A stretch of 64,000 nt of DNA, taken from Prochlorococcus sp. AG-442-N17 (GTDB taxonomy: Bacteria; Cyanobacteriota; Cyanobacteriia; PCC-6307; Cyanobiaceae). A program made the translations under genes and the position numbers. The number at the start of each line of letters is the position of its first letter. Position 1 is the stretch's first letter. The notes below the pieces were generated by a model. That model saw only the letters and a program-made list of their open reading frames with translations. It was not told the origin of the DNA and ran no database searches. Positions 1 through 64,000 of the stretch are shown in pieces. The stretch covers positions 1 to 64,000 of the forward strand of contig QCPY01000006.1 of NCBI GenBank assembly GCA_003212375.1, read 5' to 3'.

Positions 1-1
1 C

Positions 2-94
2 AAAACCAGATATACAAATATGGTCAGGTATTATTGCTCATCCAAAAGGAACTATTTCTTTCACAAAAAGTGTTGAGATAGTTGATGAGATATA
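2..94 (+). CDS. C-terminal fragment of a protein truncated by the window start (...KPDIQIWSGIIAHPKGTISFTKSVEIVDEI*)
   Basis: Open frame from base 2 to TAA at 92-94; family not recognised. Confidence 0.5.
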
Positions 95-96
95 AA

Positions 97-1305
97 CTAA
101 GCCTCGTTTAAAGCAGCTACACCAGGTAAGGTTTTACCTTCTAAAAGTTCCAAACTAGCCCCACCTCCAGTAGATATATGAGACATCTTCTCAGCTAATC
201 CTGCTTTCTCCACTGCCGCAACTGAATCGCCACCACCAATTATTGTACAAACTTCAGAAAAAGCACTTAAGTCCGCAAGAGTGGTAGCTATTGCATTTGT
301 GCCTTCTGCAAATTTATCAAATTCGAAAACTCCCATTGGACCATTCCAAATTATTGTCTTACATTCTGCGAGAGCATTCTGAAAAACCTTAATAGAATCT
401 GGACCAATATCGAGACCCATCCAATTCCCACTAATTGAATCAATTTGAGATATTTCACTTTCGGCGTCAGGTGAAAATTCATTAGCTAAAACGACATCAG
501 TGGGTAATAGTAATTCGACTCCTTTTGCTTTTGCTTTTGCTTCTAAATCTTTAGCAAGCTCAAGTTTATCTTCTTCTACAAGGCTTTTTCCAACATCTAA
601 ACCTCTAGCTTTGTAAAAAGTAAAAATCATACCTCCACCAATCATAATTTTGTCACACTTATCTAGTAAAGAATCAAGTACTCCTATTTTGCTACTAACC
701 TTTGATCCTCCGACTATTGCTGCTAATGGACGCTTTGGAGAATCTATTGCTCCTTGTAGATATTTCAATTCTTTTTCTAAAAGGAATCCAGCTACTGATG
801 GACTTAAATAATTAGTAACTCCCTGAGTTGAGGCATGAGCTCTATGAGCAGCACCAAAAGCATCATTTACATACATATCTGCATGTGACGCTAAATTTTT
901 AGCAAAATCCAAGTCGTTCTTTTCCTCCTCTCCAAAAAAACGAACATTTTCAAGTAAAAGAACATCTCCGTTATTTAAACTTTTTGATTCTGCAAGTGCT
1001 TCATCACCTATACAACTATTAGTAAGAGCGACATTTTTTCCTAACAATTCAGTTAATCTTGCTGCTACTGGAGTTAATCTCATTTTTTCATTTACCTGAC
1101 CCTTTGGCCTTCCAAAATGGGCAGCTAAAATAACTTTTGCAGAATTATTAATGAGATATTCAATTGTTGGGATCGCCGCTCTAATTCTTGTATCGTCAGT
1201 TATCTGGCCACTTTCATTTAATGGAACATTAAAATCTACTCTTACAAGAACTTTTTTGCCTTCTAAATGTGTCTTATCAAGACTGGAAAGAGATAATTTT
1301 GACAT
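97..1305 (-). CDS. pgk: Phosphoglycerate kinase
   Basis: [40 protein letters not shown] and GGGDS motifs. Confidence 0.98.
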
Positions 1306-1517
1306 TAAACAAACTATTTTTGATCTAAAGACCCTAACGTTTATTTGGACTTATTGGGTTAAAAAGTAGTAACTGTTACCTATGACTTAATAAATTTTAA
1401 AAATTAACTATGATAAAAATTTTTTAGTTATTAAATTTATACTAAAATTTAAAAGTAAATACTTTTGAAACTAATAAAAATTAAAAGGAATACAAAAATT
1501 TTATTTATTTTATTGAA

Positions 1518-2390
1518 GTGGACATACCCAAAATTCAATGGTATCCAGGCCATATCGCAAAAGCAGAAAAAAAATTATCTGAAGTCATCAATAAAGTAGA
1601 TTTAGTTATAGAAGTTAGAGATGCAAGAATCCCAATATCAACAGGGCACCCACATTTAAATAAATGGATAAATAATAAAAAACATATTCTTGTTATTAAT
1701 AGATCAGACATGATTTCTCCAGACACAATAACGAGTTGGAATAAATGGTTTAATAAAAAAGATCAATATCCGCATTGGTGTGATGCTAAAAGAGGTATAG
1801 GTATTAACGAAATTTGCAAATCTGCAAAAGAATCTAGATCATCAATTGATGCTAGAAGGATATCGAGAGGTATGAGAATAAGGCCAATAAGAGCCCTCAC
1901 ACTTGGTTTTCCAAACGTAGGTAAATCAGCTTTAATTAATAGAATTGCAAAAAAAAGAGTTGTCGATAGTGCTAGGAAAGCTGGTGTAACACGTAATTTG
2001 AGATGGATAAGATTAGATAGTGGTATTGATCTACTAGATGCTCCAGGTGTTATACCTCCTAATTTAGAAAATCAAAAATCAGCACTTAATCTTGCACTAT
2101 GTGACGATATTGGAGAGGCAGCTTATGAAATAGAGAGTGTTGCAATTGAATTTATCAAAATTATGTCCACCTTAAATAAAGATAAAAATGCGAATATCTC
2201 AGTAAAACAAATATCTAATAGATATGGAGTTGATATTGCAAAAGGCTTTGAGAGTCCTTCTGATTGGATCGATGAAGCAGCTTCAAAACACACCTCTGGC
2301 GATAAAAGAAGAATGTCTCATAAATTATTGGAAGATTATAGAAATCAAATGCTTGGTAAAATTGCTTTAGAAGTCCCACAATGGAATTAG
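1518..2390 (+). CDS. rbgA: Ribosome biogenesis GTPase RbgA/YlqF
   Basis: IQWYPGHIAKAEKKL N-terminus, circularly permuted GTPase motifs (GFPNVGKSALINR, DAPG); GTG start. Confidence 0.93.
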   Translation: MDIPKIQWYPGHIAKAEKKLSEVINKVDLVIEVRDARIPISTGHPHLNKWINNKKHILVINRSDMISPDTITSWNKWFNKKDQYPHWCDAKRGIGINEICKSAKESRSSIDARRISRGMRIRPIRALTLGFPNVGKSALINRIAKKRVVDSARKAGVTRNLRWIRLDSGIDLLDAPGVIPPNLENQKSALNLALCDDIGEAAYEIESVAIEFIKIMSTLNKDKNANISVKQISNRYGVDIAKGFESPSDWIDEAASKHTSGDKRRMSHKLLEDYRNQMLGKIALEVPQWN

Positions 2391-3340
2391 ATAATAGAAA
2401 TTCTTTCGGTTTTGGAGAGGGTGAACTTATAGAAATTATTTATGAGTTACCTCTTCCTATGAGACTAGATAGATGGTTGGTAAGTAAAAGGCCAGAACAA
2501 AGTAGGGCAAGAATTCAACATTTTATCAATTCAGGATTAGTACTTGTAAACTATAAGACTGCGAAAGCAAAGACCCCTTTAAAAAATGGCGACAATGTTC
2601 AAATCTGGATGCCTCCTCCAGAACCTCTAGTATATTTGAAACCTGAAAAAATGGATTTAGAAATCCTTTTTGAAGACGAGCACATTATAGTAATCAATAA
2701 ACAATCAGGACTGATTGTTCATCCAGCCCCGGGACACAAATCAGGAACTCTAGTCAATGGATTACTTTTTCACTGTAATGATCTTCCTGGAATTAATGGA
2801 AAACTAAGACCTGGTATTGTTCACAGATTAGATAAAGATACCTCCGGATGTATGGTGGTAGCAAAAAGCCAAGAAGCATTAGTAAATCTCCAGAAACAAA
2901 TAAAAGAAAAAATAGCTTCACGCGAATACATTGCAGTAATACATGGAGCACCTAATTCTGAAGAAGGTCAAATAGTGGGGCACATTGGTAGAGATAAAAT
3001 CAATAGATTGAAATATAAAGTAGTTGAAGAAGCTGCAGGAAGATATGCCTGCACTTATTGGAAATTAAAAGAAAGATTGGGTAATTACTCATTAATGAAT
3101 TTCAAATTAGATACTGGGCGAACGCATCAAATAAGAGTTCATTGCGCCTACATTAATCATCCTATTGTGGGTGATCCTTTATATGGAAGATGTAAAAAAC
3201 TTCCATGTAAATTAGAGGGCCAAGCATTACACGCTTTTAAGCTTGGCCTCATACATCCAATCAATGGCAAAGAAATGATATTTGAAGCAGAATTACCATT
3301 AGATTTTCAGAAATTACTAAAAGTGCTTAAAGCTAAATGA
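2381..3340 (+). CDS. rluD: RluD/RluA-family 23S rRNA pseudouridine synthase
   Basis: S4 domain plus HRLDKDTSG catalytic motif and GRTHQIRVH. Confidence 0.93.
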   Translation: MELDNRNSFGFGEGELIEIIYELPLPMRLDRWLVSKRPEQSRARIQHFINSGLVLVNYKTAKAKTPLKNGDNVQIWMPPPEPLVYLKPEKMDLEILFEDEHIIVINKQSGLIVHPAPGHKSGTLVNGLLFHCNDLPGINGKLRPGIVHRLDKDTSGCMVVAKSQEALVNLQKQIKEKIASREYIAVIHGAPNSEEGQIVGHIGRDKINRLKYKVVEEAAGRYACTYWKLKERLGNYSLMNFKLDTGRTHQIRVHCAYINHPIVGDPLYGRCKKLPCKLEGQALHAFKLGLIHPINGKEMIFEAELPLDFQKLLKVLKAK

Positions 3341-4931
3341 GATTTAAAGAAGAATTTAGAAGAGATTTTGTATAGGTGTTTTTAGTTTTAGTGAATATTG
3401 TAGAACTTTCTCCTTCATCAACTATCTTTCCGTGATTCATTACTAGCAACCTATTACAAAATCTTTTAGCAATTCCTAAATCATGTGTTATGAAGATAAT
3501 GGTTAAATCCATTTTTTCTTGCAGGACTCTTAGTAATTCAAGAATTTCTATTTTTACTGAAGCATCTAACATATTAACGCTCTCATCACAAATCAAAATT
3601 TTTGGTTTCAGCAATAGCGCTCTGGCTAATGAAATTCTTTGCAATTGACCACCAGATAATTGGTTAGGATAAGAATTTAAAAATTCACTCTTAAAAGGAA
3701 GACTTAAATTTCTAAACATGAATTTTATTTCTTTTGTAATTTTTCTTTTATCTGAAATTTTTTGAATAAAAAATATATCTTCTAAAATACTTTTAATTGT
3801 CATTTTTGGATTTAAACTTGAAAAAGGATCTTGAAAAATAATTTGCATATTATTGTGCTTTTTAAAAGATTTATTTTTTTTGGATGAATGATTTTTATCA
3901 TAAATTTTTATTTCACCGCCTCTTACTTTCAGAAGTCCAATTAAGGCCCTACATAATGTGCTTTTACCGCTGCCTGAAGAACCAACTATTCCGAGAGTCT
4001 CATTCTTATATAATTTAAAACTAACTTCATTTAAAGCCTTATTCCATTTATTTATGAAAATTGAAGAATTTAATTTATACCAATGTCTTAAGTTATTTAC
4101 TTCTAGAACGACCTCATCTCGAACATTATTTTTAGCATCTGATCCTAATACTATTTTTGAGGCATTGACTAACTTTATCCCAATATCAGATTTTGGTGAT
4201 TGAAAAATATCTAATATATTTCCTCTTTCAACAATCGATCCCTTTTCAATTATTGCAACTTTTTTACACCACTTTGCTGCAAGATTAATGTCGTGACTAA
4301 TTAAAATTAAAGTAGTATCGAATTCATTACATAACTGAATTATTTCTTTCATAATTTCAAAACTTATTCTGGTATCTAAGCTTGTTGTAGGTTCATCAGC
4401 TATTAATAATTTAGGTTTTAAAGCGAGAGCCATTGCTATAGAGACTCTCTGTCTCATTCCACCGCTAAATTGATGCGGGAAAGAATTAAGTCTGCTTTCT
4501 TCAATTCCTACTTTTTGAAAAAGTTCTTTCACTAATTTTTTAATGTGCAAAGATGATTTAGTTTGATAATGAGTTTTAAATAATTCATATAAATGATCCC
4601 CAACTTTCATTAGTGGATTAAGTTTTTTTATGGAATCTTGATAGATAAATCCAAAATTTTTTCTTCTAAATAATTGAGCTTCTCCCTTATTTATTTTTCT
4701 AGGATCTAAACATGAAATTGATATATGACCTTTGGAAGTTGCTTGCTCAGGCAACATATTTACTAATGTTTTTGCAAAAGTAGACTTTCCGCAACCAGAG
4801 GGGCCAATGATAGCTAAATGATCCCCTCTATCTATTTCAAGATTAAAATTTTTGATTATAGGGCTCTTATTTAAACTATATTTAACAGTAAGGTTTTTAA
4901 CTGTAAGAATTTTTTCTTTTTTTATTTTCAT
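3333..4931 (-). CDS. Fused two-domain ABC transporter ATPase (oligopeptide/nickel type, DppD-DppF-like)
   Basis: Two Walker A (GPSGCGKST, GSSGSGKST) and two signature motifs (FSGGMRQR, LSGGQLQR). ORF track starts at 5039 but the likely start is Met at 4931 (MKIKKEKILTVKNL). Confidence 0.9.
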   Translation of the reverse strand: MKIKKEKILTVKNLTVKYSLNKSPIIKNFNLEIDRGDHLAIIGPSGCGKSTFAKTLVNMLPEQATSKGHISISCLDPRKINKGEAQLFRRKNFGFIYQDSIKKLNPLMKVGDHLYELFKTHYQTKSSLHIKKLVKELFQKVGIEESRLNSFPHQFSGGMRQRVSIAMALALKPKLLIADEPTTSLDTRISFEIMKEIIQLCNEFDTTLILISHDINLAAKWCKKVAIIEKGSIVERGNILDIFQSPKSDIGIKLVNASKIVLGSDAKNNVRDEVVLEVNNLRHWYKLNSSIFINKWNKALNEVSFKLYKNETLGIVGSSGSGKSTLCRALIGLLKVRGGEIKIYDKNHSSKKNKSFKKHNNMQIIFQDPFSSLNPKMTIKSILEDIFFIQKISDKRKITKEIKFMFRNLSLPFKSEFLNSYPNQLSGGQLQRISLARALLLKPKILICDESVNMLDASVKIEILELLRVLQEKMDLTIIFITHDLGIAKRFCNRLLVMNHGKIVDEGESSTIFTKTKNTYTKSLLNSSLNLI

Positions 4932-4986
4932 GATTTTATAGCAAATTTTTCTAGTCCTAAATAAAATAAATCTAAAGCAATATAAA

Positions 4987-7296
4987 ATGTCTGAGGCAGC
5001 TGCAAATTCAAAAGAAAAAAAAGAAATTAAAGTTTCCAAAACTATTCTGCCCGAAAATAAAAAATATGAAAGTGAATCTTTGAATTATGAGATAAAAATC
5101 CCCGATTGGCTTCTTAAAGATATTAATAATTACGAAAAATCAAATAATATAAATGATGAGAATCAAAACCTCATCGTAAAGGCCTTTAAACTTGCGTATG
5201 AAGCACATGCAGGACAACTTCGTGCTAGTGGTGAACCTTATATCATTCACCCAGTAGCTGTAGCAAATCTTCTCAAAGAAATAGGAGCTAGTTCATCTGT
5301 TATTGCTGCAGGACTTTTACATGATGTTGTTGAAGATACAGGCATTGATTTATCGGAAATAGAAGCAAATTTTGGATTAGAAGTAAAAATACTTGTGGAG
5401 GGCGTAACAAAATTAGGAGGTATTCACTTTAATAACAGGACTCAAGCACAAGCTGAAAATCTTAGAAAAATGTTTTTAGCTATGGCCAGCGATATCAGAG
5501 TTGTTTTAGTAAAACTTGCAGATCGACTTCATAACATGAGAACAATTGAATGGCTAAATGATGAGAGACAACAAAGAATAGCTAGAGAAACAAGAGAGAT
5601 TTATGCACCTTTAGCTAATCGATTAGGAATAAATAGATTTAAATGGGAATTAGAAGATTTAGCTTTTAAATTCCTAGAGCCTAGAGAATATCAAGATCTA
5701 AAAGATCAAATCTCTGTTAAAAGGAGCGATAGAGAAAAAAGGCTAAAAGTAACCCTAAATCTTATGAAAGCAAACTTAATCTCAGCAGGTTTAAAAAACT
5801 TTGAAATAACCGGGAGACCAAAACATCTTTATGGCATCTGGAGCAAAATGGAAAGACAGCAAAAACAGTTTCATGAAATTTATGATGTTGCTGCTCTAAG
5901 AATTATCGTTGATAATTCAGATAGTTGTTATAGAGCTTTAGCGGTTGTACATGATACTTTCAAACCAATTCCAGGCAGATTTAAAGACTACATAGGATTA
6001 CCAAAACCGAATGGATATCAATCATTACATACTTCAGTGATTGGAAGACATCGACCTATTGAAGTTCAAATTAGAACTACTTCCATGCATCAAATTGCAG
6101 AATATGGAATTGCTGCCCATTGGCAATATAAAGAGGGTGGCTCTCCTGCTAAAAGTAATGCAGAAAGATTTAATTGGTTAAGACAACTAGTCGAATGGCA
6201 ACAAGAAGGTAATGAAGGCGATCATAATGATTATTTAGCATCAATTAAAGAAGATTTATTTGATGAAGAAGTATTTGTAATCACACCTAAAGGGGATGTT
6301 GTTGGTTTAAAAAAAGGATCTACCGCAATAGATTTCGCCTACAGAATTCATTCTGAAGTTGGAAATCACTGTAATGGAATAAGAATTAATGAAAAGCTTT
6401 CCCCATTATCTACTTCACTACAAAATGGGGACTTCATAGAAATTTTGACAAATAATAATGCCACTCCCAGTTTGGATTGGCTGAACTTTGTAGTTACGCC
6501 AACTGCTAAAAATAGAATTCGTCAGTGGTATAAGAAAAGCCACCGAGATGAAACAATTAAAAGAGGTAGAGAATTACTCGAAAAAGAAGTAGGTAAAAAC
6601 GGTTTTGAAACGATGCTTTCTAGTGATGCCATGAAAAAAGTTGCTAATCGATGCAATTTAAAAAATACGGAAGATCTTTTAGCATCGCTTGGTTTTGGTG
6701 GTTTAACTTTACATCAAGTATTAAACAGACTTAGAGAAGAAATAAAATTACAGACGGAAGATATAAAAAATAATTCTGATTCAGAAATAGCAAAATCTCT
6801 AAAAAGTAGTAATAATTTATCCACCAATAAACCACATACAACGACTAAATCACCAATTTCTGGTATAGAAGGTCTTGATTACAGAATAGGTAAATGCTGT
6901 TCCCCACTCCCAGGAGAAGATATAGTCGGAACCGTATCGCTTGGTAACCATGGGATAACCATTCATAGGTCAGATTGTGAAAATGTAATGCCAATTCCAA
7001 TAGAGAGAAGATTACCTGTTGGATGGAATCAAGATGATAAAACTCGTGATAATAAATTTCCAATTCAGCTGCGAATAGAAGTGATTGATAGGGTTGGAGT
7101 TCTTAAAGATATTCTTATGCGGTTATCTGATAAAGGTATAAACGTTAGTGATGCTAATGTTAAAACTGCTTATGGCAAACCAGCTATTATCAATCTCTGC
7201 GTAGGGCTAGAAAGTTATAATCAACTTCACAGAACAATTGACCAAATCAAATCAATGGCAGATGTTTTAGATATTGCAAGAGTTGGACAAAGTTAA
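4987..7296 (+). CDS. spoT: Bifunctional (p)ppGpp synthetase/hydrolase RelA/SpoT
   Basis: HD domain (LLHDVVEDT), synthetase domain (PNGYQSLHTSV), TGS and ACT domains. Confidence 0.97.
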   Translation: MSEAAANSKEKKEIKVSKTILPENKKYESESLNYEIKIPDWLLKDINNYEKSNNINDENQNLIVKAFKLAYEAHAGQLRASGEPYIIHPVAVANLLKEIGASSSVIAAGLLHDVVEDTGIDLSEIEANFGLEVKILVEGVTKLGGIHFNNRTQAQAENLRKMFLAMASDIRVVLVKLADRLHNMRTIEWLNDERQQRIARETREIYAPLANRLGINRFKWELEDLAFKFLEPREYQDLKDQISVKRSDREKRLKVTLNLMKANLISAGLKNFEITGRPKHLYGIWSKMERQQKQFHEIYDVAALRIIVDNSDSCYRALAVVHDTFKPIPGRFKDYIGLPKPNGYQSLHTSVIGRHRPIEVQIRTTSMHQIAEYGIAAHWQYKEGGSPAKSNAERFNWLRQLVEWQQEGNEGDHNDYLASIKEDLFDEEVFVITPKGDVVGLKKGSTAIDFAYRIHSEVGNHCNGIRINEKLSPLSTSLQNGDFIEILTNNNATPSLDWLNFVVTPTAKNRIRQWYKKSHRDETIKRGRELLEKEVGKNGFETMLSSDAMKKVANRCNLKNTEDLLASLGFGGLTLHQVLNRLREEIKLQTEDIKNNSDSEIAKSLKSSNNLSTNKPHTTTKSPISGIEGLDYRIGKCCSPLPGEDIVGTVSLGNHGITIHRSDCENVMPIPIERRLPVGWNQDDKTRDNKFPIQLRIEVIDRVGVLKDILMRLSDKGINVSDANVKTAYGKPAIINLCVGLESYNQLHRTIDQIKSMADVLDIARVGQS

Positions 7297-7314
7297 TTTT
7301 AAAATAAGATCAAT

Positions 7315-7758
7315 CTATCTTTTAATTTTTGTCTTGTAGATAAAGAAAACAACACTGCCACAAATCAAAGCCAATAACAAACCAACACAAGATGAACCTA
7401 AAAGTAACTTTAGTGAAAAAATTCTACCTTGTTTCCATAAGTCATCAATAACAAAACTTTTGTCAATAATCTTATTAGAAGAGGTTTTAAAAAAAATAGA
7501 ACCAACTTTATAATTGAAATAATAAAGTGGAATATAAGTAAATGGGTTGCTGATCCAAGTACCAATTGCAGCTAGAACAATATTTCCTCTAGCTAGTTTC
7601 GCAAAAAATATCCCCATTAAAGTTTGAAAACCAAAAAAAGGAAAGCAGCCACTAAATACACCTATAGCTAAACCTTTAGCATTAAATAAAGGACTCCCAT
7701 TTTGATGCCTAAATAATGATAGAATTTTTTTTAAGCCAATATCTCTTTTAGATCTCAT
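7315..7758 (-). CDS. DUF2062 membrane protein
   Basis: AIGVFSGCFPFFGFQT...GTWISNPFTYIPLYYFNYKVG pattern typical of DUF2062. Confidence 0.8.
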   Translation of the reverse strand: MRSKRDIGLKKILSLFRHQNGSPLFNAKGLAIGVFSGCFPFFGFQTLMGIFFAKLARGNIVLAAIGTWISNPFTYIPLYYFNYKVGSIFFKTSSNKIIDKSFVIDDLWKQGRIFSLKLLLGSSCVGLLLALICGSVVFFIYKTKIKR

Positions 7759-7824
7759 TCAGAAAGAAAAATTCAAAATTAAATTCTTGATAATCTTACT
7801 TAATTATCTATAACAAAGCGAGAG

Positions 7825-9207
7825 ATGAATTCGATAGTTAATACAGAAGATACGATAGCAGCAATTGCTTCAGCTATAAGTATAGGGAAAGGAGGAGTTG
7901 CGATAATAAGAGTATCAGGGAAAGACTCAATAAATGCTTGCAAAAAAATTGTTCAAACTAAATCAAAATATGCATGGGAATCACATAGAGTTTTTCACGG
8001 TTTTATTCAGGAAAATAAACAAAATAAATTTATAGATGAGATTTTAATTTTAGTTATGAAATCGCCAAACAGCTTTACAGGAGAGGATGTTGTTGAGCTA
8101 CATTGTCATGGAGGAATTATCTTAGTAAATAAAGTTCTCAAGATATTATTATCAAGTAATTCTAGAGTTAGACTTGCAAATCCAGGAGAATTTAGTCAAA
8201 GAGCTTTTCTGAATGGGAAAATAGACCTTACTCAAGCCGAGTCAATTAATCAATTAATTAACGCAAGCAATATAAGATCAGCAGAGTTAGCTTTTAGCGG
8301 GGTTCAAGGAGAAATAAAGAAAAAAATTGATGATATTAAAGATGACCTTATAAATCAACTTTGTGAGATAGAAGCGAGAGTGGATTTTGAAGAAGACTTC
8401 ACAGATTTTGATTACACAAAATATCTAAAAAACATTAAAAAAGTGAAAGAAAAAATAAATTTACTTATAGAAAATTCAAAAAGAAATTCATATATTCATA
8501 ATGGGATATCCATTGCGCTTATAGGTAAAACTAATGTTGGTAAAAGTTCTTTACTAAATTTGCTTGCAAAAAAAGAGAAAGCCATCGTCACTAATATTCC
8601 TGGAACAACAAGAGATGTTATTGAAGTGAATTTAACTATTAATGACATCCCAATGAAAATAATTGATACTGCTGGCATAAGAGAAACTGATGAACAAATT
8701 GAAAGTATTGGAATTAAAAAAAGTTTTGGGAAAATTAAAGAGTCAGATTTTATAATTTATATTTATAGTCTTGAAGAAGGATTTAATGAAGAAGACAAAA
8801 AAATAATAAAAGAAATCCCCAAAGAAAAATTAATTACTATTGTGGGTAATAAGAAAGATTTAATTGACTCTAAAAATATTAATTCAAATGAGCTAAAAGA
8901 GACAATTATTATGAGCATTAAAAATAATGATGGTGAAAGATTATTAATCGACACAATCATAAAAAAATGTGGATTAAAACAATTAGAAAATATCAATATA
9001 TTTTTAAATGAAAGACATTTAACGAATTTGTCTGCTTGCCTATCTAATTTAAATGATACTGATGCAATAGTTAAAAACAGATTGCCATTTGATTTATTAT
9101 CAATAGAACTTAGAGATGGTATTCAAAATTTATCTAAAATAACTGGTCAAGAATTAACAGAGGAGCTTCTAGATACTATTTTTTCAAAGTTTTGTATTGG
9201 TAAATAA
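7825..9207 (+). CDS. mnmE: tRNA modification GTPase MnmE/TrmE
   Basis: [44 protein letters not shown]-terminal FCIGK. Confidence 0.98.
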
Positions 9208-9285
9208 ATTTGAGTTAAATTACATAGTGATTTATAGTTGATTCTCTAACTTCAGTTGAATTTTTATTAATTATTTTTTAGTGAA

Positions 9286-10152
9286 GTGTATCTGAATACT
9301 CCAACAATAAGTAAGATCATTGATAATTGGATCGATGAAGATATAGGTAGTGGAGATCTAACAGGTTCCTCTATTACAGAAGAGAATGGTAATGCATATT
9401 GGATTGCAAAAGAGGAGGGTATATTTTGTGGGGTTAAGATTGTAAAAGAAATTTTTAAAAAAATTGATTTAAAAATCAATCCAAAATTTAAAATCTCTGA
9501 TGGAGATAAATTTGTTAAAAATCAAAAACTCTTAGAAATATATGGACCCTCAAAAAGTTTACTCGCTAGTGAAAGGATCAGCTTAAATATAGCAATGCAT
9601 TTATCTGGAATATCAACATATACAAAGAATCTTGTAGATAAATTAGAAGGTACAAATATAAAATTAGCAGATACTAGAAAAACAACTCCTGGCTTAAGAA
9701 TATTTGAAAAATATGCATTCAAATGCGGAGGTGGAGTAAATCATAGAATGGGATTATACGATGCGGCTATGATAAAAGAAAATCATATTGCATGGACAGA
9801 TAATCTTAAGAATGCAGTCCAAAAAATTCGCCTAAATTCGCCTTTTACAACTCATATCATTATTGAAGCTGAGAATATCGAACAGGCAAAAGAAGCAGTA
9901 TTAGCAGGAGCGGATAGTGTCTTATTAGATGAACTAAGTCCGGAAATAATCAAAAAAAACGTTCAAGAATTAAGAGATTTATCAATTAATAGCTTAAAAA
10001 AAGAAGTCAATAAAAATTTGATAATAGAAGTTTCTGGAATAAACCCTGAAGAAATTAGTAAATATCTAATAAAAGGTATTGATTTGATTTCAACAAGTTC
10101 TTCAATTACCAAAAGTGATTGGATTGATTTAAGTATGCGTTATATTAATTAA
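9286..10152 (+). CDS. nadC: Nicotinate-nucleotide pyrophosphorylase (carboxylating)
   Basis: EDIGSGDLT, ADTRKTTPGLR, KENHI motifs; GTG start. Confidence 0.96.
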   Translation: MYLNTPTISKIIDNWIDEDIGSGDLTGSSITEENGNAYWIAKEEGIFCGVKIVKEIFKKIDLKINPKFKISDGDKFVKNQKLLEIYGPSKSLLASERISLNIAMHLSGISTYTKNLVDKLEGTNIKLADTRKTTPGLRIFEKYAFKCGGGVNHRMGLYDAAMIKENHIAWTDNLKNAVQKIRLNSPFTTHIIIEAENIEQAKEAVLAGADSVLLDELSPEIIKKNVQELRDLSINSLKKEVNKNLIIEVSGINPEEISKYLIKGIDLISTSSSITKSDWIDLSMRYIN

Positions 10153-10179
10153 TCATATAGATAAAGAATTGAATAAATA

Positions 10180-11994
10180 ATGCTAATCATTTTTAAAGAA
10201 TTAACAAATAACTTTGAACAATCTCTGTTAGATAGTCTTAAAAAAAATAATAAGGAAAGAGAGTTCGAAATTCTTAGAAAAAATTTAATTACACAATCAT
10301 CAAAAGAGGAATTTGGTGATTATCAATGTAATGTTTGTTTAAGTTTATCTAAAATATATAAAAAGAATCCAAGAGATATTTCTAATGATTTTATTAACCT
10401 TTTAAATAAAAATAAAAGCATATCAAGATTATGTAAGAGTCTAGAAATAGCTGGACCTGGATTTATAAATATAAAATTAAAAGATGAAGTTCTCATAAAT
10501 CAATTTAAATCAAATATTCAATCCAAAAGGGCTGGAGTACCTCAAATTAGAAAAGATTTAGATAGTGGCTTATCAAATAAAGTCATTGTAGATTTTTCTA
10601 GTCCTAATATTGCTAAAGAAATGCATGTAGGGCATTTAAGATCAACAATAATAGGAGATTCAATATCTAGAATTTTCGAGTTAAGAGGTTATCAAGTATT
10701 AAGACTAAATCATGTTGGCGATTGGGGAACCCAATTTGGTATGCTTATTACTCAGCTCAAAGATTTATATTCAAATGATTTAAAAGAGATAGGGAAAATC
10801 AAGATAAGTGATTTAGTTGAATTTTATAAAGAATCAAAAAAAAGATTTGATAATGAATCTGAATTCCAAAAAAGATCTAGAGAGGAAGTAGTCAAGTTAC
10901 AAAGTGGAGATATTAAATCAATTGAAGCTTGGAAATTATTATGTGATCAATCTAGAAAAGAATTTAATGAAATCTATAAAAATTTAAAAATAAAAATAGA
11001 AGAAAGAGGTGAATCTTTTTATAATCCCTTTTTAAGATCAGTTATTGAGGATTTGAATTTAAAAAAAATATTAGTAGAAGATCAAGGAGCAAAATGTGTA
11101 TTTTTAGATGGGATGTCTAATAAAGAAGGCAAACCTTTACCGCTAATTATTCAAAAAAAAGATGGAGGGTTTAACTATGCCACCACAGATCTTGCTGCTA
11201 TAAGATACAGATTCAATAAACCTCCTAATGGGGATGATGCTTCGAGAATTATTTATGTAACTGATCATGGACAAGCAAATCATTTTGCTGGAGTTTTTCA
11301 AGTTGCAAAAAGAGCAAAATGGATCCCAGATAATTGTCAAGTAGACCATGTCCCTTTTGGTTTAGTTCAAGGAATTGATGGCAAAAAACTAAAGACAAGG
11401 GAAGGTGAAACAATACGTTTAAAAGATTTATTAAAAGAAGCAGTTAGAAGAGCAAAAGAAGATTTATTGAAAAGATTAGAAGAGGAAAATCGTTATGAGA
11501 CAGAAGATTTTATTGCAAATACTTCAAGAATTATTGGATTAGGAGCTGTTAAGTATGCAGATTTAAGCCAAAATAGGATTACTAATTATCAATTTAGTTT
11601 TGATAGAATGCTTTCCCTTAATGGAAATACGGCTCCTTATATGTTATATACACTTGTGAGAATTGCAGGAATTAAAAGAAAAAATGATTTTGTTTATGAC
11701 TCTAAAGATCTTCAATATATAAATTATGAACACAAATCTGAGTGGAAACTTATCAGGAAATTACTTAAGTTCGATGAAGTCATAATATCTATTGAAAAAG
11801 ACTTAATGCCAAATAGATTATGCAATTATCTATTTGAGCTATGTCAGACTTTTAATAGATTCTATGATCTCGTTCCAATACTCAAAGAAGAAAAATATAT
11901 AAAAATTTCTAGACTTAATTTATGTGATCTAACTGCAAAAACACTAAAATTAAGCTTAGAGCTTCTAGGAATTGAAACTTTAGAGAGAATGTAA
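10180..11994 (+). CDS. argS: Arginyl-tRNA synthetase
   Basis: [23 protein letters not shown] class I signature, C-terminal DALR region. Confidence 0.98.
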
Positions 11995-13103
11995 TGAATG
12001 TATTTAATCAAATAAAGAAGCATTCCCCTCTTCCGAGAAAGGCAATAATAGATATGGAATCTTATTCTGCACCTTTAGAAAATAGAAGAGATTTGCTACG
12101 TTTAGATTTTAATGAAAATACCTTAGGCCCAAGTGAAAAAGTATATAATGCCATCAAAAATATTAAGTTAAACGAAATTTCAATATATCCTGAATATAAT
12201 TCATTAAAAAAATTTCTATCAAAAAACTATCATGAATCTAGGAAATTTGATCCTGAAGAGATAGGTATATTTAATGGAGCTGATGCTGCAATAAACGCAA
12301 TTTTTAATTCTTTTGGCGATAGAGATGAAATATTCCTGACTACAAATCCCACTTTTGGGTATTATTCTCCTTGTTCAGAAATTCAGGGAATGAACAAAAT
12401 TACTTGTACCTATGAAGGAGAAAACTTTCTTTTCCCAATTAAGAGATTTGAAGATAATATTATAAAACATCGGCCTAAATTAATATTCATTTGTAATCCA
12501 AATAATCCGACTGGCACAGTTTTGAGTGCTCAAGAAATAATTAAATTTGCAAATCTGAATAAAAAATCATTAATTGTAGTTGACGAACTTTATGAGAAAT
12601 TTAATGGCGATAGTCTTCTTCCAGTAATAGATTTTGAAGAAATTAAAAATATAGTTATTATTCAATCCCTCTCAAAAACTGCAGGTTTAGCAGGTTTACG
12701 AATTGGATTTGCATTTGGCAATAAAAGTATAATTCAATATATCAATAAAGTTACGGGACCTTACGATGTGAATAGTTTTGCAGTTACAGCTGCATTAGCT
12801 GCTTTAAATGATAAAACTTATATAGATAATTATGTTTCCGAAGTAAAAAAAGCGAGAGTATTTATTAAGAAAAAATTTCAATCCACAAGGATTAGAAAAC
12901 ATTTTGGGGGAGGCAATTATTTTTTAATTTGGCCTAATAAAAATCCAAAAGTTTTAACAGAACAAATGAGAGAAAAGGGAATTTTAATTAGAGAGATGAA
13001 CAACAAAAAAGATATTGAAAATTCTATAAGAGTCAGTATAGGAACAAAACAACAAATGAGCTTTTTTTGGAATATTTATAAAGAATTAGATCTTGATGAT
13101 TAA
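11994..13103 (+). CDS. hisC: Histidinol-phosphate aminotransferase-like class I/II aminotransferase
   Basis: LDFNENTLGPS, NPNNPTGT, SLSKTAGLAGLRIGF; TAATG overlap with argS stop. Confidence 0.82.
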   Translation: MNVFNQIKKHSPLPRKAIIDMESYSAPLENRRDLLRLDFNENTLGPSEKVYNAIKNIKLNEISIYPEYNSLKKFLSKNYHESRKFDPEEIGIFNGADAAINAIFNSFGDRDEIFLTTNPTFGYYSPCSEIQGMNKITCTYEGENFLFPIKRFEDNIIKHRPKLIFICNPNNPTGTVLSAQEIIKFANLNKKSLIVVDELYEKFNGDSLLPVIDFEEIKNIVIIQSLSKTAGLAGLRIGFAFGNKSIIQYINKVTGPYDVNSFAVTAALAALNDKTYIDNYVSEVKKARVFIKKKFQSTRIRKHFGGGNYFLIWPNKNPKVLTEQMREKGILIREMNNKKDIENSIRVSIGTKQQMSFFWNIYKELDLDD

Positions 13104-13828
13104 TCTTTGAAAATATAAATTGTATTTTTATCAATTCTTTTTGAATCTATTTCGATGCTTTTATCTGGATATTTAACTTTAAAATCTTGCATACGTTCAA
13201 GAAATAGATCTTCATTAGAAAAATCACAATCCACACTAATATTATTACCTCTATCAAAATGAACAGGAATCACAATAGAGGGCTTTAAAATTTTTACTAC
13301 TTCTGAAGCCTCTCTACCATCATAAGATTTAACTCCTCCTCCTATTGAAATAAATAAAATATCTGGCCTGGACAAAATAATTTGACTTTCTATATCTATG
13401 TCGCCAGCAGCTCCACCCATATGAACTATTTTTAAGTTATTCTGCTCCCAACTCCATACAGTAGACATACCAAATCTTCTACCACCAACTCTATCGTGAG
13501 GAACCTCAACTCCTTTTAATAATGTATCTTTGAGTTGATAAATTCCAGGTTCTGAAAACATCAATTTATTTTTTGGGTTATATCCTTCATCAGCAAGTTT
13601 TGAACTAGCTAAAATGAAATCAGCATTCTCACCTTTTGGCTCATTTAAACCAGTTGCACAACCAACAGCCTTAAAGGGATTTAAAAGAACAGATTTTCCT
13701 CTACCTTTAATTAAGAAACTACTATGACCTAAACTTTTTATAAACAAATCACCTGCCATTGCAGATGAGGGCATTAAAAATATAAATAATATAAGAAGAA
13801 AAAATTTTTTAAGTTTGATAATATTCAT
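13100..13828 (-). CDS. Secreted/lipid-anchored-like metallo-beta-lactamase fold hydrolase (UlaG/UPF0173-like)
   Basis: N-terminal signal-like sequence, LGHSSFLIKG, HMGGAAGD, VIPVHFDRG. Confidence 0.7.
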   Translation of the reverse strand: MNIIKLKKFFLLILFIFLMPSSAMAGDLFIKSLGHSSFLIKGRGKSVLLNPFKAVGCATGLNEPKGENADFILASSKLADEGYNPKNKLMFSEPGIYQLKDTLLKGVEVPHDRVGGRRFGMSTVWSWEQNNLKIVHMGGAAGDIDIESQIILSRPDILFISIGGGVKSYDGREASEVVKILKPSIVIPVHFDRGNNISVDCDFSNEDLFLERMQDFKVKYPDKSIEIDSKRIDKNTIYIFKD

Positions 13829-13851
13829 AAAAAAGATTTGTGATTTCTATT

Positions 13852-14448
13852 TTACTTCTGTTCTGCCATATTTAGAAAATTACTAATTAATTTATGACCA
13901 AATTGTGTTAAAACGCTTTCTGGATGAAATTGAACACCATGTAAATTTTTATATTTTTTATGAGAAATAGCCATAATAGTTGAATCTTCTAGCGTTGCTG
14001 TTATCTCAAAACACGATGGGAGTGAATCTGAATCCACAATTAAACTATGATATCTTGTAGCCACAAATGGACTTTCAATATCTTTGAATAATCCTTTTTT
14101 ATTATGAATAATTCTTGAGGTTTTTCCATGCATTAATTCTTTAGCAACTATTACTTTACCGCCATAAGCTTGGGCTAACGCTTGATGGCCTAAACATACT
14201 CCTAATGTTGGAATTTCTTTTGATAAGTTTTTAAGAATTGGTAAACAAATGCCAGACTGATCAGGATTTCCAGGCCCAGGAGATAACAAAATACCATCTG
14301 GATTAATTTGACTTATTTCTTCTAAAGTAATTTCATCATTTCTTTTCACTATTAATTCTTTAGTTATTTCATGCTCGACAGATAGTTCTCCTAAATATTG
14401 AACAAGGTTATAAGTAAAACTATCGTAGTTATCAATAACAAGAAACAT
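13852..14448 (-). CDS. trpG: Anthranilate/aminodeoxychorismate synthase component II (glutamine amidotransferase)
   Basis: IDNYDSFTYNLVQYL, LLSPGPGNP, GVCLGHQALAQ, GVQFHPES. Confidence 0.92.
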   Translation of the reverse strand: MFLVIDNYDSFTYNLVQYLGELSVEHEITKELIVKRNDEITLEEISQINPDGILLSPGPGNPDQSGICLPILKNLSKEIPTLGVCLGHQALAQAYGGKVIVAKELMHGKTSRIIHNKKGLFKDIESPFVATRYHSLIVDSDSLPSCFEITATLEDSTIMAISHKKYKNLHGVQFHPESVLTQFGHKLISNFLNMAEQK

Positions 14449-14460
14449 ATTTCTGTGAAT

Positions 14461-14871
14461 TTAGAATAACAATTTTATTTTAGGAAAAAAGATATATAAG
14501 GCAATAATAACAGAATTAATGGAAGCTAATAATACAGCTCCTGCGGAAGTATCTTTTGCAATTTTAGCCAAACTTCTAAATTCTTTTTTCACTACTAAAT
14601 CAACTATTGATTCTATAGAAGTATTTAATACTTCCAATATTAAAACAGACATAATTGTGGCAACCAAAATCATATAATGACTTAAATTGATTTGCAGTAA
14701 AAAACCAATTATTAAACTTATAACTGCAAAAATTAATTGAATTTTAAAATTTCTTGAAGTTTTTAAAACATAACTAATACCACAGAAAGCATACTTAAAA
14801 CTTATAAATACATTATTAGAAGTTTTGTATGATTCTTTTCTATTTTCTAAATAGTTTATTTTTTTTTCCAT
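14461..14871 (-). CDS. dgkA: Diacylglycerol kinase (prokaryotic DgkA)
   Basis: EVLNTSIESIVDLV...AKDTSAGAVL DGKA signature. Confidence 0.9.
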   Translation of the reverse strand: MEKKINYLENRKESYKTSNNVFISFKYAFCGISYVLKTSRNFKIQLIFAVISLIIGFLLQINLSHYMILVATIMSVLILEVLNTSIESIVDLVVKKEFRSLAKIAKDTSAGAVLLASINSVIIALYIFFPKIKLLF

Positions 14872-14877
14872 TGATTT

Positions 14878-15417
14878 TTAATCTAATCGAGTAATTAAAT
14901 ATTCTTGGAAATTTAACATATTTTCTAAATCATGTTCATTATTATGTTCCCATCCCAAAAGATGTAAAAATCCATGACTAGCCAACCAAATCATCTCTCT
15001 AAGGATTGAATGTTTATATTCATAAGATTGCTCAAGTGCCATCTCTAATGATATAAATATATCTCCCAACTCTATATGATCTAAATTATTTAGAGATTCA
15101 TCAGAAATAATTGGAAAAGATAGAACATCAGTTGGACCATTTTTTTGCATCCATTTCTTATTCAAAGAAGCAATTTCTTGATTAGATATTATCTGTAAGC
15201 CTAATGAAAAAGATTTTTTTTCAAAAATATAATTCGGTAATTCGTAATCCTCTTTTTTTAATATTGTATTTATCCAAGATAAAAAAACTTTCTCCCAAAA
15301 AATAGATTCAAAAATAAGCTTAGTTTTAGTATCTTTTAAATCATTTGAAAATTGAGAAAAATCATGACATTGAAAAACCAAATCTAAATTTATTTCAGAA
15401 ATAATTTTTTCTTTCAT
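14878..15417 (-). CDS. ybeY: Endoribonuclease YbeY (16S rRNA maturation)
   Basis: [26 protein letters not shown] zinc motif. Confidence 0.93.
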
Positions 15418-15423
15418 ACATTC

Positions 15424-15606
15424 TTAAACTGGAATATTGGGCTTACCTATTGTGGCCACAAGTATTAATATCCCAATTAAAACTAGAAAGGTTATTGAAA
15501 AATGAGAAATACTTTTTGAGCCTTTCCTTACCATATTTCTCATAGCAAGCTTTATAAAGCTTGGAGGAGAAACTTTTTTTTCTACAATTTCGTTTTTATT
15601 TTCCAT
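15424..15606 (-). CDS. Small membrane protein, DUF3285-like
   Basis: 60-aa ORF with PSFIKLAMRNMVRKGSKSISHFSITFLVLIGILILVA; position between prfB and ybeY typical of cyanobacteria. Confidence 0.75.
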   Translation of the reverse strand: MENKNEIVEKKVSPPSFIKLAMRNMVRKGSKSISHFSITFLVLIGILILVATIGKPNIPV

Positions 15607-15609
15607 TAG

Positions 15610-16732
15610 TTATTCAATAGATTCGTGAGAAGAAATATTCATACGTAATAATTCATGAATAAATGGTTCAATTCCACCATCTAAAACACTATTTAACTCG
15701 TTAGTCTCCTGCATAGTCCTAAGATCTTTTACCATTTGATAGGGATGGAAAACATAATTTCTTATTTGATTGCCCCATGCAGCTTCCACAATATCACCTT
15801 TTATATCAGCGACTTCTGCAGCTCGTTGTTCTTTAGCAATCACTAATAGTTTAGACTTTAGAAGTAACATAGCTTTTTCTTTATTTTGTAATTGAGATCT
15901 TTCTTGGGTACATCTTACTGAAATCCCTGAAGGCAAATGAACAATTCTCACTGCTGTTTCTACTTTATTAACATTTTGTCCTCCAGCTCCACCGGATCTA
16001 CTCGTTGTAATTTCTAAATCTTTTTCAGGTATATCAAGTGAAATATTATCATCTAATTTTGGCATGACCTCTACCCCAGCAAAGCTGGTTTGTCTTTTTC
16101 CATTGGCATTAAAAGGAGAAATTCTTACTAATCTATGAGTCCCTTTTTCATGTTGCAGATAGCCGTATGCATATTTTCCATCAATTTCAAAAGTTACACT
16201 TTTAATACCTGCTTCTTCTCCTTGAGATAATTCGTTAATGACAAGGCTCATTTGATTATTATCGGCCCATCTTGAATACATTCTCAATAAAATTTCTACC
16301 CAATCCTGCGCATCTGTTCCACCAGCACCTGCGTTAATAGAAACTACTGCTCCTTCCTTATCGTATTCACCACATAACAATCTTTCAAATTCCCATTTAT
16401 CTAAATTCTCTCTTAATTTCTTCAATCCCTGCTGGGATTCTAAAATCATTTCCTCTTCAGGTTCTAAAGAATAAAGCTCAAGAGAGGCATTTGCATCAGA
16501 AATAAAAGTTTTCCATTTATCTAACAATTCGAGTTGTGCTTTGACATCATCAAGTATTAACATTTGCTTTTTAGCTTCTTCTTGATTTTCCCAAAATGCA
16601 GGCTGAGCAGAAATTTGCTCTAACTCTTTCCTTTTTGCTTTTAATCTTGGAACGTCAAAGACAATCCTGAGCATTACCCAGGCGCTCTGTTAGTTCGGAA
16701 AGATCTTTTTTGAAATTTGTAATATCTATCAA
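15610..16732 (-). CDS. prfB: Peptide chain release factor 2, made by +1 programmed frameshift (zero-frame leader 16732..16655, main frame to 15610)
   Basis: [17 protein letters not shown] motif. Leader [25 protein letters not shown] ends at TGA inside CTTTGAC; +1 frame continues [15 protein letters not shown]. The ORF track shows only 15610..16674. Confidence 0.94.
16654..16660 (-). other. prfB +1 frameshift slippery site CTTTGAC (reverse strand) with upstream SD-like AGGA
   Basis: Reverse-strand sequence GCT CAG GAT TGT CTT TGA C, same layout as the established prfB autoregulatory frameshift site. Confidence 0.93.
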
Positions 16733-16808
16733 AATAGAATTTAATCGTTATTTATAATCTAACAAGCACATTTGTTTAATAGTATAAACTAAGTATTATT
16801 TTTAAAAA

Positions 16809-17063
16809 ATGTCTAAAGTTGAAATTTATACTTGGCAATACTGCCCATTCTGTATTCGAGCAAAATCACTACTCAAGAAAAAAAATGTAAATTTTACAGA
16901 ATATAAAATTGATGGCGACGAAGATGCCAGAGCATTGATGATTGAAAGAGCTGATGGGAGAAGAACATTACCACAAATATTTATAGATAATGAGGGTATC
17001 GGAGGCTGCGATGATCTCTACACATTAGAAAATGAAAATAAATTAGAAGCATTATTAAACTAG
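16809..17063 (+). CDS. grxC: Glutaredoxin 3
   Basis: [17 protein letters not shown] active site; TLPQIFID. Confidence 0.95.
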
Positions 17064-17068
17064 ATCTT

Positions 17069-17992
17069 ATGAAATTTCTATTCGTAATAGATCCAATTAA
17101 AAATATAAATCCTTTAAAAGATTCAACTGCTGCTTTAATGCAAGCATCATCAAAAAAAAATATTGAAATCTGGAGTTGTACTCCTCAAGATCTTGAAGCT
17201 AGAGGTGATGAAGTATGGGCATCCTCCGTAAAAGTTGAAGTAAATCCGTGGATTTCTTTCAAAGAGAATGATTGCATACCTCTCGCCGAATTTAATTGCA
17301 TTTGGATGAGAAAAGATCCTCCTGTAAATGAGGCTTATTTATATGCAACCCATCTTTTAGAAGTTGCCGAAAGAAAAGGAGTAAAAGTAATTAACAAACC
17401 CTCTTCGTTAAGAGCATGGAATGAAAAGCTAGGTGCTTTAAGATACAGCCACTTAATGGCACCTACAATAGTTGCGAGTAAGGTAAAAGATCTTATTAAT
17501 TTTGCAAATATAAATAATGAAGTAGTCATAAAACCTCTTGGAGGGAAAGGTGGTCAAGGTGTTATAAGGATAAATAAAAATTCTCCAGGAATTAAATCAA
17601 TCATTGAATTAATCACTTCTCAAGAAGAATTACCCGTTATGATGCAAAAATTTATTCCTGAAGTCATAGAGGGTGATAAAAGAATAATTATCGTAAACGG
17701 AGAAGCAATAGGATCTATAAATAGGATTCCTCAAGGAGGTGATTTTAGGAGTAATTTAGCGATGGGAGGGAAGGCTGAACCCACATTATTAACAGAAAAA
17801 GAAAAAAGTATCTGCTCAGAATTATCTCAACACTTCAAAGATGAAGGTTTATTTTTTGTGGGTATTGATGTAATAAATGGAATGCTTAGCGAGATTAATG
17901 TAACAAGTCCAACAGGTTTAAGAGAAATAGAAAATTTATCCAATAAGAATGTTTCAGTGGAAGTTATTGAAAAATTAGTAGAAATTATCTAG
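17069..17992 (+). CDS. gshB: Glutathione synthetase
   Basis: [52 protein letters not shown]; adjacent to grxC. Confidence 0.96.
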
Positions 17993-19397
17993 GATTTTTA
18001 GCACAAAATATCTGTTTTACTGTAGATTCAAATTTTAATTTAATCTCATCTATTTCTTTCTCTAAAACGGAGCCTGAAACTATACCTGAACCTGCAGTAA
18101 ATTCAATATTTTCTTCAATACATCTTGCGCCTCTTATTGCTAAAAGAAATGAAGCATTGCCTGATGAATCAACCCAACCCATTGGAGAAGCATAATTTCC
18201 TCTAGGAAAAGACTCAAGAGTGTTTATCCAATCCAATGCTGCATTTTTTGGGTATCCACAAACAGCCGGAGATGGGTGTAGGTTTTTAAGCAATTCAAAA
18301 GGACAAATATTTTCAACTTTAGAGAAAATAAGTGTTTGCAAATGAGAAATATCTCCAAATGAATTTACCTTGATATCACTTTTTTTAAAGTTTGTGATTT
18401 TTGAAACTTCTAAAGATTTAATCAAATACTTTATTACATAATTATGTTCCTTTAAGTCTTTAGTACTTTGTAGGAATTTCTTAAAATTTGAATTAGTTGA
18501 GATAGTTCCAGCAAGAGCCTCTAAAGTTAAATTAGGTTTAGAAAAAGAAAATAATTTTTCTGGAGATGCTCCAAACAAAATATCCTTACTATTCCTTTTC
18601 CAAACATATCTACATGTATTTGGTTGCTTCTTTTTAAATCTTTTTAAAATTTCTACAAAATCTAATTTATTTTTAAGTTTTATGTTAATCCTATTCGCTA
18701 AAACTATCTTCTCGAGGATACCTTTCTCTACTAATTGAATTCCTCTATTTACTACTTTTTTCATATCTATTTTAGAAGTTTCTAAGGAGCGTGAGAAATC
18801 ATCAATAAAAGGAGAATCAAAACTAGTTTTTAAGCCAGATGATTTTATTAATTCTGAGCCAGAATTAATAACTTGATTTCTAATTGTCCATATTTCCTCA
18901 ATTAATGTTCTTAATGATGATTTACCTTCAACATGACCATTAATTCTTAACCAGCAATTCTTATCACTTTTAGTAATTAATATTTTTGGCAAGATGGCTT
19001 CCAAACTAGGGATATCTGAAGGTAAATCCTTATTATTCAAATTTTCAGAGAAAGAAAATAAATAAATTATTTTTGAAAGTGCAGAATTATGCGATTCATT
19101 AGTTAAGTTAATTAAATTTTTAAAATTCTCAGAATTAAACTCTTTTGCTACCTCAAATCTTTTGGGACCATCCAGAGTAACATATTTACACTTCTCGAAG
19201 GCTATATATGAAATACCATCAGATTCCTCCCAAAATGAAGAAAACGGATATTTATTTATTAACAATTCATAAACTTGAAATAAATCAATACAAGGAATCT
19301 CAACACAAATACTTACTAATCCAGAATTTTCAACTTTCTTATCAAAAGAGGAAAATACATCTTTTAAAAAATCTGTTAAGTTTAAATCATTTTTCAT
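17985..19397 (-). CDS. menF: Isochorismate synthase
   Basis: [40 protein letters not shown] chorismate-binding motifs; adjacent to other men genes. Confidence 0.9.
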
Positions 19398-19498
19398 TAC
19401 TTATTGAAAATAACTAAAAATCATGCAATAAAGTAAAAAATGTAACTCAATTTATAAACTAAATCTAATAATTATCTAATTTTGCGTGTTAATTAAAA

Positions 19499-20416
19499 AT
19501 GGACGAAGATAAAAAAAAATTATGGAAACAAGCAATAAAATGGCCTCTTTATTCTGTTGCCATACTTCCAGTCTTCATAACAGGGGCTTATATACTGAAT
19601 CAATATGAAAAGGTAAAAATTTATAATTTGATTGCATTTACTTTAGCTGCAATTTTAATATTAATTTGGGAAAATCTAACTAATGATTTATTCGACGCAG
19701 AAACAGGAATCGATGAATTTAAATTCCATTCAATTGTAAATCTTGTAAAAAATAAAAAAATAATTTCATTTATTGCATATACATCTTTAGTTATTGGTTT
19801 ATTAATAATTTCAATTATTTCAGTATCAACAAGTATAAACATTTTGATTTTGGTGGCAGCTTGCTGCTTCCTAGGATATTTATATCAAGGTCCTCCTTTT
19901 AGATTTGGCTATCAAGGTTTAGGAGAACCATTATGCTGGCTTGCATTTGGACCTTTTGCTTACTCTGCAGTCTTAATTGCGTTAAATCCATCTAATATTT
20001 TCTTTGAAGATATTCCCTGGAAAGTTTCTTTATTACTTGGTTCAGGACCTTCCTTGGCAACAACTCTTGTATTATTTTGTTCTCATTTTCATCAAATTTC
20101 TGAAGATAAAAAGCATGGGAAAAATTCACCTTTAGTTCGCTTAGGGGCAAAAAAAGGTTCTCAATTTGTGCCTTGGATAATTTTTACAATATATATTTTT
20201 CAACTTTTCACTATAGTTAATGGATTTATTCCAGTGTTTTGTATCCTTTATTTTATTAGTTTTCCTCAAGCAATAAGACTTATAAATTTATTAAGATCTT
20301 CATATAAAAACCCTAGTGCAATCAAAAATTGTAAATTCATCGCAATTAAATTTCAAACTCTTAATGGAGTTGGCTTAATCACAGGATTAATATTTAATTA
20401 CTTACTCAATAAATGA
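19499..20416 (+). CDS. menA: 1,4-dihydroxy-2-naphthoate phytyltransferase
   Basis: UbiA family: WENLTNDLFDAETGID, YQGPPFRFGYQGLGE. Confidence 0.92.
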   Translation: MDEDKKKLWKQAIKWPLYSVAILPVFITGAYILNQYEKVKIYNLIAFTLAAILILIWENLTNDLFDAETGIDEFKFHSIVNLVKNKKIISFIAYTSLVIGLLIISIISVSTSINILILVAACCFLGYLYQGPPFRFGYQGLGEPLCWLAFGPFAYSAVLIALNPSNIFFEDIPWKVSLLLGSGPSLATTLVLFCSHFHQISEDKKHGKNSPLVRLGAKKGSQFVPWIIFTIYIFQLFTIVNGFIPVFCILYFISFPQAIRLINLLRSSYKNPSAIKNCKFIAIKFQTLNGVGLITGLIFNYLLNK

Positions 20417-21378
20417 ACTTAATATTTCAAAAAAAATCTTTTTGCTTTAAGTTATCCGCCAAAGTAGAAAATTCTAATACCACTTACCAAACAAAATCGG
20501 GTTGGATAATTAAATTAACAAGTAATGATAAAAAAATTGGGTTTGGAGAAGTTTCACCACTTCATAAAGAAGACTTAAAAAAGTGTGCGAAACAACTAGA
20601 TATGATCCCTTCGAATGTAGCATTATTTAATTTATCTGAGCAAATAAATATTTTTCACCCATGCATTCAATCTGCAATAAATTCTGCATTAGCCGAAATA
20701 AATGGAAAAATAATTTTTAAAGAAAACTACTACTTTGATGAAATTTATAAAACAGCCATATTGTTAAATCATGAAAATGTAGTTTTAGATCTAAATGAAA
20801 TTAAAAAAAGACAATCTGATATTGGGAAATCATTAACCATAAAATGGAAAGTAGCATTAAAAAATAATCATGAGGAAGAAGCAAGTTTAGAAGAAATTTT
20901 AAGCCAAATAGGCAATAATATTAAGTTAAGAATAGATGCTAATGGTTCTTGGGGAAGAGAGATAGCTAATAGATGGGCTGATATTTTGAAGGATAACAAA
21001 AATGTAGATTGGTTAGAACAACCTCTATGTGTTGATGATATTGAAGGACTGACAGAACTCAACAAAAAAATCCCTATAGCCTTAGACGAATCACTTTTAA
21101 AATTTCCAAATTTGATTGATGAGTGGAAAGGTTGGCAAATTAGAAGGCCTTCTCAAGAAAATAATCCAGTCAAGCTTTTAAGAGAATTAGAAAATAAAAA
21201 AGCTTTAATATCTGTAAGCACCTCATTTGAAACTGGTATAGGGAATAGATGGCTTTATCATTTATCATCTCTACAATTACAAGGACCAACTCCAAAAGTT
21301 CCTGGTTTAGCAATGAATAAATTCCCTAATTCGTTCCTATTTTTAAATGAAGCAAAAAAGATATGGGATCAACTATGA
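20413..21378 (+). CDS. menC: o-succinylbenzoate synthase
   Basis: LRIDANGSW, WLEQPL, ALDES, SVSTSFETGIG; ATGA overlap with menA. Confidence 0.9.
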   Translation: MNLIFQKKSFCFKLSAKVENSNTTYQTKSGWIIKLTSNDKKIGFGEVSPLHKEDLKKCAKQLDMIPSNVALFNLSEQINIFHPCIQSAINSALAEINGKIIFKENYYFDEIYKTAILLNHENVVLDLNEIKKRQSDIGKSLTIKWKVALKNNHEEEASLEEILSQIGNNIKLRIDANGSWGREIANRWADILKDNKNVDWLEQPLCVDDIEGLTELNKKIPIALDESLLKFPNLIDEWKGWQIRRPSQENNPVKLLRELENKKALISVSTSFETGIGNRWLYHLSSLQLQGPTPKVPGLAMNKFPNSFLFLNEAKKIWDQL

Positions 21379-22577
21379 AAAATAAAATTCATACTATTGA
21401 AGTTGAAAATAACGAAACTCAATCTGTAGAGAAAATTATTGAAAAAATTAGAGAGAATAAAATTATTTATGTAAAAAACAAATTTTATCAAGACAAAGAT
21501 GTATTAGATTCAATTACTGAAAATGGGCCAGCAATTATCTTAAACAGTAGTGGGAGTTCTGGAAAACCGAGACAATGTTTTCACCATTTGGATAATCTTA
21601 AATTATCTGCAGCTACATCAGGCCAATGGCTAATAGAGCAAGGATTTGAATTGCAAAACTGCTTAATTTTAAATACTTTACCCCTGAACCATATAAGTGG
21701 ATTAATGCCAATTTTTAGAAGTCAAACTTGGGGATGTGATTGTATTAATATTTCTCCGAATTTGATAAAAAAAACTAGAGAACTTTTACTTTTTACAATT
21801 AAATTTAAAAAAAACAAAAAACATTTGATTACGTCATTAGTACCTACCCAATTACAAAGACTTTTAGCTCAAAAAGATGGAATTAGTTGGCTAAAAATTT
21901 TTGATCTAATTTGGGTAGGTGGAGCTTCAATTTCAGACGAAACTGCAGAACAATGTATAAAAGAAAAAATAAAATTAGCACCTTGTTACGGCTCAACTGA
22001 GACAGCAGCAATGGTTACGAGTTTAAAACCAAAAGAATTCTTAATGGGTTTTAAAAATGTTGGAGAAATACTACCTGATACGAAAATAAGAATTAACGCA
22101 CAAGGATTAATCGAGATAAAATCAGCCAGAATTGGAATCGAAATAATAGACTCTTTAAAAACTGAAAATTTCAAAAATAAAAATGGGTGGTGGCAAACAG
22201 GTGATTTAGGTGAAATTAATCAAATCAATAATTCTTTCTATTTAAACTTTATTGGAAGAAGTGATAATGCCTTTAATTCAGGCGGAGAAATCGTTTTTCC
22301 TGAAGTAATTGAATCTAGATTAAATGATTTCATTATGAAAGAAAATATCCCAATTCATAAATTCAATATTTCAAATGTAACTAACAAATTATGGGGAAAT
22401 AAAATTACAGTAATAGTTGAATTTAGAGAACTTACAAATAATAAAAACATTGAAATTTCTTTAAATTTATTAAAAAAATTTTCTCAAAGTTGGCCTAAAC
22501 ATGAAAAGCCTGAAAAGTGGATTGTTAAAAACAAAAATGGCTTTACAGAAAAAATAAACTATAAATTTCAAAAATAA
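21375..22577 (+). CDS. menE: o-succinylbenzoate-CoA ligase
   Basis: NSSGSSGKPRQCFH AMP-binding motif, CYGSTETAAMV, WWQTGDLG. Start at 21375 (ATGA overlap with menC) preferred to 21363. Confidence 0.88.
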   Translation: MKNKIHTIEVENNETQSVEKIIEKIRENKIIYVKNKFYQDKDVLDSITENGPAIILNSSGSSGKPRQCFHHLDNLKLSAATSGQWLIEQGFELQNCLILNTLPLNHISGLMPIFRSQTWGCDCINISPNLIKKTRELLLFTIKFKKNKKHLITSLVPTQLQRLLAQKDGISWLKIFDLIWVGGASISDETAEQCIKEKIKLAPCYGSTETAAMVTSLKPKEFLMGFKNVGEILPDTKIRINAQGLIEIKSARIGIEIIDSLKTENFKNKNGWWQTGDLGEINQINNSFYLNFIGRSDNAFNSGGEIVFPEVIESRLNDFIMKENIPIHKFNISNVTNKLWGNKITVIVEFRELTNNKNIEISLNLLKKFSQSWPKHEKPEKWIVKNKNGFTEKINYKFQK

Positions 22578-22580
22578 TAA

Positions 22581-23033
<453 letters not shown>

Positions 23034-23042
23034 TTAAAGAGA

Positions 23043-24230
23043 TTATCTATCAACAGATCCCATAATGACATCTATTGAACCAAGGATTGCCATAATATCA
23101 GCGATTTTGGCACCTTTAAGAATATGGGGCAATATTTGCAGATTATTTAAATCAGCTGCTCTGATTTTAAATCTCCATGGGGTAACTTCATTATTTCCTT
23201 GAATAAATACACCTATTTCTCCTTTGCCGGACTCTAATCTTGTATATAATTCTCCGTTAGGAATTTTAAAAGTTGGAGCAACCTTTTTAGCTACATATTG
23301 ATAGTCAATGCCAAATATTTCACTTTTCTTATCTTCAGTCGCCATTCTTTGAGCTTCTAAATTTTCTGTTGGACCTCCTGGAATCATTTTGCATGCTTGG
23401 CGAATGATGCTTAGTGATTGTCTCATCTCTTCAACTCTTACTCGATATCTCGCATAACAATCTCCTTCTTTTTCTGAAGCAATCTGCCAATCAAAATCTT
23501 CATAACATTCATAACTATCGACTTTTCTTAAATCCCAGGAAACTCCAGAAGCTCTTAGCATTGGCCCAGACAAAGACCAGTTAATTGCCTGGTCCCTTTG
23601 TATTGTTCCAAGACCTTCAATTCTTTTTCTAAAAATTGGATTATTTGTGATTAATTTTTCGTATTCATCTATCTTAGGGCCGAACCAATCGCAAAAGTCT
23701 ATACATTTTTCTAACCATCCGTATGGGAGATCACATGCGACACCGCCTATCCTAAAGAAATTATTATTTATTAGCCTTTGCCCAGTAGCAGCTTCCCAAA
23801 GATCATAGATCATCTCTCTTTCTCTAAAAATATAGAAAAATGGAGTTTGAGCTCCTACATCTGCTAAAAAAGGGCCGAGCCATAAAAGATGATTAGCGAT
23901 ACGATTAAGTTCGAGCATAAGAACTCTGATATAACTAGCTCTTTTGGGAACTTGAATATTAGCTAATCTTTCAGGAGCATTTACTACAATAGCTTCATAA
24001 AACATTCCTGCTGCATAATCCATTCTGCTTACATAAGGGACATACATTACATTTGTCCTATTTTCAGCTATCTTTTCCATTCCTCTATGTAAATATCCAA
24101 TTACTGGCTCACAATCAATGACATTCTCACCATCAAGAGTTACAACTAACCTTAAAACCCCATGCATTGAAGGATGGTGAGGGCCAAAATTGACCACCAT
24201 TGGTTCTGTTCTAGTCTCTAGCTGAGCCAT
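23043..24230 (-). CDS. ndhH: NAD(P)H-quinone oxidoreductase subunit H
   Basis: [24 protein letters not shown]...[14 protein letters not shown]. Confidence 0.98.
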
Positions 24231-24268
24231 TCGAAATTTAACTTCTAAATAAATCTTAGTCGAAAGTT

Positions 24269-25171
24269 ATGCAAACTGACCTATCTGATTCATCTTTTTT
24301 CAATCATCAATCAGTTATGACAGATGAGATTATGGCCTCATTAGAGCATTACCCATTAATACATAACAACCAACTTAAAGGAATAGACGCAACTTTAGGA
24401 GGTGGCGGGCACTCTTATCATTTATTGAAAAAATATTCGGATTTAAATATAATTGGGCTCGATCAAGATCCATTCGCAAGGAAATCAGCTTCAAAAAAAC
24501 TTGAAAGATTTAAAAATAGGATTGATATAAGAGCTTCAAATTTTGCAGATTTTGTACCAAAAGAAAAAGTTTCTTTTGTGATTGCAGATCTTGGAGTAAA
24601 TAGTAACCAAATTGATGATTCAAAAAGAGGATTTAGTTTCCAAAAAGATGGCCCACTTGATATGCGCATGAATCCTTTTCTTGAGGTTGATGCAGAGAAA
24701 TTAATTGAGAATTTAAGTGAAAAAGATCTAGCTGACCTAATTTTCAAATATGGAGATGAGAGATTATCAAGAAAGATTGCTAGGAAAATAAAAATGGACT
24801 TGAAGGAAAATGGGAAATATTCTGGGACAAAAGAGTTAGCTTATTCTATTGCCGGCTGCTTCCCTCCAAAACAAAGATATAAAAAAATACACCCAGCCAC
24901 AAGAACATTTCAAGCACTAAGAATTGCTGTCAATAAAGAAATTGAAGTTTTAGAAAAATTTTTGCAAGCTGTCCCTGAATGGCTTCTACCAGGCGGAATT
25001 ATCTCTATTATTAGTTTTCATTCCCTGGAGGATAGGTTAGTTAAAAGTTCTTTTAAGAATGATCAAAGACTAAAAAACCTTACAAAAAAGCCAATAACTC
25101 CCTCCGAACAAGAAGTCGAAATAAATAAAAGATCTAGAAGTGGAAAATTAAGAATTGCTCAATTAAATTAA
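24269..25171 (+). CDS. rsmH: 16S rRNA m4C1402 methyltransferase RsmH/MraW
   Basis: DATLGGGGHS, DLGVNSNQIDDSKRGFSFQKDGPLDMRM. Confidence 0.97.
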   Translation: MQTDLSDSSFFNHQSVMTDEIMASLEHYPLIHNNQLKGIDATLGGGGHSYHLLKKYSDLNIIGLDQDPFARKSASKKLERFKNRIDIRASNFADFVPKEKVSFVIADLGVNSNQIDDSKRGFSFQKDGPLDMRMNPFLEVDAEKLIENLSEKDLADLIFKYGDERLSRKIARKIKMDLKENGKYSGTKELAYSIAGCFPPKQRYKKIHPATRTFQALRIAVNKEIEVLEKFLQAVPEWLLPGGIISIISFHSLEDRLVKSSFKNDQRLKNLTKKPITPSEQEVEINKRSRSGKLRIAQLN

Positions 25172-25202
25172 GAAGTCAATACATGTAAAAAGCAAATAAT
25201 TT

Positions 25203-26348
25203 CTAACGTAATGATTTGATCGTATTTGTAAGAATATGAATTGCTTGTTCTATATCATTTGAATTAGTACTTAATCCAATACTTAACCTTATTGAAGATT
25301 CTGCTTCTTTAAAAGATCTACCTAAGGCAAGTAAAACATGAGATGGTTCACCATTACTGCATGCCGATCCACTAGAACAAATTATTTTCGATTTTAAAAG
25401 TTTATGAAACTTTGCTCCGTTTAAATCCAATACAGTCAGATTTAAATTGTGAGGTAATCTTTGTTTAATCGAGCCATTAATTAATAAACCAGGATTATTT
25501 TCTAACAAACCTTTTAAAAGGTTATTTCTATACAAAAGTAATTTCTCAATGTTATTTTTTTGATTAAAAACTGCCATCTCTATTGCTTTAGCAAAGCCAA
25601 CTACTAAAGGGAGAGGTAAGGTACCTGATCTGAGACCATATTCCTGCCCTCCCCCAACAATTAAAGGCTCAAGAGTAATATCTTTATCAATCAAAAGAAG
25701 TCCTATCCCCTTAGGTCCATAAATTTTATGAGAACTCATCGTTATTATATTTACATCTGATAGAAGATTATCTAACTCGACATAACCTAAACATTGGGCA
25801 AAATCAGAGTGAAAAGTTATTCCTCTTAATTTACATATCTTTGAAATATTCTCTACAGGCTGAATAACTCCTATTTCGTTATTTGCCATCATGATACTAA
25901 CCATGAATGTATCTTCTCTAATATTATTTTTGAACTGTTCTTCTGAAATTATGCCATCTCTTTCCGGAGTAATTTCTGTAACCATAAATCCCTCTTTTTT
26001 TAGTAGGTTTAGGGGCTCCAGTACTGCTTTATGCTCCGTTTTTAAGGTAATAATATGTCCATAATTCCCTGTTTTTTTATGATAATTTCTTGCAAAACCT
26101 AATAAAGCTAGATTATTAGATTCTGTTGCCCCACTGGTAAAAATAACCTTTTTATTACTAAGAAATAAATTTTGTTCTATTTTTTCTCTTGAGGCTTCTA
26201 ATATAGCGCTTGCGTTGATGCCTGCCAAATTAGATTTGCTTGAAGGATTAGAAAATATCTCACTCCAAAAAGGTTTCATAGAATCAACAACATCTTTCGA
26301 GCAAGGAGTTGAAGATTGATAGTCTAGTAGTATGGGAGTTGATAGCAT
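25203..26348 (-). CDS. Cysteine desulfurase (NifS/IscS family)
   Basis: FTSGATESNNLAL, HSDFAQCLGY, SSHKIYGPKGIG, CSSGSACSNG. Confidence 0.92.
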   Translation of the reverse strand: MLSTPILLDYQSSTPCSKDVVDSMKPFWSEIFSNPSSKSNLAGINASAILEASREKIEQNLFLSNKKVIFTSGATESNNLALLGFARNYHKKTGNYGHIITLKTEHKAVLEPLNLLKKEGFMVTEITPERDGIISEEQFKNNIREDTFMVSIMMANNEIGVIQPVENISKICKLRGITFHSDFAQCLGYVELDNLLSDVNIITMSSHKIYGPKGIGLLLIDKDITLEPLIVGGGQEYGLRSGTLPLPLVVGFAKAIEMAVFNQKNNIEKLLLYRNNLLKGLLENNPGLLINGSIKQRLPHNLNLTVLDLNGAKFHKLLKSKIICSSGSACSNGEPSHVLLALGRSFKEAESSIRLSIGLSTNSNDIEQAIHILTNTIKSLR

Positions 26349-26407
26349 TGTATTTAGTATATAAAATTCTGATTATTACTAGAAAATCAAATTCAAGAAT
26401 TTAAAAA

Positions 26408-27136
26408 ATGAACGACACTAATCAAATAAATAATGAAACAATTAGAAAATCAAAAATTTTATTGGTAGATGATGAGCCTGGTTTAAGAACAGCTGTAAAA
26501 ACATTTCTAGAAGACGAAGGATTTGAAATTTTCATTGCTGTTGACGGAGATGATGGTTGGGAAAAAGCTCAAACAATTTTCCCAGATCTAATTATTAGCG
26601 ATATTATGATGCCTAGATCGAATGGTTATGCATTATTAGAAAAAATAAGAGAAGATGAAAAGCTGGGAGGTACACCTGTTATTTTTCTCACTGCAAAAGG
26701 AATGACATTAGATAGAACAAAAGGATATCTTGCAGGCATTGACGATTATATTGCTAAACCATTTGATCCAGATGAATTATCTGCGAGAGTTAAAAATGTA
26801 ATTAATAGGCAAGATCGATTACTTAAAGAAGCAGCAAGATTTGCTGATATTGATGTTAGTAAAATGGCAAAACAAATCACTGAAATAAAGTCTATGCTTA
26901 CAGATCAAAATCCACTAAATCAAGAAAATTCCTTAGATATTCCAAGTTTTACACCTAGGGAAGCAAGTGTACTGCAACTAGTAGCAGAGGGACTAATGAA
27001 CAAAGAGATTGCCCGAAAACTTGAAACCTCTATTAGAAATGTTGAAAAATATGTCAGTAGACTTTTTATCAAAACAAGTACATCTAGCAGAACCGAATTA
27101 GTTCGTTATGCACTTGAAAATCATTTAGTAAAATAA
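26408..27136 (+). CDS. Two-component response regulator, REC + LuxR-type HTH (Ycf29-like)
   Basis: LLVDDEPGLR...DLIISDIMMPRSNGY...KPFDPDEL; HTH FTPREASVLQLVAEGLMNKEIARKL. Confidence 0.88.
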   Translation: MNDTNQINNETIRKSKILLVDDEPGLRTAVKTFLEDEGFEIFIAVDGDDGWEKAQTIFPDLIISDIMMPRSNGYALLEKIREDEKLGGTPVIFLTAKGMTLDRTKGYLAGIDDYIAKPFDPDELSARVKNVINRQDRLLKEAARFADIDVSKMAKQITEIKSMLTDQNPLNQENSLDIPSFTPREASVLQLVAEGLMNKEIARKLETSIRNVEKYVSRLFIKTSTSSRTELVRYALENHLVK

Positions 27137-27137
27137 A

Positions 27138-27839
27138 TTATTGAATTTTTTCGAATTCAATTAGTTTTGAAAAATAAAAAGGAGCTTGATTTAATTTTGT
27201 TTTGACAACGTTAAATCCTCTTTCTTTTGCAGCTTTAATAATACCCTTTTCTTTTAATGTATAGGCTCTTGTAGTTTTACTAGGCCCAGGAAATAATTTA
27301 CCTATATTTTTTAGAACAGCAAGCACTGGAGTATAAGGAGCAAAGCTAACGATTAGTTTTTCTTTGCTTAAATCGCATAAATGTTGGACCATTTCTTCTG
27401 CAACCGGTTGAGGATAATGAATAAACACATCCAAACAAACTACAACATCAAATAATCCTTTTAATTGTTCCAGATCACAAACTTCATATTTAATTTTACT
27501 TTGGTTCAAACCTAATTCATTTATGCGTTTCTTTGTTTCTTTAATCATTTCAGAGGAAATATCGCTTACCTGTAATTTTTTTATACCAAGTCTTAGTAAA
27601 GGTATAGATAGACTTCCAACACCACATCCTGCATCACAATAACTTTTTTTTGTTAGTTCAGGATAATTTTTGATGTACGAGACTACATCATCTACAGTCT
27701 TTTGATGTCCTTTCCTAATATTTTTCTGAACTTTATTAATTTCATCAGATTTGCTATATATTTTGTTCCATCTCTCAAAGCCGGTTCCATTAAAATACTC
27801 CCTAACTTCACTTTTTTCGATAATCTTATTTGACCTCAT
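27138..27839 (-). CDS. chlM: Mg-protoporphyrin IX methyltransferase
   Basis: EVREYFNGTGFERWNKIYS, DAGCGVGSLSIPL, FPGPSKTTRAY. Confidence 0.94.
   Translation of the reverse strand: MRSNKIIEKSEVREYFNGTGFERWNKIYSKSDEINKVQKNIRKGHQKTVDDVVSYIKNYPELTKKSYCDAGCGVGSLSIPLLRLGIKKLQVSDISSEMIKETKKRINELGLNQSKIKYEVCDLEQLKGLFDVVVCLDVFIHYPQPVAEEMVQHLCDLSKEKLIVSFAPYTPVLAVLKNIGKLFPGPSKTTRAYTLKEKGIIKAAKERGFNVVKTKLNQAPFYFSKLIEFEKIQ
27140..27161. terminator. Perfect 8-bp inverted repeat at response regulator/chlM convergent junction
   Basis: ATTGAATT-TTTTCG-AATTCAAT, inside the last codons of chlM. Confidence 0.4.
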
Positions 27840-27928
27840 GATATTTTATGGAAATTTATTATTTTTATACTAACTAACTGGCACTAAATTAATTGCACGC
27901 CATTATAGGAAAGAATTGATTTGTTATT

Positions 27929-28465
27929 TTGCCAGAATTAAATTCTAAAGATATTTATAAAATCGCTGTTGTAATGGGTAGTGATTCAGATCTAAAAACA
28001 TTGAAACCTGCAATAGATATTTTAAGAGAATTTGAAATAAAAACTGAGGTTTGTATACTTTCTGCCCATAGAACACCTATTGAGATGATGGAATATGCAA
28101 AAAATGCAGAATTAGAAAACATAAAAGCAATAATTGCAGGTGCTGGTGGTGCTGCTCATCTTCCAGGAATGTTGGCATCCATAACTTGCATTCCTGTTAT
28201 AGGAGTACCAGTAGAGAGTAGGACACTTAAGGGAATTGACTCTCTTTTATCAATTGTTCAAATGCCTGCTGGGATACCAGTAGCAACAGTCGCAATTAAT
28301 GGAGGTAAAAATGCCGGATTATTGGCAATAGAAATGATAAGTTTATTTGATGAATCTATGAAAAAAAAATTAAAAGAATTTAGAGAAACTCTCCATAATC
28401 AGGTAAGAACAAAAAATAGTAAGTTATCAACTCTTGGCGCTGAAAATTATCTTCAAAATCAATGA
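27929..28465 (+). CDS. purE: 5-(carboxyamino)imidazole ribonucleotide mutase
   Basis: VVMGSDSDLKTL, SAHRTP, AGAGGAAHLPGM; TTG start. Confidence 0.96.
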   Translation: MPELNSKDIYKIAVVMGSDSDLKTLKPAIDILREFEIKTEVCILSAHRTPIEMMEYAKNAELENIKAIIAGAGGAAHLPGMLASITCIPVIGVPVESRTLKGIDSLLSIVQMPAGIPVATVAINGGKNAGLLAIEMISLFDESMKKKLKEFRETLHNQVRTKNSKLSTLGAENYLQNQ

Positions 28466-28485
28466 ACTAATATTTTTCTATTAGT
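28466..28485. terminator. Perfect 7-bp inverted repeat between purE and cysC stops
   Basis: ACTAATA-TTTTTC-TATTAGT, overlaps the cysC stop codon. Confidence 0.4.
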
Positions 28486-29119
28486 CCTTTGTGAGAAAGT
28501 TTTCTTTTTTAAGATAATTAATAACTCTTTCAACTGAATCCTTTAGACCTAATGAACCTGTATCAACAACAATTTCTGGTTTCTGAGGAACTTCATATGG
28601 ACTTGAAATTCCTGTGAAATTTGCAATTTCACCCAAGCGAGCTTTCTTATAAAGTCCTTTTGTATCTCTATTTTCGCAAACTTTTAGATCTGCAGCACAA
28701 TAAACTTCAATAAAATCCTTAGCTCCAATAATTTTTCTCACCTTATCTCTATCACTAATAAATGGAGAAACAAATGCTGTAATAGTTATTATCCCAGCAT
28801 TCATAAATAAATTCGCAACTTCTCCAATTCTTCTTATATTTTCTTCTCTATCTTCATCCGAAAACCCAAGATCTTTGCATAAACCATGCCTTATATTATC
28901 TCCATCCAAAACGTAAGTTGAAAAACCATCAAAGTGTAAAACTTCATTCAAAGCATTGGCCAAAGTACTTTTACCAGAGCCTGATAAACCTGTAAACCAA
29001 ATAACCATTCCTTTATGACCTCTCATTTTTTGCAACTTATCTCTATCAATAGTTAAGTTATGCCACTTTATATTGGTTGAATTTGTTTGATCTTGTTCTT
29101 TCATTTTTTGCATCATCAA
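28481..29119 (-). CDS. cysC: Adenylylsulfate kinase
   Basis: WFTGLSGSGKSTLANAL, LDGDNIRHGLCKDLGFS, FISDRD. Confidence 0.97.
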   Translation of the reverse strand: MMMQKMKEQDQTNSTNIKWHNLTIDRDKLQKMRGHKGMVIWFTGLSGSGKSTLANALNEVLHFDGFSTYVLDGDNIRHGLCKDLGFSDEDREENIRRIGEVANLFMNAGIITITAFVSPFISDRDKVRKIIGAKDFIEVYCAADLKVCENRDTKGLYKKARLGEIANFTGISSPYEVPQKPEIVVDTGSLGLKDSVERVINYLKKENFLTKD

Positions 29120-29145
29120 AATTAAAACCCATCTTAACCCTTACT

Positions 29146-29454
29146 TTAAATATTTTGAAATCCTTCATTACGGAGAAAATCAATTGATTTGTTTACCATA
29201 TCTCCTTGCAATTGAATATCTTCACCTATTAAGGTTCCGCCAGTACCACAATACACTTTCATTTTTTTTAGTAATTCCTTAACTGCTTTGCCATTTTGAA
29301 TTCCTAAACCATTTATTAAAGTAATGGTCTTTCCTTTTTTACCTATTTTCTGTTTTGAGATATTTATTTTTAATATTTTTCTAGGATTCTCTTCTCTAGG
29401 TTTTTGATAAATGATTTCCTCATTTTCAAATTCTATCCAATTTTTTTTTCCCAT
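29146..29454 (-). CDS. SUI1/YciH-family translation initiation factor-like protein
   Basis: GKTITLINGL...LLKKMKVYCGTGGTLIGEDIQLQGD. Confidence 0.88.
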   Translation of the reverse strand: MGKKNWIEFENEEIIYQKPREENPRKILKINISKQKIGKKGKTITLINGLGIQNGKAVKELLKKMKVYCGTGGTLIGEDIQLQGDMVNKSIDFLRNEGFQNI

Positions 29455-29501
29455 TATTTTTAATATAATCTATAGTTAGTTAATACTTATAGTATAGAAA
29501 A

Positions 29502-30749
29502 TTGGTAAGTACTATTTCTCGTTCGGAACAAAATAATAAAAATGATGATTTAAATCAACCCTCCAAAGAGGGAAGATTTGGAAAATATGGAGGTCAATAT
29601 GTCCCGGAAACATTAATGCCTGCCCTTTTCGAATTGGAAAAAGCGGCATCTGATGCATGGCAAGATCAAAAATTTGTCAATGAATTAAATCATCTACTAA
29701 AAACTTATGTAGGTAGAGAAACTCCCTTATATGAAGCTAAAAGACTTACCAACCACTACAAAACTAAATACTCCACTTGCAGGATATGGCTCAAAAGAGA
29801 GGATCTTAATCATACAGGTGCTCACAAAATCAATAATGCATTAGGACAAGCTTTATTAGCCATAAGAATGGGTAAAAAAAGAATTATTGCAGAAACTGGT
29901 GCTGGGCAACACGGTGTTGCTACCGCTACTGTATGTGCGAGATTTGGTTTGCAATGCACTATCTACATGGGAGCGGAAGATATAAAAAGGCAATCATTAA
30001 ATGTCTTTAGGATGAAACTTCTTGGCGCACAAGTAAAAGTTGTCACTTCAGGTACTGCAACTCTCAAAGATGCAACTAGTGAAGCTATTAGGGAGTGGGT
30101 ATCCAATGTTGAGACAACTCACTATATTTTAGGTTCAGTTGCAGGTCCACACCCATTCCCAATGATTGTTAGAGATTTTCATGCCGTCATCGGAGAAGAG
30201 GCTAAAAAACAATGTTTAGAGTCATTTGGGTCTTTGCCAGATGTTTTACTTGCTTGTGTTGGTGGAGGATCAAATGCAATGGGTCTTTTTCATCCTTTTG
30301 TAAAAGAAAAATCAGTGAGACTAATTGGAGTTGAAGCTGCAGGAAGCGGAATAAATACTGAAAAACATGCTGCTACTATTACTAAGGGATCAGTTGGGAT
30401 TTTACATGGATCAATGAGTCTTCTTTTGCAAGATAAGGATGGTCAAGTACAAGAAGCACATTCTATAAGTGCAGGTCTCGATTACCCAGGGGTTGGTCCT
30501 GAACATAGTTATTTAAAAGAAATAGGAAGAGCAGAATATGCTTCTGTTACTGATGCAGAAGCTTTAGAAGCTTTGAAACTAGTTAGTGAACTAGAAGGAA
30601 TAATTCCTGCACTAGAAACAGCTCATGCTTTTGCTTGGCTAGAAAAATTATGTCCAACCTTAAATAAAGATACAGAAATAGTAATTAACTGTTCTGGTAG
30701 AGGAGATAAAGATGTTAATACTGTTGCATCCTCTCTAGATATTGACTAA
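29502..30749 (+). CDS. trpB: Tryptophan synthase beta subunit
   Basis: [41 protein letters not shown] start. Confidence 0.98.
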
Positions 30750-30760
30750 TTAATATCTAG
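30735..30760. terminator. Perfect 9-bp inverted repeat spanning both stop codons of convergent trpB/rhodanese
   Basis: CTAGATATT-GACTAATT-AATATCTAG. Confidence 0.5.
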
Positions 30761-31100
30761 GTATTGTTTGATCAATATACCTACTCCATCCGTCTATACC
30801 TTCTTCAAGATTCCATATCTCATCTACGAGATTATTATCCAACGACCATTGACCAAAACTATAGCTTCTAATGCCTGCATGACAAAGAACAACAAGCTTT
30901 TTATCTGTTAGATCACGAATTTTAGTTTTAACGTACTCAACAGAAACTTTACTGATTGGCAAATGTAAAAATACCTTTGGGAAAGTAGCTATCTCGAGTT
31001 CTGAATTCTCTCTAACATCAATGATAATGGGATTTTCTACTTCAGAATTAAACCATTCATTAAGTTCAAAAGCATTTATAGTTTTCGGATAGATTGCCAA
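30750..31100 (-). CDS. Rhodanese-related sulfurtransferase
   Basis: IDVRENSE, LVVLCHAGIRSY. Confidence 0.88.
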   Translation of the reverse strand: MAIYPKTINAFELNEWFNSEVENPIIIDVRENSELEIATFPKVFLHLPISKVSVEYVKTKIRDLTDKKLVVLCHAGIRSYSFGQWSLDNNLVDEIWNLEEGIDGWSRYIDQTIPRY

Positions 31101-31161
31101 TTTTTAGAATTAACTATTTGGTATTAACAATTTAATAAGTAAAATTGCAAGTTTATGTTTA

Positions 31162-32640
31162 TTGTTAAAAATAAAAATAAAAATGAATATAAAATTACTA
31201 GCTGTAATAGTTATATTAACTTTATGTTTAATTTTCGGGTTTGACAATAATTCTTATGGTTTAAATAAAATAAGCAAGGATAATATTTCAGAATTAAAAA
31301 TTTTAAAGTATTTACCCCAAGATAATGAAACATTCTTCATTTCAAATACTAGTTTTTCAAAAATTACCAACTACATAAGAAATAACTATCAAACAAAGGA
31401 ACGAGAGAAGCTAGTTTTGATTAAAAATAGCATATTAGCTTATTTAGGTATAGATTTAGGTACAAATAAATTGGAAGATATTTATAATAATGAACTTGTA
31501 ATAAGTACCTTTGATAATAAGGATAAAGATGATGTTTTGATAATATTTAAAATTAAGGAGAACAAAGATATAGATGATGTTTTAAATCTTTCAAATAAAA
31601 TTGATCAAACTGATCAATTGATTAAGATATTTAGAGAAAAAAGATTAAATTATTTGAAATATATTTATAGAACGAATGATAACTATATCCTTACCTCATC
31701 TAATAAAAACTTAATACTTGATGCCTTACAATCAGCTAACATTAGTAAGAAATTTGAACCAAAATATAATTTTTATAAAGAAGTATTAAATAATTTTAAA
31801 AATGAACATAATGTCTTATTAAGTAAAAATATAAAAACTAACGAACTATTAAATAATGAAAATTATTTGCAATCTAAAGAGGATTATTTAGTGACATTAT
31901 TTGACTTGAAAGAAAAAAACATTATTTTAAAATCTTATTTAGAAAATTATAAAAAAAGTTTACACACAATGTATTATGAAAAAATAGATAAGGATAAAAC
32001 ATTAGATGATGAGAACTATCAAATATCGATTTATAATGATTCAATAAATTCTAATAAGTATCTTGAAAATATTGAAATAAACAGTTTTGAAAAGGCTATT
32101 TTGAATGAATTTAATGAGAAATTAAAAAACAATTTGCTATTATTAATTTCTGAAAATAATTGGGTGATGATATTTGATAAAAGTGATTTATCACTTGAGG
32201 ATATAAAATTATTAACAGATTTTAATAGGAATAAATTAAAAAATAATAATACTATTTATACACTATATTCAAAAAATATACTTAAAAAGGAAGAAGATAT
32301 TATAAAAGAATTTAATTATAAAAAGATTTTCTCTGTTGAATCTGACAATCTTACTTTCATTAGTAACAGTTTGATAAATGACAAAGAAATAATTTTAATA
32401 ACAAAGAAATTTTTTAATTCTAGAGGCAATAGTCATGCTAATTATTTTTTAAATAAAGAAATTAATCTTAAAAATCTTTATTTTATTCAACCTAAAAATA
32501 TATCTTTTTTAGCAAACTATAAATACTTTTTTAAAAATGTAATTGATTTATCAATTACTGAATTTAAAGCAATAATAAAACAATCTATTCCGGAAAAAAC
32601 TCCTATTTATTATGCAGAAACTAATTTAAAAATATTTTAA
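31162..32640 (+). CDS. Hypothetical exported/membrane protein, possibly DUF3352-like
   Basis: 492-aa ORF, N-terminal hydrophobic segment, very Asn/Lys/Ile-rich; LKYLPQDNETFFISN resembles the start of DUF3352. Confidence 0.6.
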   Translation: MLKIKIKMNIKLLAVIVILTLCLIFGFDNNSYGLNKISKDNISELKILKYLPQDNETFFISNTSFSKITNYIRNNYQTKEREKLVLIKNSILAYLGIDLGTNKLEDIYNNELVISTFDNKDKDDVLIIFKIKENKDIDDVLNLSNKIDQTDQLIKIFREKRLNYLKYIYRTNDNYILTSSNKNLILDALQSANISKKFEPKYNFYKEVLNNFKNEHNVLLSKNIKTNELLNNENYLQSKEDYLVTLFDLKEKNIILKSYLENYKKSLHTMYYEKIDKDKTLDDENYQISIYNDSINSNKYLENIEINSFEKAILNEFNEKLKNNLLLLISENNWVMIFDKSDLSLEDIKLLTDFNRNKLKNNNTIYTLYSKNILKKEEDIIKEFNYKKIFSVESDNLTFISNSLINDKEIILITKKFFNSRGNSHANYFLNKEINLKNLYFIQPKNISFLANYKYFFKNVIDLSITEFKAIIKQSIPEKTPIYYAETNLKIF

Positions 32641-32726
32641 TAATTAAATTTGACTGATATCTTGTGGTTAACTAAAAATTATTTGACTATCTTATACCTA
32701 TAAAGTATTCATATCGTATTAAAAAA

Positions 32727-33872
32727 TTGGACACTACTAAACATGTTTTAAAACCTGGATTAGAAGGCGTTCCGGTTACTAATTCATCAATATGTGATAT
32801 TAATGGTCAAAAAGGAAAATTATTATATAGGGGCTACTCAATTGAAGAATTAGCTCAGAAAAGTAGTTTCTTAGAAACTGCTTTTTTACTAATTTGGGGA
32901 GAATTACCCACAGCTACAGAACTAAGAGATTTTGAACAAGAAGTACAGATGCATCGCAGATTAAGCTTCAGGGTGAGAGATATGATGAAATGTTTTCCTG
33001 CTACAGGGCATCCGATGGATGCCCTGCAATCTAGTGCTGCCTCTCTTGGTTTATTCTACTCAAGAAGAGCCATAGATGATCCCAAATATATCTACAACGC
33101 AGTGATTAGGCTAATTGCAAAAATTCCTACAATGATTGCCGCATTTCAACTTATAAGAAAGGGGCAAGATCCAATACAACCAAGAGATGATTTGTCTTAC
33201 TCATCAAATTTCCTCTATATGCTCACTGAGAAAGAGCAAGATCCAATAGCAGCAAAAGTTTTTGATAGATGCTTAATTCTTCATGCGGAGCATAGCTTAA
33301 ATGCAAGCACATTTAGCGCGAGAGTTACAGCAAGTACCCTTACGGACCCATATGCAGTTATTGCATCTGCAGTAGGGACACTAGCTGGCCCTCTACATGG
33401 AGGGGCAAATGAAGATGTCATAGCAATGTTAGAGGAAATCGGTACACCTGAAAATGCAGGATCTTTTTTGGATAATGCAATTCAAAACAAAAGTAAAATT
33501 ATGGGCTTCGGTCACAGAGAGTACAAAGTTAAAGATCCTAGAGCAATAATTCTTCAAAAATTAGCAGAAGAGCTTTTTATCAGATTTGGTAAAGATGAAA
33601 TGTATGAAGTTGCTAAAAAGTTAGAGTTAGAGGCGATACCAAGGTTAGGACCTAAAGGTATTTTTCCTAATGTCGATTTCTATTCTGGTCTGGTTTATAG
33701 AAAACTTGGAATCCCTAGAGACTTATTTACTCCTATTTTTGCCATATCAAGGGTTGCCGGTTGGTTAGCTCACTGGAGGGAACAATTAGGAGCAAACAGA
33801 ATTTTTAGACCATCACAAATCTATACTGGTTCAGAACCAAGAGACTGGATTACTTTAGAAAATCGAAAATAA
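32727..33872 (+). CDS. gltA: Citrate synthase
   Basis: LLYRGYSIEELA, LHAEHSLNASTF, GPLHGGANEDV, GFGHREYK; TTG start. Confidence 0.97.
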   Translation: MDTTKHVLKPGLEGVPVTNSSICDINGQKGKLLYRGYSIEELAQKSSFLETAFLLIWGELPTATELRDFEQEVQMHRRLSFRVRDMMKCFPATGHPMDALQSSAASLGLFYSRRAIDDPKYIYNAVIRLIAKIPTMIAAFQLIRKGQDPIQPRDDLSYSSNFLYMLTEKEQDPIAAKVFDRCLILHAEHSLNASTFSARVTASTLTDPYAVIASAVGTLAGPLHGGANEDVIAMLEEIGTPENAGSFLDNAIQNKSKIMGFGHREYKVKDPRAIILQKLAEELFIRFGKDEMYEVAKKLELEAIPRLGPKGIFPNVDFYSGLVYRKLGIPRDLFTPIFAISRVAGWLAHWREQLGANRIFRPSQIYTGSEPRDWITLENRK

Positions 33873-33947
33873 TATTTTGAACTTTTCATAAAAAACGCAC
33901 ATATTGTTTAAGAAGAGTTAATCTATAGAGTAAATAACTATAAGATT

Positions 33948-35066
33948 TTGAACACCGGATTAGATCTAGAATATAGTTTTAATGAAATCTTAAAGGGTTT
34001 TGGCTTATCTAGTGAGGTTGCTCATATAATTTGGCTTCCTCTACCAATGTTATTAGTTTTAGTAGCAGCAGTTGTTGGCGTACTTGTAACAGTATGGTTA
34101 GAAAGAAAAATATCTGCAGCTGCTCAACAAAGAATAGGACCTGAGTATGCAGGAGCATTAGGAGTACTTCAACCAATTGCAGACGGTCTCAAATTACTTG
34201 TAAAAGAAGATATTATTCCTGCGAAAGCAGATTCAATTCTATTTACCGCAGGGCCAATATTAGTATTAGTGCCTGTTATTCTCTCCTGGTTAATCGTACC
34301 TTTTGGTCAAAACCTTCTCATAAGTAATGTTGGAATTGGTATTTTTCTATGGATTGCTTTAAGTAGTATTCAACCCATTGGTCTCCTAATGAGCGGGTAT
34401 GCCTCCAATAATAAATATTCGCTATTAGGTGGATTAAGGGCAGCTGCTCAATCAATAAGTTATGAGATACCGCTTGCTTTGTCTGTATTAGCTATTGTAT
34501 TAATGACAAATTCTCTTAGTACTGTTGATATTGTTAATCAACAAAGCGGGGCTGGGATATTAAGTTGGAATATATGGAGGCAACCCGTAGGATTTATAAT
34601 TTTTTGGATATGTGCTCTTGCTGAGTGCGAAAGGCTTCCGTTTGACCTGCCTGAAGCTGAAGAAGAACTAGTGGCAGGTTATCAAACTGAATATGCTGGA
34701 ATGAAATTTGCTTTATTTTATTTAGGCAGCTACATCAATCTAATACTATCAGCATTATTAGTATCCATCCTTTACTTAGGTGGGTGGGGGTTTCCTATTC
34801 CAGTGGAAATGATTGCTAAAATTTTCAATCTTCCAATTAATTCCCCTTTAATTCAAGTATTTACAGCTTCCATAGGAATTATCATGACAGTTCTGAAAGC
34901 ATATCTTTTGGTTTTCATTGCTATATTGTTGCGTTGGACAACTCCAAGGGTCAGAATAGATCAACTACTAGACCTAGGATGGAAGTTCCTTTTACCAATA
35001 TCCCTTGCTAATCTCCTCTTAACAGCTGGCTTAAAACTAGCATTTCCTCAATTTTTTGGTGGATAA
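33948..35066 (+). CDS. ndhA: NAD(P)H-quinone oxidoreductase subunit 1
   Basis: [45 protein letters not shown] start. Confidence 0.98.
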
Positions 35067-35135
35067 TGTTTAAGTACATATACTTAAAAATTAGATTAAT
35101 CCACTAGAATATAATTATTAGGTAAATTCTTTAAA

Positions 35136-35762
35136 ATGAAAGATTTTCTTCAAAAAGTAAATAGCTATATTAAAGAAGCTTTTAGTGCTGGTAGATACTT
35201 ATATGAGGGGCTCTCAGTAACTTTTGATCATCTCCGAAGAAGACCCGTTACTGTTCAATATCCTTACGAGAAACTAATTCCTTCAGAAAGATATAGAGGA
35301 AGAATTCATTATGAATTTGATAAATGTATAGCCTGCGAAGTATGTGTGCGAGTTTGTCCAATAAATCTTCCAGTGGTTGATTGGGTTATGAACAAAGAAA
35401 CAAAAAAGAAAGAACTTAGAAATTACTCTATAGACTTTGGTGTTTGTATTTTTTGCGGAAATTGTGTTGAGTATTGCCCAACAAATTGCTTGTCTATGAC
35501 TGAAGAATATGAATTAGCTACATTTGATAGACATAATTTAAACTTTGACAATATCGCACTAGGCAGACTACCTACAAACGTAACTACTGATCCATCTGTC
35601 AAACCCTTAAGAGAACTAGGATATTTACCCAAAGGAGTTATGGACCCTCATGAAGTCTCACCTTCTGACGTTCGGGTTGGTAAACTACCCGAGGAAGTTT
35701 ATGATTGGATAAGACCTAAAGGTAATGAGCAAAAAGATCAAGCTATCAAGCCAAACAATTAA
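35136..35762 (+). CDS. ndhI: NAD(P)H-quinone oxidoreductase subunit I (2x 4Fe-4S ferredoxin)
   Basis: [16 protein letters not shown] and [18 protein letters not shown]. Confidence 0.98.
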
Positions 35763-35776
35763 ATTCTAAATAATTT

Positions 35777-36376
35777 ATGTCTTTAGCAGTAACTACACAA
35801 ATAATTTGTTTTTCAGTATTGTCACTAATCATTATAGTTGGAGCATTAGGAGTAATCTTACTTGAAAGTATTGTCTACTCAGCATTCTTACTCGGAGGAG
35901 TTTTTATGAGTGTAGCGGGCTTATATCTTCTCTTAAACGCTAGTTTTGTTGCCGCAGCTCAAGTGTTAGTTTATGTTGGTGCTGTAAATGTTCTCATAAT
36001 TTTTGCGATAATGTTAGTTAATAAGAAAGAAGATTTGAAACCAATTGATAACCTTAAGTCAAGAACAATTATATCTACATCAATATGCCTAACTCTTTTA
36101 AGCCTCTTAATTAGAGTTGATTTATCTAATATTTGGGGAATAGCAGATCCAAATATGACTGTAGGAGAGGAATCTACAATAAGAATTGGTGAGCACTTAT
36201 TTAGTGATTATTTGCTTCCATTTGAAGTAGCATCTGTTTTGCTTTTAATGGCTATGATTGGAGCTATAGTGTTAGCCAGAAGAGACGTTATGAATAAAGA
36301 TATTTCAACAGGATTACCTGTTGACCAAGAATTAATTGAGAAAACAAGGGAACCTTTGCTTATTAAAAAAAATTAA
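35777..36376 (+). CDS. ndhG: NAD(P)H-quinone oxidoreductase subunit 6
   Basis: NASFVAAAQVLVYVGAVNVLIIFAIMLV; operon position. Confidence 0.96.
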   Translation: MSLAVTTQIICFSVLSLIIIVGALGVILLESIVYSAFLLGGVFMSVAGLYLLLNASFVAAAQVLVYVGAVNVLIIFAIMLVNKKEDLKPIDNLKSRTIISTSICLTLLSLLIRVDLSNIWGIADPNMTVGEESTIRIGEHLFSDYLLPFEVASVLLLMAMIGAIVLARRDVMNKDISTGLPVDQELIEKTREPLLIKKN

Positions 36377-36377
36377 T

Positions 36378-36698
36378 ATGAATCTAGAATCGATCCCACT
36401 TCAGGCCTTTTTAATCGTTTCCTCAATATTATTTTGTATTGGTATATGGGGATTATTAAATAGCAGAAACGCAGTCAGAGTTCTAATGAGCATAGAATTA
36501 ATGCTAAATGCAGTGAATATAAATTTGATGTCTTTCTCGTCCTATATAGACAATAACCTTATTCAAGGTCAGGTTTTTACAATTTTTGTTATCACAGTTG
36601 CTGCAGCAGAAGCAGCTGTAGGTTTAGCAATATTATTATCTCTTTATAGAAATAGAGTAACTGTTGATATGGAAAGCTTTAATTTATTAAAATGGTAA
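36378..36698 (+). CDS. ndhE: NAD(P)H-quinone oxidoreductase subunit 4L
   Basis: [22 protein letters not shown]; true start is ATG at 36378 rather than the 36336 ORF start. Confidence 0.96.
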
Positions 36699-36708
36699 AA
36701 AGTATTTA

Positions 36709-37623
36709 GTGAAACTTTCATTAGTACTTATTATTTATCGTTCTAACAGCTCTGAAGCTAAAGAATCATCAGAATTTTGCAAAAATGCTCTTAAAGATAG
36801 GAATATTAACTCGAACACAATAGAAAGTGACTTTAATAAAAAAGAACTGCTAAACTACTTTAGTGATCTCCATTCATTACCTGAAGTAGTAATTGTTTTA
36901 GGCGGTGATGGCACTGTTCTAAAATCCGCGAATGCTTTAGTAGACTACGATATTCCATTACTAAGTTTTAATATTGGTGGAAATTTAGGTTTCTTAACAC
37001 AAGAAAAAGATTTTTTATTTGACTATTCATTTATCGAGATTTTAGAAAAAGAAGAGTTTGTAATTGATTTTAGAAACAGACTTCATTGTGATGTATATAG
37101 TCAAGAAGAGCATACTGAAAGAAAAATAATAAATAGTTTTGACGCTCTAAATGATTTTTATTTTAAATCTGTTGAAGAAGATATCACTCCGACTAATCAA
37201 ATTCAAATAGAAATAGATAATGAAAAAGTAAACGAATATAAAGGCGATGGTTTAATAGTTTCTTCTTCAACCGGTTCCACTGCGTACTCTATGGCAGCGG
37301 GAGGTCCAATAGTACATCCCTCAATCAATGCATTTATAATAAATCCAATATGTCCTATGAGTTTAGCTAGTAGGCCAATAATTATTCCTGATACAAGTAA
37401 AGTAATTATTAGGGCTATACAAAAAAATAAAAGAGAAATAAAACTATGGAAAGATGGATCAAAATGTATGACAATAAAGGAAAGTGATTATTGTGAAATT
37501 AATAAAATAACAAGCCCCTGCAAAATGATTAAATTTAATAAAAGTATTTCCTATTACAATACATTGATTAAAAAGCTTGCTTGGAAGGGTGATTTATCAT
37601 TAAAAAATCATTTAAGTAATTAG
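36709..37623 (+). CDS. nadK: NAD kinase
   Basis: [45 protein letters not shown] start. Confidence 0.95.
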
Positions 37624-38130
37624 ATGACATTAGAAATAGAAAGGCGATTTCTCATAAAAAATGATCAATGGAAAAATTTTGTTACTCATAAAACCCTGAT
37701 AGAGCAGGCTTATCTTTCATATGACTTGGAAGATTGGATTATAAGAATCAGATTTGAGGGTAATAAATTTAAAATTGCACTTAAAAAACATATAAAAAAT
37801 TTTACTAACTACGAATATGAATATTCAATTCCAAATCATGAAGGTGAAAAAATCATGGCTACTCTCAAAGATAAAATTAAAAAAGAAAGATTTTTTTTAG
37901 AAGTTGATAACAGAAATTGGATTGTAGATTGTTTCAAAGGCAAAAATTTTCCATTAGAAGTTGCAGAAATTGAGCTCACTGATGAAAAAGAAGAGGTTAT
38001 TCTTCCACCCTTTTTATCAAAAGAAATTACAGGTTTAAAATTTTTTACTAACCTAAGTCTGACAAAAAACCCTCTATCGAAATGGAAAAACAAAGATTTT
38101 AAAAATCTCAAGAACAATAGCTCACTCTAA
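37624..38130 (+). CDS. CYTH-domain protein (triphosphate tunnel metalloenzyme family)
   Basis: LEIERRFLI N-terminal EXEXK-type motif, VAEIELTDEKEEV. Confidence 0.85.
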   Translation: MTLEIERRFLIKNDQWKNFVTHKTLIEQAYLSYDLEDWIIRIRFEGNKFKIALKKHIKNFTNYEYEYSIPNHEGEKIMATLKDKIKKERFFLEVDNRNWIVDCFKGKNFPLEVAEIELTDEKEEVILPPFLSKEITGLKFFTNLSLTKNPLSKWKNKDFKNLKNNSSL

Positions 38131-38172
38131 CTTAAAATTTGTTTTATGATAAAAAAAATTGTTATTTATAAT

Positions 38173-38358
38173 ATGTATGGTCTTTATGATAAAGATGGGA
38201 TATTGAGATTTGTTAACTCAGATAAAGTTGCATGTTTTGATTATGCTGAACTATTTGAAATGAATTCATCTCAATTTTGCTTAATGAATTTAATAGAAAA
38301 TGCAGATAAAGACAATGATATTAATCTTGATCTGAATCTGGTAGAGAGCAACAATTAA
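38173..38358 (+). CDS. Small conserved-looking hypothetical protein (MYGLYDKDGILRFVNSDKVACFDYAELFEM...)
   Basis: ORF track 38146..38358; internal Met at 38173 is the likelier start; family not firmly identified. Confidence 0.55.
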   Translation: MYGLYDKDGILRFVNSDKVACFDYAELFEMNSSQFCLMNLIENADKDNDINLDLNLVESNN

Positions 38359-38599
38359 ATCCATCTCTACAGATTTTTCCGTGATCCATTGCCCAATTTA
38401 GTAGTGCTACTCTATTTTTTGAACCTGTTTTGGTAAACATATTACTTACATGATTATCAACGGTCCTTTTACTGATTGTAAGCTTTACAGCAATTTCCTG
38501 GTTTGTAAGCCCATCAGCTACTAAATCTATGATTTCCATCTCTCTTGATGAGAGACCCATCATATCAAGGTCGTTTATTCCTTCTTCAACCATTTGCAT
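38321..38599 (-). CDS. Stand-alone LuxR-type HTH regulator (PedR-like)
   Basis: LSSREMEIIDLVADGLTNQEIAVKLTISKRTVDNHVSNMFTKTGSKNR; no receiver domain; C-terminal CRDGFNCC. Confidence 0.83.
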   Translation of the reverse strand: MQMVEEGINDLDMMGLSSREMEIIDLVADGLTNQEIAVKLTISKRTVDNHVSNMFTKTGSKNRVALLNWAMDHGKICRDGFNCCSLPDSDQD

Positions 38600-38675
38600 T
38601 TAAACAGTTCCTTTTTTATATTAATTGAGTTTAGCAATCTCTGTAAACTTCTTAACCAAGTAGGAAAAAAAGCAA

Positions 38676-39566
38676 TTGAAATCAAAACTTCAGCAAACTT
38701 TAGAAAAAAATTCAAAAGTAATAACAGCAGAATTAATGCCGCCAAGAGGTGGGGACCCCATAAGATCTCTTAAGATAGCACAACTTCTGAAAAATAAGGT
38801 GCATGCTGTTAACATTACCGATGGAAGTAGAGCAATAATGAGAATGTGTAGTTTAGCAATGTCCAAACTATTACTGGAAAATGGGATAGAACCTATAATG
38901 CAAATTTCTTGCAGGGATCGTAATAAAATTGCTTTACAATCTGATATCCTTGGCGCAAATGCCTTGGGAATTAAAAATATTTTATGCATTACCGGAGATT
39001 CTGTAAAAGCTGGAGATCAAAAAAAAACAAAAGCTGTGCATGAATTTGAAGCAGTTAGATTATTAAGACAAATTCAAACTTTCAATCAAGGAATTGACCC
39101 CACATTTGAGCATCTTCCCGACAAAAAAACTAATATCTTTTCAGGTGCTGCAGTAGATCCTAGTTGTCGCAATCCAAAAAGTTTAAAAAGTAGAACCAGA
39201 AAGAAAAAAGAGGCTGGAGCAAATTTTTTACAAACTCAAATGATAATGGATAGAAATTATTTGATAGATTTTTGCAGAGAAATCAGTAATCCACTTGAGA
39301 TACCAGTTATTGCAGGAGTATTTCTCTTGAAATCATATAAAAATGCTCTTTTCATCAATAAGTATGTTCCTGGCGCCAATATTCCTGATAACATTTTAAA
39401 TCGTCTCAAAGAAGCAAAAGATCCTCTTCAAGAAGGCATATTAATTGCTTCTGAACAAGCCAAAGATTTTATTAATATCGCAGAGGGTATTCATATAATG
39501 GCAGTCAAAGCGGAAAACCTGATCCCAGAGATACTTGAAAAAGCTGGCCTTAATCTGGAATGTTAA
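38676..39566 (+). CDS. metF: Methylenetetrahydrofolate reductase family protein
   Basis: ITAELMPPRGGDP, ITDGSRAIMRMCSL, ILCITGD; TTG start. Confidence 0.88.
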   Translation: MKSKLQQTLEKNSKVITAELMPPRGGDPIRSLKIAQLLKNKVHAVNITDGSRAIMRMCSLAMSKLLLENGIEPIMQISCRDRNKIALQSDILGANALGIKNILCITGDSVKAGDQKKTKAVHEFEAVRLLRQIQTFNQGIDPTFEHLPDKKTNIFSGAAVDPSCRNPKSLKSRTRKKKEAGANFLQTQMIMDRNYLIDFCREISNPLEIPVIAGVFLLKSYKNALFINKYVPGANIPDNILNRLKEAKDPLQEGILIASEQAKDFINIAEGIHIMAVKAENLIPEILEKAGLNLEC

Positions 39567-40728
39567 TTAAATCAGTACCTAATAATTCTGCCATTGCTTT
39601 TTGCTGAGGAGATGGCTCAGTTAAATCTAATCTTCTTGAATCTGTTATTAACCAGTCCAAGGAAGCATCTTTCAAATCAAAATGATCTCCATTTTTTCCA
39701 ACACAATATCTACCAAATACTAATTTATCGACTAATTGAACTCCTTTACCAATCTTTGAATAATCAAAAATTATAGAGTTATCTATTGTTGCACCCTCAC
39801 AAATACAACAACTAGGCCCAATCATTGAGGGGCCAATAATTGTTGCACCATCTTCGATTCTTGTCATTCCCCCAATGTAAACTGGACCTTTTATATCAAC
39901 TTTATCCCAATTTGCAGCAACATTTAGACCTGTATAAACTCCAGGTTTAATTTCTTTTCCCGGAATTTCCACTTGCCTTACTTTACCTAGTAATACATTT
40001 CTGATAGCACTCCAGTAATCAGGAACTTTTCCAATATCTACCCACTCAAAATCCATCGGTAAAGCAAAAAATGGCAGATCCATTTCTACAAGTTTGGGGA
40101 ATAGATCAGCACCAATATCAAATTTTTCTCCTGAAGGTATATAATCAAAAATCTCTGGCTCAAAAAGATAAATTCCAGTATTAATTGAATCACTCAAAGC
40201 ATTATCCACTGTGGGTTTTTCCTGAAATGCTTTGACTCGGCCATTTTCATCAGAAACCACAACTCCATAACTAGATACCTGTTCTCGAGTTACCCTCTTT
40301 GTTATTAAACTTGCTATTGCTCCTTTTTTCTTATGCTTTTTTACGGCTTCAGTCAAATCCAAATCAACTAAAGCGTCACCACACAATACAACAAAAGTTT
40401 CATCAAAAAAGTTTTGAAAATCTTGAATTTTTTTTAATCCCCCAGCAGAACCCAAAGCATCACCAATCATTTCTCCATCTTCAATTCTTCCTTCAAAGCT
40501 ATAAGCTATCTCTACACCAAATCTTTGCCCATCTCTAAAGTAGTTTTCAATTTCCTCAGCAAGATGGGAAACATTAACCATTATTTCTCTAAAACCATGT
40601 TCTTTTAAAAGTTCCAATAAAAACTCCATTACAGGTTTTTGTAAAATCGGAATCATAGGTTTTGGAACAATATGCGTAATTGGTTGAATACGAGTTCCTT
40701 TACCTGCTGCAAGTATCATTGCCTTCAT
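39550..40728 (-). CDS. NDP-sugar pyrophosphorylase / mannose-1-phosphate guanylyltransferase-like
   Basis: MKAMILAAGKGTRIQPITHIVPKPMIPI, C-terminal left-handed beta-helix repeats. Confidence 0.9.
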   Translation of the reverse strand: MKAMILAAGKGTRIQPITHIVPKPMIPILQKPVMEFLLELLKEHGFREIMVNVSHLAEEIENYFRDGQRFGVEIAYSFEGRIEDGEMIGDALGSAGGLKKIQDFQNFFDETFVVLCGDALVDLDLTEAVKKHKKKGAIASLITKRVTREQVSSYGVVVSDENGRVKAFQEKPTVDNALSDSINTGIYLFEPEIFDYIPSGEKFDIGADLFPKLVEMDLPFFALPMDFEWVDIGKVPDYWSAIRNVLLGKVRQVEIPGKEIKPGVYTGLNVAANWDKVDIKGPVYIGGMTRIEDGATIIGPSMIGPSCCICEGATIDNSIIFDYSKIGKGVQLVDKLVFGRYCVGKNGDHFDLKDASLDWLITDSRRLDLTEPSPQQKAMAELLGTDLINIPD

Positions 40729-40777
40729 CAGCTTTTAAACCTCTTTTTACAGATTATACGTTATTGCTTTCATATCT

Positions 40778-41650
40778 TTAAGCAGCATTTGTAGGAGTAT
40801 CTGCTACTTCAAGGTTCTCTATGGGTAATTGAGCTAATTCTCCATCAGGAATAATTCTTTTAATTTGTATTGGTCCATAAAGAGAGTTTTTTTGTTTAAT
40901 TTCAATCTTATTTTCTGATGAAAGAAATAATAAAGCCCAAAATACACCAAGCCTATCTTTATCTAAATCACTTTGCACAACATTCTGCCACTTATTTACT
41001 AAATATTCAAAATCAGTCCATTGCAGTGCTTTTTCCCATCCATCAAGAAACTTACCAAGTGCTTTTGTTGTTTCAGGAAGTTTTTCACGATGTGCTAATG
41101 ATTGAACTTTAGAGATTAAAATCTTATCAGAATATTTTTTATTTCTCTTCCTTTTCATAAGCAAAAGATCTTGAGTTTCAATTATTTCAGCAATCGCCTC
41201 AAGTTGACTAACTAGTTCTCCTAATGTTGATGTGCGTTGAATAATGGGTTGAGCTACAGATCTTCTTCTTAAATATTTTTCAGGGTATTTTGGGATATCG
41301 AACCCCTGATTAATCCACTCTTGGCTATCCAGCTCAATTTCTTCTTCAAAACCTGATAGTTCTTCTTGCAAAACTTCAGATTCTAAAACTTGAGCTTTTA
41401 AATTAACTAATACAGAGGCAGCAAAAAATGCTTCGCTTGTTTCATGTAAGTCCTTTTGATATGAAATTTGATCATTTGATGAATATTTCAAATTCTGATT
41501 GAATTGCTCTAAAAAGCTGTCGATTACACTTATAACATCAATATCCCAAGGATCAAGATCTCCCCTTCCAGCAGCATCCTGAAGAAACTTTATCAATAAT
41601 CTAGGTCCTAATTGTGACCTATCAATAGATTTAGAAATAGTTACTTTAAT
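40778..41650 (-). CDS. scpA: Segregation and condensation protein A, with probable N-terminal extension beyond the ORF-track start (41596)
   Basis: LIKFLQDAAGRGDLDPWDIDVISVIDSFLEQ; in-frame upstream ...SQLGPRLLIKFLQDAAGRG with no ATG/GTG/TTG, first possible unusual start ATT at 41650. Confidence 0.8.
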   Translation of the reverse strand: MKVTISKSIDRSQLGPRLLIKFLQDAAGRGDLDPWDIDVISVIDSFLEQFNQNLKYSSNDQISYQKDLHETSEAFFAASVLVNLKAQVLESEVLQEELSGFEEEIELDSQEWINQGFDIPKYPEKYLRRRSVAQPIIQRTSTLGELVSQLEAIAEIIETQDLLLMKRKRNKKYSDKILISKVQSLAHREKLPETTKALGKFLDGWEKALQWTDFEYLVNKWQNVVQSDLDKDRLGVFWALLFLSSENKIEIKQKNSLYGPIQIKRIIPDGELAQLPIENLEVADTPTNAA

Positions 41651-41720
41651 TTATTAAATCTTTTTTTAAGATATCTGTATATCTTTTTATATGCAAAATA
41701 AAAACAGAAAATTTTATAAT

Positions 41721-43361
41721 TCAGATAGTCGGTGCTTTGAATATTTGATTTCTTTTATTTACATCAAAAATACTTGTCCTTGCAGTATTTTTCACTGCAT
41801 TTAAATCTCTGTCCACCAAATTATTAATTGAAGCCAAATAACTTTCTGTAACTAACCTTGGATATAAACCTATACCAATTATTGGTAGAAGTAAACATGC
41901 AATGATGTATATCTCTCTTGGCTCTGCATCAATTAAATTCCTATCTTCAATTAGCTTTGGATTTTCTTTACCAAAGAAAATCTCACGCAACATTGACAAT
42001 AAATAAATAGGAGTGAGGATAACTCCTATGGCAGCTAAAGCAGCCATTACTACTCTAAAAGGCAAAGTATAAACTTCATCAGTTACAAATCCAGTAAATA
42101 CCATTAATTCAGAAACAAATCCGCTCATTCCAGGCAAAGCGAGAGAAGCAAGAGAGCAGGCAGTCCACAATGCGAACATAATACGCATTTTTTGTCCCAC
42201 TCCACCCATTTCATCAAGTTTTAAAGTCTTTGTTCTGTCGTAAGTGGCCCCAACTAGAAAAAACAAACTTGCTCCAATTAATCCATGACTAACCATTTGT
42301 AACATTGCTCCACTTGTGCCTAGACTACTAAAACTTCCTATTCCAATAAGAACAAAACCCATATGACTGATTGAACTATAGGCAATTTTTCTTTTAAGAT
42401 TCCTTTGTGCGAAAGAAGTTAATGCGGCGTAAATTATATTAACCACACCTAGTACAATTAATAGTGGAGCAAATTGAGCATGCGCAATAGGTAATAATTG
42501 TGCATTAAATCTTAAAAGAGCATATCCGCCCATCTTGAGCAATATTCCAGCCAAAAGCATATGAACAGGAGCTGTAGCCTCCCCATGGGCATCTGGGAGC
42601 CAAGTATGTAATGGAACAATTGGAAGTTTTACACCAAAAGCAATTAATAGTCCTATGTAACAAAGAATTTGGAAGTTTTGGTCAAAATTTTGATTAGCTA
42701 AATGCTCAAAACCAAAATTTGGAACCTCAGTTCCGTAAAAACCCATTGCCAATCCAGCTAAAAGGATAAATATAGAACTACCAGCGGTATATATAATGAA
42801 TTTTGTCGCTGCATATTGTCTATTTTTTCCTCCCCAGATAGCTAAAAGTAAATATACAGGCAATAATTCTAATTCCCAACTTAAAAAGAATAGGAGCATA
42901 TCTTGCACTGCAAAAACAGCTATTTGCCCACCATCCATAATAAGGATTAAAAAGAAAAATAACTTTGGTTTAAACTTTACTGGCCATGCAGCTAAGACAG
43001 CTAATGCTGTTATAAAACTAGTTAACAAAATAAGAGGCATTGAAATTCCATCAGCACCTACTGACCAAGTCAGTCCTAGATTTGGAAGCCAATTTATATT
43101 TTCTTTAAGTTGTATATTTTCGTTATTGATATCAAAACCATTTATGTAGGATCCTACAGTTACCAAAAAAGTAATTAAAGCGATAACTAAAGCAAACCAT
43201 CTGACCTGTTTACCTTCTCCTTTATCGGGGATAAAAGGTATTAAGAATGCACTACCAATTGGGAAAAGAATAGATAAGGATAGCCAAGGAAAATCAGATA
43301 AATCTGCACCTAATTTTCCCATCGTATGAGATGCAAAATGTGTGAAAAAATAGCTGCTCAA
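41721..43361 (-). CDS. ndhD: NAD(P)H-quinone oxidoreductase chain 4
   Basis: [50 protein letters not shown]. Confidence 0.97.
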
Positions 43362-43445
43362 TTGAATAAGAAATTGATCTTAAACAGAGTTTAGAATTTA
43401 TCTAGATTTTTTCATCCAAATGGCAGTGAAGACACACATTTGTAA

Positions 43446-45473
43446 TTAAGTTACTTGTGGTGACTGGAAACCAAAAATAGCTACTAATAATATAACTCCT
43501 CCAAAAACTATAAGAGCATAAAATTGGGCTCTACCAGTTTCGAAGTATTTTAAGCCCTCTCCACTGCCCAATGTTACAAGTCCAGTAAGATTTACTACTC
43601 CATCAACAACTTTGGAATCAACTTCTAAAACTTCCTTTGCAAGTTTTCTACTTCCTTTAACAAAAAGTTTTTCATTAATATCGTCTAAATACCATTTATT
43701 TGATAGAAACTTATTCACAGATGGAAATCTTTGTGCAAATAACATTGATAAGTTGATTTTCTTAGCAAAATAAGCTTGATAAGCAATAGTTATACCGATT
43801 GAAGCTATGAAAACAGATGCAATAGCTAAAGGTAAAAATTCTTTTAATTCAAATGTCTCTATAGCAATCAATGCCTCTTCAGGATCTAGAAAGGTTGCAA
43901 ATTTACTATCCCAAGGTAATCCCATAAAACCAATTATTATTGATGGAACGGCTAGAAAAACAAGTGGGAATGTCATAGACCAAGGAGATTCATGTAATGA
44001 GCCATGTTCCCCTTGATGTTCTTGTTCTTGTTCTTCTTCTTCTAGATTAATCCCCGAAGCCAATAAAAGTTGTTGCCTTAATTCGTTATTTCCGCCTCTG
44101 AAATCTCCTTCAAAAGTTAAAAAATAAAGTCTAAACATGTAAAAGGCCGTCATTCCGGCTGTTAAAAATCCTACAAACCAAAAAGCTGGGAATGAAATAA
44201 AAGCACTTCCCAATATTTCATCTTTACTCCAAAAGCCTGCCAATGGAGGGATGCCACTAATTGCTATACAACCTATTAAAAAAGTTGAAGAAGTAAAGGG
44301 CATTTTCTTTCTTAATCCTCCCATTAATCTCATATCTTGAGCAAGCACAGGTTGATGACCAACTACTTCTTCCATTGCATGAATTACCGATCCAGAACCC
44401 AAAAATAACATTGCTTTGAAGCAAGCATGTGTAATTAAGTGAAAAATTCCAGCAACTGGAGCACCACAACCCATCGCAAGCATCATGTATCCGAGCTGAG
44501 AAACAGTACTATAGGCTAAGCCTTTTTTCAGGTCCATTTGGGTTAAGGCAATTGAGGCTCCTAAGAAACATGTAATAGTACCCACTAGTGCAATAATGAA
44601 TTGAATTGCGGGGAATAAAGAATACAGCGGTTGAAGCCTTGCTACTAAAAATATTCCAGCAGCAACCATAGTTGCGGCGTGAATAAGAGCTGAAATAGGG
44701 GTAGGTCCCTCCATAGCATCTGGGAGCCATACATGAAGAGGGAACTGAGCAGATTTTGCCATTGGTCCTAAGAAGACCAAAAAACAAAGTAAAAGTGCAG
44801 CCCAAACTGGCAATGAATTTTCAGCAACTGATTGTGATACTCCTAAGGCTATTTGATTAAAGTCAAAGCTTTTTGTAGCCCAAAAAAGACCTAAAATGCC
44901 AAGTAATAATCCAAAGTCTCCAACTCTATTTACGACAAAAGCTTTTTGAGCAGCATTAGCTGCACCATCTCGGTCATACCAAAAACCAACTAATAGATAT
45001 GAACACATTCCTACCAATTCCCAAAAAACATATATCTCGAGCAAATTTGGACTGATAATCAAACCCATCATCGAACTACTAAAAAGAGCTAAATATGTAA
45101 AAAATCTAACGTAACCTTTATCATGTGCCATATAACCATGAGAGTAAATCATTACCAATAAAGTAATTGTGCTCACTAATGTCAGCATTACGCTGCCTAA
45201 TTGATCAAGAACGAATCCCATTGGTATTGAGAAATCTCCTGCACTCGCCCAAACAAATAATTTCTCAACGGGCTGGTAACCATTTATTTGTTCAATCAGT
45301 GTCTTATAACTAATAACTGCAGAAATACCGACAAATGAAATAAGACTGATAGAAACAATTTCTCTAGAATTATTTATTTTTTTATTTGCACATATTAATC
45401 CAAGACCAGAAAGTACTGCTCCAATTAGTGGAAAAACAGGAATTAACCAGGCAATTTCTGAAGCTTGAGGCAT
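43446..45473 (-). CDS. ndhF: NAD(P)H-quinone oxidoreductase chain 5
   Basis: YVFWELVGMCSYLLVGFWYDR, AQFPLHVWLPDAMEGPTPISALIHAATMVAAG. Confidence 0.97.
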   Translation of the reverse strand: MPQASEIAWLIPVFPLIGAVLSGLGLICANKKINNSREIVSISLISFVGISAVISYKTLIEQINGYQPVEKLFVWASAGDFSIPMGFVLDQLGSVMLTLVSTITLLVMIYSHGYMAHDKGYVRFFTYLALFSSSMMGLIISPNLLEIYVFWELVGMCSYLLVGFWYDRDGAANAAQKAFVVNRVGDFGLLLGILGLFWATKSFDFNQIALGVSQSVAENSLPVWAALLLCFLVFLGPMAKSAQFPLHVWLPDAMEGPTPISALIHAATMVAAGIFLVARLQPLYSLFPAIQFIIALVGTITCFLGASIALTQMDLKKGLAYSTVSQLGYMMLAMGCGAPVAGIFHLITHACFKAMLFLGSGSVIHAMEEVVGHQPVLAQDMRLMGGLRKKMPFTSSTFLIGCIAISGIPPLAGFWSKDEILGSAFISFPAFWFVGFLTAGMTAFYMFRLYFLTFEGDFRGGNNELRQQLLLASGINLEEEEQEQEHQGEHGSLHESPWSMTFPLVFLAVPSIIIGFMGLPWDSKFATFLDPEEALIAIETFELKEFLPLAIASVFIASIGITIAYQAYFAKKINLSMLFAQRFPSVNKFLSNKWYLDDINEKLFVKGSRKLAKEVLEVDSKVVDGVVNLTGLVTLGSGEGLKYFETGRAQFYALIVFGGVILLVAIFGFQSPQVT

Positions 45474-45506
45474 TTTAAATAGAATTTATATACTAATACT
45501 AAACTG

Positions 45507-46235
45507 CTAATTGAAAAATTTAGATATGAAAGACGAATTAAATGTTGTAACAGCAATATTTATATATTTATGAGACCACCATATTACTGCAATCGCTATT
45601 AATATTCCAAGCTGAGAAAATTTAAAAAATTCTTTTAATTGAATCTGCTGTCGTCCATCAATGATTGCAAGGAACGGGATTATGGAAGTATTTTTTTTAA
45701 ACTCATGAAATTCATCACCAAATTTAGTTTCTAATCTCTTATCACCGTGCCAAATTGCAAATAAGTGATGAGCAATTAAACCAAAGGAAGTTATAAATGT
45801 AAATGATGTACCTATCCATAAAGTGTGAGACAAACACCAAATAATTTGACCAAATGCTTGTGGGTGTCTTGTGATTCGCATTATTCCTGTTCCATATATC
45901 CTGACTTGGGGTTTTAAGACTGAAGGAATTTCCAATAAATTGTATGTCGCAGGATAAAGAAATAAGAAACTTATAGCAGTTAGAAGCCAAACTAACAAAA
46001 ATACATAATTATTTCCTTGAAAATTCCATAATCTAATCCCATCGTATCTGTGAGCTAAAAAATAACTAATTAATATTATTGCAGACGGCAAACTTAAAGA
46101 AACAAAACATAACCTCCACAATCTTGGGCCTATTAAAGCTTCTGCTTTACTTCTTAAAGCAGCACCTCCACTATGAATAACGGCGAAAATTAATATTAAT
46201 CCCAGAATTATTAAAGAAGTTTTGTGATTCTCCAT
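45507..46235 (-). CDS. NnrU-family protein, probable 15-cis-zeta-carotene isomerase (Z-ISO)
   Basis: FAVIHSGGAALRSKAE, ITRHPQAFGQIIWCLSHTLWIG; in the neighbourhood of crtP/crtB. Confidence 0.8.
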   Translation of the reverse strand: MENHKTSLIILGLILIFAVIHSGGAALRSKAEALIGPRLWRLCFVSLSLPSAIILISYFLAHRYDGIRLWNFQGNNYVFLLVWLLTAISFLFLYPATYNLLEIPSVLKPQVRIYGTGIMRITRHPQAFGQIIWCLSHTLWIGTSFTFITSFGLIAHHLFAIWHGDKRLETKFGDEFHEFKKNTSIIPFLAIIDGRQQIQLKEFFKFSQLGILIAIAVIWWSHKYINIAVTTFNSSFISKFFN

Positions 46236-46281
46236 ATATTGAAAATTAAAGTTATTTTATTATTAACAATAATACGCTTAG

Positions 46282-46300
46282 GTATTAGAATTGCTAATAC
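46282..46300. promoter_or_regulatory. Perfect 7-bp palindrome GTATTAG-AATTG-CTAATAC containing TTA-N7-TAA; candidate LysR autoregulatory site
   Basis: Sequence ggtattagaattgctaatact, about 20 bp upstream of the LysR start codon. Confidence 0.5.
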
Positions 46301-46318
46301 TATAGTAGGCATAAATAA

Positions 46319-47272
46319 ATGCCAGAATTACCTTTTACTCTTGACCAATTAAGAATATTAAAAGCTATTGCGGCTCAAGGAAGTTTCAAGAAAGCAGCAG
46401 ATTTATTATATGTGACTCAACCAGCAGTCAGCTTACAAATTCAAAATTTAGAAAAACAACTTGAAATTACAATTTTTGATAGAGGAGGTAGGAAAGCACT
46501 TTTAACTGAAGCAGGTAAGCTATTACTTGAATACTGTGAAAGAATCCTGAATCAATGTGATGAAGCTTGTAAAGCTATTGAAGACTTAAATAGTTTGAAA
46601 GGGGGAACCCTCATAATTGGAGCTAGCCAAACTACAGGTACCTATTTAATGCCAAGGATGATAGGTATTTTTCGTCAAAAATATCCAGATGTATCAGTCC
46701 AACTGCAAGTGCACAGTACTAGAAGAACAGGTTGGAGCGTTGCAAATGGTCAAATTGATTTAGCTATAATTGGAGGGCAATTGCCAAGCGATCTCGAAAA
46801 CTTGTTAGAGGTAATTCCATATGCAACAGATGAATTAGCTCTTGTATTGCCAATAAAGCATCCACTTTCAAGCAAGAAAGAACTCTTTAAGGAAGATTTA
46901 TACAAACTTAATTTCGTTACTTTAGATTCTCAATCAACAACTAGAAAAGTTGTTGATAAACTTTTAAAAGATTCTGGTCTTGATATTCAAAGATTAAAAA
47001 TTGAAATGGAATTAAATTCCCTTGAAGCAATCAAAAATGCAGTTCAGTCTGGACTTGGAGCTTCATTTTTACCTGTTGTTTCCATTGAAAGAGAATTAGC
47101 AGGTGGTACAATTCACAAACCCTTCATAACTGATTTAGAGGTTAAAAGAGAGCTCAAATTAATTACAAATCCATCAAGATACACATCAAGAGCCTCTGAA
47201 GCTTTTAAAAAAAATATACTACCTAAATTTGCAAGTTCAGAAAGCCCATTAAGGCAAATAAACTTAGTTTAA
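46319..47272 (+). CDS. rbcR: LysR-family transcriptional regulator (RbcR/NdhR type)
   Basis: [61 protein letters not shown]. Confidence 0.87.
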
Positions 47273-47892
47273 AACTGAATTGCTTCCCTGTTAATTCCCA
47301 CACCTCCGTCTTCAGCTTGTCCATCTCCCTTTATGATAAATTTATTTTCATTTACATCGGTCTGATAAACACATTTAACTATAGGCTTATCTCTTATTGA
47401 GCCAATGTAAGCAAAAGTATTCATTCTTTGCTTACATTCTCGTACGTCTTCGTTACTTATAGCTCCTTGTTTTTGTAATACTGTCCAGTTCTCCCTTCGA
47501 ATAACGCAGCCTGGTTGGAGTGCTGGTTGTGTTACAAAACTAGTTGAAGGATTAAGTGTTGTATACATCTCTACGTCAATCACGAAAGCGCTCGCTCCCC
47601 ATTGCCTACAAAATTCTGGGTCTGGAACAGCCATGTCTAGCTGCTGTTGACTAGCTATATTGCCCTGTCCACCATCAGTTGTACTAGTAATCGCGCTTCC
47701 AATTCCTACACCCAAAATCAAAACTCCTGCAAGTACAGCAATTGTGCCAGTGTTGAAATTATTGTTTTGTTCAGAACTAGAAGGGGGTATTCTTTTGCTA
47801 CGTCTCATATTAATACCACCTTTGTTTGAGTTTGAAGGGTAAGAATTTCTCCCAAGATCTCTTCTTGGGAATCTATTAGGATATTTGTTCAC
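47269..47892 (-). CDS. DUF3172 protein
   Basis: Single TM segment then [46 protein letters not shown] typical of cyanobacterial DUF3172. Confidence 0.82.
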
Positions 47893-48236
47893 AATACTTC
47901 TTTGGTCTTAGGTAAACCCATGGAATAATTCATGACTCTACATTCTGGGTTATAGCTTAATAATCCATTTTGTAGCAAATATTTTATTAAACCTTCAATT
48001 TCTGAACCTATTTTACGAAGTTCATAATCATCTAAACTTTTTCCAGCTCTTTCTTCAATAAGTTCAGTGAATTTATTATTTACTTTTACCACAGATTCTT
48101 CATTCCAAATAAATTCATTATCAGGATCCAAGTCAAGTGTTAATTTATTGGGATGAAATTTTAAATCGTTATTAACTACATCAGCAGTAAATATCCTAAC
48201 GTGCCTTGTAGTGGATTTTAAGAGCATTTTTTCCAT
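47889..48236 (-). CDS. ndhM: NAD(P)H-quinone oxidoreductase subunit M
   Basis: [16 protein letters not shown]...[18 protein letters not shown]. Confidence 0.93.
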
Positions 48237-48283
48237 AATTTAATAAATAATCAACAAAAAAAACTATAATGTTCTAACTTTAG

Positions 48284-49744
<1,461 letters not shown>

Positions 49745-49766
49745 ACCTCTAAATAAAAAAAGCTTT

Positions 49767-50675
49767 TTGAAAAATTCATTGTCTCAACTTAACAAAGCAT
49801 ACGAAATATGCAGAAAAGAAACTCAGAAATGGGCTAAAACTTTTTATTTAGGAACTCTCTTATTACCTGTAGAAAAAAGAAAAGCTATTTGGGCAATTTA
49901 CGTTTGGTGTAGGAGAACAGATGAAATAATGGACAGCCTAGAAGCTTTGACCAAATCCAAAGATGAACTTTCCGAGAATTTAGACGAATGGGAAGCAAAC
50001 ACAAAAAATGTTTTCAAAGGAGAAATAAAATCAGATTTAGATGCCGTTCTATTCGATACAATTGAAAAATTTCCCCAAGACATAAAACCGTATTTAGATA
50101 TGATAGAAGGCCAGAGAATGGATCTTAACAAATTTAGATATGAAAATTTTGCTGAATTAAAACTTTATTGCTACAGAGTAGCAGGGACAGTTGGCTTGAT
50201 GACACAGAATGTAATGGGTATTGATAGTGCCTACACTTCAGCCCCATGGAGTAATATGCCTGACCCATCAGAAGCAGCTATATCTTTGGGAATTGCCAAT
50301 CAACTTACTAACATTTTAAGAGATGTCGGAGAAGACAGACAAAGAGGTAGAATCTACTTACCCCAGGAAGATATAAAGAAATTTAATTATTCTGAAGAAG
50401 AGTTATTAAAAGGAGAAATTAATAATCAGTGGAAAATGCTTATGAACTTTCAATTAACAAGAGCCAGGGATTGGTTCAAAAAATCTGAAGATGGAATTAA
50501 ATGGCTAGCCGCAGACGCTAGATGGCCTGTGTGGACCTCTTTGCGCCTTTATAGAGGCATATTAGATTCTATTGAAAGATTAGATTATGATGTTTTTAAT
50601 AATAGAGCTTTTGTAAAGAAATCCGTAAAAGCATTTGAAATTCCTATATCTTTTCTAATCTCAAGAATCAAATAA
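49767..50675 (+). CDS. crtB: Phytoene synthase
   Basis: YVWCRRTDEIMD, LGIANQLTNILRDVGED; TTG start; follows crtP. Confidence 0.97.
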   Translation: MKNSLSQLNKAYEICRKETQKWAKTFYLGTLLLPVEKRKAIWAIYVWCRRTDEIMDSLEALTKSKDELSENLDEWEANTKNVFKGEIKSDLDAVLFDTIEKFPQDIKPYLDMIEGQRMDLNKFRYENFAELKLYCYRVAGTVGLMTQNVMGIDSAYTSAPWSNMPDPSEAAISLGIANQLTNILRDVGEDRQRGRIYLPQEDIKKFNYSEEELLKGEINNQWKMLMNFQLTRARDWFKKSEDGIKWLAADARWPVWTSLRLYRGILDSIERLDYDVFNNRAFVKKSVKAFEIPISFLISRIK

Positions 50676-51092
50676 CTAGGCAGGAGTTTTTTGGTTAGCT
50701 AATAAATCTTTTAATTTTGATAATTCGCCAGCCCATCTTGGATCAGGTGCTTCAAGATTTGGAGCATCTCTATGAACAATCTTCTTAGATTCTTTCCTCT
50801 TTTTCTTTTTATTAAAACCAACATTATTTCTCTTGTTTGAAGAATCTTTCTTCTCTGAGAGTTCAACGCGCAATTTAGAGCCATTAAATTCAAGTCCGTT
50901 GAGCTTTTCAATAATTAAATTTGCGTTTTGTTCGTTATTGGTCGTAGCAAAACCAAATCCTCGACACTCTTTTGTCTCTTTATCTAAGACAGGTTTGAAT
51001 CTAATAGAGTCAGATACTGATTTTAAAATACTATCAAGTTCTTTTGGATTAAATCCTTGTGTTAAATTGCCAATGTAAATACGAATGCTCAT
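50676..51092 (-). CDS. RNA-binding protein (single RRM)
   Basis: IRIYIGNLTQGFNPKELD (RNP2), ECRGFGFATT (RNP1). Confidence 0.9.
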   Translation of the reverse strand: MSIRIYIGNLTQGFNPKELDSILKSVSDSIRFKPVLDKETKECRGFGFATTNNEQNANLIIEKLNGLEFNGSKLRVELSEKKDSSNKRNNVGFNKKKKRKESKKIVHRDAPNLEAPDPRWAGELSKLKDLLANQKTPA

Positions 51093-51148
51093 AAATTTTT
51101 AAAATAATTTGAAGTCTGAACTTTTAAACAAAACTAAGCTATGTGTAT

Positions 51149-52396
51149 TTAATCACATTTTGGCGCATTTTGTTGAATCCATTGCTTTCCTTTATAAATA
51201 GCTTCATCAAAGTTATTCAATCTATTAAATGCAAACTCTCTAGAAAGATAATCCATAAGCTTTCCTAATATAGGTCCATCATTAATTTTCAAATATTTTT
51301 TTACATCATTCCCTTTTACTAAATTAGAGGGATGAAATAATTTATCATCTTTATTTCGCCATCTTGAGAGCCAATCTATATGAAATATTTCTGGCAAGAA
51401 AAGAATAAAAGAAGGAAGAATCGTTTCTAATTCTTTATGCAAATCAAATCTTTCTTTTTCATTTAACTCATAAATATTTTTTTTATCTAATATCCGTTTC
51501 CATTTTTTTAATAACTTGATATGCAAAATTTCAGATTTGCTGAATGTAAGTTCTTTTAAAGTGCCTTCGTCTAAGATTTGACATAAAAAAAATAAAGGTA
51601 AAAATTGCTCCTTTTCTAATTGATTAAATTGTTCAAAATTAATTTTGTTTAAATCAATAAGTATCGAATCTCTGGCTGATTGTATATAGTCAAAAATTTT
51701 AAATTTATTAATTAATGAAATTGATAGAGAAGCATTTCCCCCCCTAATTATTCTCTGTATTTCATAATTAATTCTTTCATTAGCTACAAGTCTTAATTGA
51801 TTTCTATATTGTTTTAAATAATTCTTTAATTTATCGTCAATATTGAAATTCAATTCGGAAATAAAACGAAAGCATCTTAAAATTCTTAATGGATCATCAA
51901 TTAAGTTTTGCTTTGAATTAGTCCTTAGCAAAGAAAGTTGAATATCTTTTATTCCATTTAATGGGTCGATTAATAATTTACTTTCAAAAGAAAAAGCAAT
52001 CGCATTCATCGAAAAATCTCGGGTAAGTAGATCAATCTCTATAGATGAAGAAATCTGGTTAGCAATATCAATTGTTATGCATTTAAAAATAATTCTTACT
52101 ATCTCTCTAACATCATCAAGAATAATAAATTTTCCTTTAAAGTTATCCGCAATATTTTTCCCAATTTCAATAGCATTTTTCGGAACTACAATATCAACAT
52201 CAATTTTTTCATTTACTCTTCGTAAAATAATATCTCTTATATAACCCCCAACTAAGTAAGAACCAGAGGGTAAAAAAGACAAAATAAAATCCCAATTATT
52301 AAGTTTTATACTTCTATCTATTTCATTATTTATTAGTGTATGATCAATAATAGGATTAACTTTTTCATTTTTTTTCTTGATTATGTGCATTTGCAT
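51149..52396 (-). CDS. CCA-adding enzyme / poly(A) polymerase family nucleotidyltransferase
   Basis: SYLVGGYIRDIIL, DVDIVVPKNA, RDFSMNAIAF, RILRCFRF. Confidence 0.9.
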   Translation of the reverse strand: MQMHIIKKKNEKVNPIIDHTLINNEIDRSIKLNNWDFILSFLPSGSYLVGGYIRDIILRRVNEKIDVDIVVPKNAIEIGKNIADNFKGKFIILDDVREIVRIIFKCITIDIANQISSSIEIDLLTRDFSMNAIAFSFESKLLIDPLNGIKDIQLSLLRTNSKQNLIDDPLRILRCFRFISELNFNIDDKLKNYLKQYRNQLRLVANERINYEIQRIIRGGNASLSISLINKFKIFDYIQSARDSILIDLNKINFEQFNQLEKEQFLPLFFLCQILDEGTLKELTFSKSEILHIKLLKKWKRILDKKNIYELNEKERFDLHKELETILPSFILFLPEIFHIDWLSRWRNKDDKLFHPSNLVKGNDVKKYLKINDGPILGKLMDYLSREFAFNRLNNFDEAIYKGKQWIQQNAPKCD

Positions 52397-52634
52397 TAAC
52401 TGTAAGTGGGTTGATAGATGTATTACTTATCATGATGTTGAAAATAATCATGGTGTTGAAAACATTTGCGATTCGCCTAATTTTAAAGCAAAAAAACCTT
52501 ACATTCATGTAAGTATAGTCAAAGATGGAGATAATGATTATAAAACAGATTGGGATGTCCAATCTTGTGCAAGTTTTATAGAAGAATATGGTAAGTGGTC
52601 TAGTTGCAATCCTGGTTTAGAATTGCCTGTTTAA
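52383..52634 (+). CDS. ycf34: Ycf34 protein
   Basis: MCICINCKWVDRCITYHDVE Cys-rich N-terminus characteristic of Ycf34; ATG at 52383 preferred to 52377. Confidence 0.9.
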   Translation: MCICINCKWVDRCITYHDVENNHGVENICDSPNFKAKKPYIHVSIVKDGDNDYKTDWDVQSCASFIEEYGKWSSCNPGLELPV

Positions 52635-52640
52635 AGGTAA

Positions 52641-53291
52641 ATGTCTTACGATTTAAAAAAATCAAATCTATTAACCCTAGCAATTCATAGTTCTGATAAT
52701 TTTTTTGGATTTGCATATAGAGAAAATAAGGATAATTTGTCGGATAAATTCTTTGTAAAAAAATTTGATAAAGATTTATGTAATAATCTAGTAGTTGATT
52801 TTGCAAAGTTTTTTAAAAAAGAGAACTTTAAGAAAATTAATAAAATATCTGTGAGTATAGGGCCTGCTAATTTTAATGCTTCAAGACAAATAGTTGTTTT
52901 AGCAAGAACTCTTTCTCAGCAAATCAATTGCACACTAGACGGCTTTAGTTCTTTTGAATTGATGGCAAAAAGAATTGCTATAAAAAATAAAATAACTTCA
53001 GATCAAAAAGAATTCTGGATTTTTAAAAAATTAAAAAGAAGAGGCTATATTGCAGGACAATATGAAATAAATATTTCTCAAAAAACAAAAAAAATTATTA
53101 ATATAAAAGAAAAAATAATACCAAAAATATTTGAAGAATTAAAAAATAAAGATTGCTCTTATCAAGCTGATTATAACGAAATCGAAGATTTAAAAGAATT
53201 ATTGACTTTATCTGATAAAAATTCACTAAACTCAAATTTCAATTCATGGAATAAAGTACTTCCTCTATATTCTAGATCCCCAATTAACTAA
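52641..53291 (+). CDS. tsaB: tRNA threonylcarbamoyladenosine biosynthesis protein TsaB-like
   Basis: LTLAIHSSDNFFGFAYRE, ISVSIGPANFNASRQIVVLARTLSQQINC. Confidence 0.75.
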   Translation: MSYDLKKSNLLTLAIHSSDNFFGFAYRENKDNLSDKFFVKKFDKDLCNNLVVDFAKFFKKENFKKINKISVSIGPANFNASRQIVVLARTLSQQINCTLDGFSSFELMAKRIAIKNKITSDQKEFWIFKKLKRRGYIAGQYEINISQKTKKIINIKEKIIPKIFEELKNKDCSYQADYNEIEDLKELLTLSDKNSLNSNFNSWNKVLPLYSRSPIN

Positions 53292-53295
53292 AAAT

Positions 53296-53916
53296 TTAGT
53301 CAAGCATATTATTTATAGATTCCTGCAAAGATCTTGTTACTATAGCCAATTTATCTTTTGATGAAAATTTTGGCGGGTTTATAGGTTTTCCAACTTTAAT
53401 AACTATTTTTGTAAAAAATGGAATACAAAATCTGAATCTAACTAACTTGTGTGAATTAATAATTGCGACTGGTAACAACAACTTTTGGTTCTTAAATGCT
53501 AGGAGTGCCGCGCCTTGTTTTGGCTTGTTTACACGGCCATCTTTTTGACGAGTACCGTCAATAAAAATCCCAATACTTTTGTTATTTGATAACTTTTCAC
53601 ATGCAATTTTAATGGTATTTTTATCAGCCATACCTCTCTTTACAGGGTAAGCACCGCAAGCTTTGATTATATAGCCAAGCAAAGGAATGCTAAAAAGTTC
53701 TGACTTTGCCATAAAAGATATATTACGACCAACAGCATGTCCTAATAAAGGTGGGTCAAACAAGGATCCATGATTAGAAACCAATATAAAAGAACCTTGT
53801 TTAGGAATATTTTCTCTCCCAACCAAAATTCCTCTAAATAGCAATTTATAAATAGGAAATATAATTACTTGACTTACCAATTGATATATTATTTTTTGAT
53901 AAAAATTACTTTTCAT
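53296..53916 (-). CDS. plsC: 1-acyl-sn-glycerol-3-phosphate acyltransferase
   Basis: VSNHGSLFDPPLL (NHX4D), GIFIDGTRQKDG. Confidence 0.92.
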   Translation of the reverse strand: MKSNFYQKIIYQLVSQVIIFPIYKLLFRGILVGRENIPKQGSFILVSNHGSLFDPPLLGHAVGRNISFMAKSELFSIPLLGYIIKACGAYPVKRGMADKNTIKIACEKLSNNKSIGIFIDGTRQKDGRVNKPKQGAALLAFKNQKLLLPVAIINSHKLVRFRFCIPFFTKIVIKVGKPINPPKFSSKDKLAIVTRSLQESINNMLD

Positions 53917-53920
53917 GAAA

Positions 53921-54817
53921 TCAGTAGTTAATTTGGCCCGAAGAAGAAACTTGAGAAATCTTTACTTCCTTTAAATGCCTTTTCCCTAAACCTCCCAGTA
54001 CATTAGAGGGGCCAATTTCTACAATATGAAGGTTACTACTTTTTGCCATTAGATTCATTGTTTCACGCCATCTCACACCATTACACATTTGATTTTTTAA
54101 TCTAGCTTTCAATTCATCTGGATCAATAGATAGTAAAGGATTAGAGTTGCTTATAACTGGCGTATTAGGTTGCTTAAATTCAACATTATCCAAATATTTT
54201 GAGAATTTAATTGATGGTTCTTTCATAAATGGTGAATGAAAGGCACCTGAGACATTTAGTTTAAGAAATCTTTTACAAGTAATACGTTGCGAAATATTAT
54301 CCAAAGCCTTTTCGCTGCCTGATAAAACAACTTGAGAATCACTATTATCGTTTGCTATTACAAGATCATCAATCTCCTCTACCAACAAATCCAGTTGGCT
54401 CCTATCAAAACCAATTAATGCTGCCATTGATCCCTTTGCAGCATCTGCCATTAATTTAGATCTTTCTTTTATGAGTAATACAGAATCTTCAAAAGACAAA
54501 ACATCTGCACAATATAAAGCGGTGATTTCGCCTAAACTATGGCCAGCAATATAATTCGGTTTAAAACCATTTTCTTTTAAAGAATCTAATAAAACCGACT
54601 CAACCAAAAAAAGACAAATTTGTGTATTTTTTGTGTTATTTAGGTCTTCGTCTAGATTATTTTTCTCAGCAACTTGTTCACAAATTTCAAATAAATCTCT
54701 CTCGAATACTTTAGAAGCGTATTTAAATCTATCTTTTGCATTTGGCAAATTTATTATCTCATTTGCCATTCCAATTTTTTGTGAACCCTGTCCAGGGAAT
54801 ACCCAAGCTACTGTCAT
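53921..54817 (-). CDS. fabD: Malonyl-CoA-ACP transacylase
   Basis: WVFPGQGSQKIGM, AGHSLGEITALYCA, SGAFHSPFM. Confidence 0.97.
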   Translation of the reverse strand: MTVAWVFPGQGSQKIGMANEIINLPNAKDRFKYASKVFERDLFEICEQVAEKNNLDEDLNNTKNTQICLFLVESVLLDSLKENGFKPNYIAGHSLGEITALYCADVLSFEDSVLLIKERSKLMADAAKGSMAALIGFDRSQLDLLVEEIDDLVIANDNSDSQVVLSGSEKALDNISQRITCKRFLKLNVSGAFHSPFMKEPSIKFSKYLDNVEFKQPNTPVISNSNPLLSIDPDELKARLKNQMCNGVRWRETMNLMAKSSNLHIVEIGPSNVLGGLGKRHLKEVKISQVSSSGQINY

Positions 54818-54834
54818 AATAATTCCTTTTTATT

Positions 54835-55842
54835 TTAACCCCAGCGAATGAGGGCTGCACCCCAACTTAACCCAGCACCAAAACCACTGGTGGCAATAAC
54901 ATCATTTTGTTTAATTTTCTTATTTCTTACTGCCTCATCAAGTATTAAAGGAATTGTCGCTGCTGAGGTATTGCCATAGGCACTCAAATTACTGAGAATT
55001 TTCCCTTTCGAAAAATTTAGTCTATCTCCCACAGAATCTAAAATTCTTTGATTAGCTTGATGTAACAAAAGCCAATCAACATCCTCTGATTTATAATTGC
55101 TTTTTTTTAATAAATTATCAATTATTAATGGTATTTCTCTGACTGCAAACTTATATACTTCCTGACCATTCATTGAAATTGAAGAAAAACCACCAGTTGA
55201 ATAATTAATATTTTCAACAATTACATCTCGATTATTTTGAGATAAAAGATTTAAAAAACAACCTCTTTTACCATCTGTTCGCATATCAAATCCAATTAAA
55301 TTATCAAATTCATTCGTAGCTTCAATAGCTATAGCACCAGCTCCATCTCCAAATAGAATACAACTTCTTCTATCATTCCAATCTACATAACTTGAAAGTT
55401 GATCAGATCCTATAACTATTGCCCTTTTATAGCTACCTGTTTTAAGAAATTGAGACGCTGTTATTGCCGCAAACAAAAAACCGCTACATGCAGCTGTTAA
55501 ATCAAAAGCTACGGCATTATTAGCACCTAATTTTTCTTGAATACTAGGAGCAGAACCAAATAAATCATTAGGGGTGGAAGTGGCTAAAATTATTAAATCA
55601 ATTGTATCTATATCCCATTTAGTCATCTTAATTGCTGCTAATGCTGCTTTATAACCCATTTGACTTACATCTTCCTCTGAGCCAGATATCCTTCTCTCCG
55701 ATATACCTGTTCTAGATTTTATCCACTCATCACTTGTATCTACTTTCTTACTAATATCGTGATTAGTCAGAATTTGATTTGGAACATAACTTCCACTTCC
55801 TTTAAATGAAACTCCAATTTGATTTAAATTTATTCCTTTCAA
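54835..55842 (-). CDS. fabH: 3-oxoacyl-ACP synthase III
   Basis: DEWIKSRTGISERR, DLTAACSGFLFA, LLHQANQRI, NTSAATIPL-like. Confidence 0.97.
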   Translation of the reverse strand: MKGINLNQIGVSFKGSGSYVPNQILTNHDISKKVDTSDEWIKSRTGISERRISGSEEDVSQMGYKAALAAIKMTKWDIDTIDLIILATSTPNDLFGSAPSIQEKLGANNAVAFDLTAACSGFLFAAITASQFLKTGSYKRAIVIGSDQLSSYVDWNDRRSCILFGDGAGAIAIEATNEFDNLIGFDMRTDGKRGCFLNLLSQNNRDVIVENINYSTGGFSSISMNGQEVYKFAVREIPLIIDNLLKKSNYKSEDVDWLLLHQANQRILDSVGDRLNFSKGKILSNLSAYGNTSAATIPLILDEAVRNKKIKQNDVIATSGFGAGLSWGAALIRWG

Positions 55843-55895
55843 AAGTGTTATCTAATTACTTATATAAGTCAAACATAAATCTGTCAAAATATGTT

Positions 55896-57308
55896 TTAAG
55901 TTTTTAAAACTTGAAGCTTTTGAAGCTGATTTAAATTTTCCATAACATCATGATTTACAGCAGAGTGAGCTAAACGAAGAGCACTCACAACAGATAAAGA
56001 CTTACTACTACCATGGCCAATTACGCAAATACCATTTACCCCAAGCAATAATGCTCCTCCATGTTCAGCATGATCAAGCCTTTTCTTAATCCTTAGCAAA
56101 TTACTTTTTAAAAAAGCAGAACCAACTTTACCTCTTCTTCCTCTGGGTAGTTCGGATCGTAAAATATCTAATAAAACTCCTCCAACGGACTCAAGAAATT
56201 TAAGTAGTATATTTCCTGTAAAACCGTCACAAACAACGACATCAAAATTTCCAGACAAAACGTCTCTTCCTTCACAATTTCCACCAAAATCAAAACTTTT
56301 TTCATTGGATAACAATTCAAATGTTTTCAAAGACAAGTCGTTACCTTTACATTCTTCTTCCCCAATATTTAATAAACCAATTCGTGGCTTTTCTATTTGT
56401 AAAACATCCTTGGCATAAACATTACCAAGAAGAGCAAATTGATGAAGATATGAGGGTTTACAATCTGTATTTGCTCCGACATCTAAAACTAATACAGGTC
56501 GAGTTTGATCTCTAGTTGGAAATAATGCTCCTATTGCAGGGCGTTCAATACCTTTCAATCTACCTATCCTAAAAATTGCTGAAGCCATCAGAGCCCCTGA
56601 ATTACCAGCCGAGTAAACAGCTTTTGCTTTATTAGTTTTAACTAGATCCATAGCAATATTTATACTTGCATCTTTTTTCTTTCTTACTGCTGTTGCTTCC
56701 TCATTCATCCCTATGGGATCTCCACTATCTATTAATTCAAAACGATTATTATCAATTTCTTTTTCTAATAAATCTATTAGACCAACTTTTTCAGCTTCAT
56801 CTCTAACTTTTTCAATTTTTCCTACAAACTTTATATTTATTGGAAATCTAGAAATTGCATCTAGGCATCCCTCCAATATAGGTACTGGTGCATAATCTCC
56901 TCCCATACCGTCAACTGCGATCCAAATTCTCTCAGAATTAAATACTTCTTCTTTATTTGAATAATTTTCATTATTTTGTAACCTTTTTAGTGGATCAAAA
57001 ACTAATGGCTGCAAAGTATTTTTTGCAATTGAACTAGCATTTGAAACTACACTACTAGCAGTATTAACAACTGATTCAGCACTAGATACTACATTTCCAG
57101 CTACATTACCAGCTACATTACTTGCGGTACTTACAACTGAGCCAGCACTAGATACTACATTTCCAGCTACATTGCCTGCAACATTACTTGCAGTGGTTGC
57201 AGAATTAGCCGCAGTATCAACTATTGAAGTTACAGCAGAATTTCTTTTATACCAAATAACTAATCTTCTTATAGCTCTAGACTTTTTATGAGAAGAATAT
57301 TTTTCCAT
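55896..57308 (-). CDS. plsX: Phosphate acyltransferase PlsX with long repeat-containing N-terminal extension
   Basis: IAVDGMGGDYAPVPILEGC, SAGNSGALMASA, VLDVGANTDCKP, VCDGFTGNILLK; residues 1-126 precede the canonical PlsX start. Confidence 0.95.
   Translation of the reverse strand: MEKYSSHKKSRAIRRLVIWYKRNSAVTSIVDTAANSATTASNVAGNVAGNVVSSAGSVVSTASNVAGNVAGNVVSSAESVVNTASSVVSNASSIAKNTLQPLVFDPLKRLQNNENYSNKEEVFNSERIWIAVDGMGGDYAPVPILEGCLDAISRFPINIKFVGKIEKVRDEAEKVGLIDLLEKEIDNNRFELIDSGDPIGMNEEATAVRKKKDASINIAMDLVKTNKAKAVYSAGNSGALMASAIFRIGRLKGIERPAIGALFPTRDQTRPVLVLDVGANTDCKPSYLHQFALLGNVYAKDVLQIEKPRIGLLNIGEEECKGNDLSLKTFELLSNEKSFDFGGNCEGRDVLSGNFDVVVCDGFTGNILLKFLESVGGVLLDILRSELPRGRRGKVGSAFLKSNLLRIKKRLDHAEHGGALLLGVNGICVIGHGSSKSLSVVSALRLAHSAVNHDVMENLNQLQKLQVLKT
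57033..57191 (-). repeat. In-frame 66-bp (22-aa) tandem repeat within plsX 5' region
   Basis: ASNVAGNVAGNVVSSAGSVVST / ASNVAGNVAGNVVSSAESVVNT then degenerate ASSVVSNASS; DNA copies begin at 57069 and 57135, period 66 bp. Confidence 0.9.
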
Positions 57309-58055
57309 CTACTTACCATCAAATGGAGATATATCGACTATTCTCTGAAACAAATATCCTGTACCTCTTGCAGTAAGAATTAATTCAGGATTTGCAGGAT
57401 CCGCTTCCAATTTTGATCTTAATCTCGATATATGAACATCAACTACTCTAGTATCTACATGCCTTTCAGGAGTGTAGCCCCAAACCTCTTTTAAAATCTC
57501 ACCTCTACTAAATGGTTCTCCTGATCGACTGACTAAAAGTTCTAGAAGACTAAATTCCATTCCTGTTAATCTTATCCTTTCATCACTTTTAAAAACTTGT
57601 CTTCTATTTGTATCAATTTTAATGTCAGTTACTAAAATTAAACCCGAATTAGGCATGCCAGGAAGTTGTTCTTTATCTATTCGTCTTAAAACACACCTAA
57701 TTCTAGCTTCTAATTCTTTTGGACTAAATGGTTTAACAACATAATCATCAGCACCTAATTCTAAGCCTGTAATTCTATCTGCTACATCTCCCAATGCAGT
57801 CAACATAACAATAGGTACATCAGAATCTTTTCTTAATTCTTGACAGACTCCATACCCATCTAATTTAGGCATCATTACATCAAGTACAACCAAATCAGGA
57901 TCATAATCTTTGAATAACTTTAATGCTTCTTTACCATCACAAGCAGTTACCACTTTGTAACCAATCATTGAGAGACGGGTTTCGAGTATTCTTCTAATGC
58001 TTGCCTCATCATCAGCGACCAGGATTGTTTCTTTTGTTTGACTAGATACAGCCAT
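57309..58055 (-). CDS. rpaB: OmpR-family response regulator RpaB
   Basis: ILVADDEASIRRILETRLSMIGY, winged-helix domain WGYTPERHVDTRVVDVHISRLRSKLE. Confidence 0.93.
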   Translation of the reverse strand: MAVSSQTKETILVADDEASIRRILETRLSMIGYKVVTACDGKEALKLFKDYDPDLVVLDVMMPKLDGYGVCQELRKDSDVPIVMLTALGDVADRITGLELGADDYVVKPFSPKELEARIRCVLRRIDKEQLPGMPNSGLILVTDIKIDTNRRQVFKSDERIRLTGMEFSLLELLVSRSGEPFSRGEILKEVWGYTPERHVDTRVVDVHISRLRSKLEADPANPELILTARGTGYLFQRIVDISPFDGK

Positions 58056-58161
58056 TTGTTTCTATTAGCTAATCAGTAAGAGAATTTATCATTTACCCAA
58101 TCTAACTTGTAGAGGGGCAATATCCCAAATATGTCGGTTCCTCAATCTAATCTAAAATTAA

Positions 58162-59514
58162 ATGCCTAGTAAATTTACGACTTTTATTTGTCAAAATTGT
58201 GGAGCTGAAACTTCTCAATACTTTGGTAGATGCGTCAATTGTAATGAATGGAATACAATCGTTGAGGAAAAGAAAAACTCGAGACCTAAAACAAAAAATG
58301 TTACCGAAAGTAAAAGCTCTAAGCTTTTACGTGAAATTGAAATTAATACCATTACAAGATTTACAAGTGGTTTTAAAGAGTTTGATAGAGTTCTCGGAGG
58401 AGGAATAGTACCTGGCTCTATAGTTTTGCTTGGGGGAGAACCAGGCATCGGTAAAAGTACAATTGTTCTCCAATCTGCAGGAAAAATATCCCTCAATGAA
58501 AAAGTTTTATACATCACTGCCGAAGAATCTTTAGAACAAGTAAAAATCAGATGGGAACGATTAAACCAAAACAGCCTCGATTTAAAAATTTTTGCTGAGA
58601 CCAATTTATCCTTAATTATCGAAGAGATAAAAAAAATAAAACCTAGTTTTGCCATTATAGATAGTATTCAAGCGATTAATAATGATGAAATGGAAAGTTC
58701 CCCAGGATCTGTTTCCCAGGTTAGGGCTTGTTCATCTGAACTTCAGAACCTTGCTAAGGAAAATAATATCGCGCTTCTGATAATAGGCCATGTTACGAAA
58801 GATGGAGCTCTAGCAGGTCCAAAAACTTTAGAACATTTAGTAGATGTTGTTCTTAACTTTGAGGGTGATAATATAGCATCTCATAGATTACTAAGAGGTG
58901 TAAAAAATAGGTTTGGATCAACTTTTGAAATTGGAATTTTCGAAATGCTAGAAAATGGCTTACAAGAAATTCGCAACCCTAGTTCAATCTTCACTAATAA
59001 GGAAAATATATCTGGTGTCACAACTACAATAACTAATGAGGGGTCAAGACCATTTGCAGTAGATATTCAAGCATTGGTAAATAAAACTTTCTACAATAAC
59101 CCTAGACGTACTACAACAGGAATCAATATCAATAGATTGCACCAGATATTGGCAGTCATAGAAAAACATGTTGGGATTAAATTATCAGAATATGATTGTT
59201 ACATAGCGACAGGTGGGGGTTTTGAAATAAATGATCCATCTTCAGATTTAGGAGTTGCGATCTCAATCTTATCTAGCTTAAAAAATATCCCACCCTTAAA
59301 AAATTGTTCATTTATTGGAGAATTAGGTTTAAGTGGTCAGGTAAGACAAGCAAGTAATCTTCGAGCCAAAATTGATGAGGCTATTAGGTTAGGTATCCAG
59401 AATGTTGTGATACCAAAAACTACTTTTGAAATTAAAGATAGTTTTCAAGACCTAATAAAGATTAAAGAAATTTCTAAAATTAATGAAGCTATTAATTATG
59501 CTTTAAAAGAATAA
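58162..59514 (+). CDS. radA: DNA repair protein RadA
   Basis: CQNCGAETSQYFGRCVNCNEWNT zinc finger, LGGEPGIGKST, KNRFGSTFEIGIFEM. Confidence 0.97.
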   Translation: MPSKFTTFICQNCGAETSQYFGRCVNCNEWNTIVEEKKNSRPKTKNVTESKSSKLLREIEINTITRFTSGFKEFDRVLGGGIVPGSIVLLGGEPGIGKSTIVLQSAGKISLNEKVLYITAEESLEQVKIRWERLNQNSLDLKIFAETNLSLIIEEIKKIKPSFAIIDSIQAINNDEMESSPGSVSQVRACSSELQNLAKENNIALLIIGHVTKDGALAGPKTLEHLVDVVLNFEGDNIASHRLLRGVKNRFGSTFEIGIFEMLENGLQEIRNPSSIFTNKENISGVTTTITNEGSRPFAVDIQALVNKTFYNNPRRTTTGININRLHQILAVIEKHVGIKLSEYDCYIATGGGFEINDPSSDLGVAISILSSLKNIPPLKNCSFIGELGLSGQVRQASNLRAKIDEAIRLGIQNVVIPKTTFEIKDSFQDLIKIKEISKINEAINYALKE

Positions 59515-59526
59515 ATCAAGAATAAT

Positions 59527-60048
59527 CTACAGATAAATATCAATCGAACTCCTTCCAGAAGTTTTTAACCAGTTTTCAATATCTAAGTATCCACCAGGAT
59601 AAAGTCTTACAGCCTTAGACCATACTTCTGCAGCTTTATCGAACCAAATATCTCTTTGATCTAAGTCACCATTCTGTTCAGCATATCTTCCCCTTTTTTC
59701 ATAAATTAAACCTATATTTTTTAAACAAGATGGCTGTTTGGGATTCTCAACTAATGCTTTTTGATAAGTTTCTATAGATAGATCTTCCTCTCCATTACTC
59801 ATATATATTATTGCCATATTTTTTAATGTTTCTCCTCTATCAATTTTATTTTCTTCTAATAATAGACTTTCTTTATAGTAATCTAGAGCTTCCGAATAAT
59901 CACCATTATTTTGTGCGGCTAATCCATCTCGATAGTATATGTACGCTTTTTTTTCTTTATCAGCAATTGGCATTATTTTAACGATAGATTCAGCTATTAC
60001 AGTAAAAGCTTTATCAATAAAGTTGTCTCTGTTTTGATTACTAGGCAC
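59527..60048 (-). CDS. ycf3: Photosystem I assembly protein Ycf3 (TPR)
   Basis: [55 protein letters not shown]. Confidence 0.97.
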
Positions 60049-60169
60049 TTTTGTAAGTTTAATAGATTAAATTAGTCAATTAATTTTCAACTATTTAAAA
60101 ATTCTATAACATTTTTTATTATAATTTAAAAATAAATCAAAGCATTAAATTGCCCTCATTGCAAAAAAT

Positions 60170-62467
60170 ATGAATAGCATTCAATTAAATATAACTGGAA
60201 TGAAATGTGGAGGATGTGTTAACACTGTAGAAAATATATTAAAAAATTCTGATGGCGTCGAAAATGTCTCTGTAAACTTACTTACTGAAAGTGCCTATTT
60301 TGAAATTAACGCAAAAGTTCCAAATATTGATCAGGTTCTTGAAAAGCTCAAACAAAGCGGTTTTCCTGCAAAAATTTACATAAATGACTTTTCAAAAAAA
60401 GTAAATAAAGTTCAATTAGAAAAAAAAAAGAAATGGATTAATCAATGGAAACAACTTAATTTTGCACTTTTTCTATTGTTGTTTTCAGGTTTAGGTCACT
60501 TAGCATCGGGAGGTTATTTAAATTTTCCAATATTAGGGAATTTATTCTTTCATGCTGTATTAGCCACAATAGCTTTATTCTTTCCTGGAAGAAAAATTCT
60601 ACTCAAAGGATTCAAATCATTTCTAGATAATCGACCAGATATGGATTCTTTAGTAGCTCTGGGAGTCACAAGTGCGTATATAACGAGTATTTTATCATTA
60701 TTATTTCCTTCTACCGGTTTTCCTTGTTTTTTTAATGAACCGGTAATGTTATTAGGATTTATACTAATTGGTCGTTTTTTAGAAGAAAGAGCAAAGTATC
60801 AAACTGGTGCTTCAATAGGAGAATTGTTAGATCTCCAACCAGAAAAAGCAAACATTTATGTAGAAAAAAATAAAGTTAAATCAGTTAGAGTAAATTCTTT
60901 AAAAATTGGAGATGAAATTCAATTATTAGCCGGAGATAGGGTGCCTGCTGACTGCATTGTTATTGAGGGAAATTCATCTATAGATGTTTCTCACATTACA
61001 GGTGAATCTAAACCTATTAATGTCTGTTCAGGTGCACATTTGCTTAATGGCTCTCTAAATTTAAATTCCACATTAAAACTAAAAATAAACAAAGTAGGAG
61101 AAGAAACCTCTCTCGCAAAACTAGTAAATCTTATTGAATCTGTTCAAGCTAACAAACCACCTATTCAGAGAATTGCTGATCAAATTGCAGGAAAGTTTAC
61201 ATATTTTGTACTATTAATGGCAACTTCAACCTTCTTTTTTTGGTGGAAAGGAGCAAAACAAATTTGGCCGGATTTATTAATTCATGATCATCATGGATTG
61301 ATAAGCTCTTCTAACCATACTTTACATAATTCATTAGGTAGTAATGCTGAAAATTTTTTAAGTTTAGCCATTCAACTATCTATTGCCGTTTTAGTAATAG
61401 CCTGTCCTTGTGCTTTAGGTCTTGCAACTCCAACTGTCATAACTGTTGCTTCTGGAAAAGCTGCAAAAAGAGGCGTTCTCTTTAAAGGAGGAGATAAAAT
61501 AGAAATGGCATCAAAAATTAATAATATTATTTTTGATAAAACAGGAACTTTGACGAAAGGAGAGCCTTTCATCATTGACTACTTAAACAATGATGATAAT
61601 TTATTTTTATTAAAAATTTCTGCAAGTTTAGAAAGTCAAAGCCGTCATCCCATAGCAAGTGCATTAGTCAAAGAAGCCAAAAAAGAAAATCTAAATTTAA
61701 TACCAATTAAAAGCATACATACTGAATCTGGTAGAGGTATTTCCGGAGAGCTAGAGTCAATTGATGGAGTAATCAATATTGGAAGCATTGATTGGCTGGA
61801 AACCAAAGGGGTAATCATTGATAGTACAGCAAAAAAAACACTAGAAACTGAAGAAAACAAATCCCATTCTGTTATTGGAGTAAGCAAAAATAATGTTTTA
61901 CTGGGATTTATTTTATTAGGCGATGTATTAAGAGAAGATTCAATTAGTTCAGTTCATAAATTGAGAAAAGAAAATTATAAAATTAATATTTTAAGTGGGG
62001 ATAGAAAGGAAACTGTAATTGAATTAGCCCAAAAATTAGGTAGTAGTGAAACTGAAATCAAATGGGATCTTCTACCAGAAATGAAATTAAAAATTATTGA
62101 AAGTTTAAAGAAAAACGATAAAGTTGCAATGATTGGGGATGGGATAAATGATGCTCCTTCTTTAGCAGCTGCAAATTTAGGAATAGCAGTTGGTTCCGGT
62201 ACTCAAATTGCTAAAGCAAATGCAGATGTTGTTTTAATGGGGGATAAACTAAGTGGATTACCTTATGCGCTTAGTCTTGCAAAAAAAACAATAAGAAAAA
62301 TTAAACAGAATATCTTTTGGGCTTTTGGCTATAACTTGATTGCAATTCCAATAGCAGCGGGTCTTCTATTTCCTAAATATGGCATTCTTCTTACCCCATC
62401 AATAGCCGCATTATTAATGGCAACCAGTTCTATAACAGTTGTAATAAATGCTTTATCCTTAGATTAA
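60170..62467 (+). CDS. Cu(+)-type P1B ATPase (CopA/CtaA/PacS family)
   Basis: N-terminal HMA GMKCGGCVN, AVLVIACPCALGLATPT (CPC), DKTGTLTKGEP, MIGDGINDAPSL. Confidence 0.94.
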   Translation: MNSIQLNITGMKCGGCVNTVENILKNSDGVENVSVNLLTESAYFEINAKVPNIDQVLEKLKQSGFPAKIYINDFSKKVNKVQLEKKKKWINQWKQLNFALFLLLFSGLGHLASGGYLNFPILGNLFFHAVLATIALFFPGRKILLKGFKSFLDNRPDMDSLVALGVTSAYITSILSLLFPSTGFPCFFNEPVMLLGFILIGRFLEERAKYQTGASIGELLDLQPEKANIYVEKNKVKSVRVNSLKIGDEIQLLAGDRVPADCIVIEGNSSIDVSHITGESKPINVCSGAHLLNGSLNLNSTLKLKINKVGEETSLAKLVNLIESVQANKPPIQRIADQIAGKFTYFVLLMATSTFFFWWKGAKQIWPDLLIHDHHGLISSSNHTLHNSLGSNAENFLSLAIQLSIAVLVIACPCALGLATPTVITVASGKAAKRGVLFKGGDKIEMASKINNIIFDKTGTLTKGEPFIIDYLNNDDNLFLLKISASLESQSRHPIASALVKEAKKENLNLIPIKSIHTESGRGISGELESIDGVINIGSIDWLETKGVIIDSTAKKTLETEENKSHSVIGVSKNNVLLGFILLGDVLREDSISSVHKLRKENYKINILSGDRKETVIELAQKLGSSETEIKWDLLPEMKLKIIESLKKNDKVAMIGDGINDAPSLAAANLGIAVGSGTQIAKANADVVLMGDKLSGLPYALSLAKKTIRKIKQNIFWAFGYNLIAIPIAAGLLFPKYGILLTPSIAALLMATSSITVVINALSLD

Positions 62468-63097
62468 ATGAAAGGTAAATTTATTGTTATCGAAGGAATA
62501 GACGGTTGCGGAAAAACTACTCAAATTGATGAAATTTCAAAATGGCTGCCTACTAGTGGTCTTATGGGAGGGGATTCAAAATTAATAAAAACTAGAGAGC
62601 CAGGAGGAAGTTTATTAGGTAAAAAACTTAGAAATTTAATACTTGATAATAATAAAAATAATAAACCTTCTTCTCTTGCGGAATTATTACTTTATTCTGC
62701 TGATAGAGCAGAACACGTTTCTAAAATAATTTCTCCTGCCTTAGAAAAAGAAGACTGGGTAATTAGCGATAGATATGCAGACTCTACACTTGCTTATCAG
62801 GGCTATGGCAGAAATATAAATCTTGAAATAATAAGAAGTTTAGAATCAATAGTTTGCCAAGGAGAACAACCAGACCTTACGATTTTTTTGGAAATTTCAG
62901 CAGAAGAAAGTATTTTACGAAGAAAAAATTTTATTCCTGACAGAATAGAATCTGAAGGTATAAATTTTTTAAAAAAAGTTAATGAAGGTTTTAAATTGAT
63001 TGCTAAAGAAAAAAACTGGAAAGTAATATCTGCGACACAAAATGTTAATGCTATTACTAATGAAATTAAAGAAACTTTATTAAAAAATTTTTCATAA
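62468..63097 (+). CDS. tmk: Thymidylate kinase
   Basis: [37 protein letters not shown]. Confidence 0.97.
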
Positions 63098-63104
63098 ATA
63101 AAGA

Positions 63105-64000
63105 ATGATTGATCTTAAAAATGATAATCTTATAATTAATAAAGAAGTAAATGAAAATTTAGAAAATATACTGAAAAAAAAAGTATTTTCTAACGGTTAT
63201 ATTTTCTATGGTCCAGAAGGTATTGGGAAAAAACAAACAGCTATAAAATTTATTAAAGAAATTTTTAATCAATATTACCCTAATTCAAATATTGAAGAAA
63301 AAATAGTAGATAATAACCATCCAGATTTTTTATTAGTAGAGCCTACATATTTTTTAAAGGGAAATCTTATAAATCGATCAGAAACTGTATCTTCAACAAA
63401 TAAAAAAGAAACAATAAGAATAGAGCAAATACGAAAAATGAAGTCTTTTCTATCTCATAAATCTATTGAATCAGGAATAAAAGTTGTATTAATAGTTGAG
63501 GCAGATCTTTTAAATGAAGCAGCTTCCAATTGTCTTTTAAAAACTCTTGAAGAACCTACAAATGCTCTTTTTATTCTTTTAACATCTAAATTAAGCTCAC
63601 TTTTGGATACAATTACATCCAGGTGTCAACTAATAAGATTTAAATCTTTATCAAAGAAACAACTGGAAATTTTTGTACGCAATAATTCAGATTCATCAAT
63701 ATTAAATTTTGGAGATGGACTCATTATGAAAGATTTAATTAATGCTGCTGATGGTTCTCCAGGAAAAATACTAAATAATATAAAAATGTGGAATCAATTA
63801 TCTGATGAGATTAAAGATAAGTTGGATTCTCCATTGAGTGATAATTTAGAGATACTAAAAATTTCAAAAATAATTACAGAAGAACTGGGAGTTGATCAAC
63901 AGGTTTTTCTAATAAATTTTATACAAAAGAAATGGTGGAGAAAAACTAAAAATAGAAATATGATTAATATATTGGAAGATTTGAAAATTAATATTAAAAG
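63105..64000 (+). CDS. holB: DNA polymerase III delta' subunit, truncated at the window end
   Basis: YIFYGPEGIGKKQTA, LLKTLEEPTNALFILLTSKLSSLLDTITSRCQ; follows tmk; open to base 64000. Confidence 0.88.
   Translation, partial: MIDLKNDNLIINKEVNENLENILKKKVFSNGYIFYGPEGIGKKQTAIKFIKEIFNQYYPNSNIEEKIVDNNHPDFLLVEPTYFLKGNLINRSETVSSTNKKETIRIEQIRKMKSFLSHKSIESGIKVVLIVEADLLNEAASNCLLKTLEEPTNALFILLTSKLSSLLDTITSRCQLIRFKSLSKKQLEIFVRNNSDSSILNFGDGLIMKDLINAADGSPGKILNNIKMWNQLSDEIKDKLDSPLSDNLEILKISKIITEELGVDQQVFLINFIQKKWWRKTKNRNMINILEDLKINIK

Follow-up and report, generated by a model that had tools for sequence, protein, structure and literature searches.

The upstream stimulator of the prfB frameshift in the Cyanobacteriia is probably, in the main, an mRNA hairpin and no longer a strong duplex between a Shine–Dalgarno (SD) sequence and the anti-SD of the ribosome. 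We describe this for a Prochlorococcus gene found in a window of 64,000 nucleotides (the whole stretch of DNA that was analysed) and for its relatives. The architecture of the frameshift, the hairpin with its conservation and its covariation, and the replacement of the strong SD along the phylogeny can all be seen directly. With less confidence, we think it on balance likely that an ancestor of the Cyanobacteriia swapped an mRNA:rRNA stimulator for an mRNA hairpin. If so, no earlier case would be known in nature of a bacterial +1 frameshift driven by an upstream hairpin, and this one would be class-wide. The RF2 frameshift itself is already known; what would be new is the proposed exchange of the SD for a hairpin.

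Reading frames and conservation of the frameshift

RF2 frameshifting is a textbook example of autoregulatory recoding, with AGGGGG-UAU-CUU-UGA-C as the E. coli type. The gene considered here occupies positions 16732-15610 on the minus strand, as do all of the features that follow. Its leader (frame 0, 16655..16732) opens with a TTG at 16732-16730, runs for 25 codons and stops at an in-frame TGA. The slip site CUU_U, that is the P-site Leu codon and the first base of the UGA, lies at 16657..16660 and is conserved in the anchored sites. In the DNA, CTT is at 16660-16658, the in-frame TGA at 16657-16655 and a C at 16654, and the UGA with this C (16654..16657) forms a weak termination context. The RF2 body, from DVPRLK... 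to its stop (15610..16656, TIGR00020), is in the +1 frame relative to the short leader that ends at this UGA. CUU_U stands directly before UGA and then C; L367 has A for C. This C is near-universal; U takes its place in the sister-class genomes L358-L360.

A mechanical ORF call opens the gene differently, at an ATG (16672..16674). The product of this ORF (15610-16674) is recognisably RF2, with a TIGR00020 score of 451.6 bits (cut-off 370). With the leader joined to the body the score rises to 458.6 bits, and the alignment then starts at profile position 2, versus 12 for the listed ORF. Across the shift the residue order is Leu (from CUU) and then Asp, which gives ...QDCL-DVPR and not ...FDVPR. 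The sequence bears out the original prediction, which read prfB as a programmed +1 frameshift from a TTG leader through CTTTGAC into the RF2 body. It was also right that the listed ORF is mis-started. Initiation at the ATG was considered and rejected: this codon begins inside the hairpin loop described below and is unconserved as a start elsewhere in the Cyanobacteriia, where its context is absent from most sites, and the TTG leader is conserved. Where the prediction erred was in placing this ATG in the wrong frame; the codon lies before the shift but already reads in the RF2 (+1) frame.

The gene neighbourhood (13852-17992) was annotated by eye from the ORF list. Downstream of prfB on the same strand are a 60-aa membrane-type ORF and ybeY-, diacylglycerol kinase- and trpG-like genes. 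Diverging from it upstream are glutaredoxin-like and glutathione-synthetase-like genes.

We gathered the 5′ ends of prfB from genomes of the same genus, family and class, found by protein similarity alone. In 155 anchored sites CTTTGA occupies one and the same position, and the one record that fails (L159) is at a contig edge. The same holds for 60 further class-level, 10 deep-branching and 14 additional sites, and CUU_U is also found in 20 sites from sister classes. As CTTTGA recurs at one place in all of the anchored sites, the frameshift is not a matter of chance, and a sequencing error or a pseudogene is ruled out on the same grounds. The start is equally stable: the leader peptide is conserved, TTG is found at -24 codons in 64/64 same-genus loci, TTG or GTG is found there across the family, and in 52 of the 53 full-length loci the leader TTG is the sole ATG, GTG or TTG in the leader frame. 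Judging from these comparisons, prfB here is expressed via an ancient and ordinary RF2 autoregulatory +1 frameshift at CUU_UGA_C. Such a circuit has been reported for 64% of bacterial genomes (PMC12421855).

Two genomes host additional prfB-like genes. In one, a divergent copy adjoins the normal prfB (G456:C1:4524967-4525983); it scores 333.5 bits, below the family cut-off, and has one internal TGA. The other (G072) has a weaker tandem copy too.

A covarying hairpin upstream of the slip site

Upstream of the slip site the transcript can form the hairpin CCUGGGU-AAU-GCUCAGG (16666..16682), in which 16682-16676 pair with 16672-16666 to give a 7-bp stem closed by a 3-nt loop. This stable hairpin ends a few nucleotides from the E-site codon, with the stem exactly 5 nt upstream of CUU. 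An SD-like AGGA (16665..16668) overlaps the 3′ arm of the hairpin, which contains its AGG. The original prediction had noted an AGGA just upstream of the slip site, as at the established RF2 sites. The AGGA is indeed present; however, its AGG belongs to the 3′ arm of the hairpin, which is conserved and covaries, and the AGGA is set one nucleotide nearer to CUU than the AGGGGG of the E. coli type.

In the Cyanobacteriia the consensus before the slip site is CGCCTGGGYnnnRCYCAGGAnTRYCTTTGA, and that of the hairpin is CCUGRGY-NNN-RCYCAGG. Among 226 sites from the class all seven pairs can form in 205 and six in a further 18, so that 223 have at least 6/7, and the distance of 5 nt between stem and CUU is unchanged in every one. 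By comparison, 1.6% of random 14-mers of matching base composition reach 6/7 pairs. A chance hairpin is ruled out by the window itself, where prfB is the sole one of 65 CTTTGA sites with at least 6/7 stem pairs. The stem consensus is likewise unique in the window, although as a palindrome it matches both strands and is hence counted twice. The outer five pairs are recovered independently by RNAalifold.

The hairpin is degraded in two small-genome lineages. One (L127, 290-320, G123) has 5/7 pairs and AAGA for AGGA; the other (L137/L376, G084) has 4/7 pairs. Presumably both still frameshift despite the degraded stem, and they seem to be natural cases of a decaying stimulator.

The variation between sites respects the pairing. 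Standard pairs fill 96.1% of the cells from 81 distinct sites; shifting the partner by one base brings this down to 45.0% and 54.7%. Both partners have changed in 34 cells, a count reached by 0/500 shuffles. Independent-pair sign tests on strongly supported branches yield too few events with such short sequences. We therefore used a null in which each column's own substitutions are placed randomly on a tree for which the site itself was not used. Under this null the association has a p-value of about 0.013, and the individual pairings G/A-18:C/U-10 and Y-16:R-12 have p-values of 0.0005 and 0.0035, respectively. Position -18, the first base of a Gly/Ser codon, combines with -10, the third base of an Ala/Thr codon, as G-C, G-U or A-U and never as A-C. 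Position -16, a synonymous Gly third base, tracks -12, the first base of a Thr/Ala codon, mostly as U with A and C with G. These compensatory changes indicate selection for pairing. They come from the 2/7 pairs with enough variation to show covariation; in the outer four there is hardly any change. Because just two pairs are informative, the outer stem may also have roles at the level of its sequence.

Codon choice carries a similar signal. CGC-CTG is fixed in 53/53 sites from the genus. The genome is small and AT-rich (the window has 31% GC), and in the window CTG accounts for 2.7% of Leu codons and CGC for 2.0% of Arg codons. None of the other prfB codon columns holds CTG or CGC in at least 90% of genomes. 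Taken together, these patterns argue that the hairpin is selected at the RNA level.

Could the hairpin be incidental? On this alternative, which we regard as unlikely, the weak SD drives an ordinary RF2 frameshift by AGGA:anti-SD pairing, and the hairpin is a by-product of constraint on the codons or on the peptide R-L-G-x-x-Q-D-Y/C-L. Conservation of the leader peptide fits such constraint. AGGA hardly varies, being conserved almost to the same degree as the stem, and its pairing with the anti-SD may therefore still count. The genome's own 16S retains the anti-SD CCTCCT, with CCUCC at the 3′ end, so the ribosome could still pair with an SD. That said, there is covariation between the pairing partners, one case being a synonymous Gly third base and the opening base of a Thr/Ala codon, and the rare CGC-CTG is fixed in AT-rich genomes. 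Furthermore, in two deep lineages (L365 and L373) CAG has become CGG, so that GGGA replaces AGGA, and a U-G pair keeps the stem. A model with a weak SD and nothing else is insufficient, as it leaves the covariation and the frozen rare codons unexplained. We continue to favour the hairpin as the main stimulator.

Loss of the strong SD

The site shares much with prfB of the E. coli type: the gene, a leader of about 25 codons, CUU_U, an in-frame UGA-C, an E-site codon of the UAU/UGU type and the RF2 body in the +1 frame. What differs is the region just upstream. Here the SD is cut to AGGA and, compared with the canonical AGGGGG, has moved one nucleotide towards the slip codon, its duplex with the anti-SD is predicted at -4.1 kcal/mol versus -8.7 kcal/mol for E. 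coli (L375), and a conserved 7-bp hairpin overlaps it. The energies agree with the original prediction that the SD-like element is the weaker of the two. A strong internal SD (AGGGGG or AGGAGG) 3 nt before CUU is not found, just AGGA shifted by one base. As the strong SD is missing from an otherwise intact architecture, we treat the site as a variant and not as a canonical RF2 frameshift. In E. coli prfB itself, the sequence right before AGGGGG could fold into a short stem, GGAACG...CGTTCT (about -5.8 kcal/mol), that does not overlap the SD.

The difference holds for the class as a whole. The mean energy of the anti-SD duplex is -4.17 kcal/mol in the Cyanobacteriia versus -8.65 kcal/mol in the sister classes, and that of the hairpin segment is -9.50 versus -1.79 kcal/mol. 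The sister classes are non-photosynthetic. At their 20 sites, which belong to the same phylum but lie outside the class, the SDs are strong, mostly AGGAGG, AAGGAG or AGGGGG, and the stem is absent, with 1-5 pairs. We also scanned GTDB 220, with one genome per species, for the full motif. This gave at least 118 matches; among the matches listed, all are from Cyanobacteriota, 117 are confirmed prfB sites and 1 is cut by the locus end, and many Prochlorococcus records with the same site are included. As far as sampled, the weakening of the SD and the gain of the hairpin appear to coincide at the base of the Cyanobacteriia.

The energies bear on a further reading, in which the hairpin acts negatively, or as a regulated element, by hiding AGGA from the anti-SD, with frameshifting set by the balance of stem and SD duplex after a ribosome has passed. 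The AGG does lie inside the 3′ arm, and a hairpin of about -9.5 kcal/mol would outcompete an AGGA:UCCU duplex of about -4.2 kcal/mol. However, an essential factor that still relied on its SD would be expected to retain the strong ancestral one, and L365 and L373 keep the stem while AGGA changes. We consider this reading quite unlikely.

It is highly improbable, in our view, that the motif is no frameshift stimulator and has some other RNA-level role, for example as a protein or small-RNA site or in mRNA stability. The outer stem sequence is near invariant, beyond the needs of pairing, and an Rfam search finds no matching family, both of which would suit such a role. What ties the hairpin to the frameshift instead is the 5-nt distance to the slip codon, fixed in every site, together with the fact that the motif arose where the SD stimulator vanished and in the same place. 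We therefore retain the hairpin as a candidate frameshift stimulator.

Did the SD weaken at prfB because this lineage makes little use of SDs in general? The original prediction noted that strong SDs are often lacking here, and the window agrees: SD pairing is not enriched at the ATG starts of 52 long ORFs (10%, against 13% for control stretches). The Bacteroidia are also SD-poor, and the studied example, F. johnsoniae, has a perfect SD at its prfB site (PMC8710568). As F. johnsoniae keeps its SD, the change from SD to hairpin is not a simple result of SD disuse.

A possible mechanism and its implications

In E. coli the SD duplex, with its short spacing, holds up the ribosome and loosens pairing in the P site, and tRNA-Leu moves from CUU onto UUU. 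We propose that the cyanobacterial hairpin may act at the same step. A ribosome translating the leader would melt the stem. With CUU in the P site and UGA in the A site awaiting scarce RF2, the 5′ arm would already be out of the exit channel, and could re-pair with the 3′ arm in the cleft that usually holds the SD helix. Closure of the stem would tug the mRNA in the 5′ direction and weaken P-site pairing, which would make it easier for tRNA-Leu to leave CUU for UUU. What remains of the SD, AGGA, may help through weak pairing with the anti-SD. Feedback by RF2 is assumed from the conserved UGA-C. For cyanobacteria, then, we infer from sequence the refolding on the ribosome, the stimulation and the RF2-dependent regulation.

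Related behaviour has been described in other systems. An engineered hairpin directly upstream of CUUUGA, which mimics the SD:anti-SD duplex in vitro, gave about 60% of the +1 stimulation of the SD on E. coli 70S ribosomes, in the absence of RF2 only, and a destabilised version gave much less (PMC6321510). That hairpin was a designed 12-bp stem in a reporter; the one described here is natural and class-wide, with 7 bp, and lies 5 nt from the P codon. A further parallel is the 5′ stem-loop of T4 gene 60, where re-pairing of the mRNA outside the exit channel, behind the ribosome, is proposed to pull the mRNA in the 5′ direction and to serve as the motor of bypassing (PMC5009743). Bypassing in gene 60 covers a long gap and relies on a nascent-peptide signal, whereas here the slip is of a single nucleotide.

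We found no description of a cyanobacterial hairpin in the RF2 literature covered, the scope of which does not extend to the first multi-species RF2 survey (Baranov et al. 2002). A recent survey calls the AGGGGG-like SD hyper-conserved, and cyanobacteria go unmentioned in its main text (PMC12421855).

If true, a class-wide swap of stimulators would mean that an SD duplex and an RNA hairpin are interchangeable in evolution. Predictors of frameshifting that are based on the SD may misjudge cyanobacterial prfB. Furthermore, these genes would offer a natural system for asking if tension in the mRNA, or its refolding, is what drives the +1 slip.
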